From a bacterium 336/3 (lineage in GTDB: Bacteria; Bacteroidota; Bacteroidia; Cytophagales; Thermonemataceae), in the NCBI GenBank assembly GCA_001281695.1, contig LJIE01000001.1, positions 2,122,586 through 2,186,585 of the forward strand: a DNA stretch of 64,000 nt, in the 5' to 3' direction. The translations under genes were made by a program, and so were the position numbers. How positions within the stretch are numbered: position 1 is the stretch's first letter; the number at the start of each line of letters is the position of its first letter. The notes under the pieces are model-generated. The model was not told the DNA's origin, did not search any database, and worked only from the letters and a program-made list of their open reading frames with translations. Shown piece after piece: positions 1 through 64,000 of the stretch.

Positions 1-1197
1 AGTTATTACAATAACAAAAGAATAATTAAAAATAACTTATACTCAAGTGTTTACCTGCCATTTCTGTTTAGAGTGATTGATAATAAATTTGTAATTACAC
101 ATAACCTTTCAGAAAATGCTTCTGTTCAGGCAGGTGACGAGATTGTTGCTATCAATGGATTTAAAATAAAAACTATCATAGATAGTCTGCTGACTGTGAG
201 TAAATCGGATGGAGAAAATGGCTTGAATAAACAATTAGACAATATCTCAATTTATCCTAACAGCCTGAACCTGAAAGACTATTGTTTATTTGATATATTT
301 TTCCCTTTGTTTTTCAAAAAAGATATTAACGAACTAAATTATACTTTTGAGATTCTTTCAGGAAAGAAAAAAATGCAAGTTACTTGTCAGGGGCTTTCTA
401 AAAATACTCGTTTAGACTTATTTACAGAAAGATATGGAAAAATTCCTAAAGATGAAGAATCATGGTATATCAAACCAATTAATCAAAATACAGTATTATT
501 TAGAATAGGAGATTTTACTACTTACAATTGGAAATTTGATTTCAATAAGTACTTAGATAGCGTTTTTGTACATATCAATCAGTCTGGTTATCAGAACTTA
601 ATCGTAGATATTCGTCAGAATGAGGGTGGAGCAGATGATGCAAGAGATGCAGTTTTATCTTATTTGACTTCAAAACCAATAAATGGCATTACTACAAAAA
701 GGTTATATCGTTATCAATCTATTCCTGATAGTTTGTTAGCATATTTGGATACATGGGATGATAATTTTAAGAAAGCTAAAACAGATTATGTTCTCACTCA
801 AAAAGGTTTTCATGAGCATAAAAACCAAAAAAGTACAGTAAAAGTAATTCCTTCCAATCCAAATCATTTCAAAGGGAAAATTTACTTGATTACGGATGCA
901 ACGAATAGTTCAGCAACGTTTACAATGGCAGACATTTTTAAAAGAAATAAACTTGGAACAATTGTAGGAGAAAAAACGGGTGGTAGCCAACAAGGAATTA
1001 ATGGAGGGGAAATATTCTTTTTATATTTACCAAATTCTGAAATGGAAATGGATGTGCCTCTTATCTATCAAGCTCCAATTACACAAAGAAAAGATGAAGG
1101 CATTCTGCCAGATTTTGAAATAAAAACTACTAAAAATGATATTTCAAATTCTAAAGATGCTCAAATACAGTTTATCACAAAAAAGCTAATTAAATAA
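1..1197 (+). CDS. S41-family (tail-protease type) peptidase, 5' end missing
   Basis: The reading frame is open to the first base of the window, so the true start lies upstream and only the C-terminal part is present. Near the beginning is a PDZ-like segment (AGDEIVAING). The catalytic domain follows, with the strand VDIRQNEGG around 604-632, the nucleophile region TNSSAT around 901-918 and the downstream VGEKTGG around 964-984. This Ser/Lys arrangement is typical of C-terminal processing peptidases of clan SK. Such proteins are usually secreted or periplasmic in Bacteroidota, but the signal sequence is not visible here. It is followed 27 bases later by a cysteine peptidase on the same strand, possibly an operon. 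Family call firm; substrate unknown. Confidence 0.85.
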   Translation, partial: SYYNNKRIIKNNLYSSVYLPFLFRVIDNKFVITHNLSENASVQAGDEIVAINGFKIKTIIDSLLTVSKSDGENGLNKQLDNISIYPNSLNLKDYCLFDIFFPLFFKKDINELNYTFEILSGKKKMQVTCQGLSKNTRLDLFTERYGKIPKDEESWYIKPINQNTVLFRIGDFTTYNWKFDFNKYLDSVFVHINQSGYQNLIVDIRQNEGGADDARDAVLSYLTSKPINGITTKRLYRYQSIPDSLLAYLDTWDDNFKKAKTDYVLTQKGFHEHKNQKSTVKVIPSNPNHFKGKIYLITDATNSSATFTMADIFKRNKLGTIVGEKTGGSQQGINGGEIFFLYLPNSEMEMDVPLIYQAPITQRKDEGILPDFEIKTTKNDISNSKDAQIQFITKKLIK

Positions 1198-1224
1198 AAT
1201 ATTACACAAATTAAATAACTATTT

Positions 1225-1992
1225 ATGAAATACGTAGCTTCAATCTTGGGAATTATCATTATAGGTTATGGGATTCTGTCCACTTCTCTATTTTTCTTTC
1301 CTGATAAAACCAAATGTATGCAAGAAAACGCATATCTTACCAAAACGCAGTGGCAACAAATGGGAGGTTTTGAAAAATATACCCCCGACAAACTCCGATT
1401 GGGTTGTTGGAGTACGGCTCTTGCTCAAATAGCTTATTATCATAAATTAAAACCTTATGGACAGGTGCAATATACTTCTAGACAAGGTTATAAAATCAAT
1501 GAAACTATGGATGGCAATCAGTTCTCTTTAGAGAAATTCACCAATACTATTGATCAAAATACTCCTCAAGAAATTAAAGAACAACTTGCCAAATACAATT
1601 ATTATGCTGCCTTGATTGTTCAAAAAGACTTTGGAACAGACCGATATATGAATAAATTGGCTCCAGCAAGCTTGTTTGAAAAAAATTATCGTGTAAAAGT
1701 AAGTCGTTATATTGCTTGGCATAATTTTGTACCTTACAGATTGGGTAAATTAGAGCAAATTATTTATGAAGAAATTAATGAAAAAAGACCTGTTTTTTTG
1801 CATTTTGCTAATCTAAAAGACTTTGGGCATTCTGTCGTGGTAGATGGCTATTGTTATAAAAATGGACGCTTTATGGTACACACCAATCAGGGGCAGGGTG
1901 GAGGAGATGATGGGTGGTATGATTTTTATAAAGGAATTATCAAGCCTGATGACAATGCTCTCAGAGTGGTTTACACTTTTCAACCTTATTAA
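1225..1992 (+). CDS. Membrane-anchored papain-like (C39/C10-like) cysteine peptidase
   Basis: A 255-residue protein with an N-terminal hydrophobic segment (residues 3-25) that acts as a signal or anchor. A papain-like triad can be read: Cys61 in GCWSTALAQIAYYH, His202 in FGHSVVVDGY and Asn221 in HTNQ. The CWxTAxAQ/YYH pattern resembles streptopain (C10) and C39-like peptidases of Bacteroidota. There is no propeptide of C10 length, so maturation by that route is unlikely. It lies between the S41 peptidase and an AraC regulator whose ATG immediately follows the stop codon, so the regulator is translationally coupled. The function could be processing of a secreted peptide or protein turnover; the substrate is unknown. 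Confidence 0.7.
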   Translation: MKYVASILGIIIIGYGILSTSLFFFPDKTKCMQENAYLTKTQWQQMGGFEKYTPDKLRLGCWSTALAQIAYYHKLKPYGQVQYTSRQGYKINETMDGNQFSLEKFTNTIDQNTPQEIKEQLAKYNYYAALIVQKDFGTDRYMNKLAPASLFEKNYRVKVSRYIAWHNFVPYRLGKLEQIIYEEINEKRPVFLHFANLKDFGHSVVVDGYCYKNGRFMVHTNQGQGGGDDGWYDFYKGIIKPDDNALRVVYTFQPY

Positions 1993-3207
1993 ATGTATTT
2001 TGTAGATTTATTTGTGCCTTTTAATTTCAACTTTTATAGTTCACTTTTATTACCTCCTTTTTTTCAGGGGGTAATTTTTGTAGTTTTATTGCTACAAAGA
2101 TTTTATAGAGAAAACCGAAAAAGTGATATTTGGCTTGCAGGTATTTTAGGGATACTAACCATCAGAATAGCTTTTTGGATGCTTGGCTATGCAGGGTGGT
2201 ACGATAAACACAATGCTTATACAACATTCATGTTTTATTTCCCATTCAATAATCTAATAGCGACAGGAACATTGCTGTATTTTTATTTTCTAAGTGTTAC
2301 CAATGTACAATTTCAACTCAAAAAAGAACATTACAAACACTTCATTTTGCCCATTTTATGGATATTAATGATAATTTTAAAGTTTGTAGTAGATTTTATA
2401 TATTATTATCCTTTTCCCAAAATAGAGGAACTACAATATGGAACAAAAGGATATTGGGCAGAGTTAGATAAATCTGTTGTAGCTAATACAATTTCATATA
2501 TTACATTTTTTTATTATGTGTATCTGACATTAAAAAAATATAAAGCATATGAGGTTTATATTCTTGAAAACTTCTCTTCTACAGAAAAAATAGATTTTGT
2601 ATGGTTGAGAAACCTCTTGTATGCAGTATTTGCTGTAGGCATGGTTGCTTTTGTATTTTTTATTGTAAGTATATTTTTTGTAAAATTAAGTTATTCCCAA
2701 GATTGGGTGGCATACTTAATATTAGGTATTCTGATTTATTATATTAGTATTTATGGCTATTATACAGATAAACCCTATAAACTCCACTTTGAAGAAGAAA
2801 AAAACACACAAGTAGAAGAAAAATCTTTAGAAAAAGTTCAGCCTCAAGATATAGTTGAATTAGAGGCTTGGAGGGTTAAAGTAGAAAAATATATACTTGA
2901 ATATCAGCCTTATCTCAATCCAGAACTTACACTTTCTGAATTATCAAAAGCTTTATCAACCAATACTTCTTATTTATCAAGAGTCATCAATGATCGTTTC
3001 GAGCAAAACTTCAATGATTTTATCAATGCTTATCGGATTCAAGAGTTTGTAAAAAAAATAAATAAAGGACAACATAAAACAGAAACACTTTTAAGTGTTG
3101 CTTATGATTGTGGATTCAATTCTAAGGCTACTTTTAACAGAGCTTTTAAAAAGATTCATGCTCAGACGCCTGTAGAATATATTCGCTCTATGAGTGTGAT
3201 TTTATGA
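1993..3207 (+). CDS. Membrane-bound AraC-family transcriptional regulator
   Basis: A 404-residue protein with about seven hydrophobic segments in residues 15-255 and a C-terminal AraC-type double helix-turn-helix in residues 295-400 (LTLSELSKALSTNTSYLSRVIN, then VAYDCGFNSKATFNRAFKK). This architecture of a polytopic sensor fused to an AraC DNA-binding domain is common in Bacteroidota and lets a membrane signal act directly on transcription. The ATG starts at the base after the TAA of the cysteine peptidase, so the two are probably made together. It ends 17 bases before the convergent LytTR gene. The target genes are unknown. Confidence 0.85.
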   Translation: MYFVDLFVPFNFNFYSSLLLPPFFQGVIFVVLLLQRFYRENRKSDIWLAGILGILTIRIAFWMLGYAGWYDKHNAYTTFMFYFPFNNLIATGTLLYFYFLSVTNVQFQLKKEHYKHFILPILWILMIILKFVVDFIYYYPFPKIEELQYGTKGYWAELDKSVVANTISYITFFYYVYLTLKKYKAYEVYILENFSSTEKIDFVWLRNLLYAVFAVGMVAFVFFIVSIFFVKLSYSQDWVAYLILGILIYYISIYGYYTDKPYKLHFEEEKNTQVEEKSLEKVQPQDIVELEAWRVKVEKYILEYQPYLNPELTLSELSKALSTNTSYLSRVINDRFEQNFNDFINAYRIQEFVKKINKGQHKTETLLSVAYDCGFNSKATFNRAFKKIHAQTPVEYIRSMSVIL

Positions 3208-3224
3208 ATTGGAATAAGCAACCA

Positions 3225-3938
3225 TTATTTTAAAGTCTTCATATAATCTTCTACATTTGTTTTATACTTTCTTCCTACGGGAATTTCGAATTGTTCAATT
3301 TCAATTTCTGTTGATGACAATTGTTGTATTTTTTGCTTTGCAACCAAAAATGATTTATGTACCCTTATAAAATCTTCTTCACCCAATAAGTCTTCTATTT
3401 CTTTCATTGTGCTTCTAACCACATATTTTTTCCCTTGACAATAAATAATCATATAATCTTTTAATGCTTGTATATGAGTTATCGTCATTCTATCAATTAA
3501 TATAGTTTTATTTCCCGTTTTAATGATCAGTTGTGACTGAAGAGGATTTTCTTTTTCAATACTAGATTTCAATGCTTGTAGCTTCAAAAACTCAGTAGCT
3601 CGACTAACTGCAACATCGAAACGTTCTCTTCGAATGGGTTTTACTAAATAGTCCATAACCCCCAAATCAAAACCTTCAAGTGTATAATTTAAATAGGCTG
3701 TTGTAAAAATAGTAATGGGCTTCTCCTGAAAAGATTGTAAAAAATGAATCCCATTTTCTTCAGGCATTTCAATATCTAAAAATAAAATATCTATTTTATT
3801 ATCAATTAAGTAAGTTTTAGCTTCCTCAGCAGAATAACATTGCTCAACCAGTTCTAATTGCTCATTTAACTGAATATATTCTTTAAGAACAGAGTGAGCT
3901 AGGGGTTCATCATCTATAATCATACATTGATACTTCAT
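3225..3938 (-). CDS. LytTR-family response regulator
   Basis: A 237-residue two-domain response regulator. The receiver domain (1-120) has the acidic pair IIDDEPLA at the N-terminus, phosphoacceptor Asp55 in LFLDIEMPEENG and Lys near 105 in YLVKPI. The C-terminal LytTR DNA-binding domain (about 135-235) has the typical DRMTITHIQALKDYMIIY start and the VRSTMKEIEDLL/FIRVHKSFLVA segments. It overlaps the upstream histidine kinase gene by four bases (ATGA), so the pair is one operon and one signalling system. Three divergent beta-lactamase-fold genes next to the kinase are possible targets, by proximity only. Confidence 0.92.
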   Translation of the reverse strand: MKYQCMIIDDEPLAHSVLKEYIQLNEQLELVEQCYSAEEAKTYLIDNKIDILFLDIEMPEENGIHFLQSFQEKPITIFTTAYLNYTLEGFDLGVMDYLVKPIRRERFDVAVSRATEFLKLQALKSSIEKENPLQSQLIIKTGNKTILIDRMTITHIQALKDYMIIYCQGKKYVVRSTMKEIEDLLGEEDFIRVHKSFLVAKQKIQQLSSTEIEIEQFEIPVGRKYKTNVEDYMKTLK

Positions 3939-4963
3939 ACTAAATTGATATGTAGATTTACTAAAAACGATTTTTTATTTTTTTCAAGAAGTAATTTATA
4001 TTTATTAGGATAAAATAACTCAAGTCTTTTTTTTACATTTTCAATACCAATCCCATAAGACTCAACAGCAACAGTATTGTTTTCTGGTGGAATATTGTTT
4101 TCAATAGATAAATGAAGTTGTCCTTCATTTGTTTGAATACGAATATGAATAAAGCCACTCTTAGAAACTGTATTTAGTCCATGTTTAAAAGCATTTTCAA
4201 CAAAAGGAAGTAGTATCAAAGGCGTAATCTGATGGTTATTATTTGTGTGATCAGATGAAAACAAAATATCTGCTTTAGGTTTTCGAAGCATTTCTAGTTC
4301 AATATAATTTTTTAATAGTAATATCTCTTTTTTTAAGAAGACTTTATCTGCTTTCCCTTCTGCTAATATATACTTTAAAATATCTGCTAACTTTAAAACA
4401 AATTCACCTGCTTGCTCCGATTTCTCTAAAATTAATGCGTATAGATTATTAAGTGTATTCAATAAAAAATGAGGATTTATTTGAGCCTTCAGAAAATTAA
4501 GTTCAGCAATTGTTTTTTCAAGCTCAATTCTTTTTAGCTTTTCTTTTTGCTCATAAAAATCAACTGTAATCTGTAAAAAGAAAGCTGTCAATACATACCT
4601 TACAGCCATAAAGAATTGTTTTATAAAAAATATAAATGTCAAATCTTTATTATCTAAGTCCCTGATATCTCTGACAAATAGCTCTAATCTTGAATTAACA
4701 TATCCAACTAAAGCAGTAATTGAAAATATACAAATGAAATAGAGAAAATATTTTTTAGCAATAAACAACTTTGGATAAAACAACAATAGATTTAAGTAAA
4801 CTAAAACCACAAGGGCTACTGTTTTTACTACTACATAAATGATGAAATAAAACTTGCTTACCTTAAATAACTCATTGGCATCAATTCCCAACGAAATAGT
4901 CACCACTATCCAAAGTAAAATATGGAAAAAATATTTCTGTATAAAACTAGAGGGTTCTCTCAT
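3935..4963 (-). CDS. LytS/YehU-type sensor histidine kinase
   Basis: A 342-residue kinase with four predicted transmembrane helices (about 10-30, 38-62, 70-90, 112-132), a short coiled region and a His_kinase domain. The phosphoacceptor is His165 in QINPHFLLNTLNNLY and the N-box is PLILLPFVENAFKHGLN, followed by the glycine-rich GIGIENVKKRL. The sensor part has no large extracytoplasmic loop, so a signal within or near the membrane is likely. It overlaps the LytTR regulator by four bases. Its start faces the divergent hydrolase gene at 5107 across 143 bases. Confidence 0.92.
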   Translation of the reverse strand: MREPSSFIQKYFFHILLWIVVTISLGIDANELFKVSKFYFIIYVVVKTVALVVLVYLNLLLFYPKLFIAKKYFLYFICIFSITALVGYVNSRLELFVRDIRDLDNKDLTFIFFIKQFFMAVRYVLTAFFLQITVDFYEQKEKLKRIELEKTIAELNFLKAQINPHFLLNTLNNLYALILEKSEQAGEFVLKLADILKYILAEGKADKVFLKKEILLLKNYIELEMLRKPKADILFSSDHTNNNHQITPLILLPFVENAFKHGLNTVSKSGFIHIRIQTNEGQLHLSIENNIPPENNTVAVESYGIGIENVKKRLELFYPNKYKLLLEKNKKSFLVNLHINLV

Positions 4964-5069
4964 AAATCAAAATTGAGGTAATAATTTATAAAATTACTGC
5001 TATTTGTCGCAAAAATTAGCTGTTCGTCTCATATTTATGATAATTGTATGTTGTGATATTTTTAATACA

Positions 5070-5077
5070 TATTTTTG
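5070..5077 (+). promoter_or_regulatory. Putative -7 promoter element for the hydrolase cluster
   Basis: TATTTTTG fits the Bacteroidota TAnnTTTG -7 consensus and lies 30 bases before the ATG at 5107. A correctly spaced -33 TTTG was not found, so an activator may be needed. The 143-base divergent spacer would also hold the promoter of the LytS/LytTR operon. Confidence 0.45.
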
Positions 5078-5106
5078 ACTAAAGCTATTTAAAAACTTAT
5101 AGTCAA

Positions 5107-6576
5107 ATGAAACAAAAATTATATATTGTTCTTCATATTTTGATCTTGGTGTTTCTTACCACAAATTCTGTAAAAGTATTTGGACAAATACCACTTGACA
5201 GCATCAAATCAATCATCGAAAAAGAAGTATCAAATAAAAGAAGCAAAAGTATAATTGTTGGTATTGTGGATGCCAATGGTCGGCATATCATAAGTATTGG
5301 TGTGAAAAATGATGTGTCTAAAGAAAAACCTGATGGCAATACGATTTATGAAATTGGCTCTATTGGAAAACTTTTTACTGCTTTAGCAATGGCAGAAATG
5401 AACTTGAAAAAAGAATTGAATTATAATGACCCAATTTCAAAATTCTTACCAAAAACTGTAAAAACGCCTGTAAAAAATGGGAAAGAAATATCCCTGCTTC
5501 ATTTATCCACTAATAGGTCAGGGCTTCCCAGAGTACAGTATAATCTTGATCCAAAAAACTTAGATGATCCTTTTGCAGACTATACAGATGCTCAATTGTA
5601 TGAATATATCTCTGGTTTTGAGTTGAATAGAGATGTTAATTCAAAGTGGCAGTATTCTAATGTAGGATATGGACTTTTAGGGCATATTCTTTCTTTAGTA
5701 GCTAAAAAAGACTATGAAACTTTAATAAAACAAAAAATTTGTAGCCCACTACAAATGAAAAACACAGTTGTAACATTTAACTCCAAAAAACACTCTAATT
5801 ACGCTACAGGGCATTCAGAATGTGGAAGACCCGTAAAAGGTTGGAGTGGTGGGACACAAACTTTAGCAGGTGCAGGTGCATTTCGTTCTACAACAAATGA
5901 CTTATTAAATTTTGCTGCTGCAAATCTTGGTATTACCAAAACAGATTTATTACCTGCAATGGAATTATCACACATCAATCAGGGAAAAAAAGATGGCAAC
6001 GATGGCTTTGTTACAATGGGTTGGACGATTATGAGTGAAGATAATCAAAATATACTTTGGAAAGATGGGGGTACTTTTGGTTGTAGAACTTTTATTGGTA
6101 TTGATAAAAAAAATAAATATGGTATTGTGATTCTCTCTAATGCAGATAACCCCGTTACAGATATTGGTTTGCATATTATGGATAATACCAATGAAATAAA
6201 ACCTTATCAATACAAGTGGAATTTAGTAGATACGCTTTATAATTCTATTCAATTAAAAGGTATTGATGCTTCTGTTGCATTATATCATCAACTAAAGAAA
6301 GAAAATAAAGGAGATTTTATTTTTAATCCCATGCAATTATATCATTTAGGGAACGAACTGAGAAAACAAAAAAAGATAAGTGAGGCTATTAAAATATTTG
6401 AACTCAATATGAGTGAATATCCAAAGATACCAAATGTTTATGAAAGCCTTGGAGAAATACATAAACGAAATGGGAATAAAAAAAATGCTATTCAATATTT
6501 TGAAAAATTAGTAGAAATAGAGCCTCAAAATCCACGATGGGCATATCTTTTAAATAAACTTAAATCTAAAAATTAA
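5107..6576 (+). CDS. Secreted beta-lactamase-fold serine hydrolase with C-terminal TPRs
   Basis: A 489-residue protein with a signal peptide (1-26) and a class C beta-lactamase/DD-peptidase-like domain. The active-site SxxK is Ser85-Ile-Gly-Lys88 in YEIGSIGKLFTALAM and the second motif is YSN in WQYSNVGYGLLG. After about residue 385 come TPR-like helices (ISEAIKIFELNMSEYP, PNVYESLGEIHKRNGNKKNAIQYFEK). This fold covers esterases, peptidases and true beta-lactamases, and sequence alone does not separate them. It is the first of three tandem paralogues; only six bases separate it from the next. Likely regulated with the divergent LytS/LytTR pair, by position only. Confidence 0.85.
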   Translation: MKQKLYIVLHILILVFLTTNSVKVFGQIPLDSIKSIIEKEVSNKRSKSIIVGIVDANGRHIISIGVKNDVSKEKPDGNTIYEIGSIGKLFTALAMAEMNLKKELNYNDPISKFLPKTVKTPVKNGKEISLLHLSTNRSGLPRVQYNLDPKNLDDPFADYTDAQLYEYISGFELNRDVNSKWQYSNVGYGLLGHILSLVAKKDYETLIKQKICSPLQMKNTVVTFNSKKHSNYATGHSECGRPVKGWSGGTQTLAGAGAFRSTTNDLLNFAAANLGITKTDLLPAMELSHINQGKKDGNDGFVTMGWTIMSEDNQNILWKDGGTFGCRTFIGIDKKNKYGIVILSNADNPVTDIGLHIMDNTNEIKPYQYKWNLVDTLYNSIQLKGIDASVALYHQLKKENKGDFIFNPMQLYHLGNELRKQKKISEAIKIFELNMSEYPKIPNVYESLGEIHKRNGNKKNAIQYFEKLVEIEPQNPRWAYLLNKLKSKN

Positions 6577-6582
6577 AAGACT

Positions 6583-7659
6583 ATGAAGACGTTTTTTAAC
6601 ACTATGATTCTTTCTTTCTGCTTATTTAATACATGCTTTTCACAATCCAAGAATATAGAAACAATAAAAGGGAAAAAAATAAGTATTGAGCAATTAAATA
6701 CATTTATAACAAATCAAATGGATAGTCTAAACATACCAGGGTTTTCATTGGCTGTTATCAATAATGGGAAGATAGTACACTACAAAAACTATGGTGTAAA
6801 AAACTTAGAAACGAAGGAAAAGGTAAATGAGCAGACCATTTTTGAATTGTGTTCTGTATCAAAACCAGTATTTGCCTACTTTGTATTATTACAAGTGCAA
6901 AAAAATATTTTAGACTTAGATAAACCACTTTATTTATACTATACCGATTCAAAAATAGATACAGTGAAAGGGTATTATAAAGAGGTAACAGCCAGAATGA
7001 TTCTAAATCACTGTTCAGGGTTTCCCAATTGGCGTAAAGATGAAGATTTCAATAATCCTCTATTTTTTATAGCCAAACCAGGTACTAAGTATGGCTATTC
7101 TGGAGAAGGCTATCAATATTTGGCAAGAGTTTTAGGCAAGATTCTGAAAAAAACTGATTTGGAATTGAACGACTATTTTCAGAAAGAAGTAGTGAAACCT
7201 CTGAAGATAAAAAGTATGAATTTTACTTGGAATAAGTCTTTGCAGGCATTAAAAGCTTATTCTCACCGAAAAGGAAAACCAACAGATAACAGCTCACAAG
7301 GACCTGCAGATTGGTTTGGGGCTGCAGGAAGTTTACATAGCAATGCTCATGATTATGCCAAGTTTTTACTACAAGTCATGAATAAAAAAAATAAAGTAAG
7401 CCAACAACTTGTGGCATTAAACACTTCTTTACCTAAAGAACCAGATAGCTTGTATCGTAGTTATGGGTTTCCCTACAAACTTACAAATGGGAAGGTGCGA
7501 TATTTTCATTCTGGTAATAATGGAGATGCAAAGGCTTATACTCATTTCTATCTTGAAGAAAAGTTTGGCTTAGTGGTATTTAGCAATTGTGACAATTTAT
7601 TTTCCTCTATGTTTATGCATAAACTATTTGCATTGCTTGAAGAGGAAATGACTTATTAG
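6583..7659 (+). CDS. Secreted beta-lactamase-fold serine hydrolase
   Basis: A 358-residue protein with a signal peptide (1-20) and a class C beta-lactamase-like domain. The catalytic SxxK is Ser91-Val-Ser-Lys94 in FELCSVSKPVFAYF and the YSG of YGYSGEGYQYLA is the usual Tyr-X-Asn position, with Gly replacing Asn. FHSGNNGDAKAY is the equivalent of the third motif. The TPR extension of the first paralogue is missing. It follows the first hydrolase by six bases and is surely co-transcribed with it. The substrate is unknown; peptidoglycan fragments, D-amino-acid peptides and esters are all plausible for this family. Confidence 0.85.
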   Translation: MKTFFNTMILSFCLFNTCFSQSKNIETIKGKKISIEQLNTFITNQMDSLNIPGFSLAVINNGKIVHYKNYGVKNLETKEKVNEQTIFELCSVSKPVFAYFVLLQVQKNILDLDKPLYLYYTDSKIDTVKGYYKEVTARMILNHCSGFPNWRKDEDFNNPLFFIAKPGTKYGYSGEGYQYLARVLGKILKKTDLELNDYFQKEVVKPLKIKSMNFTWNKSLQALKAYSHRKGKPTDNSSQGPADWFGAAGSLHSNAHDYAKFLLQVMNKKNKVSQQLVALNTSLPKEPDSLYRSYGFPYKLTNGKVRYFHSGNNGDAKAYTHFYLEEKFGLVVFSNCDNLFSSMFMHKLFALLEEEMTY

Positions 7660-7701
7660 AAAAAATAGTAAAATATAAATTTATTAAACACTTAATTATC
7701 T

Positions 7702-8775
7702 ATGAAAGATTTGATTTCAATAATGATATTCTATTTATTAAATACATTTGTATTTGCTCAAACAAAAGATAAAATAGATTTTTTCATTGAAAATAAAATG
7801 AAAGAAAAAAGAATTATAGGATTACAGTTAGCTATTGTAAAAAATGGCAAAATTGTAAAAACTGGTAATTATGGATACGCCAATTTACAAGATTCTATTT
7901 TGGTAAATCAAAACACCATTTTCACTATAAATTCTATTACAAAAGCATTTACTGGTGTAGCCATAATGCAATTAGTAGAAGCTGGAAAAATAAGTTTACA
8001 GGATCCTATTTCAAAATATGTAGATAGTTTGCCTTTATCATGGCGAAAAGTTACCATAAGACAATTAGCCAGTAATATTTCTGGTATCCCAAATTTGATG
8101 GATAGTAATGCAAAACTTATTGCAGAAAATGCAGAAGAATCTTGGAAAAAAGTACAGACTTTACCTAATGAATTTGAAGCTGGAGAACAATTTAGTTATA
8201 ATCAAACAAATTATACGCTACTAAAAAAGGCAATAGAAAAAGTTACAGGTATTTCTTTTGAAGATTTTGTAAAAAAGCATCACTTTGAAAAAGTTGGTAT
8301 GAAAAATACTACTAAACGAGGCTTTGGCGATTTTTATGATGTAACATATAATCATGCAAGAGGCTATACATATTTTGTAAATGGAGACCTTACTAATATT
8401 AACCCAGAAATATTTCCACCTATTACAAGAACAGCTGCGGGTATGCAATCTACGGCTACAGAAATAGCAAGTTGGTTAATTAATTTGCAAAATCTACAAC
8501 TATTAAAAAATAAAGAATCACTGACTGAAATGTGGACACCCTCACGTTTAAAAAATGGTAAAACAGCAGGTTTTGGTGATTTGTTAAATGGATATGCTAT
8601 TGGTTGGTTTACTGTTATAAGAAAAAATCGCCCAGCAGTAGCATCCATTGGTGGTGGGCGTTCTGCAATATTTATCTATCCAAAAGAGCAACTCTCTATA
8701 ATTGTTCTTACAAACTTACAAGGTGCATCACCAGAAAACTTTATTGATGAAATAGCTAAATTTTATTTTGAATAA
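7702..8775 (+). CDS. Secreted beta-lactamase-fold serine hydrolase
   Basis: A 357-residue paralogue of the two preceding genes with a signal peptide (1-20, ending VFAQ). The SxxK is Ser78-Ile-Thr-Lys81 in INSITKAFTGVAIMQ and the second motif is YNQ in FSYNQTNYTLLKK. The C-terminal part ends with a typical glycine-rich strand (ASIGGGRSAIFIYP) in place of the KTG motif. It is 42 bases after the second gene, so the three probably form one transcript. Divergence between the three suggests different substrates rather than recent copies. Confidence 0.85.
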   Translation: MKDLISIMIFYLLNTFVFAQTKDKIDFFIENKMKEKRIIGLQLAIVKNGKIVKTGNYGYANLQDSILVNQNTIFTINSITKAFTGVAIMQLVEAGKISLQDPISKYVDSLPLSWRKVTIRQLASNISGIPNLMDSNAKLIAENAEESWKKVQTLPNEFEAGEQFSYNQTNYTLLKKAIEKVTGISFEDFVKKHHFEKVGMKNTTKRGFGDFYDVTYNHARGYTYFVNGDLTNINPEIFPPITRTAAGMQSTATEIASWLINLQNLQLLKNKESLTEMWTPSRLKNGKTAGFGDLLNGYAIGWFTVIRKNRPAVASIGGGRSAIFIYPKEQLSIIVLTNLQGASPENFIDEIAKFYFE

Positions 8776-8841
8776 ACAACATAAACTTGTAAAGAAATTT
8801 TCATGACATCCAATACGAAAATACCAATTCAGTTAGTAGAT

Positions 8842-10104
8842 TTAAGTAACTATATTAAAAATATTTTTTAATTTTCTCTCAATTAAACGCTTATCTATAT
8901 CAGATTTGCAATATTTTAAAGCATCCAAAAGAAAATCTTGCGTTTTAGAAAGATTGCCATGTTTTTTATACAATTCGGCTTTTGTAACAAGAAAAACACA
9001 TAAATGTTCTTGTGGAATGGCTTTTTCTAAAGCCTCTAATTCTTCGATGAGACTGTAATGGATAGAAACATGGCTTTCTGCAATAATTCTGTTGAGCGTG
9101 ATGTGGGGTGTTTTTTCGAGGTTTTCAAGCTCCTGATATAAAAAAATGATTTTTTGCCAATCTGTATGCTCAAAATTGGGAGCAATGCAATGTAAAGAGT
9201 TTATCAAGGCTTCCAAATGAAAACGGCTTAAAATATTTGACTGAGTAGCTAAATTCAAATAAAAATAACCTTCCTCAATAAAAATTTTATTCCACTGACT
9301 TCTGTCTTGTTCTTCCAAAATAAGCCATTCATCATTTTCGATACGAGTCGAAAAACGAGAAATATGGAAAAACATCAGAGCCATCAGGGCTTGTGTTTCG
9401 TGGTTGGAATAATGATTATCCAAAAGTAATTTTGTAAGCCTCATGGCTTCAAAACATACATCCTGATTGATGCCAGCTTGGTTTCGGGTCGTTTTATAAC
9501 CCTCATTAAACATCAGATACAATATGGCATGAACGGTTTGAATATGCGTTTCTATTTTGCTCTTGAGTTGTACATCAAAAATATTGTCAGACTCTATCAA
9601 AATAGCTTTGCTTCGTGTAAGTACCTTTTTTACAGCTTCATCAGTCATACACAAGGCACTACTGATTTCAGGTACTCCAAAGCCACATAATACATACAAA
9701 GTAAGAATAATCTGATTTTTTTGAGAAAGTTCTGTATGCAAACAAGCAAGTAACAAATAGAGCTGGCTATCTGAAATTTCCTGTTCAGATAGCTTAAAAT
9801 CAGCGTTTTGTTCAGCAATTTGATGGTAAGACTTAATTTTTGTATCAGAAACGTTTTTACTCTGTTTTTGAATAGCATTCAAGGCTTTATTTTTAGCAAC
9901 GGTCATTAGCCAAGCCGAAGGATTATCAGGAAGTCCTGAAAATCGCCATTTGATAAGAGCTGTTTCAAAAGTATCCTGAACAACATCCAAAATAGTTTCT
10001 AAATAAGCCAAACCAAATTTTTTGGATAAAATAGCTACCATCTTTCCCGAATTTTCTCGGAAAAGATGACTTGCTATGTGTTCTATGGTGTTTGTGTTAT
10101 TCAT
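8842..10104 (-). CDS. ECF sigma factor with C-terminal TPR-like extension (ECF42-like)
   Basis: A 420-residue protein. Residues 1-180 hold sigma-70 region 2 (VVQDTFETALIKWRFSGLPDNPSAWLMTVAKNKA) and region 4 (ILTLYVLCGFGVPEISSALCMTDEAVKKVLTRSK). The remaining 240 residues form the helical extension (MFNEGYKTT...) typical of the large ECF group whose genes sit beside DGPF/YCII proteins. That extension is thought to control activity in place of an anti-sigma factor. It overlaps the upstream DGPF gene by eight bases, fitting one operon on the minus strand. The regulon is unknown. Confidence 0.9.
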   Translation of the reverse strand: MNNTNTIEHIASHLFRENSGKMVAILSKKFGLAYLETILDVVQDTFETALIKWRFSGLPDNPSAWLMTVAKNKALNAIQKQSKNVSDTKIKSYHQIAEQNADFKLSEQEISDSQLYLLLACLHTELSQKNQIILTLYVLCGFGVPEISSALCMTDEAVKKVLTRSKAILIESDNIFDVQLKSKIETHIQTVHAILYLMFNEGYKTTRNQAGINQDVCFEAMRLTKLLLDNHYSNHETQALMALMFFHISRFSTRIENDEWLILEEQDRSQWNKIFIEEGYFYLNLATQSNILSRFHLEALINSLHCIAPNFEHTDWQKIIFLYQELENLEKTPHITLNRIIAESHVSIHYSLIEELEALEKAIPQEHLCVFLVTKAELYKKHGNLSKTQDFLLDALKYCKSDIDKRLIERKLKNIFNIVT

Positions 10105-10441
10105 TGGTAGGCATAATTTCTCTGATTTCTACACTTGCACCCATATCCAGAGCAGGGCAACCCTTGGCTATTTCAGTGGCTTCGGCAAGTGAGTCAGCAA
10201 GCAGAAAATAGAACCCACTGATACACTCTTTACTTTCAATATATGGTCCATCCATCACAATTCTTTTTTCACCTTTGATATGAGACCCAGCCGACTCCAA
10301 AGGACTACCTGATTTAAAATGCCCTTGAGCAACTAAATTTTCAACCCATTGAATATGCTTTTCGATATCTTCTTGCATTTGTTGGGGTGTCAGGTTACCA
10401 TAATTAGCATTTTCTCGGATAAGCATTAAAAACTCTTTCAT
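10097..10441 (-). CDS. YCII/DGPF-domain protein
   Basis: A 114-residue protein of the YCII-related DGPF family, with MLIRENANYGNLTPQQMQ at the N-terminus, VMDGPYIESKECISGFYFL in the middle and CPALDMGASVEIREI at the end. Genes of this family are regularly paired with the ECF42-type sigma gene that it overlaps here by eight bases. The partner is likely part of a sensing module, but the biochemical role of DGPF proteins is not settled. Its ATG is 225 bases from the tRNA-like array, which is transcribed in the opposite direction. Confidence 0.88.
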   Translation of the reverse strand: MKEFLMLIRENANYGNLTPQQMQEDIEKHIQWVENLVAQGHFKSGSPLESAGSHIKGEKRIVMDGPYIESKECISGFYFLLADSLAEATEIAKGCPALDMGASVEIREIMPTNE

Positions 10442-10541
10442 AAAAGTAGGATTTAAAGGTTAATAATAATGATTTTTATACAATGACAATCCACTTTTGA
10501 GTTTGGGGACAAAAAAATAAAAAAAATTAAAAATATTTTTA

Positions 10542-10564
10542 ATTACGCAATTCTATTGCGTAAT
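10542..10564. promoter_or_regulatory. Perfect palindrome upstream of the tRNA-like array (putative operator)
   Basis: Two perfect 10-base arms, ATTACGCAAT and ATTGCGTAAT, are separated by TCT. The site ends eight bases before a TATCTTTG -7 element and replaces the -33 region, the usual place for an activator or repressor dimer. It is in a very AT-rich stretch, so a GC-containing perfect repeat of this length stands out. The binding protein is not encoded in an obvious way nearby. Confidence 0.65.
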
Positions 10565-10572
10565 ATAGCATG

Positions 10573-10580
10573 TATCTTTG
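10573..10580 (+). promoter_or_regulatory. -7 promoter element of the tRNA-like array
   Basis: TATCTTTG matches the Bacteroidota TAnnTTTG consensus. Transcription would begin about 10585-10587, at the base of the first structured element. The only TTG upstream is at 10556-10558 inside the palindrome, with a 14-base gap rather than about 20. This suggests that the promoter depends on a protein bound to the palindrome. Confidence 0.6.
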
Positions 10581-10661
10581 TATCATCAGAAAGGTCAAGA
10601 ATAAATTACTTCTAAAACAACTTTTTTCCAAGTCAAAAATTTGTTCAATTACCTGATGATA
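10581..10661 (+). ncRNA. Structured RNA element E0 (GGUCAA strand first), array leader
   Basis: A hairpin with conserved strands. Strand one is GGUCAA (10593-10598), N7 GAAUAAA (10599-10605) and UUACUUC (10606-10612). Strand two is N7' UUUGUUC (10640-10646), AAUU (10647-10650) and ACC (10651-10653). N7 and N7' pair over all seven positions with one G-U. AGGU/ACCU closes the CAA/AAUU internal loop. Outside, UAUCAUC (10581-10587) pairs with GAUGAUA (10655-10661). If transcription begins near 10586 the outer helix is only partly present. Confidence 0.8.
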
Positions 10662-10665
10662 AAAA

Positions 10666-10786
10666 GAAGCAGTAGCTCAGATGGTTAGAGCGACGTAAAA
10701 TTTTGTAATTATCGTTTTGGTCAAACAAAATTTACTCCTATAGCCTTCCAAGCCGTAGGTCGCTGGTTCGAGTCCAGCCTGCTTCA
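10666..10786 (+). tRNA. tRNA-Gly(UCC)-like gene with 47-nt insert in the anticodon stem
   Basis: The acceptor stem is GAAGCAG/CUGCUUC (7 pairs), D-stem GCUC/GAGC, T-stem GCUGG/CCAGC with loop UUCGAGU, discriminator A at 10786, no encoded CCA. Read directly, the anticodon stem fails. If 10696-10742 is removed, ACG joins GC to give ACGGC-CUUCCAA-GCCGU, a perfect stem with anticodon UCC (10747-10749). The spliced length is 74. The exact joints could shift by a base or two. Discriminator A rather than the U of bacterial tRNA-Gly is unusual. It is the first of four such genes; whether it is charged or used in translation cannot be told. Confidence 0.8.
10696..10742 (+). other. Insert (intron-like) I1 carrying the permuted RNA motif
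   Basis: The order is reversed relative to E0: N7' AUUUUGU (10700-10706), AAUU, AUC, five-base loop, GGU, CAA, N7 ACAAAAU (10725-10731), UUACUCC (10732-10738). N7 and N7' are fully complementary. UUAC also pairs with GUAA at 10695-10698, whose G is the last base of the 5' exon in my assignment; A10699 is bulged. The result is an 11-pair hairpin interrupted only by the conserved CAA/AAUU loop. It is much too short for a group I or II intron. Confidence 0.75.
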
Positions 10787-10787
10787 C

Positions 10788-10857
10788 TAGTTAAGGTCAA
10801 GTGATGCTTACTTCCTATCTTTCGATAAAAGCAAATAGCATCACAATTACCTAATTA
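10788..10857 (+). ncRNA. Structured RNA element E1 between tRNA-like genes 1 and 2
   Basis: AGGU CAA (10794-10800), N7 GUGAUGC (10801-10807) and UUACUUC (10808-10814) face N7' GCAUCAC (10838-10844), AAUU and ACCU (10849-10852). The seven N7 pairs are all Watson-Crick. A UAUC/GAUA mini-hairpin follows UUACUUC. UAGUU (10788-10792) can pair with AAUUA (10853-10857) outside, leaving A10793 bulged. The element begins one base after the discriminator of tRNA-like gene 1. Confidence 0.82.
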
Positions 10858-10864
10858 AAATATG

Positions 10865-10988
10865 GAAACAGTAGTGTAATGGTAGCACACAGCCATTTTT
10901 GAGCATTTTAATTATCTTTTAAAAGGTCAAAAAAGGCTTACTTCAAAGTGGGGAGGCTGTAGTGAGGGTTCGATTCCTTCTTGTTTCT
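10865..10988 (+). tRNA. tRNA-Pro(GGG)-like gene with about 53-nt insert at the anticodon loop
   Basis: The acceptor stem is GAAACAG/UUGUUUC (last pair G-U), D-stem GUGU/GCAC, T-stem GAGGG/CCUUC with loop UUCGAUU. The anticodon stem CAGCC/GGCUG is already complete, and the insert lies at its loop side. Removing about 10895-10947 leaves loop GUGGGGA with U33, anticodon GGG (10950-10952) and G37, as expected for Pro. The joint is ambiguous by one or two bases. Unlike bacterial tRNA-Pro, pair 1-72 is G-C rather than C-G and the discriminator is U. Spliced length is about 71. No E element separates it from gene 3. Confidence 0.75.
10895..10947 (+). other. Insert (intron-like) I2 carrying the permuted RNA motif
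   Basis: N7' GCAUUUU (10903-10909), AAUU, AUCU, loop, AGGU, CAA, N7 AAAAGGC (10931-10937), UUACUUC (10938-10944). N7/N7' pairs at six of seven positions, with one mismatch. UGA (10900-10902) extends the stem by pairing with UUA (10938-10940). The AUC/GGU variant keeps pairing by U-G, a compensatory change relative to ACC/GGU. Confidence 0.75.
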
Positions 10989-11005
10989 CAAAAATAAAAA
11001 AATAC

Positions 11006-11123
11006 GAAGCAGTAGCTCAGTTGGTAGAGCACGTAAGCTTAAAAATTACCAAACATGGTCAATTTAGACTTACTTCTAACACTGTTAATGTCGTGGTCGT
11101 TGGTTCGAGTCCAACCTGCTTCG
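11006..11123 (+). tRNA. tRNA-Asn(GUU)-like gene with 45-nt insert in the anticodon stem
   Basis: The acceptor stem GAAGCAG/CUGCUUC is identical to that of gene 1. D-stem GCUC/GAGC, T-stem GUUGG/CCAAC with loop UUCGAGU, discriminator G (11123), as in bacterial tRNA-Asn. Removing 11034-11078 joins CG to ACA, giving CGACA-CUGUUAA-UGUCG, a perfect stem with anticodon GUU (11084-11086). The spliced length is 73. The insert joint lies between stem positions 28 and 29, compared with 29/30 in gene 1. It is followed by element E2. The shared acceptor stem with a different anticodon is a strong oddity. Confidence 0.82.
11034..11078 (+). other. Insert (intron-like) I3 carrying the permuted RNA motif
   Basis: GUAA (11033-11036), N7' GCUUAAA (11037-11043), AAUU, ACCA, four-base loop, UGGU, CAA, N7 UUUAGAC (11063-11069), UUACUUC (11070-11076). 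GUAA pairs with UUAC, and N7/N7' pairs at six of seven positions. The mismatch is the second base of N7', whereas in I2 it is the third. ACCA/UGGU is the best four-pair version of the small helix. The insert begins with UAA and ends with CUA. Confidence 0.78.
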
Positions 11124-11124
11124 C

Positions 11125-11190
11125 TAGCTAAGGTCAAGCAATGCTTACTTCTATTCATTGGACGAAATAGCATTTCAATTACCTAAGCTA
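11125..11190 (+). ncRNA. Structured RNA element E2 between tRNA-like genes 3 and 4
   Basis: AGGU CAA (11131-11137), N7 GCAAUGC (11138-11144), UUACUUC (11145-11151), then N7' GCAUUUC (11170-11176), AAUU, ACCU (11181-11184). N7/N7' pairs at six of seven positions. UAGCU (11125-11129) and AGCUA (11186-11190) form a perfect outer helix, separated from AGGU/ACCU by one A-A mismatch. It begins one base after the discriminator of gene 3 and ends six bases before gene 4. Confidence 0.82.
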
Positions 11191-11196
11191 AAAAAA

Positions 11197-11321
11197 GAAA
11201 TAGTGATGTAATGGTAGCATGCCAGTTATTTTGAGTTTTTTCATTATCTGTAAAAGGTCAAAAAAAGCTTACTTCAAAATCCTGTAAGGCTGGTCGTGAG
11301 GTTCGAATCCTTCCTGTTTCA
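11197..11321 (+). tRNA. tRNA-Tyr(GUA)-like gene with 55-nt insert in the anticodon stem
   Basis: The acceptor stem is GAAAUAG/CUGUUUC (7 pairs, one U-G), D-stem AUGU/GCAU, T-loop UUCGAAU, discriminator A (11321). Removing about 11226-11280 gives CCAGC-CUGUAAG-GCUGG, a perfect stem with anticodon GUA (11284-11286). The spliced length is only 70, with a three- or four-base variable loop. Bacterial tRNA-Tyr normally has a long variable arm, so this is not a standard bacterial tRNA-Tyr. The outermost T-stem pair (U-C) is mismatched. Together these make use in translation doubtful, although the fold is intact. Confidence 0.75.
11226..11280 (+). other. Insert (intron-like) I4 carrying the permuted RNA motif
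   Basis: N7' GUUUUUU (11235-11241), CAUU, AUCU, loop GUAAA, AGGU, CAA, N7 AAAAAGC (11262-11268), UUACUUC (11269-11275). N7/N7' pairs at all seven positions with one G-U, and UGA/UUA extends it. The AAUU strand has become CAUU, the only change there among the eight copies. Confidence 0.75.
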
Positions 11322-11326
11322 CTTTA

Positions 11327-11394
11327 AGGTCAATAGTTACTTACTTCTGCCGTAAGGCACTTCACTTTTACTGAACCTAGTAACTAAATTATCT
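11327..11394 (+). ncRNA. Structured RNA element E3 before the 758-residue protein gene
   Basis: AGGU CAA (11327-11333), N7 UAGUUAC (11334-11340), UUACUUC (11341-11347), then N7' GUAACUA (11380-11386), AAUU, AUCU (11391-11394). All seven N7 pairs are Watson-Crick. Inside, UGCC-GUAA-GGCA (11348-11359) forms a GNRA-capped hairpin. It ends 20 bases before the ATG of the protein gene, where it could affect translation or mark a processing site separating the tRNAs from the mRNA. Confidence 0.8.
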
Positions 11395-11414
11395 TACTTT
11401 TAAACAATACAATT

Positions 11415-13691
11415 ATGAAAAATTTACAAAAAGTAGCCCTTCGTCAAAAAGCAGTATTTATAACTGATGTACAAAATGCATCAGATAATAAGGCTATCAG
11501 ACCAACAACTGCCAATTTGGTAGCTAATTTGGCAAGATTGGGTTTTAGTGTTTCCGAACCTTTGTTGAAGGCTTTAAACCAAACTTCACCTACCTATCAG
11601 TTAGATTTATTGGAACAGTTTCGTGAAGTAATGGGCGTAAATAAAAATTGGACACCCTTAGTAAAAGGTTGGGATACACCAACAGGTGAAACGCTTACAG
11701 ACCATATCATGACTTGGTTTGCAAACGTTTTCCAAGCCAAAGGTACACGTCTGCAATGTGGACATATTATCCCTGCTGATACATTTCCTCTAGAGCGTTA
11801 CAACGGTTGCCCTTTTTGTGGAACTCCTTTCGAAAAAGGTGAAATTGAAGCCTTTGGACAAGGAAGTAAACTAAAATTACTGAATCTGTGGACTGAAAAA
11901 GAAGCAAAAGAGTTTTTTGCAGATTTGCTGACTTCCAAAACAGCTTTGGATGCTACCCAAATGGATAGCTTGAAAATATTGTTATCAGAATTCCCTTTGC
12001 CTCAAGTGGCAGTAGGAGTAAAAGAAACGTTGATAGCTGTCATTGATTTGTGTATTGAACAAAATCAACCAGAAAAAGCACAAAGTTTATTCGCTTCACC
12101 AACAGATATTTTACGTTACTTGTGGTACAAAAATACTGGATTCTTGCAAATTATAGAGCCTAAAACGATTGTAAAACGTTCTGTGAAAAATAATACATAC
12201 CGTAAAGTGGTAATCAAGCCTGATGTTAAAGGAAATGGAATAGTATTTTCTACATCAAGCACAAGTGGGCTAGCATTGCTTGAAGCTAAAAAAGATTTGA
12301 AACTCAAATACAACAGAGCAGAATGTTTGCGAGTAGCCAAATGGTTGAACGATTTGCCTATGGACACAGAGAAAATCTGTGAATCGATGCACCCTAAACG
12401 TGGTATGTGGGTTCGCTTCATCAGAGCTTTGCGACTTGCAGAATACAGCAAAAAAGCAGGTTTTGAGAAGTTAAAAGCTATCTTGGATATGTTTTACAAC
12501 GAGACATACCCAGTATGGCAGGGAACAATCAATTACTACAAACTGCGTTCTGATGTGGTAAAAACCATGAATTTGTTAAAACAACGCCCAGGTTTGTTTG
12601 CCCGTTCATTGTTTGCCAATATGTTGTGGTTTGGAAAAGATGAAGTATTGTCAGCATTTGCTGAGATTATAGACAAAGTTCCTGCTCGTTTGGTGTTTAC
12701 GCTCAATATGTATGCAGAAAACTACTTCAAAAAAGGTGGTTTTAGAACCGTAAAGCCTTTGGGTGGTGTGGCAAAAGGAGTATCAGCTAATCCGTTGTTA
12801 TCTTTATACACAGATGAGCAACTTGGAGAGATGAAAGATGGTATTGCTGATTTGTGTGTATTGGCTATGAAAAAACGTTTTGCAGCCATCCAAACAGAAA
12901 GCAAAACAATCTACATAGACCCAATGCTCTACAAAATGCCTGTGGCAATAGGTGATAGAAGTGAAAGTGTGCAAGATTTGCCTACAGCATTACAAGGTAC
13001 TCGTTTTGTGGTAGATGGTGATAAAGTTCGTTTGTTTATGCAATGGGGTACAGGAATGCCTGCTCAACACTTGGATATGGACTTGAGCTGTCATATTGCC
13101 TACGAAAATAGAACAGATTTTTGTTCATTTTCAAACTTGCATACAACAGGATGTAAACACAGTGGTGATATCCGAAGTATCCCAGATAAAGTAGGTACAG
13201 CCGAATACATCGAGATTTCGGTAAGTGAATTACAAAAAGCGAAAGCAAAATACGTAACATTTACTTGTAATGCTTACAGTAACGGCTCTATCACACCTAA
13301 TTTGGTGATTGGTTGGATGAATAGCAAACACCCTATGAAAATCTCTGAAAGAACAGGTGTAGCTTACGATCCTGCTTGTGTACAACACCAAGTTCGTGTA
13401 ACACAAAAATTAACCAAAGGTTTGGTTTTTGGGGTGTTGGATGTAGAGGCAGCAGAGATAGTATGGCTTGAAATGCCTTTTGATGGACAAGTAGTACAAG
13501 GCTTAGATTTGAGAAATATCAAGGCTTTGTTAGGAAAATTAGAGAGCAAATTAAGTGTAGGTAACTTGCTTGCTATCAAGGCAGAAGCTCAGAATTTGAC
13601 AATCCTTGAAACTGCTGAAAATGCAGATGAAGTGTATGATGCAAATTGGGCTATCAATTCGGCGGCTGTAACTAAATTGCTTGTGGATTAA
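11415..13691 (+). CDS. Unrecognised array-associated protein with zinc motif and TerD-like C-terminus
   Basis: A 758-residue protein of unknown family. Visible parts are a CxH...CxxC putative zinc site (Cys115, His117, Cys132, Cys135); a long helical middle (about 200-500) rich in Leu/Lys with KLRSDVVKTMNLLKQRPGLFARSLF, recalling alpha-helical repeats of RNA-binding proteins; and, near 540-660, a beta-rich segment (DMDLSCHIAYEN, then HSGD) reminiscent of TerD domains. I looked for TROVE/Ro60 hallmarks and did not find enough. It starts 20 bases after element E3, so it is almost certainly in the array transcript. I infer that it binds or processes the structured RNAs. The TerD resemblance is weak and needs a profile search. 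Confidence 0.7.
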   Translation: MKNLQKVALRQKAVFITDVQNASDNKAIRPTTANLVANLARLGFSVSEPLLKALNQTSPTYQLDLLEQFREVMGVNKNWTPLVKGWDTPTGETLTDHIMTWFANVFQAKGTRLQCGHIIPADTFPLERYNGCPFCGTPFEKGEIEAFGQGSKLKLLNLWTEKEAKEFFADLLTSKTALDATQMDSLKILLSEFPLPQVAVGVKETLIAVIDLCIEQNQPEKAQSLFASPTDILRYLWYKNTGFLQIIEPKTIVKRSVKNNTYRKVVIKPDVKGNGIVFSTSSTSGLALLEAKKDLKLKYNRAECLRVAKWLNDLPMDTEKICESMHPKRGMWVRFIRALRLAEYSKKAGFEKLKAILDMFYNETYPVWQGTINYYKLRSDVVKTMNLLKQRPGLFARSLFANMLWFGKDEVLSAFAEIIDKVPARLVFTLNMYAENYFKKGGFRTVKPLGGVAKGVSANPLLSLYTDEQLGEMKDGIADLCVLAMKKRFAAIQTESKTIYIDPMLYKMPVAIGDRSESVQDLPTALQGTRFVVDGDKVRLFMQWGTGMPAQHLDMDLSCHIAYENRTDFCSFSNLHTTGCKHSGDIRSIPDKVGTAEYIEISVSELQKAKAKYVTFTCNAYSNGSITPNLVIGWMNSKHPMKISERTGVAYDPACVQHQVRVTQKLTKGLVFGVLDVEAAEIVWLEMPFDGQVVQGLDLRNIKALLGKLESKLSVGNLLAIKAEAQNLTILETAENADEVYDANWAINSAAVTKLLVD

Positions 13692-13693
13692 CC

Positions 13694-13720
13694 AAAGTGG
13701 GTACATAGTGTACCCACTTT
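13694..13720 (+). promoter_or_regulatory. Strong intercistronic hairpin
   Basis: AAAGTGGGTACA and TGTACCCACTTT form 12 pairs around a TAG loop, three bases after the stop of the 758-residue gene and 17 bases before the next ATG. No T-run follows, so it is unlikely to be a simple terminator. It may protect the upstream mRNA 3' end or lower expression of the two nucleotidyltransferases. Confidence 0.65.
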
Positions 13721-13736
13721 ATAAAAAATTACAACT

Positions 13737-14501
13737 ATGGACTTTCCATATCCTTATTATTTGTATGGTTCTGACGACTCCCAAGATCAAGATGTAATCA
13801 TCTGGATACCTGATACTTTAATGCCACCTACACAACAAGAAAGAAAAATCTTGGTTCAAAATTTGGTACAAACTTATCAGAAACCTTGGAATGCTACTTT
13901 AGTAACCATCAAGGATGGCTATTTGTCAGATACCATTTATCCAAAAGCATGGATAGATGGTTTGAATAATTCTTTATACACCACATATCATTTACATACA
14001 CAAAAACATTCTAACCCCATTGGGGGTTTAATGAAAAGGAATAAACTTTTAGGAATTTATAAAACAGCCCGAACAACACTTACATTGCTGACTCGTACAC
14101 ATTTAAGAACGTCTGTCCGTCCTGTAGTCAATGGAGTACACCCTTTCGAAATGAAACTAAAGGCTTTGGAGAAGGTGAATTTTTTTGAAATAGAAGATTT
14201 TAATCAAAAAAATACCAAAAACGAAGACATTTGGAAAACGATTGCATTCTATTTGGGACAAAATATTTCTCTCATTGAAAATAACATAGAAATTTATACA
14301 AAAAAAGATTTGGTAAAGTATCACCCAAATCTTGAAAATTTGGTTTATAGAAAGGCTATCACAATCCAAGAAAAGCAGATTTTACAAACTTATTTGGAAT
14401 ATTGGCTTACCATGGCAGAGCATTATGGGATTTATACTTCAGAAGGGATATTTTTGAAATGTAATGATGAAACCATAAACATGAAAGATGAAATTTTTTG
14501 A
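13737..14501 (+). CDS. Pol-beta-type nucleotidyltransferase-like protein (paralogue 1)
   Basis: A 254-residue protein starting MDFPYPYYLYGS. The GSDDSQDQDV motif (residues 11-20) fits the hG[GS]...DxD signature of the Pol-beta nucleotidyltransferase superfamily: Gly-Ser followed by two catalytic aspartates. The rest is helical with LNNSLYTTYHLH (about 82-93) and FYLGQNISL, both conserved in the following paralogue. Its place in a transcript with tRNA-like genes suggests that its substrate is RNA, perhaps end repair or nucleotide addition; that is inference. It resembles in outline the Pol-beta proteins associated with RNA ligation systems, but I cannot assign a subfamily. Confidence 0.75.
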   Translation: MDFPYPYYLYGSDDSQDQDVIIWIPDTLMPPTQQERKILVQNLVQTYQKPWNATLVTIKDGYLSDTIYPKAWIDGLNNSLYTTYHLHTQKHSNPIGGLMKRNKLLGIYKTARTTLTLLTRTHLRTSVRPVVNGVHPFEMKLKALEKVNFFEIEDFNQKNTKNEDIWKTIAFYLGQNISLIENNIEIYTKKDLVKYHPNLENLVYRKAITIQEKQILQTYLEYWLTMAEHYGIYTSEGIFLKCNDETINMKDEIF

Positions 14502-14599
14502 AATTGAGAAAATAGAGATAAGAGAAAGGAAATAAGATGGTGCACAAATCAAAACTCTTTTCTCCAAATTCTTTGTTCTTACATCTAAACAAAATAATT

Positions 14600-15304
14600 A
14601 TGAAAACTTTACAATATCAATTTTTCGGCTCACAAAACTCACAAGATATAGATGTGGCTTTTGTGTTGGATGTATTGCCTGAAACTACACAAGAAAGAGC
14701 CAATTTGAGTAAACATTATAGCCAAATGCTTGCTGAAATACATGGTTTTACTCGTCCTGTAAATGGTAATTTGGTAGTAGCTGAGAATGGCGTACTTACA
14801 GATGTGTTTAAAGGTACAAAAGACGAACTCAATAATGCTTTGTATTATACATATTCTTTACACAACCAATATTGCGAAAGTGTGATAAGCAAATTGGTTG
14901 AACGAGATGTAGATTTGAAGTTTATGAGAGCCAGTAGAAGTATTTTATCTTATTTCACACGAACCTCCATCAGAGTAGCTGTAAAAGAAGCCCTGAGAGG
15001 AGATATTGACCTCAAATATCAAACACTGAAGGAAATGGATTTTATAGGTATTTTGGCTTCTGAGGTGAACGACTTGGATGCTCGAAAAAGCATTGCTTTT
15101 CAGTTGGGACAAACAGTGGGTTTGGATGATGGCAAAGAACTCTATACCAAAGACGCTATCAAAGCATATTTTCCTATCTTAAAGCCTTATTTGGAACGAG
15201 AAAAAACAGTTTTTCTGCAAGGATTACAAGATATGCTGGATATTTTCTTGTGGAAATTAGACATCAGAAGGCAAAGTATGCCTGTTAAATTTGAATACAA
15301 ATAA
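14600..15304 (+). CDS. Pol-beta-type nucleotidyltransferase-like protein (paralogue 2)
   Basis: A 234-residue protein. I chose ATG 14600 over an upstream ATG at 14537 because MKTLQYQFFGS then aligns with the start of paralogue 1, and the 22 extra residues look non-coding. The active-site motif is GSQNSQDIDV (residues 10-19). LNNALYYTYSLH, TRTSIRVAV and FQLGQTVGL match paralogue 1, so the two arose by duplication. Both keep Gly-Ser and the DxD, so both may be active, perhaps as a heterodimer or with different RNA ends as substrates. A clear terminator follows and ends the operon. Confidence 0.75.
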   Translation: MKTLQYQFFGSQNSQDIDVAFVLDVLPETTQERANLSKHYSQMLAEIHGFTRPVNGNLVVAENGVLTDVFKGTKDELNNALYYTYSLHNQYCESVISKLVERDVDLKFMRASRSILSYFTRTSIRVAVKEALRGDIDLKYQTLKEMDFIGILASEVNDLDARKSIAFQLGQTVGLDDGKELYTKDAIKAYFPILKPYLEREKTVFLQGLQDMLDIFLWKLDIRRQSMPVKFEYK

Positions 15305-15337
15305 AAGCTCCTAAATGATAAATTTAGGGGCTTTTTT
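15304..15337 (+). terminator. Terminator of the tRNA-like/nucleotidyltransferase operon
   Basis: AAAGCTCCTAAAT and ATTTAGGGGCTTT form a long hairpin around GATA, followed by six T. It overlaps the last base of the stop codon of the second nucleotidyltransferase gene. This marks the 3' end of the transcript that begins at the array promoter. Confidence 0.85.
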
Positions 15338-15358
15338 ATTTAGAACTTTATTTTTTAG

Positions 15359-15366
15359 TATATTTG
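15359..15366 (+). promoter_or_regulatory. -7 promoter element for the small protein/nucleotidyltransferase pair
   Basis: TATATTTG matches TAnnTTTG exactly and lies 22 bases before the ATG at 15388. It begins a transcript separate from the array operon. Confidence 0.5.
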
Positions 15367-15387
15367 TAAGGATTACAATTTCTTGAT

Positions 15388-15552
15388 ATGGGAAAATATA
15401 AAATAGAAAGAAAATCATTTGATGATGAAGTCAAAGGTTGGGAAATATGGAAAGATATTAGTCCAGAAGAAAGGCTTATTGCTTTGCAAAAAATAAGAAA
15501 ACTTGCATTTGAAATACAAAAAAATGGAAAACAACCCACAAGAAAGCCTTGA
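15388..15552 (+). CDS. Small partner protein of a nucleotidyltransferase
   Basis: A 54-residue, charged, helical protein (MGKYKIERKSFDDEV..., then SPEERLIALQKIRKLAFEI). It overlaps the following nucleotidyltransferase start in another frame by 29 bases, a layout typical of two-gene modules resembling HEPN-MNT or AbiEii-like toxin-antitoxin pairs. It is preceded by a good -7 element. No catalytic motif is visible. Because its partner has lost its core, the module is probably no longer functional, although this small gene is itself intact. Confidence 0.6.
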   Translation: MGKYKIERKSFDDEVKGWEIWKDISPEERLIALQKIRKLAFEIQKNGKQPTRKP

Positions 15553-15848
15553 ACCTTTATTTAAAAATTTTATTTCTTTGCTGAATAAATATGAAGTAGA
15601 GTATCTAGTAATAGGTGGATATGCTGAATAAAGGAGGTTTTGTATCTTTTGGAGATGTTCCTTTTAAGATAGAAATTTTGACAACAACTCTCGGAATAAT
15701 ATTTAATGAAGCTTATCAGAATAAAAAAACGATTTTCATAGAGAATATGCCTATTAATTTTATTGGTTTAGCTGAACTCATCAAAAATAAAAAGGCTGTT
15801 GGTCGTCCCAAAGATATATTGGATATAGAAAATTTACCCACCCCATAA
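15524..15848 (+). pseudogene. AbiEii/DUF6036-like nucleotidyltransferase with internal deletion
   Basis: The N-terminus (15524-15631, 35 residues) ends LLNKYEVEYLVIGGYA, the strand and GG that normally precede the catalytic DxD of this family. The frame then breaks, and from about 15621 another frame gives the family C-terminus: LNKGGFVSFGDVPFKIEILTTT, then INFIGLAELIKNKKAVGRPKDILDIE. The DxD segment and roughly 50-80 residues are missing. A single internal deletion that changed the frame explains both parts. The product can have no transferase activity. It is unrelated in sequence to the two nucleotidyltransferases of the array operon. Confidence 0.8.
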
Positions 15849-15874
15849 ATAATACATTTTTCAAACTTTTTTTG

Positions 15875-15882
15875 TACTTTTG
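15875..15882 (+). promoter_or_regulatory. -7 promoter element for the 112-residue membrane protein
   Basis: TACTTTTG fits TAnnTTTG and lies 22 bases before ATG 15904. It overlaps the TTG at 15880 that could be read as an alternative start, so translation must begin at the ATG. Confidence 0.5.
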
Positions 15883-15903
15883 CTTTTTGAAGCATTAAAA
15901 AGT

Positions 15904-16242
15904 ATGACACCATACGAGCAGATAAAGGTTTCTGAAGAGAAAATACACAGATATTTTGCTGGAAAAAGCTCCTATATTGAAGTATTTGAATATCTTGAAG
16001 AAAAACCCTACGCAAGAAACCTGCCTGAACCTAATACATTTACAGGGAAATTTCCTTGGATGGTTGTCTTAGGGGTTTTTATGGGGAATTGCATATGCTA
16101 TTTATGGATATTTCTTGCTTTCTTATGGTTTCCAGCCCTTCTTGTATATGTGGGCATATGGATTCGTCAAAAATATAAAATCAAGAAAGAATTAGAAATA
16201 GTGCTTCAAAATATCAAAAACGAAATAATTACAAAACCATAG
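15904..16242 (+). CDS. Small membrane protein of unknown function
   Basis: A 112-residue protein beginning MTPYEQIKVSEEKIHRY. A hydrophilic N-terminal half is followed by one long or two close hydrophobic segments (about residues 48-82, FPWMVVLGVFMGNCICYLWIF onward) and a basic C-terminus. ATG 15904 was chosen because a -7 element overlaps the only upstream start. I recognise no family. It lies 31 bases before valS on the same strand and might share its transcript. Confidence 0.6.
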   Translation: MTPYEQIKVSEEKIHRYFAGKSSYIEVFEYLEEKPYARNLPEPNTFTGKFPWMVVLGVFMGNCICYLWIFLAFLWFPALLVYVGIWIRQKYKIKKELEIVLQNIKNEIITKP

Positions 16243-16273
16243 ACCAGATTTTAGGATTCAATTAGTAACAATC

Positions 16274-18964
16274 ATGGAAATCTCAACCAAATACGACCCC
16301 AGCCAAACCGAACAGAAGTGGTATGCTCACTGGCTCAAGAACAAATTTTTTGCTTCTAAACCCGATCATCGTGAGCCATTTACAATTGTCATACCTCCTC
16401 CAAACGTCACAGGGGTCTTACACATGGGACACATGCTCAACAATACCATTCAAGATATTCTGATTCGTAGAGCCAGAATGCAGGGTAAAAATGCGTGTTG
16501 GGTGCCTGGTACAGATCATGCTTCCATTGCTACTGAAGCCAAAGTCGTGAATATGCTCAAAGAGAAAGGTATTTCTAAAAAAGACATCACCCGTGAAGAG
16601 TTCTTGAAATACGCTTTTGACTGGAAAGAAAAATATGGTGGAATCATTTTAGACCAGCTTAAAAAACTGGGTGCTTCTTGTGATTGGGATAGAACCCGTT
16701 TTACAATGGAAGAAGACCTTTCTGCTGCTGTAATTGAAAGCTTTGTGCATTTGTACAAAAAAGGCTGGATTTACAGAGGTGTAAGAATGGTAAACTGGGA
16801 CCCTATAGGTAAAACTGCCCTTTCTGATGAAGAAGTAATCTTCAAAGAATCGCAGTCTAAAATGGTGTATGTAAAATACAAACTCAAAGATAGTGATGAG
16901 TTTATCACAGTGGCTACCGTACGCCCCGAAACCATCCCTGGTGACGTGGCTGTATGCGTAAATCCTAATGATGAACGCTACAAACATCTTATTGGCAAAA
17001 CTGTAACCGTTCCTTTGGTAAACAGAGAAGTAACTGTAATAGCTGATGAGTATGTAGATATGGAATTCGGAACGGGAACGCTTAAAATTACGCCTGCTCA
17101 CGATATTGCTGACTACGAAATTGGTGTAAAACACAATTTGCCTGTAATTGATACCATTGCAGATGATGGAACCATGTCTGCTGCCGTAGAAGTAGAAAAA
17201 TACATAGGAAAAGATCGTTTTTGGGTAAGAAGAGAGGCTATCAAAGATTTAGAAGAACAAGGCTTACTTGTAAAAGTAGAAGAATATAAAAACCAAGTAG
17301 GTACATCAGAGCGTACAGGAGCAGTCATTGAACCCAAACTCTCGATGCAGTGGTGGCTCAAAATGAGCGAGATAGGTAAACCTGCTTACGAAAATGTAAT
17401 GAACGATACCATTCGTTTCTTCCCTGAGAAGTTTAAGAATATGTATCGTAGCTGGATGGAAAACCCAAGAGATTGGTGTATTTCTCGTCAGTTGTGGTGG
17501 GGACAACAAATACCTGCATTTTATGATGATAAAGGTAATATTATAGTAGCTGAAACCAAAGAAAAAGCCATTGAACAGTACAAAAAGCAATTCCCTGATG
17601 CTCAGAATATAGAACTAACTCAGGATGAGGATGTTTTGGATACTTGGTTTAGCTCTTGGTTGTGGCCTATTTCGGTGTTCGATGGATTCAAAGACCCTAA
17701 TAATGCTGATATTCAGTATTATTATCCAACCAATGTACTCGTTACGGGTTTTGATATTATTTTCTTCTGGGTAGCCAGAATGATTATGGCAGGGTATGAA
17801 TTTAAAGGACAATTACCTTTCAAAGATGTATATTTTACAGGTTTGATTCGTGATAAACTGAATAGAAAAATGTCTAAGTCTCTGGGTAACAGTCCTGATG
17901 CTTTGCGTTTAATAGATATTTATGGTGCTGATGGTATGCGTTTTGGAGTATTGTACAATTCTCCAGCAGGTAACGATGTGCTTTTTGATACGGGTGTTCC
18001 AAAATCTCAAAAACAAGAAGATATAGATGCCTTTATGCAAGACCCTGATTCTCATGTTTCTAAACTTTGTGAGCAAGGAAGAAATACTGCTAACAAAATC
18101 TGGAATGCTTTTAGATTACTCAAAGGATTTGAAGTATCAGAATCTGTAGAATTACCCAAAACAGCTCTTGCTATTGAATGGTTTGAATCTCATTTCAATC
18201 AGGCACTAGCAGAAATAGAAGATAATTTTGAAAAATACAGACTCTCAGAAGCTTTACAAGGGGTTACCAAATTATTTTGGGACGATTTCTGTGACTGGTA
18301 TTTGGAAATTATCAAACCAGAATACGACCAAAATAATGCTAAGTCCATGCCCATCAATAAAGTGGTGTATGAGAAAAGTATAGAACTTTTGGATAAATTA
18401 GTTCGTGTTGTGCATCCATTTATGCCATTTATTACAGAAGAAGTATGGCAAAATATTGCCCCACGCAAAGACAATGAAAGTATTTGTGTAGCAGAGTATC
18501 CCAAAGTAAATACTTTTGATAAAACTATTTTACAAGAGGCAGAACTTGCTTTTGAAGCTGTAAGTCAGATACGCAATATTCGTAACAACAATAGCATTTC
18601 TCCTAAAGAAGTATTGGAGATTGTAGTGAAAAAATCTGGTAGTGAGGTTGTTTTGCAAAAATGGCAAGCAATTATCGAAAAATTGGCTGTATGTAAACTC
18701 TCTTTTGTAGTGGATAGTCCTGCCAATGGTGTGAAATTCTTGGTAAAAACAGATGAGTTTTTTGCTATGATTACCATTGAAGTGGATATGGAGCAGGTGA
18801 AGAAGGATTTGGAATACTACAAGGGCTTCAAAGAAAGTGTATCTAAAAAACTTTCAAACGAAAAATTTGTAGCCAATGCAAAACCTGAAATCATTGAAAA
18901 TGAGCGTAAAAAACTCGCTGATGCTGAAGCGAAAATCAAGGCATTGGAAGAAATGATTAAATAA
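16274..18964 (+). CDS. valS: Valyl-tRNA synthetase
   Basis: An 896-residue class Ia synthetase that charges tRNA-Val with valine and edits threonine. The HIGH motif is HMGH at 50-53 in PPPNVTGVLHMGH and the KMSKS motif is at 532-536. The CP1 editing domain lies between them (TVRPETIPGDVAVCVNP). An anticodon-binding domain and a C-terminal coiled coil (KDLEYYKGFKESVSKKLSN to the end) complete it, and length is normal for the family. A Thg1-like gene starts nine bases after the stop, so the two tRNA-acting enzymes are probably co-transcribed. Confidence 0.98.
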   Translation: MEISTKYDPSQTEQKWYAHWLKNKFFASKPDHREPFTIVIPPPNVTGVLHMGHMLNNTIQDILIRRARMQGKNACWVPGTDHASIATEAKVVNMLKEKGISKKDITREEFLKYAFDWKEKYGGIILDQLKKLGASCDWDRTRFTMEEDLSAAVIESFVHLYKKGWIYRGVRMVNWDPIGKTALSDEEVIFKESQSKMVYVKYKLKDSDEFITVATVRPETIPGDVAVCVNPNDERYKHLIGKTVTVPLVNREVTVIADEYVDMEFGTGTLKITPAHDIADYEIGVKHNLPVIDTIADDGTMSAAVEVEKYIGKDRFWVRREAIKDLEEQGLLVKVEEYKNQVGTSERTGAVIEPKLSMQWWLKMSEIGKPAYENVMNDTIRFFPEKFKNMYRSWMENPRDWCISRQLWWGQQIPAFYDDKGNIIVAETKEKAIEQYKKQFPDAQNIELTQDEDVLDTWFSSWLWPISVFDGFKDPNNADIQYYYPTNVLVTGFDIIFFWVARMIMAGYEFKGQLPFKDVYFTGLIRDKLNRKMSKSLGNSPDALRLIDIYGADGMRFGVLYNSPAGNDVLFDTGVPKSQKQEDIDAFMQDPDSHVSKLCEQGRNTANKIWNAFRLLKGFEVSESVELPKTALAIEWFESHFNQALAEIEDNFEKYRLSEALQGVTKLFWDDFCDWYLEIIKPEYDQNNAKSMPINKVVYEKSIELLDKLVRVVHPFMPFITEEVWQNIAPRKDNESICVAEYPKVNTFDKTILQEAELAFEAVSQIRNIRNNNSISPKEVLEIVVKKSGSEVVLQKWQAIIEKLAVCKLSFVVDSPANGVKFLVKTDEFFAMITIEVDMEQVKKDLEYYKGFKESVSKKLSNEKFVANAKPEIIENERKKLADAEAKIKALEEMIK

Positions 18965-18972
18965 ATATAACT

Positions 18973-19818
18973 ATGATTTTTGAAACTTTAGGTGATTGGT
19001 GTAAATGGTTAGAGAAGAATTTCTCGCCAGAAATCATGATACCAACACTTCCTGTGATTATCAGATTAGACGGTAATAATTTTCATAATTGGACAAAAGG
19101 GCTTCAACGCCCTTTTGATGCCAATCTTACCCAACTGATGATTGAAACTACCAAAGCTTTGGTAGCTGAAACCAACGCTGTGGTTGGTTATACCCAAAGT
19201 GATGAAATTACACTCATTTTGTACTCAGAAGATAAAAAAAGTGCTATTTATAACGAAGGTAAAAAGCAGAAAATTTTATCAAAACTAACAGGTAGATGTG
19301 TGTCGTTTTTTAATGAAAAACGAATGGAATTACTACCCAATCATAACCGAATTGCCAATTTTGACTGTAGAATTTATCAAGTACCAAGCCTTCACGATGC
19401 TTGTGTGCAATTGCTTTGGCGTGAAAACGATGCTACTAAAAATAGTATTTCTATGCTTGCACAAAGTCTGTTTCCTCATTCAGAGCTTCAAAATCTCAAT
19501 GGAAGCAAGTTGCAAGATAAAATGATGCTTGAAAAAAGCATCAATTGGAACGATTTGGAAACCAAGTACAAGAGAGGAACATACATAAAAAGAGTAAAAA
19601 CTTCCAAACCTTTTTCAAAAGAAGAGCTTTCTACATTGCCAGCGGGGCATCATGCCCATAAAAATCCTGATTTAATCATAGAAAGAAGCATCATTCAGGA
19701 AATAGAGTATCCCATTTTCAACAAAATCAGAAATAAAGAAGAAGTTATTTTCTTTGATGCAGAACCCATTGTAGGTGAGGTAGTTGAAACAGAGTTTAAT
19801 GAAAATAACGAATTATAA
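18973..19818 (+). CDS. Thg1-like protein (3'-5' RNA polymerase, tRNA 5'-end addition or repair)
   Basis: A 281-residue homologue of tRNA-His guanylyltransferase. Metal-binding residues fit Asp33 in IIRLDGNNFHNW and Asp77/Glu78 in YTQSDEITLIL, and FDCRIYQVPS, then LLWRENDATKNS correspond to the Thg1 FDGR and WRQxDxHINN segments. The eukaryotic HINN motif is replaced by TKNS, which points to a Thg1-like protein rather than a true G-1 enzyme. Family members add nucleotides in the 3'-5' direction and repair 5'-truncated tRNAs. Only a minority of bacteria have one. It lies nine bases after valS and 4 kb from the tRNA-like array. Confidence 0.85.
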   Translation: MIFETLGDWCKWLEKNFSPEIMIPTLPVIIRLDGNNFHNWTKGLQRPFDANLTQLMIETTKALVAETNAVVGYTQSDEITLILYSEDKKSAIYNEGKKQKILSKLTGRCVSFFNEKRMELLPNHNRIANFDCRIYQVPSLHDACVQLLWRENDATKNSISMLAQSLFPHSELQNLNGSKLQDKMMLEKSINWNDLETKYKRGTYIKRVKTSKPFSKEELSTLPAGHHAHKNPDLIIERSIIQEIEYPIFNKIRNKEEVIFFDAEPIVGEVVETEFNENNEL

Positions 19819-19839
19819 AACCAACCATTCAAGATTTTT

Positions 19840-20685
19840 ATGCGTTTTGTTATAGCAGTAATACTAGCGGGTTTTATTGTAGCCTGCGGAAAAAAAGATG
19901 AAAACCAAAGTAAAAAAATTGCTCAAATAGGGGATAAAGTATTGTATTACTCAGAAATCAGTGAAGTAATACCCCGAAAGTTGAGTAAAAATGATAGTTT
20001 GGACTTCATTCAGCGTTATAGAGAAAACTGGATTCGCAGGCAGTTATTGTATAAAAATGCTGAAAAAAATGCCAAAATTGATGAAAAAGAACTTAACAAA
20101 AGGCTTGAAGATTATAAATATGCCTTAATTACACACGAATTTGAAAAACAATATGTTACCAAAAACTTCTCTGAAAAAATTACAGATCAAGAAATCAAAG
20201 ATTTTTATGAGAAAAATGGCAAGGAGTTTGAATTAAGACAGAATATTGTGAGAGCTATTTTCATTAAAATCGGGCAAAACAACAAAGATAAAGAATTACT
20301 TTCTAAACTGATGGCTTCTGATAAGTCTGAAGACAAGCAAGAATTAGCCAAATATTGTAATGAAAAAGCCGTTTCTTATCATTTACAAGACAGTACTTGG
20401 ATAGATTTTGATGAGCTGACAAGACAAACACCTTTAGAAGATATTCCAAATAAAATTAATTTCCTGAAAAACAATAAGTTCAGTGAAATGAAAGAAGCAG
20501 AGTTTTCGTATGTGTTGTATGTGAAAGAATATAAAATCTCGGAACAGAACGCTCCTTTGGAGTTTGTAAAAGACAGAATTAAGAGCATGATTCTAAATGA
20601 ACGAAAAACTTTGTTAATCAAAAAATTAGAAGACCAATTATATAAAGATGCTGAAAAAAACAAAGAATTTGAAATTTTTAAGTAA
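19840..20685 (+). CDS. Periplasmic SurA/PrsA-like chaperone lipoprotein
   Basis: A 281-residue protein with a lipoprotein signal (lipobox near VACG, Cys17). A SurA-type N-terminal helical region follows (IAQIGDKVLYYSEISEV, then IRRQLLYKNAEKNAKIDEKEL). The C-terminal half has only a degenerate peptidyl-prolyl isomerase-like region. It lies 22 bases after the Thg1-like gene and precedes a full SurA homologue, so the two probably form a periplasmic outer-membrane-protein chaperone pair. Chaperone activity is inferred from relatives. Confidence 0.75.
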   Translation: MRFVIAVILAGFIVACGKKDENQSKKIAQIGDKVLYYSEISEVIPRKLSKNDSLDFIQRYRENWIRRQLLYKNAEKNAKIDEKELNKRLEDYKYALITHEFEKQYVTKNFSEKITDQEIKDFYEKNGKEFELRQNIVRAIFIKIGQNNKDKELLSKLMASDKSEDKQELAKYCNEKAVSYHLQDSTWIDFDELTRQTPLEDIPNKINFLKNNKFSEMKEAEFSYVLYVKEYKISEQNAPLEFVKDRIKSMILNERKTLLIKKLEDQLYKDAEKNKEFEIFK

Positions 20686-20731
20686 TTTTGACACCTTATT
20701 GTTAAACACAGATAATAAAAAAATAAAAACT

Positions 20732-22066
20732 ATGAAAAAAATAGTTGTATTGCTGTTTCTCTGCTTTGGAACAATTAATATGTATGCTCAAGGAAGAGAA
20801 GTTGCTGATAAAATTGTAGCCAAAATAGATAATCAAATTGTTTTGCTTTCAGATGTAGAGCAAATAGCTACTCAAATGATACAAGAAAAGAAAGCTCCTA
20901 ATACATCTGAACTGCGTTGTCAGATTCTACAGAGTTTGGTAGTAAGTAAAGTACTTATCGCTAAAGCAGAAATAGACTCAGTCATGATAGATGAAGTAGA
21001 ATTGGAGGATGATTTTAAACAAAGATGGGTAAGTATTTCTCAAAATAAAACCGATGAAGAACTTAAAGAATTGTTGGGAATAGATAATCTAGAAATGTTT
21101 AAAAGTGATTTGAGAACACAGCTCAGAGACCAAATGACAGTTAATAAAATGCGTGAACATATCACCAGAAATGTAAAAATTACTCCTAGTGAAGTTCGTA
21201 AGTTTTTTAACAGAATTCCTAAAGATAGTTTACCTGTATTCCCAACAGAAATGGAGGTGTCTCAAATCGTGAAAAACCCACCATTGCTCAAAGAAGAAAG
21301 AGAAAGGGTTAAAAATCGTTTGGAGCAAGTTTACAAACGTATTGTAGATGACAAGCAGAATTTTGAGGAAATGGCAGGCATGTACAGCGATGATAAAAAC
21401 TGGGATTTGGGTTGGCATAAAAGAGGAAACATGGTGCCTGAGTTTGAGGCGATGGTATTTAAACTCAAACCTGGGGAGGTTTCTAAAATTGTAGAAACAC
21501 AGTTTGGTTACCATATTATTAAATTAATAGATAGAAGAGGGGATGAGTTTTATGCAAAACATATCCTGATGATGCCAGATTGGGAACAAGTAGATTTGAA
21601 AGAAGCTGAACGCTTTTTGGATAGCTTGGCTATTAAAATTCGTCATGATAGCACTTCTTTTGAAAAAGCAGCTCTTCTATATTCTGATGATAAAGGTTCT
21701 GGCTCTATGAATACAGCTTCCAATGGTGGTAGAATACCAGCCGAAGATGGAAACTATAGCATTTCAATCAGAGAAATGGATAGTTTTATTTTGGATATGC
21801 TTGATAACATGAAAGTAAATGATGTATCGAATGCTCATACATTCAGAACGTTCGATAATAAAAAAGCAATTCGTATCATTCAATACAAAGCCAAGCATCC
21901 TGCTCACGTAGCAGATTTTAATAAAGACTATCCAAAAATACAACAAGTAGCCCTCTCTGAAAAGAAAAATCAAGCCTTGATAGAATGGCTTTCAAAAGCA
22001 AAAAATCAGGTGTTTATCAATATTGATCCTGAATATGCACCTTGTAACATATTAGGAATGAAATAA
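20732..22066 (+). CDS. SurA-like peptidyl-prolyl cis-trans isomerase
   Basis: A 444-residue protein. I chose ATG 20732 because it opens a clear signal peptide (MKKIVVLLFLCFGTINMYAQ); the longer frame to 20648 overlaps the previous gene and adds non-signal sequence. A SurA N-domain (VADKIVAKIDNQIVLLSDVEQ) is followed by two parvulin modules: one with MYSDDKNWDLGWHKRGNMVPEFE and FGYHIIKL, and a more divergent one starting AKHILMMPDW. It folds outer-membrane proteins in the periplasm. A terminator follows. Confidence 0.88.
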   Translation: MKKIVVLLFLCFGTINMYAQGREVADKIVAKIDNQIVLLSDVEQIATQMIQEKKAPNTSELRCQILQSLVVSKVLIAKAEIDSVMIDEVELEDDFKQRWVSISQNKTDEELKELLGIDNLEMFKSDLRTQLRDQMTVNKMREHITRNVKITPSEVRKFFNRIPKDSLPVFPTEMEVSQIVKNPPLLKEERERVKNRLEQVYKRIVDDKQNFEEMAGMYSDDKNWDLGWHKRGNMVPEFEAMVFKLKPGEVSKIVETQFGYHIIKLIDRRGDEFYAKHILMMPDWEQVDLKEAERFLDSLAIKIRHDSTSFEKAALLYSDDKGSGSMNTASNGGRIPAEDGNYSISIREMDSFILDMLDNMKVNDVSNAHTFRTFDNKKAIRIIQYKAKHPAHVADFNKDYPKIQQVALSEKKNQALIEWLSKAKNQVFINIDPEYAPCNILGMK

Positions 22067-22070
22067 TATA

Positions 22071-22099
22071 AAAAGCAACTCTTTAAGAGTTGCTTTTTT
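22071..22099 (+). terminator. Terminator after the SurA-like gene
   Basis: AAGCAACTC and GAGTTGCTT pair around TTTAA and are followed by a T-run. It separates this operon from the convergent anti-sigma/sigma pair. Confidence 0.85.
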
Positions 22100-22124
22100 A
22101 TTTATTACTATTTTACTATATCTA

Positions 22125-22850
22125 TTATTTTAATTGTTCTGATAGTATTCGTATATGTTCAGGATTCTTAATTTGCGTTTCTTTCAGTATTTTAGGTTCT
22201 TCGCCTGTGGGTACTAATTCATAAAAATTATTCTGTATGAAAATGTAGGTTTTAACACCATTACCCAAATCTACTTTATCCAAGATCTTATAATTAAAAT
22301 CTCCAAACAATTGTAAGACGCCACCTCCATCATACAAATAGTGAATTTCTTTTATGAAAGGAGAACTTGACTCTTCCTTTTTAGGTATCGTTTCTGTTTT
22401 AGAAGTTGTATTTTGAAGATTTGTTTTTTCTTCTTGTTTGGGAGTAATTACAACATCCTGATTTTTAGGTTCAAAAGTTGTTTTTTCCTGAGAAGATTTT
22501 AATGATACTTTATCTTGTTTTTCTGTAACAATTGGTTTTTTAGAGGGATTCATAAACATAACCAAACCTACAACTGTTACAAGAGTAGTTGCAATTCCTC
22601 CTATAATCCAGTTGGTAGGTATTTGCATACCTGTATGAGTAGGAATAGGCGTATTTTTAAGCATTTGCTTTAAGTCTTGTTTACGACTATCACTAATTGC
22701 ATGAATTAAGTCTTTCTGAAAATCTACTTCACTCTTCAAGCTATCATCAGCTAAAAGAATTTTCTCCATAGTGCTTTTATCTGCCTCGTTAACAGCACCT
22801 TTCAAGTAGGCTTCGATAAAATCTGTTTGATAAAATTTGTTGTCTTGCAT
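22125..22850 (-). CDS. Putative anti-sigma factor, single membrane span
   Basis: A 241-residue protein with a cytoplasmic N-terminal region (FIEAYLKGAVNEADKSTMEKILL, resembling anti-sigma helices), one transmembrane segment at about 80-100 (WIIGGIATTLVTVVGLVMFM) and a Lys/Thr/Glu-rich periplasmic linker. A small C-terminal domain ends in EHIRILSEQLK. It overlaps the upstream ECF sigma gene by one base, which supports an anti-sigma role. No zinc HxxxCxxC motif is visible. Confidence 0.75.
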   Translation of the reverse strand: MQDNKFYQTDFIEAYLKGAVNEADKSTMEKILLADDSLKSEVDFQKDLIHAISDSRKQDLKQMLKNTPIPTHTGMQIPTNWIIGGIATTLVTVVGLVMFMNPSKKPIVTEKQDKVSLKSSQEKTTFEPKNQDVVITPKQEEKTNLQNTTSKTETIPKKEESSSPFIKEIHYLYDGGGVLQLFGDFNYKILDKVDLGNGVKTYIFIQNNFYELVPTGEEPKILKETQIKNPEHIRILSEQLK

Positions 22851-23389
22851 TAGTCTAAAAAGTCAGTAGCTTTATAATGTTTCTTAATCAGTTCGTCTAA
22901 TTCTTTTTTACATTTATATTTCTTCGTTTTAGCTGTATCTGCATTTGAAAATCCCATTACTTGGGCTATATCATGCATTGATAGCTCATCAAAATAATAA
23001 TATTGTAATATCTTTTTACAAGTAGCCCCAAGTTTATTGATACAAGCATGAATAATCTGAATTCTCTCTTGCTTGTCCCAATCTTCTATTACAGCTTCAT
23101 CTTTTTCTTCCCTCGATAATCTGCTTTTCTTTTCTAATTCTTTTCTCCATAAGTTATAACAAACACTATAAAGAAAAGTACTGATTTTAGCAGTAAGTTG
23201 GAAATCTGGTTGATGTACTTTTTGCCAAAATAGAATGAGGCTATCTTGAAAGACATCTTGAGCCTCCTCCTCAGTTCCACTATTCTTGAGAACAAGGCGG
23301 AGCATCATGCGGTAATGTTGCTTATATAAATATTGTAAAGCTGTTTCATCACCTTTTCTGATGCGTTCAAGTATTTCTGGGTCTTTCAT
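22850..23389 (-). CDS. ECF sigma factor
   Basis: A 179-residue sigma-70 family protein. Region 2 contains EEAQDVFQDSLILFWQKV and region 4 CKKILQYYYFDELSMHDIAQVMGFSNADTAKTKKYKCKKEL. The length is normal for ECF sigma factors. It is translationally coupled to the membrane anti-sigma gene downstream, so it is probably released by an envelope signal. It is divergent from nuoJ across 131 bases. The regulon cannot be read from the sequence. Confidence 0.92.
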   Translation of the reverse strand: MKDPEILERIRKGDETALQYLYKQHYRMMLRLVLKNSGTEEEAQDVFQDSLILFWQKVHQPDFQLTAKISTFLYSVCYNLWRKELEKKSRLSREEKDEAVIEDWDKQERIQIIHACINKLGATCKKILQYYYFDELSMHDIAQVMGFSNADTAKTKKYKCKKELDELIKKHYKATDFLD

Positions 23390-23520
23390 TTGGTATAAAT
23401 ACGCAAAAGATTATCATAGGTAACCGTAAAACTAAATTTTTTTTTTAAAGATAATCGTTTTTTCTTTCTTATTTTTGAGAAAAAGCTTGTATTTATATGT
23501 TTAAATAAATATTAAACCAA

Positions 23521-24021
23521 ATGGAATTATATATTTTTTGTTTTTTTATAGTACTTTTATTGGGTGGACTTTCAGTGGTATCTTTTTCAAAAAATTTGCT
23601 TTATGCTGTTTTTGGCTTGTTAATTGTATTCTTATGTTTGGTTACAATATATGTGTTCTTAGGTGCTGATTTTGTGGCAGTTGCTCAACTCATGATATAT
23701 GTAGGAGGTATTTTGGTACTTTTGGTTTTTGGAGTAATGCTTGCCAATAGAACTGAAGGAGTAGATAAAATTATAGCTCAAAATCGTTCTAAACTACTTT
23801 CTGGAATCATAGCTATTTCTGTGGGTGTGTTTTTTGTACAACAAATTTTTCAAACTGATTTCAAACAAAAAATATTCAATCTGCCTGCTACATCAACCAT
23901 TCAGCCCATAGGAGTCTCTTTACTAACCGATTATATCTTTGCTTTTGAATTAGCAGGAATATTACTTTTAGTAGGTGTGGTAGGTGCAAGCATGATAGCT
24001 GGTAAAAACAATGAACAATAA
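23521..24021 (+). CDS. nuoJ: NADH-quinone oxidoreductase subunit J (orphan)
   Basis: A 166-residue membrane protein with five hydrophobic helices and the typical complex I subunit J/ND6 core (FVAVAQLMIYVGGILVLLVFGVML). NuoJ is a membrane subunit taking part in proton translocation. The rest of the nuo operon is not in this window: upstream is a divergent sigma gene and downstream a UbiA-type gene. Either the complex I genes are scattered in this genome, or this is a second copy. Confidence 0.88.
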   Translation: MELYIFCFFIVLLLGGLSVVSFSKNLLYAVFGLLIVFLCLVTIYVFLGADFVAVAQLMIYVGGILVLLVFGVMLANRTEGVDKIIAQNRSKLLSGIIAISVGVFFVQQIFQTDFKQKIFNLPATSTIQPIGVSLLTDYIFAFELAGILLLVGVVGASMIAGKNNEQ

Positions 24022-24078
24022 ACATTTAACAAAAATATTTGAACTTATTATTTATATTTTATCATCCATTACTCAAAG

Positions 24079-24981
24079 ATGCCTTTTTTTAAGCAAAATA
24101 AAATATTTCTACTTAGAGCATTTATTCGTTTGGTAAGGTTTGGAAATCTCATCATGATAGGATTTTCACAATACTTAATTAAAATATTTTTTATAGATGA
24201 TAAACCTGTAAAATCTTTTTGGGAACATTTTGCAGACTTAAATTTCTTTTTGCTTTCAGCAAGTACTATTCTAGTAGCTGCGGCAGGGTACATTGTAAAC
24301 GATTATTATGACGTTAAAATAGATTTAATTAATAAACCTGATAAAGTAGTAGTAGGTAATCTTATTCAAAGACGTACAGCCCTTATTAGCAATTTTTCAT
24401 TGAATGCTTTAGCAGTTTTAATAGGTTTCTACCTTTCTTGGAAAGTAGCAATCATCAATTTGGCGTGTATTTTTTTGTTATGGTGGTACTCCAATAGACT
24501 TAAGCGTGAGCCATTTGTAGGAAATTTGGCAATAGCCATCCTTACAGCAGCTACTACATGGATTGTCGCTTTCTATTATAATCAGCATTGGGAAGAAATC
24601 TATATTTATGCTTCATTTGCATTTTTTATATCCCTAATTCGTGAAATCATCAAAGATATTGAAGACATGAAAGGAGATGCAGTTTTTGGTTGTAGAACGC
24701 TTCCTATTTTATTTGGAATAGCTAAAACCAAAATAATACTTTATATTCTGATAGTCAGTTTTTTAGTGAATTTGATAATCAGTTTCTTTTTTTTACATAA
24801 AGGAATTATCATGTTTTTGATGTTTATTTTGTTATTTCCTACTTCTTGGCTAATCATTCGTTTATATAAAGCAGATAAGCGAAAGGATTTTAAATTTTTG
24901 AGTAACTGGACAAAAATTATCATGCTTTTAGGGCTTTTTAGTATCTTTTTTTCTGATAATTTAGTGAAACAAATATTCTAA
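24079..24981 (+). CDS. UbiA-family prenyltransferase
   Basis: A 300-residue polytopic membrane protein with the two aspartate motifs of UbiA enzymes: NDYYDVKIDLINKPDK (about 74-89) and DIEDMKGDAVFGCRTLP (about 193-209). These bind Mg2+ and the prenyl diphosphate. Relatives in Bacteroidota are annotated as geranylgeranylglycerol-phosphate geranylgeranyltransferase-like, but the acceptor could also be a quinone ring. It begins 58 bases after nuoJ; a link to respiratory quinone is possible by position only. Confidence 0.85.
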   Translation: MPFFKQNKIFLLRAFIRLVRFGNLIMIGFSQYLIKIFFIDDKPVKSFWEHFADLNFFLLSASTILVAAAGYIVNDYYDVKIDLINKPDKVVVGNLIQRRTALISNFSLNALAVLIGFYLSWKVAIINLACIFLLWWYSNRLKREPFVGNLAIAILTAATTWIVAFYYNQHWEEIYIYASFAFFISLIREIIKDIEDMKGDAVFGCRTLPILFGIAKTKIILYILIVSFLVNLIISFFFLHKGIIMFLMFILLFPTSWLIIRLYKADKRKDFKFLSNWTKIIMLLGLFSIFFSDNLVKQIF

Positions 24982-25001
24982 AATTCAGCCAAATACATAA
25001 A

Positions 25002-25033
25002 TTTGTTTATCCAATCAAGATTAACTACCTTTG
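25002..25033 (+). promoter_or_regulatory. Promoter of the OsmC/Ohr gene
   Basis: TTTG (25002-25005) and TACCTTTG (25026-25033) are separated by 20 bases. This is an exact fit to the Bacteroidota -33 and -7 elements and lies 23 bases before ATG 25056. It is one of the two best-spaced promoters I found in the window. Confidence 0.75.
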
Positions 25034-25055
25034 AATCTTAAACTTTTATACATCT

Positions 25056-25484
25056 ATGATTAAAATAACCCCTGTTTATACAGCAGAAGCCCTTAATACG
25101 GGTGGTAGAAGAGGTCATGTAAGAACCTCTGATGGTATTATTGATACTGATGTAGCAATGCCTACAACTATGGGAGGAACAGGCAATAAGCCTAATCCCG
25201 AATTGTTCTTTGCTGCTGGTTATGCTTCGTGTTTCAATGGAGCAATTGGAGCAGTAGCCAAAGGAAGAGATATTACAGGTGTAGAGGTAAAAGCTCTTGT
25301 TCATTTTGGAAAGAGCGAAGATGGTAGATTTGGAATTGCTGTTGAGCTCCATGTAACGCTTCCTAACCTACAAGGTGAAGATGCCAAGCAATTGGTAAAA
25401 GATGCACACCAAGTATGTCCTTACTCTGTAGCTACACAAGGTAATATTGAAGTTAAATTATTTGCCAACGAATCGGCTCTATAA
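25056..25484 (+). CDS. Organic hydroperoxide resistance protein (OsmC/Ohr family)
   Basis: A 142-residue OsmC-fold peroxidase. The reactive cysteines are in GYASCFNGAIG (about residue 52) and HQVCPYSVATQGN (about 123), the spacing of Ohr proteins, and NPELFFAAGYAS precedes the first. Ohr reduces organic hydroperoxides with lipoyl-protein electrons in the cytoplasm. It has its own consensus promoter and a terminator, so it is a single-gene unit. No MarR-type OhrR regulator lies beside it. Confidence 0.92.
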   Translation: MIKITPVYTAEALNTGGRRGHVRTSDGIIDTDVAMPTTMGGTGNKPNPELFFAAGYASCFNGAIGAVAKGRDITGVEVKALVHFGKSEDGRFGIAVELHVTLPNLQGEDAKQLVKDAHQVCPYSVATQGNIEVKLFANESAL

Positions 25485-25485
25485 T

Positions 25486-25509
25486 AGATGTCATAGTACA
25501 TCTTTTTTT
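25486..25509 (+). terminator. Terminator after the OsmC/Ohr gene
   Basis: AGATGT and ACATCT pair around CATAGT, followed by seven T beginning at 25503. It starts two bases after the stop codon. Confidence 0.7.
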
Positions 25510-25511
25510 AT

Positions 25512-25546
25512 AACCTTCATAGTGCCATTTTAGTGCTATGAAGGTT
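25512..25546 (+). promoter_or_regulatory. Long hairpin before the 133-residue gene
   Basis: AACCTTCATAG (25512-25522) and CTATGAAGGTT (25536-25546) form 11 perfect pairs. No T-run follows, and the ATG at 25569 is 22 bases away. It may be a leader structure controlling translation of the next gene, or a second part of the OsmC terminator. Confidence 0.5.
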
Positions 25547-25568
25547 CAATGCTTTAATTGATAAAGAG

Positions 25569-25970
25569 ATGAAGAAAGATATTGATTTTCCAACTGTAGA
25601 AGGCGTAAAAGTAGCCATTGTGCGTAAAAAAAATGAAATAAATGAATTTGAATGGTTTGCCTATTTACTCAATACTGATGAAGTGGATTTGTATAATGTA
25701 ATTATCAGTTGCAGAGGTTATGGTGAAATAAATGGAGAAAAGCGAGCTACCTCTACACTTCGATATTTTTTTGAGCATATTCCTGCTCTTAGTTCACATC
25801 TGATAGAGCCTATATCACCTGAAGTTTTTGTGCTTTCAAGCGAATATTGGGTAAGCTATTATATCCAAGAACGAATTTTTGATAAGAAATTTGTATTTCC
25901 ACCTGAAATGATAGAGGAAGAAAACTACGTATATATCAAACAAATAGATTTAGAAGGAATTTTACAATAA
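25569..25970 (+). CDS. Conserved-looking protein of unknown function
   Basis: A 133-residue soluble protein (MKKDIDFPTVEGVKVAIVRKKN...). It has alternating beta strands (VEGVKVAIV, EWFAYLLN, VDLYNVIISCRGYG) and aromatic residues near the C-terminus (WVSYYIQERIFDKKFVFPPEM). I recognise no domain. Its TAA overlaps the ATG of gpmI by one base, so translation is coupled, and glycolytic or housekeeping function may be suspected only from this. Confidence 0.7.
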   Translation: MKKDIDFPTVEGVKVAIVRKKNEINEFEWFAYLLNTDEVDLYNVIISCRGYGEINGEKRATSTLRYFFEHIPALSSHLIEPISPEVFVLSSEYWVSYYIQERIFDKKFVFPPEMIEEENYVYIKQIDLEGILQ

Positions 25971-27481
25971 TGGAAAAAGTAATTTTAATGATTTTGGATG
26001 GTTGGGGTATCCCACAAAATCCTAAAGTATCAGCCATAGATTTAGCCAATACACCTTTTGTTGATAGCTTGTATAAAAAATATCCTCATAGCCACCTCAA
26101 TGCATCTGGGCTTGCTGTAGGTCTTCCTGATGGACAAATGGGAAACTCAGAGGTTGGACACATGAATATCGGAGCAGGTAGAATCGTCTATCAAGACTTG
26201 GTAAAAATTAATCAAGCTTTTGAAAAAAAAGAAATCAATCAAGATAAAACACTTCTTGAGGCTTTTGAATATGCTAAAAAGAATAACAAAAATATTCATT
26301 TAATAGGCTTGGTTTCTGATGGGGGAGTGCATTCCCATATCAATCATCTCAAAGGTTTATGTGATATCTCAAAAGAACAAAATTTTGAAAAAGTGTTTAT
26401 TCATGTTTTTACAGATGGCAGAGATACTGACCCACAATCGGGATTAGGTTTTATACAAGATTTACAAAACCATATAAAAGATAGTAAAACACAAATTGCT
26501 TCCCTAATAGGCAGATACTATGCCATGGATAGAGATAAACGTTGGGAAAGAGTACGGTTAGCTTATGATTTGCTGATAAAAGGAGAGGGAGAGGAAACAA
26601 ACAATGTTTTAGAAGCTATTCAAAAATCGTATGATGTAGGAATTACAGACGAATTTATCAAACCTATCAAAATACAAAATACTCCCAATATTGAAGAAGG
26701 TGATGTAGTGATATGTTTTAACTTTCGTACAGATAGAGGTAGAGAAATTACGCAGGTACTTACACAAGCTGATTTCCCTGAGTTTGAGATGAAAAAATTA
26801 CCTTTGTATTACATTACACTGACTAATTATGATGATACTTTTGAAAATGTAAAAGTGATTTTTGATAAAGATAACCTTGCTAATACGCTTGGCGAAGTGC
26901 TTTCTAAAGCTGGAAAAAAACAAATCCGAATTGCTGAAACAGAAAAATATCCGCATGTTACATTTTTCTTTTCTGGTGGAAGAGAAGAGCCTTTTGAGGG
27001 AGAAAAACGTATTTTATGCCCATCTCCTAAAGTAGCTACTTACGACCTCAAACCCGAAATGAGTGCCTACGAAATTGCAGATGCTATTTGCCCTGAATTA
27101 GAAAAAAAAGAAGCTGATTTTATTTGTCTTAATTTTGCAAATCCTGATATGGTAGGGCATACAGGCTCTATGGAGGCTGCTATCAAGGCTTGTGAAACAG
27201 TTGATAAATGTACTGAAAAAGTGGTTACAACAGCCTTAGCCAATAACTATCAAGTCATCATCATTGCTGATCATGGCAATGCAGATTATATGATTAACGA
27301 AGACGGTTCGCCCAACACGGCTCATACCACCAATTTAGTTCCTTGTATTTTGGTCACCAATAATTTACAGCACATCAAACTAAAAAATGGCGTTTTGGCA
27401 AATATTGCTCCTACTATTTTAGATTTGATGGGACTCACAAAAGCTTCTGAAATGACAGAAAATAGTTTACTGATGAAATAG
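25970..27481 (+). CDS. gpmI: 2,3-bisphosphoglycerate-independent phosphoglycerate mutase
   Basis: A 503-residue alkaline-phosphatase superfamily enzyme that interconverts 3- and 2-phosphoglycerate in glycolysis. The nucleophile is Ser60 in QMGNSEVGHMNIGAGR, with metal ligands in MILDGWG at the start and in IIIADHGNADYM and TAHTT near the C-terminus. DGRDTDPQSG is the usual substrate-binding segment. Length is normal. It is coupled to the preceding 133-residue gene and followed by a bidirectional terminator. Confidence 0.98.
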   Translation: MEKVILMILDGWGIPQNPKVSAIDLANTPFVDSLYKKYPHSHLNASGLAVGLPDGQMGNSEVGHMNIGAGRIVYQDLVKINQAFEKKEINQDKTLLEAFEYAKKNNKNIHLIGLVSDGGVHSHINHLKGLCDISKEQNFEKVFIHVFTDGRDTDPQSGLGFIQDLQNHIKDSKTQIASLIGRYYAMDRDKRWERVRLAYDLLIKGEGEETNNVLEAIQKSYDVGITDEFIKPIKIQNTPNIEEGDVVICFNFRTDRGREITQVLTQADFPEFEMKKLPLYYITLTNYDDTFENVKVIFDKDNLANTLGEVLSKAGKKQIRIAETEKYPHVTFFFSGGREEPFEGEKRILCPSPKVATYDLKPEMSAYEIADAICPELEKKEADFICLNFANPDMVGHTGSMEAAIKACETVDKCTEKVVTTALANNYQVIIIADHGNADYMINEDGSPNTAHTTNLVPCILVTNNLQHIKLKNGVLANIAPTILDLMGLTKASEMTENSLLMK

Positions 27482-27513
27482 AATAAACCATTTCTCTAAA
27501 CTATTATAAAATA

Positions 27514-27546
27514 AAAGAGCCTTACTTTTAAAGTAAGGCTCTTTTT
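27514..27546. terminator. Bidirectional terminator between gpmI and the M43 protease gene
   Basis: AAAGAGCCTTACTTT and AAAGTAAGGCTCTTT pair around a short loop with A-run and T-run on both sides. It serves both convergent genes. Confidence 0.88.
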
Positions 27547-27566
27547 ATATCGAAGGTGATTTTCTA

Positions 27567-28526
27567 CTATCTGAAAGAAGCTCTAGAACCACCTACTGCA
27601 AATACAGCATCCATTCTAGCTTTTTGTCCTAAAGAGAACATATACATTCCTCTGTCATCAGTGTAGTCCATGTAGTTCATGTACATTTCTAAAGGAGTAC
27701 CAGAACAAGTACTTCTGTGACCTACAGCAGGAACACCACCGTTAGCAGCATTATGAACAGGAGTATCAGATACAAAGTCGTTACCACAAGTTGCATCACC
27801 CCAGATATGGCGTAAGTTCATCCAGTGACCAACTTCGTGAGTAGCTGTTCTTCCTAAGTTGAAAGGGAAAGTAGCTGTACCAGTTCTACCAGTGTATTTT
27901 GAGTCAATAACAACACCATCAGTTGCAGAAGATCCACCAGGGAATTGAGCGTATCCTAAGATACCACCACCAATTGTAGCAACCCAATAGTTTAATTTAG
28001 TAGTAGGTGATGTAGGATTCAAACCACCTTGAGCTGATTTCTTACAAGCATCATTAGTTCCCCAAGAAGTTCTTGTAGTTTGTTTTCTGATTACTTGATC
28101 TAAAACAAATCTGTAACCAACAACAGCTCTTACAGAAGAATAAGGATTATTTGCTGTATTGAAATCAGCGTTTCTTCCTTGGAAGTCTTCATTCAATACA
28201 TCAATTTGAGATTGTAATTGAGCTTGAGAAATGTTTTCAGCAGAAGTTCTATAAAGAACGTTGAAAACTACAGGTATTTCTAAAACACCATTTACAATAC
28301 GACCATTTGCAATAGCATCTTTTGTAAATTCCTCTAAATCGTTCATACGTTTTGCTAAAGAAGGATCTTCAGCTATTTGACGATCTAATACTTCATGAGA
28401 AGCACAACCTCTACGAGCAACAACCTCATTAGAAGTATTCAATTCACCCATAACAGCAGTGTCAGAGTTTTTTTGACAAGAGAACATTACAGCAGCTACT
28501 GCAGCAGATAATAATAATTTTTTCAT
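27567..28526 (-). CDS. M43-family (cytophagalysin/pappalysin-like) metalloprotease lipoprotein
   Basis: A 319-residue protein with a lipoprotein signal (VMFSC, Cys17). The zinc-binding motif HEVGHWMNLRH (HExxHxxGxxH type, with Asn replacing Gly) lies near residue 232, followed by IWGDATCGNDFVSDTP. The met-turn is MYMNYMDYTDD. These are hallmarks of M43 metzincins of Bacteroidota. The N-terminal part (to about 90) includes a helical pro-like region. It is probably exported to the surface or outside; the substrate is unknown. It has a consensus promoter on the minus strand. Confidence 0.9.
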   Translation of the reverse strand: MKKLLLSAAVAAVMFSCQKNSDTAVMGELNTSNEVVARRGCASHEVLDRQIAEDPSLAKRMNDLEEFTKDAIANGRIVNGVLEIPVVFNVLYRTSAENISQAQLQSQIDVLNEDFQGRNADFNTANNPYSSVRAVVGYRFVLDQVIRKQTTRTSWGTNDACKKSAQGGLNPTSPTTKLNYWVATIGGGILGYAQFPGGSSATDGVVIDSKYTGRTGTATFPFNLGRTATHEVGHWMNLRHIWGDATCGNDFVSDTPVHNAANGGVPAVGHRSTCSGTPLEMYMNYMDYTDDRGMYMFSLGQKARMDAVFAVGGSRASFR

Positions 28527-28888
28527 GGATTTTGTTTTATTAAGTTGATTTTATTACAAGCGTATGCAAATGTATAAAAGGAGATAATATCCTCCAAGAA
28601 AAAAGTAAAAAAAATAAAATAAAATTTTTCAAAAACTTTAAAAATGCAAATATTCTAATGTTTTAGCGTGTTATTGCCCAATAAAAAAATGATATTCAAA
28701 CGTTGATTTTTCTGTGATTTTGTAAAACTTGTTACAATTATTTCCAAAACTTACATGTGTTTGTTTGCTTGTTCAAATTCAAAATTTAATTTTTCTTTTT
28801 CTGGGTTACCTTTATAAAAGTTTGGTATAAAAATTGGATTTACAAATCCAAGATACACAACTTTATCCATTATTTAAACCACTGTTTT
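28527..28888. other. 362-base divergent spacer
   Basis: It holds the protease promoter described separately and a perfect inverted repeat, TTGGATTT-AC-AAATCCAA (28834-28851), 38 bases before the DUF4349 gene, where it could be an operator. The remainder is A/T-rich with no ORF or RNA fold that I can support. Confidence 0.5.
28567..28597 (-). promoter_or_regulatory. Promoter of the M43 protease gene
   Basis: On the minus strand TACATTTG (28574-28567) is an exact TAnnTTTG element and TTG (28597-28595) is the -33 element 20 bases upstream. Transcription would begin near 28561, a 35-base leader before the ATG. Confidence 0.7.
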
Positions 28889-29896
28889 ATGAAAACCCAT
28901 TTGTTAATTTTTGGGCTGGTATGCCTTTTTGCCCTTTCTAATTGTGCAAGTAAAGAATCGAAAGATATGGCATCTAATTACCAAACAGATGCGAGCAAGC
29001 CAACAGAACAAAATATTCGTTTTGAAGAACCTCGTAGAGAAGAGATCAAAGCTTCTGATGAGGCTGGAAATGCTGAAACGGAAGCTAAGGCCTCTTTGCA
29101 GAAAAAACAAGGAGATGTAGAGCTTACCTCCAAAATGAACTTGGATAGCCAAAAAGGGCGAAAATTTGTTCGTACAGCCAATGTAAAAGGCAAAGTGAAA
29201 AATGTTTTGAAAAGCACCATGCAAATAGAAGACATTACAGCCGAATTCAAAGGTTTTATCACTTCTACTGATTTAAAAAGTACAGTTGTTTCCACAGAAA
29301 ACCCCGCCATCAGCCCAGATTCGCTTTTAGAAATTAAACATTATGTGATGGAAAACCAATTGACTATTCGTGTTCCCAACGAAAAAATGGATAGCCTGAT
29401 GCGTAAAATGGGTACATTACTTGATTTTGTAGATTATAGAGTTATCAAAGCTGAAGATGTGAGTTTGCAACTGCTTATCAATGATATGCAACAAAAACGA
29501 TTCAATACCTTTGAAAACCGTTATACAAATGCCATAGACAACAGAGGTAAAAAGTTAGATGAAACAGCAGGAGCAGAAGAAAATTTACTCAACAGACAAT
29601 TGCAGGCAGACCAAAGTAAAATTCAGAAAATGCAATTAGAAGACCAAATTGCGTATAGCACTATTCAGTTAAATATTTACCAACGTGAAACGGTTACAAG
29701 AGAACTATATGCTAACGATAAAAATATCGAAGATTATCGTCCTAGCTTATGGTCTAGAATTAAAGATGGTTTGTTAGATGGCTGGAGAGTAGTAGAATAT
29801 TTGGTTGTATTTGTATTTCAAATGTGGTGGTTTTGGATTGTAGCCACAGTAGCTTGGATTGGATATAGAAAATTCATCAAGAAAAAAGCTTCTTAA
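28889..29896 (+). CDS. DUF4349-domain lipoprotein
   Basis: A 335-residue protein. The signal ends with lipobox LSNC (Cys19), and then a charged linker. The DUF4349 core runs from about 90 to 270 (RKFVRTANVKGKVKNVLKSTMQIED, then LTIRVPNEKMDSLMRKMGTL and a long coiled coil). A transmembrane segment is at 305-327 (VFVFQMWWFWIVATVAWIGY) with a basic tail. The family is widespread in bacteria; its function is not well established, but it is placed in the cell envelope. Confidence 0.85.
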   Translation: MKTHLLIFGLVCLFALSNCASKESKDMASNYQTDASKPTEQNIRFEEPRREEIKASDEAGNAETEAKASLQKKQGDVELTSKMNLDSQKGRKFVRTANVKGKVKNVLKSTMQIEDITAEFKGFITSTDLKSTVVSTENPAISPDSLLEIKHYVMENQLTIRVPNEKMDSLMRKMGTLLDFVDYRVIKAEDVSLQLLINDMQQKRFNTFENRYTNAIDNRGKKLDETAGAEENLLNRQLQADQSKIQKMQLEDQIAYSTIQLNIYQRETVTRELYANDKNIEDYRPSLWSRIKDGLLDGWRVVEYLVVFVFQMWWFWIVATVAWIGYRKFIKKKAS

Positions 29897-29985
29897 AAAA
29901 ACAGAAAACGATTTTATATAAAATTTGGTAGGATTTGCTTCTTGCCAAATTTTATATTTTTAAATTGTAAAAAATATAACAGCTA

Positions 29986-30300
29986 ATGGACAGAGAAACT
30001 GCAAAAGCATTTGTAGAAAAACACTATGGAATAGGCTGGCTGAATTTGGTGGATATTGTCTATGACAATGTTCCAGATGATGACATTCAAATCACAGAAG
30101 TATTTCAGAAATGGGGAGCTTTAAAAGTTCGTTATATGGGCAAAGATGAAGGTTTTGCCGAAATGCTGGAGCATATCAGTTATATCAGCCAGAAAATGTG
30201 TGAAGTTTGTGGAAAAAGTGCCAGAGAAACCGTTATAGGAAGTTGGGTAAATACTTTGTGTCAAGAACATTATGAAGAACTTTCTAATAAAATGAAATGA
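29986..30300 (+). CDS. Small protein with CxxC/CxxH zinc-like motif, unknown function
   Basis: A 104-residue acidic protein. Near the C-terminus CEVCGKSAR (about 72) and LCQEHYEEL (about 92) give CxxC...CxxH, a plausible structural zinc site. The N-terminus (MDRETAKAFVEKHYGIGWLNLVDIVYDNVPDD) is helical. I recognise no named family. Its TGA overlaps the ATG of the following gene (ATGA), so the two are translationally coupled. Confidence 0.65.
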   Translation: MDRETAKAFVEKHYGIGWLNLVDIVYDNVPDDDIQITEVFQKWGALKVRYMGKDEGFAEMLEHISYISQKMCEVCGKSARETVIGSWVNTLCQEHYEELSNKMK

Positions 30301-31216
30301 TTTTGAAAATCATGAAATTATATGTCCTATTATTTTGTAGCTTTTTGACACATTCTTGTAACTCACAAACAGTTCAAAAGGAAAAAAAAGAGACCATAAA
30401 AATTCGTAAAAAAGGAATTTCTATGGAAAGAGAGAATCTGATAATTCTTTCAGAAAAAAGTACTTTCCAACACTTTCAGATAAATTATAAACTGACAAAA
30501 ACAACTGAACAGCATCTTATTTTATTACAAGATGCTATTAAACTTGCGTTACATAATCCAAAGTTTATTAAAGACAAAAATTTATTGTACTTTTTTATAT
30601 TAGAAAATTCTATTAAAAACCCATCTCCTCATAAAAATACAATGAATGACCTTTTTTTGGGCTTTGCACCTTACCAATATCTTTATAAAAGTGACCATTT
30701 TAGAGGAGATTTCAGAGTGTTTTGGCATAGAACTATGGAGCCTTTATTAAAAAGTATGAATCGAGAAAAATTTAACCAAGCTCTAAAACCTATTTTATTA
30801 GGAACTTCAGACCCTATTATATTATATTTATATAACCCTCTTTTTTTGTAGATAAAGATTTTTTTGAGCAAAAATTATACAAATTACCTGCTTTAGAAAA
30901 TAATGATGTAGTTAATAAAATCTGTTTGTATATAAAAAATGGCTCTTTTGATGGTTACGAATATGCAGAAGTTTTTTTAGTTAGCTTAATGTATTCTTTG
31001 GAAAATAATATTGAAAAAGAAAAGATTTTTGATGAAGTGGAAAAGAGGTTTATAAATTTAGATAAATTAAATCTGAAAAGAGAGGAATTAATTCGTTTGA
31101 TGTTATATTTTTCAGCAAAACGATATGGTAAAAGGACTCTTGATGATAATAGAGAACCTTACCAAAAAATAGCAAAGTGTTTGTATAAGAAATTTTATGA
31201 TGGGGAAATAGATTGA
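30297..31216 (+). pseudogene. Unknown lipoprotein-like gene split by a -1 frameshift in a T7 run
   Basis: The first frame (30297-30851) begins with a lipoprotein-like signal (lipobox LTHSC) and stops just after seven T (30841-30847). Reading from that run in the -1 frame continues without a break as VDKDFFEQKLYKLPALENND, then ICLYIKNGSFDGYEYAEV to the stop at 31216. The joined product would be about 306 residues, soluble and helical, with no family that I recognise. A deletion or insertion in the homopolymer, a sequencing error, or programmed slippage would all explain it. The conserved look of the second half argues for a recent event. Confidence 0.65.
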
Positions 31217-31254
31217 TACTTTTTTGTTTGTTATCAGCTGTTTAATGATAAAAT

Positions 31255-31959
31255 ATGAGGTTGTTTTCAATTATATGCTTGTTGTTTCTTTGGGGATGTC
31301 AATACTCCAATATAAAAGAGAATAAAGAATACAGAGACTCTATTAAAATGATAAATTGGGATAAAAGAAAATTTAAACCCAAGAAAAAGTATGCTAAAGG
31401 TATACTCTATAAAGATTTTAACTTTTTTGATTGGAAAGGGGAAAAACCCATACTGCAAACAGATTCTGTCTTATATCCCTGGATAGAATATGTAAAAATG
31501 GATGATTATCAAGAAAAAATAATAATTTATTATAATCCTATAATGGTAGCTGAAAATAAATTTATCAAACAGTCAGATTATTATTATAGAATTTACTTAA
31601 CCCCACCTATAAACGACAATTTGCAGCTATACGAAGCTTATATCTTTAAAAAAGATAAAATTTATAATGTGTGCTATAATCAAGTGAAGGGTAAAAAATA
31701 TTTATTTTTATTAAGCAGTGTGAATAAAAATAATGAGATTGAATTTATGTCTTTTGATTTGGAAGAAACTATGGAAGATAAAGGATGTTTGTTGGATGAA
31801 ATAATAGATAACCATTTGGGGTGCTTAAAAACGACCAAAATAGATGAACATTATACAGGAAAACTTAATATCAATAGTTTATTCTGGGATGCTTATGCTA
31901 CCTCCATAGTACTTACAGTTGTAAGAGACACATCTCTTCTAAAAAATAAAAGTAGATGA
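31255..31959 (+). CDS. Lipoprotein of unknown function
   Basis: A 234-residue protein with a lipoprotein signal (LFLWGC, Cys15) and a mature part rich in Tyr, Lys and Asp (KFKPKKKYAKGILYKDFNFFDWKGEKP). There is no recognisable motif. It lies in a run of small secreted-protein genes of unknown function between the DUF4349 gene and uvrC. Confidence 0.65.
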   Translation: MRLFSIICLLFLWGCQYSNIKENKEYRDSIKMINWDKRKFKPKKKYAKGILYKDFNFFDWKGEKPILQTDSVLYPWIEYVKMDDYQEKIIIYYNPIMVAENKFIKQSDYYYRIYLTPPINDNLQLYEAYIFKKDKIYNVCYNQVKGKKYLFLLSSVNKNNEIEFMSFDLEETMEDKGCLLDEIIDNHLGCLKTTKIDEHYTGKLNINSLFWDAYATSIVLTVVRDTSLLKNKSR

Positions 31960-31974
31960 AATACCCACTAAAAT

Positions 31975-32637
31975 ATGAAAAAATTATTACTCTTACTACT
32001 GACTCTTTTCTGCCATATTTTATACTCCCAAAATCTAAAAGACAGTTTAGGACGCAAACAAGGGCGTTGGATAGAAAAAATAAAAGGGAAGAAAGTTGAA
32101 AGTCATTACAAAGATGGGCTTTTGCATGGGAAACAAACTGTTTTTCAGAAAATGAAAGATGTTAATGAGGAGTCATATTTTAAAAATGGTGTATTAGATA
32201 GCATTTCCAGAGAATATTTTGTGTCATCAAAAGAAGTAATTCAGGAAATAAGCTTTAAAAACGGTTTACTACATGGTTATTTCAGAATGTATTTAAAAGG
32301 TATAGTTCATACAGAAGTTTTATATGAAAATGGCACCCCAAATTCTAATTTTATTTATTATGATAGTAAGGGTTTTGTAAGTTTTAAATATTTGTTGCAT
32401 CCTTCTAAATTATTTTTCTATGTTGATGAGATACAAAATGAGGGCTCTATTATTTTAAGATGTTTTACTTATCAAGATCCTTTATATTTTACTGGAAAGG
32501 TTGTAAGGATTTATGGCATAGAGACAATAAATCTTTTTTCAAAAGATATAGTTAAATGGATGAAAATTAAAAAGACCTTTAGGCAAAGAAGAAAAATGGC
32601 GGAGAAACTATATAATTTCAAAGTTACTTGTAAATAA
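31975..32637 (+). CDS. MORN/YwqK-repeat secreted protein
   Basis: A 220-residue protein with a signal peptide (1-19, ILYSQ). It has MORN-like repeats: DSLGRKQGRWIEKIKGKKVESHYKDGLLHGKQTVF, FKNGVLDSISREYF, FKNGLLHGYFRMYL and YENGTPNSNFIYY. These are typical of the YwqK-type repeat proteins common in Bacteroidota. The repeats form beta-hairpin arrays; they are often linked to envelope or toxin-related proteins. A true antitoxin role is not indicated here. It starts 15 bases after the preceding lipoprotein gene. Confidence 0.75.
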   Translation: MKKLLLLLLTLFCHILYSQNLKDSLGRKQGRWIEKIKGKKVESHYKDGLLHGKQTVFQKMKDVNEESYFKNGVLDSISREYFVSSKEVIQEISFKNGLLHGYFRMYLKGIVHTEVLYENGTPNSNFIYYDSKGFVSFKYLLHPSKLFFYVDEIQNEGSIILRCFTYQDPLYFTGKVVRIYGIETINLFSKDIVKWMKIKKTFRQRRKMAEKLYNFKVTCK

Positions 32638-32697
32638 TACCAACGTTTTTCTTTTTTACCAAAATTATCTAAATTCGGGTTTAACTTAGATATTTAC

Positions 32698-34509
32698 GTG
32701 AAAGATTTTAAAGAAATACTTGCCCAATTGCCCCAAACCCCTGGGGTGTATCAGTTTTTTGATGACACAAACACGATTATTTATGTCGGCAAAGCTAAAA
32801 ATCTTAAAAACAGGGTTAGCTCATATTTCAATAATTTACAGGGACATAGCAGAAAAACACAACGTCTGGTTTCGCAGATAGACAGGCTAGAGTTTATCAT
32901 TGTAAACTCAGAACTGGATGCTCTTTTGCTCGAAAACTCTTTAATCAAGGAGTTTCAACCTAAATACAACATTTTACTCAAAGACGATAAAACATATCCT
33001 TATATCTGCATCACCAACGAGCCTTTTCCAAGAGTTTTTACAACTCGCCGTTTTGAACGCAAAGAAGGAACTTTTTATGGACCTTACGCCAATGTAAAAG
33101 CCATGAATGCCCTTCTGGAGCTTATAAAAGGGCTTTATACCATTAGAACGTGCAGTTATCACCTTTCTAAAGAAAATATTGCTCAACAAAAATTTAAAGT
33201 GTGTTTGGAGTATCACATCAAAAACTGTAAAGGAGGTTGTGAGGGTTTACAGAGTGAAGCCAATTATTTAGAAGATATTGAACAAATTCATCAGATACTT
33301 AAAGGCAAAGTAGGAGAGGTAAAAGAACAAATTGAGCAAATGATGTATGCTCATGCAGAAAAATTGGAGTTTGAAAAAGCCCAAGAATCCAAACAAAAAC
33401 TAGAACTGTTAAGCATTTTTCAGGAAAAGTCGTTGGTTGTGAACCCTAAAATTACGGATGTAATGGTGGTTTCGTTGGTAGGAAATGAAGAACACTCTTT
33501 CTTGAATTTTTTAGATATTCAAAATGGCTCAATTTTGCATGCAGAAACTTTTGAAATAGAAAGAAAATTAGATGAAACAGAAGAAGATATTGTATTGCTT
33601 GCAATTCTCAATCTGAAAGAAAAATACAACAGTCCTGCCAAAGAAGTGCTTACCAATATCGAAATGCAGGAAATGGGTGTGGGTATCAATTTTTTTGTCC
33701 CACAAATTGGCGACAAACGAAAGCTCATCGAAATGTCGCTTAAAAATGCTTTGTTTGCGGAAAAAGAGTTTTTAAGGAAACAAGAAGAACGCCGAAAAAA
33801 GTCTTTAGAAAATACACAAAGAGTATTGGAAACGCTTCAAAAAGATTTACGCCTTACAGAGTTACCTGCCCAAATTGAATGTTTTGATAATTCCAATATT
33901 CAAGGAACAAACCCTGTGGCAGCGATGGTTTGTTTCATCAATGGAAAGCCCTCGAAACGAAATTATAGGCATTTCAATATTAAAACAGTGATAGGGGCAA
34001 ACGATTTTGCTTCTATGTACGAAATTGTTACAAGACGTTACAAAAGACTTTTAGAAGAGAACCAACCTTTGCCACAACTTATTATCGTAGATGGAGGAAA
34101 AGGACAACTATCATCTGCCTGCGAAGCTCTGAAAGATTTGGGTGTGTATGGAAAAATGGCAATTATTGGTATTGCTAAGAAATTAGAGGAAATTTATTTT
34201 CCTGAAGATGAAATACCTCTGCATTTGAGCAAAAAATCAGAGTCTTTGAAACTCATTCAACAAATACGAGACGAAACACACCGATTTGCCATTACTTTTC
34301 ATAGAGATAAACGAAGCCAAAGTAGCCTCCAAAGCGAGCTAGAAACCATTGAAGGTATAGGAGAAAAAACAATGCAAAAGCTCTTACAACATTTCAAATC
34401 TGTGGCAAATATCAAAACAGCTCAAAATGAAGAAATTGAAAAAATAATTGGCAAGGCAAAAACAAAAGTTTTATTAGAAAAAATTGGCAAAGTGCTTGAA
34501 AATGATTAA
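32698..34509 (+). CDS. uvrC: Excinuclease ABC subunit C
   Basis: A 603-residue protein starting with GTG. The GIY-YIG nuclease domain (about 12-90, QTPGVYQFFDDTNTIIYVGKAKNLKNRV) makes the 3' cut. A UVR motif lies around 215-235 (KLEFEKAQESKQKLE), the RNase H-like domain for the 5' cut at about 380-530 (ECFDNSNIQGTNPVAAMVCF), and helix-hairpin-helix motifs at the C-terminus (LETIEGIGEKTMQKLLQHF). The length is normal. It acts with UvrAB in nucleotide excision repair. It appears to be a single gene with a short leader. Confidence 0.97.
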   Translation: MKDFKEILAQLPQTPGVYQFFDDTNTIIYVGKAKNLKNRVSSYFNNLQGHSRKTQRLVSQIDRLEFIIVNSELDALLLENSLIKEFQPKYNILLKDDKTYPYICITNEPFPRVFTTRRFERKEGTFYGPYANVKAMNALLELIKGLYTIRTCSYHLSKENIAQQKFKVCLEYHIKNCKGGCEGLQSEANYLEDIEQIHQILKGKVGEVKEQIEQMMYAHAEKLEFEKAQESKQKLELLSIFQEKSLVVNPKITDVMVVSLVGNEEHSFLNFLDIQNGSILHAETFEIERKLDETEEDIVLLAILNLKEKYNSPAKEVLTNIEMQEMGVGINFFVPQIGDKRKLIEMSLKNALFAEKEFLRKQEERRKKSLENTQRVLETLQKDLRLTELPAQIECFDNSNIQGTNPVAAMVCFINGKPSKRNYRHFNIKTVIGANDFASMYEIVTRRYKRLLEENQPLPQLIIVDGGKGQLSSACEALKDLGVYGKMAIIGIAKKLEEIYFPEDEIPLHLSKKSESLKLIQQIRDETHRFAITFHRDKRSQSSLQSELETIEGIGEKTMQKLLQHFKSVANIKTAQNEEIEKIIGKAKTKVLLEKIGKVLEND

Positions 34510-34537
34510 ATTAGCTTTGAAATATTAAGCTTGTTTT

Positions 34538-34951
34538 ATGAAAAAGATAGTAGGATTATTTTTTGGCATATTTTTGTTATTGAGTTCTTCTTTTGCTCAA
34601 AATGAAAAACTAAAATGGCTGGAAGGGAAATGGGAAGGCAAAGGAGTTTTTGGACAAGACAGAAGTGAAATAATCAAATGTGAATTGAGTTTTGATTCAA
34701 AAACACAACTATTAACTATAAAAACTACCAAAGAAACATTTTATAAAGACTTTAAAAATGCAGATAAAGGAACTTATGATATAGGAGACAAAATAAGAGT
34801 TTTTATTGATGGGGACATAACAGCCTTAAATAAAAATATTTATATCTCTAAACATTATGAGGATGCTTCTGGTAAGTATTTGATAGTTTCGTGTTTTTTT
34901 ACTCGTCAAAAAGATAATCTTGAATTTTTTGCCATTCTCAAAAAACAATAA
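34538..34951 (+). CDS. Small secreted protein of unknown function
   Basis: A 137-residue protein with a signal peptide (1-20, SSSFAQ). The mature part resembles a small beta-barrel (KLKWLEGKWEGKGVFGQDRSEIIKCEL), of the type seen in lipocalin/DUF1579-like proteins where WLxGxWxGxG recurs. It follows uvrC by 28 bases and ends close to the convergent globin gene. The ligand or function is unknown. Confidence 0.65.
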   Translation: MKKIVGLFFGIFLLLSSSFAQNEKLKWLEGKWEGKGVFGQDRSEIIKCELSFDSKTQLLTIKTTKETFYKDFKNADKGTYDIGDKIRVFIDGDITALNKNIYISKHYEDASGKYLIVSCFFTRQKDNLEFFAILKKQ

Positions 34952-34960
34952 TCTTTTCTT

Positions 34961-35386
34961 TTATGTACGCTGATTTGCAAAAATAACGCTTTTCATGATC
35001 TCTGCTACTTCTTGATAAACAGCTACCCAAGCATCATGTAAATCTTTATCCCAACTATCAACCAAAGAGACTTCAAACATATTGATCAAAGCATTACCAA
35101 AATGAGTAAAATACTCAGGTTTTAGTCCATAACCTACATGCCTTGTAGCTAATTCTACAAGGTCTTTTTCAAATATATCAGGATTATCAAGTCCTTTTAC
35201 GATTTTCCCGATGGCAGCCACAAGCATCTGTCCTTGTTTGTCTATTGAAGTGTTTTTAAAAAGGTCTTTGGCTTCAGGAATATCCATAAAAAGCTTTTCA
35301 TAAACTATTGTGCTGTTTTTGAGTGTATGAATCAGTACTCTTGGAAAAGAGGACTTGATAATTTCCTTTTGTTCTGCTGTGATCAT
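34961..35386 (-). CDS. Single-domain bacterial globin
   Basis: A 141-residue globin resembling the haem domain of flavohaemoglobins but without the reductase part. The proximal histidine is in LATRHVGYGLKPEYF (about 93), and the distal region has YEKLF and KDLFKNTSIDKQGQML. The C-terminal helix (DAWVAVYQEVAEIMKSV) is typical. A role in NO or oxygen handling is expected from the family. It is a single gene on the minus strand. Confidence 0.88.
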   Translation of the reverse strand: MITAEQKEIIKSSFPRVLIHTLKNSTIVYEKLFMDIPEAKDLFKNTSIDKQGQMLVAAIGKIVKGLDNPDIFEKDLVELATRHVGYGLKPEYFTHFGNALINMFEVSLVDSWDKDLHDAWVAVYQEVAEIMKSVIFANQRT

Positions 35387-35545
35387 ACTTACATTGAATT
35401 TATTTAGTGCAATGATGATAGATTTTCATTGAATAAAAAATGACAAAAATCATCTTGTCTATTTATGATTATCTAAAATTCTTTTTTGTAAAAAACTCTG
35501 AAAATGATTAAATTGCATTTCTAAAATTGTAATCAATTTATAATT

Positions 35546-36355
35546 ATGAGCAAAAACACCGCAGAATATTGGTATAGACTAGCTGTGAAAATTGATAAGG
35601 ATGTTGAAACAGCACTGCAAAGAGAAAGTATCACGTTAGTACAATATGCTGATGCTATAAAGGCAATGATGTATTCACTTACAAGAAAAAACGTGTTTGT
35701 AAATCCATACTGGAATGACCCTTTAGAGGATGCAATGGGAGGTCTTTTTGATATGGTTTCTTTGTATTTTCATAACAATACCAATGCAGTAGTGATGATT
35801 CCAATGGCTTTAGATTTGATTGTAACAGGTAATCAACCACATACTTACATGACTGATTTTTTGGCTGATGTCATTACTATGGGTATGCCTGATAAAAAAA
35901 GAGTTTCCAAAAAAATAGAACCAGAAATACCTGCTGATCCACAAGAAGAAGCAGGCAGACAAATGGGGCATATCAATTACTTAATTGAAGAAATCAATAA
36001 TTATGCTCGCCAAGAAGACTTTTTAAATGCTCTCAGAACTATTAATGAGATAGTTCCACAAATAGAGTCTTTTTCTCAACGAGAAATAGTAGTGATAGAT
36101 TTACCAGCAATTCTTAATAACAAAGCATATTTTACACTTAAAATAGGTAAACCTGAAAATGCTTTGGAAGTTGTACAAGACCTTATTCAAAAAAAACCTG
36201 ACTATGCTCTTGCATATCATACTCAAGCAGAAATTTTTGATGAAATGAAACGTTATAGAGAGGCTGTTATTAGTATAGATAAAGCAATTTCTTTAGAAGA
36301 AAGTGCTGATAAAATTGACTATAAAAATCAGCTTTTAGCTAAAATAGGAGGGTAG
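35546..36355 (+). CDS. TPR-containing cytoplasmic protein
   Basis: A 269-residue soluble protein. The C-terminal part (about 150-265) has tetratricopeptide repeats (FLNALRTINEIVPQ, AYFTLKIGKPENALEVVQDLIQKKPDYALAYHTQ, EIFDEMKRYREAVISIDKAIS). The N-terminal half is helical and not recognised. No signal peptide is present. The next gene encodes a TerB-like protein, so both may belong to a stress-related pair; this rests on position only. Confidence 0.7.
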   Translation: MSKNTAEYWYRLAVKIDKDVETALQRESITLVQYADAIKAMMYSLTRKNVFVNPYWNDPLEDAMGGLFDMVSLYFHNNTNAVVMIPMALDLIVTGNQPHTYMTDFLADVITMGMPDKKRVSKKIEPEIPADPQEEAGRQMGHINYLIEEINNYARQEDFLNALRTINEIVPQIESFSQREIVVIDLPAILNNKAYFTLKIGKPENALEVVQDLIQKKPDYALAYHTQAEIFDEMKRYREAVISIDKAISLEESADKIDYKNQLLAKIGG

Positions 36356-36447
36356 AAAAAAAAGTAAAAAAACCTTTGATACTATTAGAAAAAAATGCAA
36401 CTTGTTCACAGTTAAAACATATTCTAATCTTTAAAATTACAAAAATT

Positions 36448-36903
36448 ATGGGATTTTTTAGTAAACTTTTATCTACAGCAGGTGTTTCTGTAAGCAAACC
36501 AATTATCAACAACGAACAAGAAGCATTTTTGACAATTGTAGTAGCAGCAGGTTCTGCAGATGGAGATATTGAAGGTGAAGAGTGGGATACAATCTATGAC
36601 ACCCTTTTCCAGAAAAAAATGTTCGGTTCTGTGGACATTTGGTCTTTGATAGAAGAGTGTAAAACTAATATTAAAGGTTATGAAAGTTTATCTACTGCTG
36701 TAAATGAGTGTGCTCCTATGATTAAAGCAGAGAACAGAGATATGCTTTTTGCTGTGTGTACTGACTTAGTTTTGATTGATGGCTACCTAACTGCTAATGA
36801 AGAAGCTATTATCGAACACTTAAAAAATTCTTTAGGCGTTTCTGACGATTTAGCAATGAAAACCGTAGAGGTAATGCTTGTTCGTAACAAAGGAAATGTT
36901 TAA
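36448..36903 (+). CDS. TerB-like protein (tellurite resistance family)
   Basis: A 151-residue all-helical acidic protein. I chose ATG 36448 (MGFFSKLLSTAG) because the upstream extension is A/T-rich and lacks coding character. The TerB pattern is visible: AFLTIVVAAGSADGDIEGEEWDTI, then AVCTDLVLIDGYLTANEEAIIEHL, each with Asp residues that may bind metal. TerB proteins take part in membrane-linked stress responses. The TerD-like segment in the 758-residue protein at 11415 is another possible Ter-related part, not adjacent. Confidence 0.75.
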   Translation: MGFFSKLLSTAGVSVSKPIINNEQEAFLTIVVAAGSADGDIEGEEWDTIYDTLFQKKMFGSVDIWSLIEECKTNIKGYESLSTAVNECAPMIKAENRDMLFAVCTDLVLIDGYLTANEEAIIEHLKNSLGVSDDLAMKTVEVMLVRNKGNV

Positions 36904-36921
36904 TTCTATATTTCTTTCAAG

Positions 36922-36952
36922 AAAAACCCTAAATTCGTTTAGGGTTTTTTTT
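36922..36952 (+). terminator. UUCG-capped terminator after the TerB-like gene
   Basis: AAAAACCCTAAA and TTTAGGGTTTTT pair around TTCG, a very stable tetraloop, and a T-run follows. Confidence 0.88.
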
Positions 36953-37007
36953 ATGTTTATTAAATTCTTTTTAATATTGTTGCTGTAAAAACCTAAACCT
37001 GCTTTTT

Positions 37008-37667
37008 ATGTTTGTGCTAACTTCCCAAAATTCTATTGCCAACGAATGGATAGCTTCTATGCGTAATGTGCAAACACAACAAAATAGAGCTAATTTTAGA
37101 AAAAATATGGTTAGAGTTGGAGAAGTGTTGGCTTATGAAATTTCAAAAAGCTTAACTTATCATCACAAAACCATTCAAACGCCTTTAGCAACAACAGAAG
37201 TACAGCTTCCTGATGATAAAATTGTTTTAGCAACAATTTTAAGAGCAGGTTTGCCATTTTATCAAGGTTTTTTAAATGTATTTGAAAATGCAGAAAGTGC
37301 CTTTTTAGGTGCTTATAGAGGTGAACACCAAGCCGATGATAGTTTTGAAATACAATTACACTACTCTGTAACGCCAGATTTGACAGGTAAAACACTCATT
37401 ATTATAGACCCTATGCTTGCCACAGGCAAATCTCTATTGATTGCCCTTAAAAAATTACTTAAAAATGGTGAACCCAAGCAAATCCATGTGGCAAGTATCA
37501 TAGCCAGCCAAGCTGGTAGTGACCATTTATCACAAGGCATTATGGATTTTTATTTTGGAGATTATGAATTTTGGTTCGGAGCCTTAGATCCCGAACTCAA
37601 CCATAAATCGTATATTGTACCAGGGCTTGGCGATGCAGGCGATTTGGCTTTTGGTGTGAAATTGTAG
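37008..37667 (+). CDS. upp: Uracil phosphoribosyltransferase
   Basis: A 219-residue enzyme that makes UMP from uracil and PRPP (pyrimidine salvage). The PRPP-binding loop is IIIDPMLATGKSLLIALKKL, and the uracil-binding C-terminus has YIVPGLGDAGDLAFG. The N-terminal RxxR...RAGLPF (ATILRAGLPFYQG) segment is also typical. Length is normal. It follows the terminator of the TerB-like gene, so it has its own transcript. Confidence 0.96.
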   Translation: MFVLTSQNSIANEWIASMRNVQTQQNRANFRKNMVRVGEVLAYEISKSLTYHHKTIQTPLATTEVQLPDDKIVLATILRAGLPFYQGFLNVFENAESAFLGAYRGEHQADDSFEIQLHYSVTPDLTGKTLIIIDPMLATGKSLLIALKKLLKNGEPKQIHVASIIASQAGSDHLSQGIMDFYFGDYEFWFGALDPELNHKSYIVPGLGDAGDLAFGVKL

Positions 37668-37902
37668 GTTTCAGGATAAGAGATAAGAAAAAGGAGAAAG
37701 AACAGAAAGCCTTGTTACTTATTTTTATTTATAGAGAATAAAAAACGAATGTAAATTGTTAAAAGTAAGGATTTTGTAAAAAAATCTTTACTTTTTTTAT
37801 TTTTTTGAAATCCAATTAGAAGCTTCATTTCGTATATGTATTTGTTGAACGTTTAACACACAAACTATTTTTAATCTTAAAACTCAAAACACAACAAAAT
37901 CC

Positions 37903-38457
37903 ATGAGAAAATCTTTCATGATTCTCGCTTTTGCACTTTTAAGTGCTACGACTACATTTGCTCAAAATAAAGTAAAAACAGTTCAAGTAGGAGGGGCAGC
38001 TATGTACCCAAATAAGAATATCATTGAAAATGCAATGAATTCTAAAGATCATACTACACTTGTGGCTGCTGTAAAAGCTGCCGAACTTGTAGAAACACTA
38101 CAAGGAGTAGGGCCTTTTACTGTATTTGCACCTACCAATGCAGCCTTCGATAAACTGCCCAAAGGAACAGTCGAAACACTTTTAAAACCAGAAAACAAAA
38201 GTTTACTTACAACTGTGCTTACATATCACGTAATAGCAGGTAAATACAATGCTGTGGATATAGCTGCAGCCATTAAAAAAGGAAATGGAACAGCAACTTT
38301 TACAACTGTACAAGGTGGTTCTCTGAAAGCTATGATGATGGGTAAAAAATTGGTATTGATGGATGAAAAAGGAGGAAAGTCTACAGTAACCATCGCAGAT
38401 GTAAATCAAAGTAATGGAGTTATTCATGTAGTAGATACAGTAGTAATGCCTAAATAA
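37903..38457 (+). CDS. Secreted fasciclin (FAS1) domain protein
   Basis: A 184-residue protein with a signal peptide (1-20, TTFAQ) and one FAS1 domain. The H1 motif is FTVFAPTNAAFDKLP, and the H2-like region is LTTVLTYHVIAGKY; the end is NGVIHVVDTVVMPK. FAS1 domains mediate adhesion or matrix association. It is a single gene; its upstream 235-base spacer holds a purine-rich tract and no other gene. A convergent hairpin follows. Confidence 0.92.
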   Translation: MRKSFMILAFALLSATTTFAQNKVKTVQVGGAAMYPNKNIIENAMNSKDHTTLVAAVKAAELVETLQGVGPFTVFAPTNAAFDKLPKGTVETLLKPENKSLLTTVLTYHVIAGKYNAVDIAAAIKKGNGTATFTTVQGGSLKAMMMGKKLVLMDEKGGKSTVTIADVNQSNGVIHVVDTVVMPK

Positions 38458-38483
38458 AGTAACTTTTTCACAAAGGAAAATGC

Positions 38484-38512
38484 ACAAGTAGCTTATTTTA
38501 TAGGCTACTTGT
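38484..38512. terminator. Terminator shared by the FAS1 gene and the convergent 142-residue gene
   Basis: ACAAGTAGC and GCTACTTGT pair around TTATTTTATAG. The 3' arm covers the last codons and stop of the minus-strand gene ending at 38505, an economical overlap. Confidence 0.65.
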
Positions 38513-38933
38513 CTTCTTCTACTTTGCCCTCATTTAGTTTATTTAGCATAATACCAAATGGACTATAAAAATCTTCTGTCCATGCTCCATTCCTAAAGAT
38601 AAAAGATAGAAAAGCTCCATAAGTTTGAGGTTTCCTGATAACCAAATTATCACCTTCTTTAGGCATGTATTCAAAATCGAAGCAGTTTCTATCGTTCAAA
38701 TTTAAAAGTATCCATTCCGATGTGAGTCCTTGACCAATATCGTTGGAAGGAGGTTCATATATTCCTTCCATCATGCTTTCAAAAGTTTCTACAAACTCCC
38801 TAAGATACCAACGATAAGAGTTTTCTTCATTTTGAGGAGATTTCTTATATCTTCTTGAGTTTTTATTATGGATAATGGGCTTTTCTTTCTCTTGACAACT
38901 ACATAAAACAAAACCTTTTTCAAAATCACACAT
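38505..38933 (-). CDS. Protein of unknown function
   Basis: A 142-residue charged protein. The first residues (MCDFEKGFVLCSCQEKEK) contain three cysteines, not a clear signal peptide. The middle (YRWYLREFVETFESMMEGIYEPP) is helical, followed by beta-prone sequence (SEWILLNLNDRNCFDFEYMPKEGD). I recognise no family. It lies 19 bases downstream of the giant T9SS cargo gene on the same strand. Confidence 0.6.
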   Translation of the reverse strand: MCDFEKGFVLCSCQEKEKPIIHNKNSRRYKKSPQNEENSYRWYLREFVETFESMMEGIYEPPSNDIGQGLTSEWILLNLNDRNCFDFEYMPKEGDNLVIRKPQTYGAFLSFIFRNGAWTEDFYSPFGIMLNKLNEGKVEEDK

Positions 38934-38952
38934 AAAGACAGTACATTTTTAG

Positions 38953-41900
38953 CTATTTTAAACGAACAAATGGTTTGGTTATCAATCCTTTATTTGTATG
39001 AATTTGAATAAAATATACACCTTCAGATAAATTCTGGCAATCTATTTTAGCTTCTTGAAGCCCTTTTATGATTTTATTATCAAGTTTTTTATGAACTAAA
39101 TCAAATACCTGAATATCATAAATTTGCAGATTATAATTTAAAGTAGATAGTGTGATAAAATCTTGATGGCTTGGATTAGGATAAATACTAATTTGCTTGT
39201 GCAAATCCTTATTCAAGTTACTTACTAAGCCATACTTATTAATACGCATCACAACCACAGTATCACTGGGGTTATAATTGTTATCTCCTTTTTGATAAGC
39301 TTTTATATCAGATTCACCAGCTAAATTATCTGAAATTAATAAAGTGTTACTATTGGTTATTTTGGCAACATTTTCGTTGGTAGAAAAGAACTCAACTGTA
39401 AGACCTGAACTCGCAGTAGCAGAAATAGTATAAGTATTATCTGAATTGGGAATAGCTAAAAATGTACTAATATCTACAAATTGAGTGGCTTTGAGAACTT
39501 TCAGCGTTATGTTTAAAGTTCCATTTAGTACACCATCTGTAGCTCCCAATACAAAATTAAAATTACCTGTAACAGAAGGTATTCCTGTTAAATCTCCTGT
39601 GCTTGTCAGAGTTAATCCAGCAGGTAATGAGCCAGATACAATAGAAAATGTGTAAGGGGCTGTTCCTCCTGTTGCTGTAAATAATTGGTTATAGGCTAAA
39701 TCAACGATTGCATCTGGAACTACATTTGGACTAATTGTTAAGGTGGGTAATGGCGTTGAAAACACGGTATAAGTTTTTGTACCTGTTCCTTGTGGATTTA
39801 TTGTTGTATAATTAGGTGAAGGAATTGAACTAAATGTTGTTGGTTCTTCTAACCAAGAGGATGTACCATCAAATCTCCTTATTTTACTTGTTGAAGCTGT
39901 TGAACCTGAATTATCAAAACGAATATTTACATTGTTTGTACCACTATTTACTATCCAAGACCCCAAAGCTATATCTGTTGGCGTTGGATTAGGCATAAAG
40001 TTGATGCTAGGAGTAAATCTTATACTTACATTAGCATTGTTTCCATTCAACAAAGTAACAGGTGTATACTGAGCACTACCTATTGGAAATAAAGAGGCAG
40101 AAGCAGATACTGGTCTTGTGAAAACACCAGTCATATTGGTTTCTATCCATCCATTAGTAACAGATAAATTGATTTCAGCTCCTGTATAGGTCAAACTTGA
40201 TGTACCTAATATGAGTTTGCCATTTGACAATGAAAGCCCATTGCTAACAGTACTATTATTATTCAAATTGACATGGGCTATATTATCGATGACCAAATTG
40301 TAAAAAGGTACTACTCCTGTAATAGTTTGGTTGTTACTCCCGTTAAAATTAACGGTGCTGGTGTTGGTATTAATGGTTCTATTGCTGGTAAAATTTCCAC
40401 GAACATTGATAGTACTTGCTCCAAAATCTACATTTGAGTTATTTGTAAAGTTTCCCAAAACTGTTAGTGTATTTCCTAATGTATTCAATGTATTTCCAGC
40501 ACCTCCATCAGCTAAGAAGTTTCCATTTACAGTTGTTGTTCCAACCAAAGTTCTTGTAAAACTACTTGTAGTCAAATGAAAATAATCTGTCGCTTTTACT
40601 GCTTCGCAACCTGCACAAGGAGTTTGTGTGCTTCGATACTCAACAGTATTATTGTTTGCAGTGGCAGTTAGTTTTCCTATACTCATCACAGGTTGTTTGT
40701 TAAGTATAAAAGACAAAAAACTATTGTCAGCATTTATCCACTCGCTATTAGCATTTTTTCCATTCAAATCACAACCTATTATTACATTTGCAATATTGTT
40801 GTTGGTAACTATAATATTGTTATTAATTTCTACAACTGCATTATTCCCTCCACTAAACCGAATATTTTTATTTCCTGTTAAAATCAAATTCTGGTCAATA
40901 AAAATATTTGTATTTGCACTTGTTCCAAATGTGAGAGGTGTTACAGGTGCAAAATTTGAAGTATGATTAATAGTTTGAATACTTAAACCTGAAAACTGTA
41001 AAGTTCCATTACCTGTTAAATTAAATAAAGCATTATCTATCACATCTATATCTCCATTAAATATATAATTTTGACCTCCAGCCTTTGTGATTTGCCCATT
41101 TCCTCGTACTGTAAGTTTACCTTGAAATGTTGTTGATCCTCCATTTACATCATCATCTACTAAACCTTCTATAAATGTTTGTCCATTTACAACCAAATTA
41201 CCACTGCCAAATCGTAATACTCCAGTGCTACCAATTGATAATGCTTGAGATACAGTCAAAGTATTGCTTGCACTACTAATTTTTAAACGACTAGTGCCTG
41301 TATGGTCAATATTCATATCTGAAACAGTTATATTCTGATTGATAATTTGTTCGACTGTTTGGCCTGAACAATCCCATGTAAAATTTCCAAAAGTTTGATT
41401 GAAGCCTCCTGTAATAGTAGTGGATGTTATACCTTCTATGACACATTGAGATGTTGGATTCCATGTAGCTGTTGGAATAATACCCCCATTTTTTGCATGA
41501 ATATATATTCCGTTTGCTCCAAATGTTAAACTGTTAGGTATGGCAGTACCAGTTGAAGAGGCATTTCTGAGTATGCCATTAATAGTTGTAGAAATAGGGT
41601 TTGTTAAATTAAGTGTCCCAGCATCAATATTAATTGTTGAACCTGAAGATGTAATGAGGGATGCAATGGCATTTGTATTTCCATTTTGAAGAGTAAGTGT
41701 ACCTCCTGTCAAGACTTCTATAGAATTATTTGTACCTATGTTATTTGCTGAAGGAACAGTAACAGGGTGTCCTATAAAAACTGTTATATTACCAGCATTG
41801 TTTGGATTACAACCACAATCAGGACCTGTGGCTCCAACTGTTGACCAATTGCCATTAGTATCCCAAACAGCATTACCCATAGAATAATAATTGGAGGCTG

Positions 41901-44247
41901 TGCCACCAACCACAACACCTCCTGAAAATTCAGAAGTATTGCCATTTGCGTCTGTTGCCAATAAAACTAATCTACTAGATCCAACTGTAAGTCCTGTAAC
42001 ACCTGAAAGAGTTTGATTAACATCTGTTAAGGCATTGACACTCGTATAAGTAAGAGTACCTAAGTATCTTTGCCCTTGTAAATTTGTGCTTGCATCAGCT
42101 TCATATATATCAATTTGTAAAGGATATACACTATTTGCTGTTGCAGAAGGTACTTTGTAAGTAATTTGTAAATCAGTTCCTGAAAGGGTAGCAGAAGTGA
42201 TTTCTGGAAAATTTTGGAGATTATTCGCTCCAGCATCAAGATCTTCTGAGCCAGGTGTTGCATCATTGGCTGTAACGCCTGCTGTTCCCAAATCAATGCC
42301 TAAAGCAGTGTTGTTGTAAATAATATTAAATCTTAAATTGTTGTTACGAGCTGTGGTATTTGGAATTTCTATCCCTCTTAAAGAGTTTGCAATAATATTT
42401 TCATCACCAATTACTCCACCTACAATATTTGCTACAGCTGAAGAATTTTCAATGGTAATGCCTCTACCTGTATTGGTTAAAGGAGTAATACCATCACTTT
42501 TTACACCTATTTTATTTTTTTTGATTGTATAAGATTGTGAACCCAATAGTCGTATCCCATGAGAACCTCCCAATATTACATTGCCTGTGATGCTATTTCC
42601 AACACCACTTGAAGAAAAAGTACCAACGCCTATTGTTGTTGGTGCTGCTGTTTCATCAGCTCTTACACCTATAAAATTATATTGTATTGTATTATTTGCT
42701 GCTCCAAAAATAAAAGCTACATTTTCAGAGCTACCTCCAACAATAATATTACGTCCTTGTATTTGATTTACAGAACTACCTATTTCACAATTGTTAGCTC
42801 CATTCAAACCCAAAGCCTCTTGAGAAAAATTTGAAAAAGCAATACCTGTCCTATCTGTACCAATATAGTTGTTATATACTTTTGTAAAATTTCCACCAAA
42901 TATATAAATACCACGTCTAAACCCACCAGCTATCACGTTTCTATCTTGTGGGGAGAATCCGCCTAAAATATTTGCTGTAACTAAAGAACCAGCATCAGCA
43001 TTAATAAGAACTCCTAAATTTTCAAAACCTGACCTTATTTTTTTTGTTGTACCATTTGGAGCAAAACCTATAAAATTTCCACTTATAATATTATTATTTC
43101 CTGATGGCATTTTGATAGTTCCATAGTCCTCCATTGTATTGGCAGGAATGTTATTAATGGCTAAACCAGTTATTAAACAATTGTTTGTTGATATTCGTAT
43201 TCCATTTGTTGCAGTACCTGTTCCAAGATTTATGCCGTCTATTTCAATAAGAATATTGGCATTGTTTCCAACAGCTAAGGAGTTTGGTATAGAACCACTT
43301 TGTGAGTAGCCATCTACAATAGCTGGTTGTGTAATGACAAAAGCAGCATTTGTTCCTCCTATAATAACATCCATCTTATCACCATCAGCAGGGGCTATTA
43401 CAAATGGAGGAGCACCTGTTATAGAGAAATCTATATAATCTTTATCTGTATCTGAGTTGGCATCTAAAAGAGCTTGTTTTAAAGAACCTACTCCTGAAGC
43501 GGCAGCAGTGGTTACACGTAAAGCCCACAGAGGGTCACTTACATCTACTGCTCCAGAAGAGCCCAATGTACCATTATTTGTAGCACCATTTGTGCCAGAG
43601 TTTAATACTGTTTGTCCTGTACCTTCTTCAAAACGCCAAAAGCCCAAAGCTCCGTTATTTGTGTCTTGTATCATATCATTTGCAATATCACCTACTAAAC
43701 GAACACTATTAAATACTCTAATTTCGTCTAATTGACCTTTGAAATAGTTAAGATTAGTTTGAAGAGATCCAAAAGTAAGAGGTACATTGCCTACTGGAAC
43801 AACTACATCAGTAGCACTCCCTGAAGCATTTAAGTTTCCATCAATAAAGATTTGCATACTATTACCTGCTCGTGTAACTGCTACATGATGCCAAGCTCCA
43901 TCATTCACAAGAGTAGCACTTGCTATAGAAAAATCCTCAGGTGTTGGATTTCCATCTCCTATTCCTGCTACGATTCTACCAGCACCCAACGAAACCCCAT
44001 AATCATTAGGTCCACCATTGTCTTCAGCATCAACTAGACCAAATCCGTTTTGCCAAAATGTAGTAGTTCCACCTGTTTGGGTAGTTTTAATCCAAAATTC
44101 AATCGTAAAATTATTTAGATTAATGGCTGGGCTTTTTACTTGGTCATCCACGCCATCAAAATACATACCTCTATTGCCTGGAGGTTGTTGAGCAAAAACA
44201 TAAAAAGATAATAAGAAAAGAGATAAGTTTAGTAATAACTTCTTCAT
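38953..44247 (-). CDS. Giant LamG / beta-helix protein with T9SS sorting domain
   Basis: A 1764-residue secreted protein. After the signal peptide (1-19, FYVFAQ) comes a LamG/concanavalin-like domain (about 25-205, MYFDGVDDQVKSPAINLNNFTIEFWIK). Residues 245-700 form a parallel beta-helix with repeated INxxNNxIxGNxIG units. A second repetitive region at about 800-1440 is rich in TVNGNFxxDGGAGN-like turns, and a cadherin/putative-Ig domain lies near 1540-1620 (GTAPYTFSIVSGSLPAGLTLTSTGDLTG). The end (about 1690-1764) is a type A T9SS sorting domain (SIYPNPSHQDF, GVYFIQIHT, KPFVRLK). It is probably a surface adhesin or glycan-binding protein. Confidence 0.9.
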   Translation of the reverse strand: MKKLLLNLSLFLLSFYVFAQQPPGNRGMYFDGVDDQVKSPAINLNNFTIEFWIKTTQTGGTTTFWQNGFGLVDAEDNGGPNDYGVSLGAGRIVAGIGDGNPTPEDFSIASATLVNDGAWHHVAVTRAGNSMQIFIDGNLNASGSATDVVVPVGNVPLTFGSLQTNLNYFKGQLDEIRVFNSVRLVGDIANDMIQDTNNGALGFWRFEEGTGQTVLNSGTNGATNNGTLGSSGAVDVSDPLWALRVTTAAASGVGSLKQALLDANSDTDKDYIDFSITGAPPFVIAPADGDKMDVIIGGTNAAFVITQPAIVDGYSQSGSIPNSLAVGNNANILIEIDGINLGTGTATNGIRISTNNCLITGLAINNIPANTMEDYGTIKMPSGNNNIISGNFIGFAPNGTTKKIRSGFENLGVLINADAGSLVTANILGGFSPQDRNVIAGGFRRGIYIFGGNFTKVYNNYIGTDRTGIAFSNFSQEALGLNGANNCEIGSSVNQIQGRNIIVGGSSENVAFIFGAANNTIQYNFIGVRADETAAPTTIGVGTFSSSGVGNSITGNVILGGSHGIRLLGSQSYTIKKNKIGVKSDGITPLTNTGRGITIENSSAVANIVGGVIGDENIIANSLRGIEIPNTTARNNNLRFNIIYNNTALGIDLGTAGVTANDATPGSEDLDAGANNLQNFPEITSATLSGTDLQITYKVPSATANSVYPLQIDIYEADASTNLQGQRYLGTLTYTSVNALTDVNQTLSGVTGLTVGSSRLVLLATDANGNTSEFSGGVVVGGTASNYYSMGNAVWDTNGNWSTVGATGPDCGCNPNNAGNITVFIGHPVTVPSANNIGTNNSIEVLTGGTLTLQNGNTNAIASLITSSGSTINIDAGTLNLTNPISTTINGILRNASSTGTAIPNSLTFGANGIYIHAKNGGIIPTATWNPTSQCVIEGITSTTITGGFNQTFGNFTWDCSGQTVEQIINQNITVSDMNIDHTGTSRLKISSASNTLTVSQALSIGSTGVLRFGSGNLVVNGQTFIEGLVDDDVNGGSTTFQGKLTVRGNGQITKAGGQNYIFNGDIDVIDNALFNLTGNGTLQFSGLSIQTINHTSNFAPVTPLTFGTSANTNIFIDQNLILTGNKNIRFSGGNNAVVEINNNIIVTNNNIANVIIGCDLNGKNANSEWINADNSFLSFILNKQPVMSIGKLTATANNNTVEYRSTQTPCAGCEAVKATDYFHLTTSSFTRTLVGTTTVNGNFLADGGAGNTLNTLGNTLTVLGNFTNNSNVDFGASTINVRGNFTSNRTINTNTSTVNFNGSNNQTITGVVPFYNLVIDNIAHVNLNNNSTVSNGLSLSNGKLILGTSSLTYTGAEINLSVTNGWIETNMTGVFTRPVSASASLFPIGSAQYTPVTLLNGNNANVSIRFTPSINFMPNPTPTDIALGSWIVNSGTNNVNIRFDNSGSTASTSKIRRFDGTSSWLEEPTTFSSIPSPNYTTINPQGTGTKTYTVFSTPLPTLTISPNVVPDAIVDLAYNQLFTATGGTAPYTFSIVSGSLPAGLTLTSTGDLTGIPSVTGNFNFVLGATDGVLNGTLNITLKVLKATQFVDISTFLAIPNSDNTYTISATASSGLTVEFFSTNENVAKITNSNTLLISDNLAGESDIKAYQKGDNNYNPSDTVVVMRINKYGLVSNLNKDLHKQISIYPNPSHQDFITLSTLNYNLQIYDIQVFDLVHKKLDNKIIKGLQEAKIDCQNLSEGVYFIQIHTNKGLITKPFVRLK

Positions 44248-44285
44248 AGAGTTCTTAATATTTATTGTAACTGTTGATTTTTAAC

Positions 44286-44293
44286 CAAAAATA
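44286..44293 (-). promoter_or_regulatory. -7 promoter element of the giant T9SS cargo gene
   Basis: On the minus strand TATTTTTG fits TAnnTTTG, 39 bases upstream of the ATG at 44247. The -33 position has GTG rather than TTG. Confidence 0.5.
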
Positions 44294-44477
44294 TAAATAA
44301 AAATAAATAATATCACACATCATAACAGTCTTTTTTATCTAAAGACTATAACTTGAATATATACAATTTTATTGGAAATCTTTTTTGTGTTATTCTTAAA
44401 ATTTTCTATTGAGATAATGCAATAAAAATGGTATGTTTTTAGACTAAAAATAAGGAAAAATATTGGTTATTTTGCGA

Positions 44478-44624
44478 ATGAAAAATGACCAGTTGCCAAA
44501 TGATGAAAACTACCATGTTATTTTTTTTATTTTGGGCAAAATTAGAGATTCTTTCCAAAGGGTTTTGAATTTCTTTACCGACCCAAAAAATGCAGAAAAA
44601 TTACAAGAGTGGTATCAAGAATAA
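44478..44624 (+). CDS. Small protein, 48 residues, unknown
   Basis: MKNDQLPNDENYHVIFFILG followed by a helical, charged part ending EKLQEWYQE. The composition is protein-like, with an amphipathic helix. The next small frame starts two bases after its stop, suggesting a two-gene unit. No family recognised. The size makes the call uncertain. Confidence 0.4.
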   Translation: MKNDQLPNDENYHVIFFILGKIRDSFQRVLNFFTDPKNAEKLQEWYQE

Positions 44625-44625
44625 A

Positions 44626-44790
44626 ATGGCTGGAAAATACCCTATTCACCCCCAAGAAGAATTCATAAAAATAGATTTTTTAGAAAATAAAAAGGTAGTA
44701 AAATCTTTTTTATTACAACTTATGATTTGCCCTGAAAGCAGCATTTATAACAAAGTAAATGAGCTTAGTGCAGAAATGTCATGGAAGTAA
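44626..44790 (+). CDS. Small protein, 54 residues, unknown
   Basis: A frame starting MAGKYPIHPQEEFIKIDFLE and ending SAEMSWK. An earlier in-frame ATG at 44590 overlaps the 48-residue gene; ATG 44626 leaves the two genes just separate and is preferred. It ends two bases before the convergent DinB-like gene. No family recognised. Confidence 0.4.
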   Translation: MAGKYPIHPQEEFIKIDFLENKKVVKSFLLQLMICPESSIYNKVNELSAEMSWK

Positions 44791-44791
44791 C

Positions 44792-45235
44792 CTATCTTTT
44801 ATAAAAAATATAATCTGTGATGATAGGCGTAATACCATTCTGACGCATTTGGGATGCTATTTGAGCTTTGTGATGAGTAGAGTGGTTGGCTATATGAAAC
44901 AGAATATCCCTGATGGTATTTGAAAATGGTTCTCCTTTGGAGGTTTTGTAGTCAATCACCTTCTCTAAATCCTCTACATCTAATATTTTGGAAGTACTTT
45001 CATAATTAGTAACATCTATAGAACGTAATTCTTGTACCAAATGAACTTGTTGTACTGCAAATAAGGGTACTACGCCAACAATACGGGCATTCCAAATATG
45101 ATGAGCGTTTAAAATATGGCAAAATAACCTATAGGTGTTTTCTGGCAATACGTCCTTGTTTTTTTCTATTTCTTCTACAAGTTTCTGATTGAAATAGTGA
45201 TGGTATTCGAAAATTTCTTTGAAAAAAGCCTTCAT
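44792..45235 (-). CDS. DinB/YfiT-like four-helix protein
   Basis: A 147-residue protein; I chose the internal ATG (MKAFFKEIFEYHHYFNQKL) because the eight upstream residues overlap a terminator. Histidines in the DinB metal-site positions are visible: HILNAHHIWNARI (about 45) and LFHIANHSTHHKAQI (about 122). DinB-superfamily enzymes are often thiol transferases or of unknown function. It follows the thiolase gene on the same strand, after a terminator. Confidence 0.8.
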   Translation of the reverse strand: MKAFFKEIFEYHHYFNQKLVEEIEKNKDVLPENTYRLFCHILNAHHIWNARIVGVVPLFAVQQVHLVQELRSIDVTNYESTSKILDVEDLEKVIDYKTSKGEPFSNTIRDILFHIANHSTHHKAQIASQMRQNGITPIITDYIFYKR

Positions 45236-45264
45236 TATTATAGAATTGAAAATGAGCATAAAAT

Positions 45265-45290
45265 AGCCCCTGAGAATACTCTCAGAGGCT
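45265..45290 (-). terminator. Terminator between thiolase and DinB-like genes
   Basis: AGCC-C-CTGAG and CTCAG-A-GGCT form a hairpin with one internal mismatch and AATACT loop, with an A/T-rich run on the minus-strand 3' side. It lies 17 bases past the thiolase stop. Confidence 0.65.
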
Positions 45291-45306
45291 TTATTTGTAA
45301 TGAATA

Positions 45307-46485
45307 TTACATTTTTTCCAAAATAAGGGCAGAAGCACCACCACCACCATTACAGATAGCTATCATACCACGTTTTTTATCTTTTTGGTGTAAAGCATTG
45401 ATAAGTGTAGTAACAATTCTTGCACCAGAAGCACCTAGAGGATGTCCTAAAGCCACAGCACCACCCAATACATTGGTTTTATCCAAAGGAATATCCAATA
45501 CTTTATCAAAAGCAAGTGTAACAACAGAGAAAGCTTCATTTACTTCAAATAAGTCAATATCATTGAAAGTAAGACCTGCATTTTTCACTGCCAGAGGAGC
45601 AGCTTTGGTAGGAGCAGTTGTAAACCATTCAGGTTCTTGTTGAGCGTCTGCAAAACTGATAATCTTAGCAATAGGTTTTAAGCCTAAAGCTTCAGCTTTT
45701 TCTTTACTCATTAATACAAGAGCAGAAGCTCCATCATTGATTTTAGAAGCGTTGGCTGCTGTTACTGTTCCATCAGGAGTGAAAGCAGGCTTCAAAGTAG
45801 GGATTTTATCAAAAAATACTTTTTTGTATTCTTCGTCTTCAGTCAGTAAAATAGGCTCACCTTTTCCTTGAGGTACAGAAACACCTACAATCTCATTTTT
45901 GAAAGCTCCACTTTTAGTGCTTTCAGCAGCAAGTTCATAAGAACGTACTGTAAATTCATCTTGTTGCTGACGAGAAATATCATATTTCTTAGCAGTAGCA
46001 TCAGCGAAAACACCCATTGCTTTTTTTGCATAAACATCTTCCAAGCCATCTCTCACCAAGCCATCTAAAAATTCGGCATTACCATATTTATAACCAAAAC
46101 GAGCTTTAGGTACATAAAAAGGAATGTTTGTCATACTTTCCATACCACCAGCAACTACTACATCATTTAAGCCTAACATAATACTTTGAGCAGCAAGCAT
46201 AATTGCTTTTGCTCCTGATGCACAGACTTTATTTACAGTTGTAGAGGGAATATCATGCCCTAAACCTCCTAATATCGCTGCTTGAGTGGCAGGTGCTTGT
46301 CCTAAATTGGCAGAAATCACGTTACCCATGTAAATTTCTTGTACTTCTTTAGGGTCTAAGCCAGCTTTTTCTAAAGCTCCTTTAATGGCAAAACCACCTA
46401 ATTGAACTGCTGAAAAAGGAGATAACACACCTCCAAAACTACCTATAGGCGTTCTGACTGCCGAAATTACATATACTTCTTTCAT
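45307..46485 (-). CDS. Acetyl-CoA C-acetyltransferase (thiolase)
   Basis: A 392-residue thiolase. The nucleophile is Cys88 in VNKVCASGAKAI; the general-base His lies in GHPLGASGARIV and the second Cys in CNGGGGASAL near the end. Length and motifs fit biosynthetic/degradative acetyl-CoA acetyltransferase, which joins two acetyl-CoA or cleaves acetoacetyl-CoA. No adjacent beta-oxidation genes help choose a direction. The upstream spacer carries a 14-base tandem repeat. Confidence 0.95.
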   Translation of the reverse strand: MKEVYVISAVRTPIGSFGGVLSPFSAVQLGGFAIKGALEKAGLDPKEVQEIYMGNVISANLGQAPATQAAILGGLGHDIPSTTVNKVCASGAKAIMLAAQSIMLGLNDVVVAGGMESMTNIPFYVPKARFGYKYGNAEFLDGLVRDGLEDVYAKKAMGVFADATAKKYDISRQQQDEFTVRSYELAAESTKSGAFKNEIVGVSVPQGKGEPILLTEDEEYKKVFFDKIPTLKPAFTPDGTVTAANASKINDGASALVLMSKEKAEALGLKPIAKIISFADAQQEPEWFTTAPTKAAPLAVKNAGLTFNDIDLFEVNEAFSVVTLAFDKVLDIPLDKTNVLGGAVALGHPLGASGARIVTTLINALHQKDKKRGMIAICNGGGGASALILEKM

Positions 46486-46788
46486 TGAGTTGTTTTTTTA
46501 ATGATGACCCAAATATAACAAAATAGAATTCTTTTGAGTGCCATTTGAAAGATATATTTTTGGTGTTTATCTATTGGAGAAAGGAAAAAAGAGAAAGGAA
46601 AAAAGAGAAAGGAAAAAAGAGAAAGGAAAAAAGAGAAAGGAAAAAAGAGAAAGGAATGTTTTATTCACTTATTTATTTATTAAAAATATACTTGATTTTC
46701 AATAATTTATGAAATACTTGAAAAAAATAGTAACTTTTATACAACTTTTTGAAACCAGCGAAACTCTTATACTTGAAAACAAAAAAAT
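46486..46788. other. 303-base divergent spacer
   Basis: Apart from the tandem repeat, this stretch is A/T-rich and should hold the thiolase and sigma-factor promoters. A near match to the -7 element, TATACTTG, lies about 20 bases before the sigma gene. I see no ORF or RNA gene. Confidence 0.4.
46577..46655. repeat. 14-base tandem repeat, about 5.6 copies
   Basis: GAGAAAGGAAAAAA is repeated five times without change (46577-46646) with a partial sixth copy to 46655. It is pure purine on the plus strand. Perfect identity suggests recent slippage and likely length variation between strains. It lies 91 bases upstream of the thiolase start and about 130 before the sigma gene. Related purine tracts occur elsewhere in the window. 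Confidence 0.95.
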
Positions 46789-47379
46789 ATGCTTTACTCA
46801 GAACAATTAGTGGCAGAAGCAAGAGCTGGTAGCGAGCAAGCTTTCAATAAGTTGGCTGATAAATGGTATCCAATTATCTATAATTTCGCTTATAAATATT
46901 TTGATGATGAAGACAAGGCTATGGAAGCTACACAAAAAACTTTTATCGCAGTCTATCAGAACTTTACAAGCTTACAAGATACATCCAAATTCAAACCATG
47001 GATTTATAGAATAGCTCATAATACTTGCCACAACGAACATAAACGAACTAAAAAGAAAAATATTTTTTCGATTTTTAAGAGTAGGGATGATGATGAAAAT
47101 GTGCAATACATACCCATTGTAGACCAGCATGCAGCGTCTAATCCAGAGTCAGCATACTACATGCAAGAAAATGCAGAAATGATACAAAAAGCATTAGCAC
47201 AAATAAATCCAGACCAAAAAGTGGTTGTTATTATGAAGGAGTTTGAAGGGATGAAGTTTACAGAAATAGCAGAAACTTTACAAATTTCTGAGAATACAGC
47301 AAAAGCTCGATTATACTACGGTCTGCAAGCACTCAAGAAAATATTAGAAAAAAGTATGGAATACGGGAAAGGATTATAA
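46789..47379 (+). CDS. ECF sigma factor
   Basis: A 196-residue sigma-70 family protein. Region 2 has YFDDEDKAMEATQKTFIAVYQNFTSLQD and FKPWIYRIAHNTCHNEHKR; region 4 has QKVVVIMKEFEGMKFTEIAETLQISENTAKARLYYGLQAL. It precedes an anti-sigma-like gene and a coiled-coil secreted protein, a three-gene envelope-stress layout. It is preceded by only a weak -7 element, so it may be self-activated. Confidence 0.93.
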   Translation: MLYSEQLVAEARAGSEQAFNKLADKWYPIIYNFAYKYFDDEDKAMEATQKTFIAVYQNFTSLQDTSKFKPWIYRIAHNTCHNEHKRTKKKNIFSIFKSRDDDENVQYIPIVDQHAASNPESAYYMQENAEMIQKALAQINPDQKVVVIMKEFEGMKFTEIAETLQISENTAKARLYYGLQALKKILEKSMEYGKGL

Positions 47380-47450
47380 AGAGATAATAGAATAAGAAAA
47401 TAACAATCAAAAAATTAAAATTTCAGTAGTAAAAATAAAACATTATCAAT

Positions 47451-48251
47451 ATGAAGCCTACAAAAGAAATATTAGTGAGCTATTTATATGGAGAGTTGGA
47501 TGAGCAGACAGCCCAAGAGGTAGCAACATATTTGGCTCAACACCCCGAAGAAAAAGTAGCCTTGGAAGAGCTCAATGATGTAAGAGTTTCTTTAGCACAT
47601 ATCCCAACTAAAAAACCTACCAAACCTTTGGTCATCAGCAGTTTTGAGAAGTCCACTAAAAAACCTTCTCAGCCTACTTTGGGTTTGACAAACTTTAGCA
47701 AAAATTTGTTTTCAATGGCTGCCTCGTTGGCAATACTCATTGTGGCTGCTTACCTCACCAATTTTAAAGTGAGCCAAAAAGCAAATGGTTTTGAAATTAG
47801 TTTTGGAAAATCAGAAGGCGAAATAGTAAAAGGTAATAGTTTGGAAATGAAAGATGTAGAAGCCTTGTTGCAGAAAAAAATGGATGAAAAAGATGCTTAT
47901 TATCAAAAAGAAATAAGTGCTTTGAAAAATAAAGCAAATAGCAATCAGAATACAATGATTGCTAATACAGACAAAGATAAGTTTACCAAACAAGAAGTGG
48001 TAGAACTGATTCAGAGGGCAAGAAAAGAAGATTATAACATGATGCAACAAGTATTTTTGGCAAATAATCAGGAACAAAATGAGTATCTGAACAAAGCATT
48101 CAAGGCTTTTGCAGCATACTGGGAACAAAAACGAGAGCAAGATTTAAACCAAATTGATAAAACGCTTGCTACGTTTAAAGAACAAGCATCAGAAAAATTC
48201 AAAGAGAATGATATGATTCTTACTCGCCTCATTGATAATCAGAAACAGTAA
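47451..48251 (+). CDS. Membrane anti-sigma factor-like protein
   Basis: A 266-residue protein. The N-terminal segment (LVSYLYGELDEQTAQEVATYLAQHPEE) matches the anti-sigma N-domain seen in this phylum but lacks zinc-binding residues. A transmembrane helix is at about 88-106 (FSMAASLAILIVAAYLTNF), and the C-terminal half is long coiled coil (KKMDEKDAYYQKEISALKNK). It follows the ECF sigma gene by 71 bases, fitting a sigma/anti-sigma pair. Confidence 0.8.
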   Translation: MKPTKEILVSYLYGELDEQTAQEVATYLAQHPEEKVALEELNDVRVSLAHIPTKKPTKPLVISSFEKSTKKPSQPTLGLTNFSKNLFSMAASLAILIVAAYLTNFKVSQKANGFEISFGKSEGEIVKGNSLEMKDVEALLQKKMDEKDAYYQKEISALKNKANSNQNTMIANTDKDKFTKQEVVELIQRARKEDYNMMQQVFLANNQEQNEYLNKAFKAFAAYWEQKREQDLNQIDKTLATFKEQASEKFKENDMILTRLIDNQKQ

Positions 48252-48353
48252 AATTTAGATAAGAGACTTGAGATTTTGGAAAAAAGAGAAAGGAAAAAAC
48301 ATCAAATAAGACATTGACCTAACCACATTTTAAATTTTAAAAATAAAAAACCT

Positions 48354-49901
48354 ATGAAAAGGCTATTTGTAATATTCATCTGTCTAGTGCTTGCAAGCAC
48401 TCTAAACGCTCAAAATACAAAGATGGAGCGTGATTTGAAAGTCTTTGAAACTATGTTGAAAGAGTATTTTTACAGAGATAATGATCAGAATCCTTTTAAC
48501 TCAAAGGAAATTCAAACAGAATATTTTGAAGGATTTGGAGTAATTGTAAAAGTTTATCCTTTAGGAAAGAATATTATAGACCTTAATTTTCAAGATTTAG
48601 AGGATATGAGACATATTCAAGGACAAGGGCATTTTATGATAAATACAGATATTGAGATACCAGAAATGCCAGAATTCCCTAATATGCCAGAATTAAAAGA
48701 GCTAAAAGACTTAAATGGTAAAACCATCATTATCAATGGAGAAGAAATAAAAGTATTGGATGGTCATAGCCGTAAGCATGCTCGTAAAGAAATAGAAAAT
48801 GCAAGAAAGAATGTTGAACGTTCAAGAAAAGAGATGGAGCGTTCTCGTAAGGAAGTGGAACGCTCTCGTAAAGAAATAGAGCTATCTAAAAAAGAGTATG
48901 AAATGACAAGAAAAGAATATGAGAAAGAACGTAAAGAGTTTGAGAAAAGAAAAGAAGAAATCATGAAAGAAAGAGAGGAGATGCGTCAAACCATACTCAA
49001 AAAAAGAGATAGTCTTATGGAAGTGAATAATAAGGCATTAGAAGAAAAATTAAGAGCATTTTTAACTCAATATGCCGATTTACTCACCGAACTGAAAACC
49101 AATGAAAGAATACGTATCATGTATGTCAATGATTCCAATATGAGTACTATTGAATACAGATTTGATAGATATAGAGGGGGAACAGTAGAAGAAGAAAAAG
49201 TTTCTAAAAATCAGACATTTCTGGAAATAACAAAAAGTGATATAGATGCCTATAAATCAAATAAAATTTCAGAAAAGGAATTCCAAAATAAAATTAAGAA
49301 AAGCCAATTAGAGAAGAATGATAAAAAAGAAATGAGTATTGATTTGATGGGGAGTGTATTGGATAAGCTTTTGGTAAATATAGAAAAGGAAAATACAGAA
49401 TTTAAAAGCATTGGGCGTGTACAATCCTTTTATTTAGAAGATTTTGGGGTGAAGTATGATGGAAAAATATTTCATAAAAAATTGAGAGAGAGAGAAGAAC
49501 AAGAGGAAGGTAGATATGAATCTACTTATGATGAAGAAAATGGAGTTGTAAAAGTAGAAATGAAATACAAGACTAAAGACGCCAAGGAACTTAAAAAAAT
49601 AGAAGAAAAAAATAAAGAAGCAGCTCAAAAAAGAGAAAAAGAAGTAGCAAAATACCATGAAGAACTTGAAAAATTAGGAAAAGAATACTTGGTTTCTTAT
49701 GGAAAAACGCTATTAAATACACTTAAAAACAACGAAAAATTGATATGGGAGATTACATTTGTAGAACCTCGTGATTTTGATGCTGCAAAAAAAGCTCAAA
49801 ACATCATATTAAGTGTAAGTAGACAAACTTTGGAACAATACGACAACAAACAGCTTACTTTAGAACAAGCTATGAGCCAAGTAAAAGTAGATAAGAAATA
49901 A
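48354..49901 (+). CDS. Secreted coiled-coil protein of unknown function
   Basis: A 515-residue protein with a signal peptide (1-19, TLNAQ). Residues about 135-225 form an extreme Arg/Lys/Glu coiled coil made of repeats such as ERSRKEMERSRKEVERSRKE. The flanking regions are globular and unrecognised. As the third gene after the ECF sigma and anti-sigma genes it may be the sensor or target in the periplasm. Shorter relatives appear beside sigma/anti-sigma genes in this phylum, but I cannot name a family. Confidence 0.75.
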   Translation: MKRLFVIFICLVLASTLNAQNTKMERDLKVFETMLKEYFYRDNDQNPFNSKEIQTEYFEGFGVIVKVYPLGKNIIDLNFQDLEDMRHIQGQGHFMINTDIEIPEMPEFPNMPELKELKDLNGKTIIINGEEIKVLDGHSRKHARKEIENARKNVERSRKEMERSRKEVERSRKEIELSKKEYEMTRKEYEKERKEFEKRKEEIMKEREEMRQTILKKRDSLMEVNNKALEEKLRAFLTQYADLLTELKTNERIRIMYVNDSNMSTIEYRFDRYRGGTVEEEKVSKNQTFLEITKSDIDAYKSNKISEKEFQNKIKKSQLEKNDKKEMSIDLMGSVLDKLLVNIEKENTEFKSIGRVQSFYLEDFGVKYDGKIFHKKLREREEQEEGRYESTYDEENGVVKVEMKYKTKDAKELKKIEEKNKEAAQKREKEVAKYHEELEKLGKEYLVSYGKTLLNTLKNNEKLIWEITFVEPRDFDAAKKAQNIILSVSRQTLEQYDNKQLTLEQAMSQVKVDKK

Positions 49902-49907
49902 ATACAC

Positions 49908-49940
49908 AAAGCCACCTTTTTTTGAGAGGTGGCTTTTTTA
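49908..49940. terminator. Bidirectional terminator after the coiled-coil gene
   Basis: AAAGCCACCT and AGGTGGCTTT pair, with a T-run on the plus strand. The convergent GNAT gene ends at 49938, so the structure serves both genes. Confidence 0.85.
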
Positions 49941-50408
49941 ATGAGAATTTAGTTTTTTCCAGAAAACAATTTTATGCTCACCTTCTTGATAAAAATCTCT
50001 AATAATAGCTTCTCTTTGATATTGTAGTTTATCATAAAATTTACGAGTCTGTTCAAAGTTTGGAAGACTGGATGTTTCTACGATTAATATTCGTCCTCCT
50101 TGTCTTTGTAATGTTTCTTCGATGTATGTCATCAGTTCTGAACCAATACCACGACCCTGAAAATCTTTATGAATAGCAATTAAATAGACATTGTATGTTC
50201 TATCAGTTACTTTTTCAGGGGCATAAAAAGCGACAGCAACTGGTTTATTATCAATCTCTTTAGTTATCCAAACTTCTTGTGTATTTTGCCCATCAAGAAA
50301 ACTTTGTACCATTTCATCTAATAGTTCAGATGGAAATAATTCAGTTGAATGGATAACATTTTTTAACTCTTGAATATCATTTTGGGTAATTGTACGAATT
50401 TCTGCCAT
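49938..50408 (-). CDS. GNAT-family N-acetyltransferase
   Basis: A 156-residue acetyltransferase. The acetyl-CoA binding motif A is AIHKDFQGRGIGSELMTYIEETL (Q/RxxGxG/A as QGRGIG). Motif B region ETSSLPNFEQTRKFYDKLQYQREAIIRDFYQEGEHKIVF completes the fold. The substrate is unknown. It lies downstream of an AraC gene on the same strand, separated by 38 bases. Confidence 0.88.
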   Translation of the reverse strand: MAEIRTITQNDIQELKNVIHSTELFPSELLDEMVQSFLDGQNTQEVWITKEIDNKPVAVAFYAPEKVTDRTYNVYLIAIHKDFQGRGIGSELMTYIEETLQRQGGRILIVETSSLPNFEQTRKFYDKLQYQREAIIRDFYQEGEHKIVFWKKLNSH

Positions 50409-50446
50409 TTTCTTGATTTTAGAAGATTAATGTTTTGGCAAAAATG

Positions 50447-51172
50447 CTACTTCCTATTTGTTAAAACTTGTAAGATTCTGCTATTATATACTTTTGAGGG
50501 TGTAATGCCTAACATTGCTTTAAAAACATTGCTAAAGTGAGGTTGGTCGTAAAAGCCATTGTTAATCAATGTAGAAAAAAGGTCTTCTTTGGTATATAAA
50601 TGCTCTTCAACAGTTTTCTTAATTTTGCTCCAAACAAAATACTTTTTTAAAGATATCCCAACGTTTTGTTTAAATAAATGCGAAAGCCTACTTTCTGATA
50701 AATTTACTGTATCTATAAGCTCATGAATCATAGAAAAATAGTTCATCTCATGAGTATTCATGAGTGTAATGGCTTTCAATACTCTATCATCATATTTAAG
50801 GGAAGTATTGGTTTTATATAAAGCTTCTATGATTTCATTTACACTATTTTCGCTCATAAAACTTCCTTGTTGGACATATAAACCATCAGATAAAATAATA
50901 CACATATTATTCAATATTTCTTGAAGCCCTCCATGATGTTCAACCATTATGATTTTTAATTCACTTTGGGAAGCAATTAGTTTATGCTTTTTATTAGAAT
51001 CAATGATGGCAAAATGTAAATGAGAATATTCTTTCACATTATCGAAAATAGAAAATGTTCCATTTTCTGCATAAATAATTTCGACAGGAGGATGAGAATG
51101 AAAATCTGTTTCAAAATAGCCAAATCTACTGATATAAATACCTTTTTCTGTATTAAAGTCAATTACTTGCAT
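50447..51172 (-). CDS. AraC-family transcriptional regulator
   Basis: A 241-residue cupin-plus-AraC protein. The N-terminal sensor has FHSHPPVEIIYAENGTFSIFD, a typical cupin/AraC ligand-binding start. The C-terminal HTH pair contains LIDTVNLSESRLSHLFKQNVGISLKKYFVWSKI and LINNGFYDQPHFSNVFKAMLGITPSKV. It begins nine bases after the exonuclease gene. The ligand is unknown. Confidence 0.88.
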   Translation of the reverse strand: MQVIDFNTEKGIYISRFGYFETDFHSHPPVEIIYAENGTFSIFDNVKEYSHLHFAIIDSNKKHKLIASQSELKIIMVEHHGGLQEILNNMCIILSDGLYVQQGSFMSENSVNEIIEALYKTNTSLKYDDRVLKAITLMNTHEMNYFSMIHELIDTVNLSESRLSHLFKQNVGISLKKYFVWSKIKKTVEEHLYTKEDLFSTLINNGFYDQPHFSNVFKAMLGITPSKVYNSRILQVLTNRK

Positions 51173-51181
51173 AATTATAGT

Positions 51182-52558
51182 TTAATCGTAACTCAATACT
51201 TTATCGTGGCTTACTTCAAGGTATTGTCTGATGATTTTCTGTGTATCTCGATTGTCTTGTCTGTTTTCAATAAAGTCTTTAGCTAAACGAGCAGGCGTAT
51301 TTTTGAGTGTTTCTGTATCTACGAAACCAAAACCCAAATATCTGCCATTTTCTATACAGACCAAAGAATGTTCTTCTTGGGTTCTACCTTTGCCCACAAT
51401 CACGAAATTGGGCTTTTTAAACTGACTTAGTAGAGCAACGACCTTTTCTACACGCTGATTGTATTTTTCAAAATCTTCTTCGCCTATACAAGCACCTGCA
51501 CATTCACCTACTCTGTGTCCAAAACAAGCTCCAGCATGTCTGTACATATCACAGAATTTTTGACATAACTCATATTTTTGCTGATATTTTTCAATAATCA
51601 AACGAGCCACAGATGCCGATTCTGTAAAGTAAATGGGCATTTTGCCAGCTTTAATTTTATCTGCATACAAATGCAAATAGCCTTCGGTGTCTTTTCTGAC
51701 AAAAATTCCATAATTATAACTGCTTCGGCGTTGAGCCTTATTGAAGCGAGGTGTATAAAGTTTAATTTCTTCAGATTCGAGCAATAAAGCAACCAATTCG
51801 CTACCAGTAATGGTGTAACTAATATCAGCAATGGTATCTTTGAGTTCTGCTGATTTTCTGTTTTTGTTAAACAGCTGAAAATGAGATGCAATACGTTTTT
51901 TGATATTTCTGCTTTTGCCTATATAAATCACATTGCCTGTATCATCATGAAAGTAATACACACCTGTTTCTTCAGGTAGTTCGTTTACTTGCTCTCTCTG
52001 GATTTTGGGTGGGAGTGTAGCAAATTTAACTTCTTCATCTATAATGTCATTATCAAACTGACTTTCATTGATGTGAATCAGACGACTAAGCAATTTTGCA
52101 GTTGCTTCGGCGTCACCTTTAGCTCTGTGTCTGTCTTTTACTTTGATATCAATGCTATTACAAAGTTTACCTAGAGAATAAGAAGGTAACCCAGGTATCA
52201 GTTTTCTGCTTAAGCGTACAGTACAAAGCGTTTTACGGTTATAATTGAAACCCAGACTTTTGAATTCTCCTTTGAGAAAAGAGTAATCAAAATGTACATT
52301 GTGGGCTACAAAAATGTGTCCTTCTGTAAATTCAACAATATCTTTTGCAATTTCATAAAACTTAGGAGCATCCTCAACCATACTATTGGTAATGCCTGTA
52401 AGTTTTGTAATGAAATCGGGAATATATCTTTCTGGATTTATAAGAGAAGTATAAGCATCTACAATTTTTTCTCCATCATGTAAATAAATGGCTATTTCAA
52501 TGATACGGTCGTAGTCTGGCTTGCTTCCTGTAGTTTCTATATCTACAACAGCATACAT
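51182..52558 (-). CDS. DEDD exonuclease fused to a GIY-YIG nuclease (PolC epsilon/UvrC-N-like)
   Basis: A 458-residue two-nuclease protein. The N-terminal DnaQ-like 3'-5' exonuclease (1-170) has Asp6/Glu8 in VVDIETTGSKPDYDRIIEIAI, Asp in HNVHFDYSFLKGEF and HRAKGDAEATAKLL. After a linker, a GIY-YIG domain begins at about 195 (LPEETGVYYFHDDTGNVIYIGKSRNIKKRI). The C-terminal third has a Cys cluster (CQKFCDMYRHAGACFGHRVGECAGAC) as in the UvrC-like Cho homologues. Such fusions are taken to work in DNA repair. Full-length uvrC also lies in this window. Confidence 0.93.
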   Translation of the reverse strand: MYAVVDIETTGSKPDYDRIIEIAIYLHDGEKIVDAYTSLINPERYIPDFITKLTGITNSMVEDAPKFYEIAKDIVEFTEGHIFVAHNVHFDYSFLKGEFKSLGFNYNRKTLCTVRLSRKLIPGLPSYSLGKLCNSIDIKVKDRHRAKGDAEATAKLLSRLIHINESQFDNDIIDEEVKFATLPPKIQREQVNELPEETGVYYFHDDTGNVIYIGKSRNIKKRIASHFQLFNKNRKSAELKDTIADISYTITGSELVALLLESEEIKLYTPRFNKAQRRSSYNYGIFVRKDTEGYLHLYADKIKAGKMPIYFTESASVARLIIEKYQQKYELCQKFCDMYRHAGACFGHRVGECAGACIGEEDFEKYNQRVEKVVALLSQFKKPNFVIVGKGRTQEEHSLVCIENGRYLGFGFVDTETLKNTPARLAKDFIENRQDNRDTQKIIRQYLEVSHDKVLSYD

Positions 52559-52627
52559 ATAATCAATTCAGTAATAATAGTTTTCAATATTTTTTACAAA
52601 TATCTGTAATTTTTACAGAAAAAGAAA

Positions 52628-52649
52628 ACTCTCATAAACTTATGAGAGT
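52628..52649 (-). terminator. Terminator after the imelysin-like gene
   Basis: ACTCTCATAA and TTATGAGAGT pair almost fully, and on the minus strand the hairpin is followed by a T-rich tract. It lies 32 bases past the stop at 52681. Confidence 0.75.
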
Positions 52650-52680
52650 CTCAAAAAGGAAAAATAATAAAACTATTGAG

Positions 52681-53775
52681 TTAATCTCCATCACCACTAC
52701 TAAATGTAATAGAAATGCCTAATAGAGAACTCATATCACTTTTGAAAAAACGTGTATGGCGTTGTAGTTCTGTATGCAGGTTCTCAAGTGGAGTAGGGTT
52801 CGTTTGAATCTGAACAGCTAAACTGGGTGTATTGGGAATATTATTGAGTTGGTTTTTAATCACAAGTAACTGATTTTCTGTAGAAGCAATGAGTGCATTT
52901 CCACCTTCTACACTTTCCAAATACTCCTTAAAACCAATACCATCTACACCATCTTTCGATTTTCCATACCAAACATTTTCAATGGCTTGAAAATGCAATT
53001 TTATCATATCTAAGCTTTTTCCAGAATAATAAGCCTCTGCTCTTTGAGGTTCTGCTTGGGTCTGTCCTAAACTTTTCCCTAAAGGAATTCCTAATTTTAA
53101 GTTTTTAATAGTTTCATAGCTACGAATAAATTCATTGTATAATTGAGATGTGCTACTTCCTACATCTGTACCTGTATTTTGGATAAATTCGTTATAATAA
53201 GTACCATTCCAAGCAGAAGCGACAATATCTATTCTGTTTTTAAGATTGCTGATAGCATCCCTTAAATAGTTTTTTCTTGTAGTATTAGAAAAAGTATTGA
53301 TAATATTCTGCTGATTTCCAGACCCATCAAATATGAGATATTCGATAGCCAAAAAGCCTCTTGCATCTCTGTTGAAATCATTGAAATTAGCTGTATTGTT
53401 TGCAATAGCAGTTTCTATTTTGCTTGTAGAAGCAGGAAAAGTGGCTACTTCTTCTACTAAAGATTTATTCAGTCCTTGCTCACCTGCTATGCCAAAATTA
53501 TAAGCATTGGCATACTGAAAGCTACTATAAGCATTCGTCCAAGCATTTTGCAAAGCCACCAAATTATCAGTATTGGTTGTATTTAAGAAATTATCAGAAA
53601 CAGTTTTGAGTGTATTGACCTGATTTTGCAAATCTGAATATGCAGGTTTGATAAGGTTTTGAGCATAATTTTCCAACATTTTTTTTCTGTCAAAACTATT
53701 GTTCACGTTGGAATCGGATGATTTACAAGCAACTTGTAAAAAACATACAAACAAACATAATATCAACAACCTCAT
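52681..53775 (-). CDS. Imelysin-family (M75-like) lipoprotein
   Basis: A 364-residue protein with a lipoprotein signal (LQVAC, Cys17). The imelysin helical repeat architecture is clear: LVALQNAWTNAYSSFQYANAYNFG in the first half and FKEYLESVEGG, HLQNIxNQL-like helices in the second. The family GxHxxE motif is normally GFHAIEYL; here it reads GFLAIEYL, so the histidine is replaced by leucine. Imelysins are outer-surface proteins linked to iron or haem uptake. It follows the DUF4856 gene on the same strand. Confidence 0.88.
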   Translation of the reverse strand: MRLLILCLFVCFLQVACKSSDSNVNNSFDRKKMLENYAQNLIKPAYSDLQNQVNTLKTVSDNFLNTTNTDNLVALQNAWTNAYSSFQYANAYNFGIAGEQGLNKSLVEEVATFPASTSKIETAIANNTANFNDFNRDARGFLAIEYLIFDGSGNQQNIINTFSNTTRKNYLRDAISNLKNRIDIVASAWNGTYYNEFIQNTGTDVGSSTSQLYNEFIRSYETIKNLKLGIPLGKSLGQTQAEPQRAEAYYSGKSLDMIKLHFQAIENVWYGKSKDGVDGIGFKEYLESVEGGNALIASTENQLLVIKNQLNNIPNTPSLAVQIQTNPTPLENLHTELQRHTRFFKSDMSSLLGISITFSSGDGD

Positions 53776-53877
53776 ATTTTCTGTCTTTATAATTTTAAAC
53801 TTATTTAACTTTTTTACGAAAAATTACTTTGAGAAAGGAGAAAAACTCCAGAATTCTCTCTTTTTTAAATAAAATGT

Positions 53878-55029
53878 TTATCTATTTTGTTCAGCGACCC
53901 AATTTTTCTTGAAACTTTCTATTTCTTGGTCAGTGAAGCCATAAATAGTTTTTAGTTTGCTGATAATTTGTTGTAATTTAGGTAATTCGTTGGCTGGATC
54001 AGTGATGAATTTGTATGAAGTAGGTGTTGCATTGTAAGGAGCATTCAAAAGTACCAAAACTTCCTCAATTTGAGTATCTGTAATTTTTTTATGATTTTGA
54101 GAAATGGTTCTCCACCCATGTATGAATCCTACACACTCACCATAGGCATGCAAAGCAGAAGCTTTCTGATTGTCAGTAGTAGTGGTTTGGCTCATGGTAG
54201 AAATTACGCTGTGGCAATAGTTGATTACTGTTGCAGCATTGATTTTCTCCCAAATTAATTTGATTTCAGCAATGGCTTCATCACGTTCTTTGTTGTAGTC
54301 TTTTCCTGCTTTAAGGGCTGCTTGTAGCTTTAAAAACTGCTTTTGAATTTGAATATACAAACTATTTGCATCATTGATATCACTTCTACGAGAGGCATAA
54401 TTAGCCATAGCTTTATCTCTGTTTTCAACAGCTACATTGTTTGAACCAGAATTGGCAAATGCAGGGGTAGCTCCAAAAATAGCCAAAAGTTGGTCAGTAG
54501 TAGCAGTTGTGATAGCAGTGCCATCTATCAGATCTGTGGCATGTTTGTATAAAACAGCCCCAAATTGCCCTTTTTCAATCAATTGCTCCATTTCTAAACC
54601 ATTCTCATCAAAAAGATAAGCACTTGAGCCTGTACCAAATACGCCACCTTGCCCTGTTGGAGTATTGCTGGGCGTATAAGTGCCACCACTTGCTTTGGCA
54701 AGTTCATCAAACCAGCCATTTGTACCTTCCAATTTACTTTTATAATAGGTTGTAATAATATTTGCAAGACTTGGGTTGCCAGTTGTAAATAAATTATCCA
54801 AAGCTGATTTTGAAACAGTTGTACTCAAAGTACGCCCTTTTTTAGCTTCGTTGGTTATATTGGTCAGTTGTGTAACAACAGCTATCTGAGTAGTTGCATT
54901 GGTAGCAAACCCACTGCCATCATAAGCTGTAGGGATTTGTAAAGCAGGGCGTGCTTCATCTTTTTTACAAGAAAATGCTAAAACACCCACAGTAAGTAAA
55001 GGTAAAATAGTTTTGTGTAATGATAACAT
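53878..55029 (-). CDS. DUF4856-domain lipoprotein
   Basis: A 383-residue protein with a lipoprotein signal (VLAFSC, Cys21). The region AYDGSGFATNATTQIAVVTQLTNITNEAKKG and the C-terminal TPTSYKFITDPANELPKLQQIISKLK fit the DUF4856 family. This family and imelysin-like proteins commonly appear together in Bacteroidota, often close to iron-transport genes. No TonB receptor is in the window beside it. A purine-rich tract with a hairpin lies between the two genes (53830-53860). Confidence 0.85.
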   Translation of the reverse strand: MLSLHKTILPLLTVGVLAFSCKKDEARPALQIPTAYDGSGFATNATTQIAVVTQLTNITNEAKKGRTLSTTVSKSALDNLFTTGNPSLANIITTYYKSKLEGTNGWFDELAKASGGTYTPSNTPTGQGGVFGTGSSAYLFDENGLEMEQLIEKGQFGAVLYKHATDLIDGTAITTATTDQLLAIFGATPAFANSGSNNVAVENRDKAMANYASRRSDINDANSLYIQIQKQFLKLQAALKAGKDYNKERDEAIAEIKLIWEKINAATVINYCHSVISTMSQTTTTDNQKASALHAYGECVGFIHGWRTISQNHKKITDTQIEEVLVLLNAPYNATPTSYKFITDPANELPKLQQIISKLKTIYGFTDQEIESFKKNWVAEQNR

Positions 55030-55274
55030 AATTTTATTTAGACTGATTAAAGATAAATATTTATAAAAAAATGCTTTCCTGTAAAAGCGAGAGCAAATCT
55101 AAAACATTATTTGTAATAAGTCTAAATAAAAAGATAAAAATGTTGTAAAAAAAATATAAATGATTGATAGCTAATTTAGTTAGAAACTAAGAAATCTATA
55201 AACTCTTTGGATTGTTCTTTTGAATGCAAACATTTTCAAAAAATGCTTTTACAATAAAATAATTAAAATTTGAA

Positions 55275-56159
55275 TCATTGTTCATGATTTATAATTCTCT
55301 TCTTTTGCTCTTGTCTATATTGTTTTGCAGTTTGTCCAAAGAACAGTTTAAAGATTTTGTTTAAATGGCTTTCATCTGTGTAATCCAATTCATCTGCAAT
55401 TTGTGAAATAGTTAAATTGCTATGCATAAGTCGATTTTTTACGAGATTGATTTTGTACTTTGAAATATAGTCTTTTAGAGATTCTCCTGTCTCTTCTTTA
55501 AAATATTGACTAATATAATTTTTCGATTTATAAAAATAGTCAGCTATTACCTCTATTCTAAGTTTTTCCTTCTGATAAATATTTTGTTGAATGTAAGCAA
55601 GTATATCACCTATTTCAGATTTTATATTATTGTTTTTTAAATCAGCACTTAAATTTTGTTGTATGTTTCGTGCAATTATATTGAGAAGTAAAAAGATGCT
55701 ATTTTGTACAATAGTTGCATAAAAAAAATGTTTTTCTTCCATTTCTTTTATTAATTTTCTAATAAGTATTCCTATAAATAACTTATCTTCTTCATTCCTT
55801 AAAGGTTCATGTTGTAAATAGTTTGCATTACAGAAAATTATTTCTAATTTTTTAAATAGCTCACTAAAATCCATTAAACTTTCATTAAAATGAGATTCTC
55901 TTGAAAAGTATATTTTATTAAAAGTAATAATGCAAAATCTTGTCCTCTCTTGAATTTCAAAGGAATGGTAATCTTCAGGTGTTAAAAGAAATAAACACCC
56001 TTCTTGATAGCCTTTACCATTATCGTTTAAAATATGAGTTCCTTTACCCTCTAAAATAAAGACTAGTTCAAAGAAATTGTGTCTATGAGTACCATATTCC
56101 CATTTTTCTGTTTCATATACTGAAATATCAAACTCTTGATATAGTGATAAAGATTTCAT
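55275..56159 (-). CDS. AraC-family transcriptional regulator
   Basis: A 294-residue cupin/AraC protein. The sensor part begins HRHNFFELVFILEGKGTHILNDNG, and the HTH pair is IEVIADYFYKSKNYISQYFKEETGESLKDYISKYKI and ISQIADELDYTDESHLNKIFKLFFGQTAKQYRQEQ. It is divergent from the MBL-like gene across 99 bases, suggesting that it controls that gene. The spacer contains TTACC and GGTAA half-sites that could be the operator. Confidence 0.9.
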   Translation of the reverse strand: MKSLSLYQEFDISVYETEKWEYGTHRHNFFELVFILEGKGTHILNDNGKGYQEGCLFLLTPEDYHSFEIQERTRFCIITFNKIYFSRESHFNESLMDFSELFKKLEIIFCNANYLQHEPLRNEEDKLFIGILIRKLIKEMEEKHFFYATIVQNSIFLLLNIIARNIQQNLSADLKNNNIKSEIGDILAYIQQNIYQKEKLRIEVIADYFYKSKNYISQYFKEETGESLKDYISKYKINLVKNRLMHSNLTISQIADELDYTDESHLNKIFKLFFGQTAKQYRQEQKKRIINHEQ

Positions 56160-56258
56160 TTTATAAAAATACTGTTTTAAGCTTGATTTTTACCTGTTTT
56201 TTAAGGGTAATTGATAGCAACTTTGCATCATCAAATAACAACTAAAATAGAAAAAAAA

Positions 56259-57191
56259 ATGAAAGCAATATCAATTTATTTATTAACGTTAATTTTTACA
56301 GTAATGGCTACAATTTCAGCAAATGCAAAAAATATTGGAAAAATCTATGTATTTGAAAGTGATGCAAATGGTTTTAATACCAAAACAGTTTTTTATGATG
56401 ATGGTAAGGAAGTAGTAGCTTTTGACGCTCAGTTTACTGAAGCGACAGCTCAACAAGCCATTGAGTTTTTAAGGACAAAAACTCAGAATCCAATCAAATA
56501 TTTGGTTGTTACACACCCAAATCCTGATAAATTTAACGGCATACCTGCTTTCAAGAAAGTAGGTGCAACAGTTATCATGTCCAAATTTTCAGCAAACAAT
56601 ATAGAAATGGTACATAATTATAAAAAGTATTATTTTGTTGAAATGGCTAAAATGTTTACGAATGAAACCTATCCGACACTTCCTACAGCAGATTTAACCT
56701 TTGATGAAACGTATGATATTAAATTGGCAAATGGTGGTAAAGTAAAATTAACTGAACTTAAAAAAAGTGCAATTGCCACCAATCAAACAATAGCATTTAT
56801 TGAAACAGTCAATGCTTTAGTGATTGGTGATTTAGTTCACCACAATGTTCATGCTTGGCTTGAAGGTCCAATCAATAATAATACGACAACTTACAACAAT
56901 GCCAATTGGATTAGTGTTCTAAAAATTTTAGAGTCAAAATATCCTGCTAATGTAATGGTATATGGTGGTCGTGGAGAGTCCGGAAAGTTATCAGTTGTAG
57001 TAACTCAACAAATTAGTTATTTAGAAAAAGCAGAAAAACTAACAAAAGAGTATCTTATTTCTATTGGTAATGACAAATCAAAAGTTGATTATACCCAATT
57101 GCAAAAAGTTTTTGAAAAAGCATTTCCCAATTATTCTTTAGGGTATATGATTGCTTATGGAGCTTATGGAATGGTAGGAAGTATGAAGTAA
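56259..57191 (+). CDS. Secreted metallo-beta-lactamase-fold protein with degraded metal motif
   Basis: A 310-residue protein; ATG 56259 is preferred because it opens a signal peptide (MKAISIYLLTLIFTVMATISANAK), whereas the upstream ATG does not. The MBL fold can be traced: YLVVTHPNPDKFNGIPAF in place of THxHxDHxxG, and LVIGDLVHHNVHAWL, VMVYGGRGESG. In the first motif the second and third metal-binding histidines are Asn and Lys, so zinc binding and hydrolase activity may be lost or changed. Its likely regulator is the divergent AraC gene. Confidence 0.75.
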   Translation: MKAISIYLLTLIFTVMATISANAKNIGKIYVFESDANGFNTKTVFYDDGKEVVAFDAQFTEATAQQAIEFLRTKTQNPIKYLVVTHPNPDKFNGIPAFKKVGATVIMSKFSANNIEMVHNYKKYYFVEMAKMFTNETYPTLPTADLTFDETYDIKLANGGKVKLTELKKSAIATNQTIAFIETVNALVIGDLVHHNVHAWLEGPINNNTTTYNNANWISVLKILESKYPANVMVYGGRGESGKLSVVVTQQISYLEKAEKLTKEYLISIGNDKSKVDYTQLQKVFEKAFPNYSLGYMIAYGAYGMVGSMK

Positions 57192-57218
57192 AATAATATG
57201 AATGACAGTTGCTTTTTT

Positions 57219-57247
57219 ATGGTTGATCCTATAGATCAACCATTTTT
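57219..57247. terminator. Terminator between the MBL-like and DUF1697 genes
   Basis: ATGGTTGATC and GATCAACCAT form ten pairs around CTATA, followed by a T-run on the plus strand. It is placed between convergent genes and probably works both ways. Confidence 0.85.
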
Positions 57248-57294
57248 ATTTAATTTAACAAAAACTTTAGAAATAATTTATTTGAAATTTTAGA

Positions 57295-57837
57295 TTATTT
57301 TGATAATTGAATTAAAGTGAGCATGGTGTTCCAATTGCGTGTAGTGGCTACTACTTTTAGTTTGCTTTCAAAAAAATTATTAGAGAGTTTGGATTCATTG
57401 CTGGCAACAACTAATTTCCAAAAAATACAATTTTCTACAATATAATACTCATCAGGGAGATAGCTTATTTGAGCCAGTTTTTCTTGTAAATCTTGTTTGG
57501 GAGTTTGAGAAAGAAGAGAAAAAAACACTCTTTTATAATCTTGTTGCTCCATTTCTTTAATAGGATTGAGTGCCATCAGGCGTTCTATTTCCTCTACACT
57601 TTCTACAAAAACACTAATTTGGAAGCCATATTTCTGAAAAATTGCTTCTGAAATGCTTTCGGCAATATTTTTTTTATCAACATAATCAGCCTTAAAAATT
57701 ACATTCCCACTTTGAATATAGGTATGCACTTCAGACAGACCTATATTTTCATAAATGGTTTTTAAATCAACCATGAGAATTTTATTTTTCCCACTCACAT
57801 TGATGCCCCTGAGCAATGAAATATACGTTTGCATCAT
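57295..57837 (-). CDS. DUF1697-family protein
   Basis: A 180-residue protein with the family hallmarks YISLLRGINVSGKNKILMVDLK at the N-terminus and SEVHTYIQSGNVIFKA. The C-terminus has NWNTMLTLIQL, also typical (TxRNWNT). The function of DUF1697 proteins is unknown; they are cytoplasmic. The gene overlaps the upstream SIMPL-domain gene by four bases (ATGA type), so they are co-translated, although one product is secreted and the other not. Confidence 0.9.
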   Translation of the reverse strand: MMQTYISLLRGINVSGKNKILMVDLKTIYENIGLSEVHTYIQSGNVIFKADYVDKKNIAESISEAIFQKYGFQISVFVESVEEIERLMALNPIKEMEQQDYKRVFFSLLSQTPKQDLQEKLAQISYLPDEYYIVENCIFWKLVVASNESKLSNNFFESKLKVVATTRNWNTMLTLIQLSK

Positions 57838-58823
57838 TTACTAATGATTAAAGGTTTTGCCTCACCATTTGGAGTAAGCCAAAAATACTCTTTGGCTTTG
57901 GACTCTTTTTTAACTTTGAATTTGACTTCATAAACAATCTGAATGGTAGGTTCTAAAAGCTTTTGGTTCATAACAAAATCAAAATCGTCATTGATAATAG
58001 GCTGATAATAATAAGTTGTAGTTTTTGTGGCTGGTCGGATGTCATACTTAGATGGATTTTGTTGTAAATTGGTACTTGAATACGCCTGATACGACTTATA
58101 CATATCTACAGGATAAAATACCTGAAACCCATCTACAATTTGCTTTTCGCCTATATTCAAATCTGTACCAAGCATTTCCTGATAATTCTTGATTTTTTCT
58201 TTTAAAACAGTTTTTGCTTTGGTAGCCATTTCTTTTTTTATATTCTCTAGATTACTAGAATAATAATCTACTTTTACCAAATCATATACCTCATATTCAG
58301 CACAAATACTCATAATATTCTCTAAAAGACTTGGATCTATAAATTCCACATGGATATTTTTTTGCATTTCAAAACCTTTGGGAATTTCGTTGTAGGTGCG
58401 TTTGCTAAACACTTTCTTTTCTGTTTCATACTCGTAAATAGGCACAAAAGAAATAACATCAATATATGTTTTTACATTTGGGAGAGCCTTGATTTTAGTA
58501 ATAATCTGATTGATTCGAGTATTTAAAATTTCATTGACTTCTTGAGTTGTTTTGCCAATTTGTGAAAGATTAAAAATAGCCATATAACTGTCAGCTTTTA
58601 CATTGGCTAAACCTGATACAGATACAATCATATCTCCATTGGGGTCGAAATAAAGAGGTGTGATTTGAGTATTGTATTTTCTGGGTTGCTGGTAGGTATT
58701 ATTGTAATAATTAACATTTCCAGCATCTTTATTGACGTTACCTGAGGCTCTATTGATATTACCTCTATCTTGAGCTGCTGCCAAAAATGGCAAAAACACC
58801 CATAAAAAAATGACAAATTTCAT
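57834..58823 (-). CDS. SIMPL-domain (DUF541) secreted protein
   Basis: A 329-residue protein with a signal peptide (1-18, FLAAAQ) and a low-complexity Asn-rich stretch (RGNINRASGNVNKDAGNVNYYNN). The SIMPL domain runs from about 65 to 310 (GDMIVSVSGLANVKADSYMAIFNLSQIGKTTQEV). Members are periplasmic or outer-membrane and of poorly known function. The Asn-rich repeat of G-N-[IV]-N units near residues 22-40 is unusual. It overlaps the DUF1697 gene. Confidence 0.85.
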   Translation of the reverse strand: MKFVIFLWVFLPFLAAAQDRGNINRASGNVNKDAGNVNYYNNTYQQPRKYNTQITPLYFDPNGDMIVSVSGLANVKADSYMAIFNLSQIGKTTQEVNEILNTRINQIITKIKALPNVKTYIDVISFVPIYEYETEKKVFSKRTYNEIPKGFEMQKNIHVEFIDPSLLENIMSICAEYEVYDLVKVDYYSSNLENIKKEMATKAKTVLKEKIKNYQEMLGTDLNIGEKQIVDGFQVFYPVDMYKSYQAYSSTNLQQNPSKYDIRPATKTTTYYYQPIINDDFDFVMNQKLLEPTIQIVYEVKFKVKKESKAKEYFWLTPNGEAKPLIISK

Positions 58824-58940
58824 AAAAAGTTTAGTTAGATTTTACAAAAGCAATATACAATAAAAGGTTTTTACAAAACAACAAAACTTAGTTTAAAAGC
58901 TTATATTTGAGTCTGTGTAACACTATATAATTATCAAAGT

Positions 58941-61175
58941 ATGAAAAATATTTGTTGTATTTTATTCGGATTGTTCATATACAGTTCTTTATATGCTCAA
59001 AGCGATTTAATTCCATACAGAAAAGGTAATTTATGGGGTTTCTCAGATAGGAATAAAAAGATTGTTATTTCTTGTCAGTATGATGCTGCTGAGCCATTTA
59101 AACATGGTTTAGCAATTGTTCAGAAAGGTAAGTTGTATGGCTGTATAGATAAATTAGGAAAGGAGGTTTTATCTTTTCAGTATAATGAAATAACCATTTG
59201 GGACAATGAGCTCATTATTATTAAAAAAGATAGTAAAAGAGGCGTATTCAACACATTATTGAAAAAAGAAGTAGTTTCTTGCCAATACAATGAAATATCC
59301 ATCGACTCAAAACAAAATATCAAAGTACAAAAAGATAATTTGTGGGGCGTTTTTGATAAAACTGGGAAAGAAATCATTTCATGCAAATATACAAATGAGC
59401 TAAATTTTGATAGAAACATTGCTGTTGGTCAAACATCAGGTAAATATGAATTAACTGATAATAAGGGAGTTGTCTTAGTTTTTGCAACAAATGAAGCTAT
59501 TAGAGTCTTCAATAATGAGTTGTACTGGATAAAAAAAAATGATAAATGGGAGCTCTATAAATCCAATGGCAAGAAAGTAAAAACAGCTCAATATGATAAT
59601 ATAGCTGAATATAATGACTCTGATGATTTTTTTGTAGTTAGTATTGAAAATCAAATGGGGGTATTAGATAAAAGAGGAAAGGAAATAGTTGCTTGTAAAT
59701 ACGAAAACATAGAACCAACCCAAAACTATATCATAGCTGAGAAAAATAAATTAAAAGGAGCGTTAGATAAAAAAGGTAAAGAGATTATTCCTTTTCAATA
59801 TGATTTTATCAAAGAAATAAATCAAAATCTATTTAAAGTTGAAAAAAGTTCTCAATATGGAATTATATACAAAACAGGAAAAGAAATTATCCCTTGTACT
59901 CATAAAACTATTTTAATCAGAGATTTTAAGGACGGAAAAGCCTTTATCTGCTCAGATGAAGGATGTAGTACTATCAACGAAAAAGGTGAAAAAATAAAAG
60001 ATTTGAGTTGTAAAAACATCCAAGAACTAGAAGATGGATTTGCAATAATGTGGTCAGAATATCGTAAAAAAGGAGTTATTAGTCAGTTGGGTCAAGAAAT
60101 AATACCTTGTAAATACGAATCTATTATCATGGGTTCTGATAAAGCATTCGCTACCAAATTAGAAAATAAATGGGCAATATTTGATAATATGGGGAAAGAA
60201 GTAATATCGCATAAATATCAAGAAATTGGTTTATATGATAAAGAAAATGATTTGTTTGAAGTTGAATTTAAGGATAAACTTTATTTTAAAAATAAAGAAG
60301 GGAAAATGGTCGTTTTGTATAAATACGATGCTTTGAATACTTATTATGTTTCTTATGGTTTGGCAACTGTTTTTTTGGGAGACAAAACAGGACTGATGAA
60401 TGATAAGGGTATAGAAGTTATAGCTCCAAAGTATAATACACTATGGTTACGAACAAGTAAAAATATAATTATAGCTGAATATAATGAGAAATGGGGAGCA
60501 TTTGATATAAATGGGAAAGAAATCATCCCTTTTAAATACCAGTCTTTAGATGTGGTAGGTGATTTAGAGTGGCTTAAAGCAAAATTTCAAGGTAAATGGG
60601 GCGTCATTGATAAGAACAATAATCAGTTAATAGAATTTAAATATGATGACCTTTTTGTAGATTATAATAACTTAAAAGGAGCAGAAGTAAGTATTCAAGA
60701 TAAATGGGGGTTTGTCAATGAAGCAGGTAAAGAGATTATTCCTTGTATGTATGAAGGAACACGTTATGCAAAAAAAATGTTTGGCGTTAAGTTAAATGGT
60801 AAATGGGGATTTGTTAGTGAAGAAAACAAAGAGGTTCTGCCTTTTAAATATGAGTTTGTTGGACATTTTCAAGAAGACTTGATAAAGGTAAGATATAAAA
60901 ATAAATGGGGTTTTATTAATGAAATGGGGAAAGAGGTTATTCCACACGTGTATGATGAAGTTATAAAGGATTTCCAAGACGGAAAATCTTTAGTAAGGAA
61001 AAAGAATGAATATTTTTATATTGATACAAAAGGTATAGTTCAGGAAAAATTGAAAGACTTTAAAAAGAGGGATGATGAATTAGTAATGGTAGGAATTGCA
61101 GATAAAAATGAATCTCGTATTTCTGGGAAACTGGGCTATGTTGATAGCAAAGGTACAGAATATTGGGAAGATTAA
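58941..61175 (+). CDS. WG-repeat (KWG Leptospira-type) secreted protein
   Basis: A 744-residue protein with a signal peptide (1-20, SLYAQ). It contains about sixteen WG beta-repeats of around 40 residues, such as LWGFSDRNKKIVISCQYDAAEPF, LWGVFDKTGKEIISCKY, KWGVIDKNNNQLIEFKYD and KWGFINEMGKEVIPHVYD. WG repeats probably build a beta-propeller-like or solenoid structure for binding. The repeats vary in sequence, so they are old. The ligand is unknown. Confidence 0.92.
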   Translation: MKNICCILFGLFIYSSLYAQSDLIPYRKGNLWGFSDRNKKIVISCQYDAAEPFKHGLAIVQKGKLYGCIDKLGKEVLSFQYNEITIWDNELIIIKKDSKRGVFNTLLKKEVVSCQYNEISIDSKQNIKVQKDNLWGVFDKTGKEIISCKYTNELNFDRNIAVGQTSGKYELTDNKGVVLVFATNEAIRVFNNELYWIKKNDKWELYKSNGKKVKTAQYDNIAEYNDSDDFFVVSIENQMGVLDKRGKEIVACKYENIEPTQNYIIAEKNKLKGALDKKGKEIIPFQYDFIKEINQNLFKVEKSSQYGIIYKTGKEIIPCTHKTILIRDFKDGKAFICSDEGCSTINEKGEKIKDLSCKNIQELEDGFAIMWSEYRKKGVISQLGQEIIPCKYESIIMGSDKAFATKLENKWAIFDNMGKEVISHKYQEIGLYDKENDLFEVEFKDKLYFKNKEGKMVVLYKYDALNTYYVSYGLATVFLGDKTGLMNDKGIEVIAPKYNTLWLRTSKNIIIAEYNEKWGAFDINGKEIIPFKYQSLDVVGDLEWLKAKFQGKWGVIDKNNNQLIEFKYDDLFVDYNNLKGAEVSIQDKWGFVNEAGKEIIPCMYEGTRYAKKMFGVKLNGKWGFVSEENKEVLPFKYEFVGHFQEDLIKVRYKNKWGFINEMGKEVIPHVYDEVIKDFQDGKSLVRKKNEYFYIDTKGIVQEKLKDFKKRDDELVMVGIADKNESRISGKLGYVDSKGTEYWED

Positions 61176-61218
61176 TGAATTCTATTTTTGTAGTTTTTTA
61201 CTAATAAATCATGGCTTT

Positions 61219-61671
61219 ATGAGTATATATAAAATAATATTCATTTTTATAATTTTGTTTAGTTTGAACTATAAGTGTCTTTCACAGAAAAAATCAGAAA
61301 TTAACAAAGTAAAGTATTTTTTAACTAACAATTATCTTCCATCTAATCCAAATGCAGAGTTTGAATTTTTTAGTGAAATAAAAATAGAATCAATCTCAAC
61401 ACCTTATATCACTTCTATAAATCATCTTAAATTTTATAAAACAACTTTATTGACAAAACATATGGAGTATCGAGATTTAAAAATAGTTATTTCAATAGAT
61501 ACTATAGGAAACATTAAAGTTGCTCATTCTCCAACTTTTGACGATAATCAACATAGTTTTAATGAAAATTTTATAAATATTTTAGCAAAACTAGCAATTG
61601 ATAAAAAGAAATTGATAGCAGAAATCGCAAATATTTATAAAAATATTACTTATGAAGGTAGTATTAAATAA
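61219..61671 (+). CDS. Secreted protein of unknown function
   Basis: A 150-residue protein. ATG 61219 starts a signal peptide (MSIYKIIFIFIILFSLNYKCLSQ); the longer frame overlaps the WG-repeat gene and was rejected. The mature part has beta-prone sequence (AEFEFFSEIKIESISTPYITSINHLKFYKT). No family recognised. It is 43 bases after the WG-repeat gene, so it is likely co-transcribed. Confidence 0.6.
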   Translation: MSIYKIIFIFIILFSLNYKCLSQKKSEINKVKYFLTNNYLPSNPNAEFEFFSEIKIESISTPYITSINHLKFYKTTLLTKHMEYRDLKIVISIDTIGNIKVAHSPTFDDNQHSFNENFINILAKLAIDKKKLIAEIANIYKNITYEGSIK

Positions 61672-61799
61672 TTTTATTTTTGATGAAAATGAAAAAATTA
61701 AAACTATAAATTTTCTGAATCCCAAAAAATAATAAAAATATCAATCAAGTCACACAAAAGGTAAAATAGAAATGATTTTTTACCTGTTTTTATTTTTTG

Positions 61800-61807
61800 T
61801 AGCTTTG
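61800..61807 (+). promoter_or_regulatory. -7 promoter element of rsmG
   Basis: TAGCTTTG fits TAnnTTTG and lies 19 bases before the ATG at 61827. The -33 position has a T-run without the G. Confidence 0.5.
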
Positions 61808-61826
61808 TAGCTCAAAGTTTTAGAAT

Positions 61827-62453
61827 ATGCAAATTATAGAAAAATATTTTCCTACACTTACAGACAAACAAAAAGAACGTTTTGCAGCTCTGCAAAGCCT
61901 TTATGCTGAATGGAATAGTAAAATTAATGTCATTTCTCGAAAAGATATAGACGAATTATATACACATCACGTTTTACATTCGTTGGGTATAACCAAAGTA
62001 ATTAACTTTCAGCCTATGACCATGGTTTTGGATGTGGGAACAGGAGGGGGCTTCCCTGGCATTCCTCTTGCCATTATGTTTGAAGAAGTAGAATTTCATT
62101 TGATAGACTCCATTGGTAAGAAAATCAGTGTGGTAAAAGCCGTAGCCGAAGAATTAGGGCTTAAAAATGTAAAAGCAGAGCAACTCAGAGCTGAACAAGC
62201 TCCCAATTCGATGTACGATTTTGTGTTGAGTAGAGGTGTTACTCGTTCACTACCTTTTTATGAGTGGGTTAAAAACAAATTTAGCAAAAATGAGTACAAT
62301 ACACTTTCGAATGGTATTTTACACCTCAAGGGAGGCGATTTGGATGAGGAGCTTAAGGAACTCAAGCAGAAACATAAAGTGTATAATTTAAAGAAATTCT
62401 TTGAAGAAGAGTTTTTTGAAACTAAAAAAGTGGTGTATATTCCTCGTTTCTAA
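61827..62453 (+). CDS. rsmG: 16S rRNA (guanine-527-N7)-methyltransferase
   Basis: A 208-residue GidB/RsmG enzyme that methylates G527 of 16S rRNA. N-terminal signature: YAEWNSKINVISRKDIDELYTHHVLHSLGI. SAM-binding motif I is VLDVGTGGGFPGIPLAI, and the second is HLIDSIGKKISVVKAVAEELGLKNV. Length is normal. It precedes an ABC-exporter pair by six bases; in many genomes rsmG lies near unrelated housekeeping genes. Confidence 0.96.
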   Translation: MQIIEKYFPTLTDKQKERFAALQSLYAEWNSKINVISRKDIDELYTHHVLHSLGITKVINFQPMTMVLDVGTGGGFPGIPLAIMFEEVEFHLIDSIGKKISVVKAVAEELGLKNVKAEQLRAEQAPNSMYDFVLSRGVTRSLPFYEWVKNKFSKNEYNTLSNGILHLKGGDLDEELKELKQKHKVYNLKKFFEEEFFETKKVVYIPRF

Positions 62454-62459
62454 TATTTT

Positions 62460-63377
62460 ATGCAGTATTACTTCTCCTTGCAATTTAAAATACTCAATAG
62501 ACATATTAAAGATTTGGCAATACACCCCGCAATCGTTTATTTATTGGCAGGAGGAGTGTTTGCTGTAATATCCAATACTATTTTTATGCAAGTTTATTAT
62601 GCTCCATTGGTATATATTGCATTGGCACTTGGTAGTACAATGGGATTGCAAGAAGCTAATAGAAACGCATTTTTAAAATGGAACTATACAACAAAAACCT
62701 ATCAAAAAATACGAATCATAGAAAATTTGATAGTAGTTACTCCATTTTTACTGTTTCTTTTGTATAAAACAGAGTTGTTATTTGTAGGGGTACTGATAAT
62801 CTTAGCTATACTTTTTTCGTTTGTTCAGCTAAAAAATAGAGGAGATTTTACAATTCCAACACCCTTTTATAAATACCCTTTTGAGTTTATGGTGGGTTTT
62901 CGGAATACGTTTTATTTGTTTTTTGTGGCATACGGACTACTTGTGGCAGGTATTTTGAGCAAAAATGTGAACCTGGCTGTATTCGCAATTATAATAGTAT
63001 TTTTAGTTTCTTTGACATTTTATATGAATACTGAAGATAAATTTTATGTTTGGATATATTCACTTTCATCTAAAAAGTTTCTCTTCAAAAAAATAGGTGT
63101 AGCTCTTTTTTACACAACATGCATATTATTGCCCATTTTTATCTCTTTGATTATATTTTTTCCAAAAGAATGGTGGATGATAGGTATTTTTATGGTGTGG
63201 GGATATTTATTGTTGTTGGCAGTTATTCTGATGAAATACTCTGTTTTTCCTGAAAAAGTAATGCTTAAAGAGTCTTTTTTATTTGCCCTTAATTTTCAAG
63301 TTCCACCTTTATTACTCATCCTGATACCCTATTGGTATATTCAATCTCTTAAAAAATTAGATAAAATCTTAAAATGA
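62460..63377 (+). CDS. ABC-transporter permease-like membrane protein
   Basis: A 305-residue polytopic protein with about seven transmembrane helices (for example LLAGGVFAVISNTIFMQVYYA, PLVYIALALGSTMGL). There is no strong permease signature. Its TGA overlaps the ATG of an ABC ATPase gene (ATGA), the main reason for the permease call. The substrate and direction are unknown; an exporter of the ABC-2 type is the best guess. Confidence 0.7.
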   Translation: MQYYFSLQFKILNRHIKDLAIHPAIVYLLAGGVFAVISNTIFMQVYYAPLVYIALALGSTMGLQEANRNAFLKWNYTTKTYQKIRIIENLIVVTPFLLFLLYKTELLFVGVLIILAILFSFVQLKNRGDFTIPTPFYKYPFEFMVGFRNTFYLFFVAYGLLVAGILSKNVNLAVFAIIIVFLVSLTFYMNTEDKFYVWIYSLSSKKFLFKKIGVALFYTTCILLPIFISLIIFFPKEWWMIGIFMVWGYLLLLAVILMKYSVFPEKVMLKESFLFALNFQVPPLLLILIPYWYIQSLKKLDKILK

Positions 63378-64000
63378 TAACTATTGAAAACTTATCAAAA
63401 GTCTATGGCAAGCATCAAATTCTAAAAAATATACAGATGTCTTTAGAAAAAGGCAAAGTATATGGAATTGTAGGCGAAAACGGAGCAGGAAAAACAACTC
63501 TTTTTAAGTGTATAGCTGGTTTGGAAGATTTTGAAGGCAGTATTCATAGCCTTTTAGAGCCTATCAAAAATTATATTGGCTACTTGCAAACAGAATCATA
63601 TTTCTTTTCTAAAATGACAGGTAAGGAGTATATTCATTTGTTGTGCCATGCTCGAAATATCCAAAATACAGATTTTGAAAATAAAAATATATTTGATTTG
63701 CCTTTGAATGAGTATGTTACTTCGTATTCGACAGGCATGAAAAAGAAACTAGCTCTTACAGCTATTTTAATGCAAGAAAATCAAATATTTATTTTAGATG
63801 AGCCTTTCAATGGAGTTGATATTCAGAGTAATCTGATGATAGTTGAAATTATTAAAAAACTTAAAATACTTGGAAAAACAGTTTTGATTTCGTCTCATAT
63901 TTTTTCAACACTTTATGAAATATGTGATGAGATTCATTTACTTAGAGAAGGAACATTTATAAAAAAAGCTCTACCAGATGAGTTTAAGGCTTTGGAAGAA
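63374..64000 (+). CDS. ABC transporter ATP-binding protein (3' end cut by window)
   Basis: The frame runs 209 codons to the window end without a stop. The Walker A motif is GENGAGKTT (about 37-45), the signature SYSTGMKKKLALT, Walker B IFILDEPFNGVD and the H-loop ISSHI. The start (MITIENLSKVYGKHQILKNI) overlaps the permease stop by four bases. It is probably the nucleotide-binding part of a two-gene exporter. Confidence 0.92.
   Translation, partial: MITIENLSKVYGKHQILKNIQMSLEKGKVYGIVGENGAGKTTLFKCIAGLEDFEGSIHSLLEPIKNYIGYLQTESYFFSKMTGKEYIHLLCHARNIQNTDFENKNIFDLPLNEYVTSYSTGMKKKLALTAILMQENQIFILDEPFNGVDIQSNLMIVEIIKKLKILGKTVLISSHIFSTLYEICDEIHLLREGTFIKKALPDEFKALEE

What the first reader, a model, noticed from the sequence alone, without database searches (positions are those of the whole stretch)
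10666..11321. Four consecutive tRNA-shaped genes, each interrupted in the anticodon arm by a 45-55 nt insert
Seen: four complete acceptor/D/T-arm folds. In each, deleting one internal segment restores a perfect five-pair anticodon stem and a seven-base loop with U33: ACGGC-CUUCCAA-GCCGU (Gly UCC), CAGCC-GUGGGGA-GGCUG (Pro GGG), CGACA-CUGUUAA-UGUCG (Asn GUU), CCAGC-CUGUAAG-GCUGG (Tyr GUA). The joints fall at different stem positions (29/30, loop side, 28/29, 30/31). Known: bacterial tRNA introns are normally group I, over 200 nt. These are a fifth of that size and carry a shared hairpin. This points to an undescribed splicing or cleavage route in a bacterium, or to RNAs that work with the insert kept.
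Basis: partly seen in the sequence, partly recalled or inferred. Interest (0 to 1): 0.96.

Follow-up and report, generated by a model that had tools for sequence, protein, structure and literature searches.

The report
tRNA look-alikes carrying Y-RNA stems
Four tRNA-shaped genes of this bacterium each hold, inside the anticodon arm, a hairpin with the same conserved core as the Y-RNA-like elements that lie beside Ro60 genes, so they are likely protein-bound tRNA mimics of an RNA-repair system rather than tRNAs with introns.

Summary
Four tRNA folds (10666-10786, 10865-10988, 11006-11123, 11197-11321) carry inserts of 47, 53, 45 and 55 nt. With the inserts removed, ARAGORN calls Gly(UCC), Pro(GGG), Asn(GUU) and Tyr(GUA); with them in place it calls none.

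They are probably not introns. All four inserts share one motif, GGUCAA-N7-UUACUUC with a complementary N7'-AUUAYC. It also forms four free-standing hairpins around the units. It lies upstream of the 758-aa RING/TerD-protein gene in all 60 relatives fetched. Interrupted tRNAs recur there; their anticodon stems covary across the insert (83 of 85 long-range pairs, shuffle maximum 76), but anticodons drift.

The motif's core (7-bp helix, UUACUUC, UUACC) also occurs in elements beside true Ro60/TROVE genes in 20 of 25 genomes, this one included. Many of these hold the tRNA modules in circularly permuted order, as in YrlA Y RNAs. RtcB lies near the protein gene in 29 of 60 relatives.

Reading: each insert is a Y-RNA-type docking stem for a Ro-like ring protein. 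Docking, insert retention and function are inferred; no expression data exist. Splicing by RtcB is the main rival.

The parts
10545..10561 (.). 17-bp palindrome ACGCA-n7-TGCGT, likely operator of the array
   Evidence: [AG]CGCA-n(5-9)-TGCG[TC] lies within 260 nt upstream of the first motif in 54 of 68 sources, background 0.033 per 260 nt
10573..10580 (+). TATCTTTG, matches the Bacteroidota -7 promoter box TAnnTTTG (box recalled)
   Evidence: sequence; a TTTG follows the palindrome within 45 nt in 53 of the 54 sources, a loose test
10581..10661 (+). free-standing motif hairpin S1: GGTCAA(10593)-N7-TTACTTC-loop-N7'-AATTACC
   Evidence: helix 7/7
10666..10786 (+). unit 1, tRNA-like, anticodon UCC after removal of the insert
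   Evidence: R1 103.2 bits (R1 was built from it)
10696..10742 (+). insert of unit 1 (47 nt), motif in loop-closed orientation, variant TTACTCC
   Evidence: helix 7/7, joint after stem nt 3
10791..10855 (+). free-standing motif hairpin S2
   Evidence: helix 7/7
10865..10988 (+). unit 2, tRNA-like, anticodon GGG after removal of the insert
10895..10947 (+). insert of unit 2 (53 nt)
   Evidence: helix 6/7, joint after stem nt 5
11006..11123 (+). unit 3, tRNA-like, anticodon GUU after removal of the insert
11034..11078 (+). insert of unit 3 (45 nt)
   Evidence: helix 6/7, joint after stem nt 2
11125..11190 (+). free-standing motif hairpin S3
   Evidence: helix 6/7
11197..11321 (+). unit 4, tRNA-like, anticodon GUA after removal of the insert
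11226..11280 (+). insert of unit 4 (55 nt)
   Evidence: helix 7/7, joint after stem nt 4
11324..11397 (+). free-standing motif hairpin S4, ending about 20 nt before the protein start
   Evidence: helix 7/7; the last motif starts within 110 nt of the protein match in 56 of 60 relatives
11415..13691 (+). 758-aa protein: helical N-terminal part with a RING_4-like stretch at 114-136, TerD fold about 530-705
13737..14501 (+). 254-aa protein with a GSxxSQDxD motif like pol-beta nucleotidyltransferases (motif recalled); relatives lie near the protein gene in 6 Flavobacterium loci
   Evidence: no Pfam match
14537..15304 (+). 255-aa relative of the previous protein
   Evidence: no Pfam match above cut-off

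Best explanation
The inserts are likely not introns but Y-RNA-type docking stems, so that the four genes would make tRNA-mimicking RNAs that the RING/TerD protein encoded directly downstream is predicted to hold, likely as part of an RtcB-linked RNA-repair system. Shown: each insert is one motif (GGUCAA-N7-UUACUUC with N7'-AUUAYC), it has the same core as elements beside TROVE/Ro60 genes, and the same modules occur in two circular orders. In the TROVE-linked elements the stem joins the two RNA ends and the acceptor strands are linked by a loop; here the RNA ends at the acceptor stem and the docking stem is closed by a short loop. Inferred: the protein binds the stem; the insert stays; the tRNA body recruits or imitates tRNA for repair or decay enzymes. 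Most speculative: the conserved anticodon hairpin with its fast-changing anticodon is a bait for anticodon nucleases, whose cuts RtcB and RlaP mend. The array is likely transcribed from a regulated promoter together with the protein gene.
Against: The protein is not TROVE by sequence (hhalign probability 0.1; no Pfam TROVE match). The N-terminal part folded alone gave a poorer model (pLDDT 71.5, pTM 0.49) and added no support for a Ro60 fold. Rfam YrlA reaches only 23.2 bits (cut-off 69) at 10957-11036, a stretch that spans two units, and is not listed at E up to 1 for the arrays of L027, L061 and L064. The known YrlA order, with the ends in the docking stem, is not that of the four units. The motif's GGUCAA differs from the UCGUAR of the TROVE-linked elements. 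Predicted folding of 54 units with the insert in place gives the proximal anticodon pairs a mean probability of 0.03 (acceptor 0.95, T arm 0.88). U1 is closest to the own tRNA-Gly(UCC) (76%). In this genome RtcB and the WYL gene lie elsewhere. No expression or binding data.
Confidence: 0.7

Rival explanations
1. True small introns: an unknown endonuclease reads the motif, cuts both joints, and RtcB joins the halves into working tRNAs.
For: Anticodon stems kept across the insert, 83 of 85 long-range pairs; U33 in 58 of 68 parsed loops; all four units called tRNA once the insert is out; RtcB near 29 of 60 loci; with the insert in place the proximal stem pairs are not predicted to form.
Against: The same motif stands alone around and between the units and its core recurs in Ro60-linked elements. 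Intact tRNA-Gly(UCC), Asn(GUU) and two Tyr(GUA) genes exist in the genome. Anticodons differ between close Flavobacterium species on near-identical scaffolds. U4 (Tyr, 70 nt) lacks the long variable arm of the genome's own tRNA-Tyr genes. Some inserts hold nested T-arm modules (L069, L027, L067).
Confidence: 0.15
2. The array is the structured 5' leader of the protein gene: the protein binds its own leader hairpins and the tRNA shapes serve RNase P/Z processing and autoregulation, with no trans function.
For: The last motif copy starts within 110 nt of the protein match in 56 of 60 loci; array and gene lie on one strand behind one likely promoter.
Against: Covarying anticodon arms and complete acceptor stems are more than a leader needs; the Y-RNA-like elements beside this genome's TROVE gene lie upstream of it among tRNA genes over several kb. 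Not exclusive with the best explanation.
Confidence: 0.08
3. The motif is a small self-cleaving ribozyme, found in two circular orders, that cuts the transcript.
For: Invariant core letters on both sides of a free 7-bp helix, two permuted forms.
Against: No match to a ribozyme family in Rfam; the core is that of Ro60-linked elements; linkage to one protein gene in 60 of 60 loci, which were however found through that gene.
Confidence: 0.04
4. Decayed tRNAs hit by a mobile hairpin.
For: A gene with a phage-integrase domain follows the last unit in L230.
Against: Same place next to one protein gene in 60 of 60 loci and kept pairing.
Confidence: 0.02

Closest known systems
YrlA-type bacterial Y RNA with Rsr (Ro60) and PNPase (RYPER)
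   Same: tRNA-like D, T and acceptor modules joined to a protein-binding stem; linked RtcB in some bacteria (PMC8394870 and PMC7790460, passages); shared UUACUUC / 7-bp helix / UUACC core with the TROVE-linked elements of Bacteroidota
   Different: RNA ends lie in the acceptor stem, not in the docking stem; a complete anticodon hairpin is kept; the linked protein is not TROVE by sequence
TROVE-linked Y-RNA-like elements of this same genome (upstream of the TROVE gene at C1:3343459-3344190)
   Same: UUACUUC core, 7-bp helix, tRNA modules, placed among tRNA genes
   Different: 5' strand UCGUAR instead of GGUCAA; permuted module order; partner gene is a real TROVE/vWA protein
tmRNA
   Same: tRNA body whose anticodon arm is the place of a large insert; L027 unit scores 31.6 bits with the tmRNA model
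   Different: no tag reading frame was looked for, score below the cut-off of 47, anticodon hairpin kept
Bacterial group I introns and archaeal introns in tRNA genes (recalled)
   Same: insert in the anticodon arm
   Different: 45-55 nt, no group I match in Rfam; joints on the 5' strand of the anticodon stem (the parse looked only there); motif also outside tRNAs

Membership tests
YrlA-type Y RNA | tRNA-like module with D, T and acceptor arms | tested here: met
YrlA-type Y RNA | docking stem formed by the 5' and 3' ends of the RNA | tested here: not met
   in the four units the stem is closed by a 5-8 nt loop and the ends pair as acceptor; so 'works like', not filed as a member
YrlA-type Y RNA | Rfam YrlA model at its cut-off | tested here: not met
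   23.2 bits, cut-off 69; TROVE-linked elements of this genome also only 23.5-23.6 bits
YrlA-type Y RNA | Ro-binding core shared with Y-RNA-like elements at TROVE genes | tested here: met
   20 of 25 TROVE loci carry CGTAR-N7-TTACTTCG; motif A shares N7 helix, UUACUUC and UUACC, but not the CGUAR part
YrlA-type Y RNA | physical binding to a Ro60/Rsr protein | not testable with these tools
   needs pull-down
Ro60/Rsr (TROVE) protein | TROVE and vWA domains by sequence | tested here: not met
   no Pfam TROVE match; hhalign against two TROVE proteins probability 0.1
Ro60/Rsr (TROVE) protein | Ro60 ring fold | tested here: inconclusive
TerD domain protein | TerD fold | tested here: met
Group I intron | over 200 nt with a conserved ribozyme core | tested here: not met
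   inserts 45-55 nt, no Rfam intron match
Ordinary elongator tRNA after splicing | tRNA fold with 7-nt anticodon loop | tested here: met
   ARAGORN of 4 with the insert out
Ordinary elongator tRNA after splicing | sequence kinship to the tRNA of the same anticodon | tested here: not met
   U3 rank 8, U4 ranks 20 and 35, U2 (against the two Pro tRNAs) ranks 50 and 60 of 62; U1 does rank 1 (76% identity, tied with an Arg tRNA)
Ordinary elongator tRNA after splicing | spliced, aminoacylated product | not testable with these tools
   no RNA data
Archaeal-type (bulge-helix-bulge) tRNA intron | bulge-helix-bulge at the joints and a splicing endonuclease | not tested
   no search was made for either

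The most novel reading that the evidence does not exclude
A new class of ribonucleoprotein: a Ro-like ring protein that is not TROVE carries several full tRNA mimics whose live anticodon hairpins, with swappable anticodons, are baits or sensors for anticodon nucleases, feeding an RtcB/RlaP tRNA-repair operon; the RNAs are unpermuted Y RNAs that bear tRNA-like ends.
Probability: 0.3. Interest if true: 0.92.

Novelty: new variant of a known kind. Interest (0 to 1): 0.74.

Why it matters
It would show that Y RNAs and tRNAs can be circular permutations of one design, that a second ring-protein family likely took over the Ro60 role in Bacteroidota RNA-repair operons, and that apparent tRNA introns in annotation scans can be protein-docking modules. 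It makes a concrete test possible of what tRNA-mimicking Y RNAs do: here the anticodon hairpin is kept and varies. ARAGORN found no tRNA in this window or at the array in any of the 8 relative loci tested, so such genes are easily missed.

Tried and rejected
Group I intron: no Rfam match. PADLOC: no defence family for the window proteins. Sequence homology to TROVE: none. Ro60 fold for the N-terminal part alone: no Ro60 or TROVE row among the 50 shown; the tool warns that this excludes nothing. Rfam for the free-standing elements of L027, L061 and L064: no YrlA at E up to 1. Thermodynamic folding does not predict the proximal anticodon pairs. I first took the motif for a ribozyme; the Ro60-linked elements changed that. 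R1 also finds interrupted tRNAs in five genomes without this protein; they carry a different motif, read by eye, and do not count for this family.

Limits of the counts: 41 of the 60 loci are labelled Flavobacterium, [Flexibacter] sp. or Flavobacteriaceae bacterium, so the loci are not independent, and they were found through the protein gene. The joint was chosen by a score that favours pairing; the shuffles keep the joint but not that choice. The N7' search picks the best partner; one search repeats the pick with swapped N7. U4 entered by hand with a simplified stem. R1 was built from 54 units that include the window's four. Some of the 73 hits are clearly chance (wrong strand or no partner): 22 of 73 fail the 3'-strand test. 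The TROVE loci searched were 2.7 to 8 kb long. A first exon join had a shifted joint in U1 and U2; one search is the corrected one.

Literature: all 10 searches used; none of the listed titles and abstract starts describes tRNA-like RNAs beside this protein family. The library holds open-licence papers only. Papers used were seen as passages. Burroughs and Aravind 2016 (10.1093/nar/gkw722), Chen 2014 and Sim 2020 were not held. I recall that the first of these reports a tRNA-like RNA beside SPFH proteins; it may cover part of this.

Full report
What is there. The four units are tRNA folds with inserts in the 5' strand of the anticodon stem. ARAGORN calls none in the intact window and four of four once the inserts are out. 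Inserts are 47, 53, 45 and 55 nt. Each holds GGUCAA-N7-UUACUUC on one strand and N7'-(A/C)AUUAYC on the other; insert 1 has UUACUCC. The same two-strand motif forms four free-standing hairpins around the units; there the strands come in the other order, so the loop closes the opposite end.

Conservation. A scan of one genome each for 84,980 species for close relatives of the 758-aa protein behind the array gave 60 loci. All 60 carry the motif upstream, none downstream or on the opposite strand of the fetched stretch. A strict parse finds 68 units in 59 of 68 sources, with R1 adding 6 clear ones. Anticodon stems are restored across inserts of 41 to 162 nt. Over 23 distinct stem and joint combinations, 83 of 85 long-range pairs form; 20,000 shuffles gave a mean of 50.9 and a maximum of 76. 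RNAalifold on 54 units supports acceptor, D, T and insert helices, with both-sided changes at 18 of 26 pairs; it does not draw the anticodon stem, whose columns the alignment does not bring together. U33 is found in 58 of 68 parsed loops. The anticodon drifts: near-identical Flavobacterium units read UUU, UCU, UAU, GUU and GAU. The motif helix reaches 6/7 in 73.6% of 314 copies against 19.9% in the control.

Distribution. The protein occurs in 11 of 395 Bacteroidota genomes. R1 gives insert-bearing hits of 107 bits or more in 10 of these 11; the eleventh, G376, has the motif array without such a hit. Ordinary-length tRNAs reach about 57 bits. Five other genomes have interrupted tRNAs with another motif, at 62 to 70 bits. 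TROVE occurs in 24 of the 395.

The link to Y RNAs. The genome also has a real Ro60 gene with TROVE and vWA domains. Upstream of it, between ordinary tRNA genes, lie six elements of the form (U/C)CGUAR-N7-UUACUUCG, four of them with a T-arm before the N7' strand. By eye the middle of these holds T-arm, acceptor strands joined by a loop, and D-arm: the order of YrlA-type Y RNAs. In 25 genomes with TROVE genes, 20 have at least one such element nearby, 73 hits in all, against 7 for the reversed pattern; 51 of the 73 have a 6/7 helix and a YGnnn plus TTACC-like 3' strand, in 18 loci. The window's motif shares the 7-bp helix, UUACUUC and UUACC. Read as a circle, a window unit and a TROVE-linked element hold the same parts; they differ in where the chain is opened. 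I know of no simpler account of why the insert motif is also free-standing, why the joint wanders by a few bases, and why this protein gene follows.

Operon. An RtcB ligase gene lies within the fetched flanks of 29 of 60 loci, in 24 of them starting 200-650 nt behind the protein gene, in 3 upstream; 26 of the 29 are distant (27-30% identity) from the query RtcB, and one of these was checked and is RtcB by Pfam (282 bits). RlaP lies near 10 and a WYL-type regulator near 42. A 17-bp palindrome precedes the array in 54 of 68 sources, against 0.033 expected per 260 nt. In Salmonella, rsr, Y RNAs and rtcBA form one operon that answers to damaged tRNA (PMC7790460, passages). In this genome RtcB and the regulator lie elsewhere.

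Why not introns. Intact Gly(UCC), Asn(GUU) and Tyr(GUA) genes exist in the genome; for Pro there are UGG and AGG genes. U3 and U4 are not closest to the own tRNA of the same anticodon, nor U2 to a Pro tRNA, while U1 is (76%, tied with an Arg tRNA); the units are more like each other (U1-U3 84%, U2-U4 80%). Some inserts carry nested T-arm modules. Against this stand RtcB linkage, strict stem pairing, and the failure of folding software to form the proximal stem pairs with the insert in place. I put splicing at 0.15.

Function. That the protein docks on the insert and the tRNA body serves as mimic is inferred. The bait idea rests on the fast change of anticodons on a constant scaffold and on the repair genes; no call tests it.

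Noticed in passing
L293-L297, L313-L315 (G399, G109, G182, G364, G352): A second family of interrupted tRNAs with a different insert motif (GGCAAA-n-AGUUCCUAU / UACU-n-CGCC, read by eye), also as free-standing hairpins. In L314 and L315 the array lies between RtcB and a 585-596-aa protein ending in a TerD-like stretch (by eye), followed by two RlaP genes.
   Followed up: partly
G000:C1:3343459-3347283 (L240, L324): The genome's own TROVE/Ro60 gene lies beside a cluster of ordinary tRNA genes interleaved with six Y-RNA-like permuted elements.
   Followed up: yes
L230 (G083:C1:370000-381000): The last interrupted tRNA is followed at once by a gene with a phage-integrase domain (33.6 bits), and no RING/TerD protein gene was found in the 11 kb; the unit may have served as an integration site.
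   Followed up: partly
window 10545-10561 and relatives; L315:10676-11695, L325:5634-6659: A 17-bp palindrome before the arrays in 54 of 68 sources, and WYL-domain regulators near 42 of 60 loci and beside a TROVE gene: perhaps one regulon.
   Followed up: partly
window 13737-15304: Two related 254/255-aa proteins with a GSxxSQDxD motif, no Pfam family above cut-off; relatives lie near the RING/TerD gene in 6 Flavobacterium loci.
   Followed up: partly
L245, L252, L259, L263, L270 (G000): Odd tRNA calls elsewhere in the genome: Asp(AUC), Asn(AUU), Val(AAC), Leu(AAG), Pro(AGG) and a CUA tRNA called Pyl.
   Followed up: no
L066:839-3064: The Spirochaetia homologue, with a single interrupted tRNA before it, has one in-frame stop codon.
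   Followed up: no
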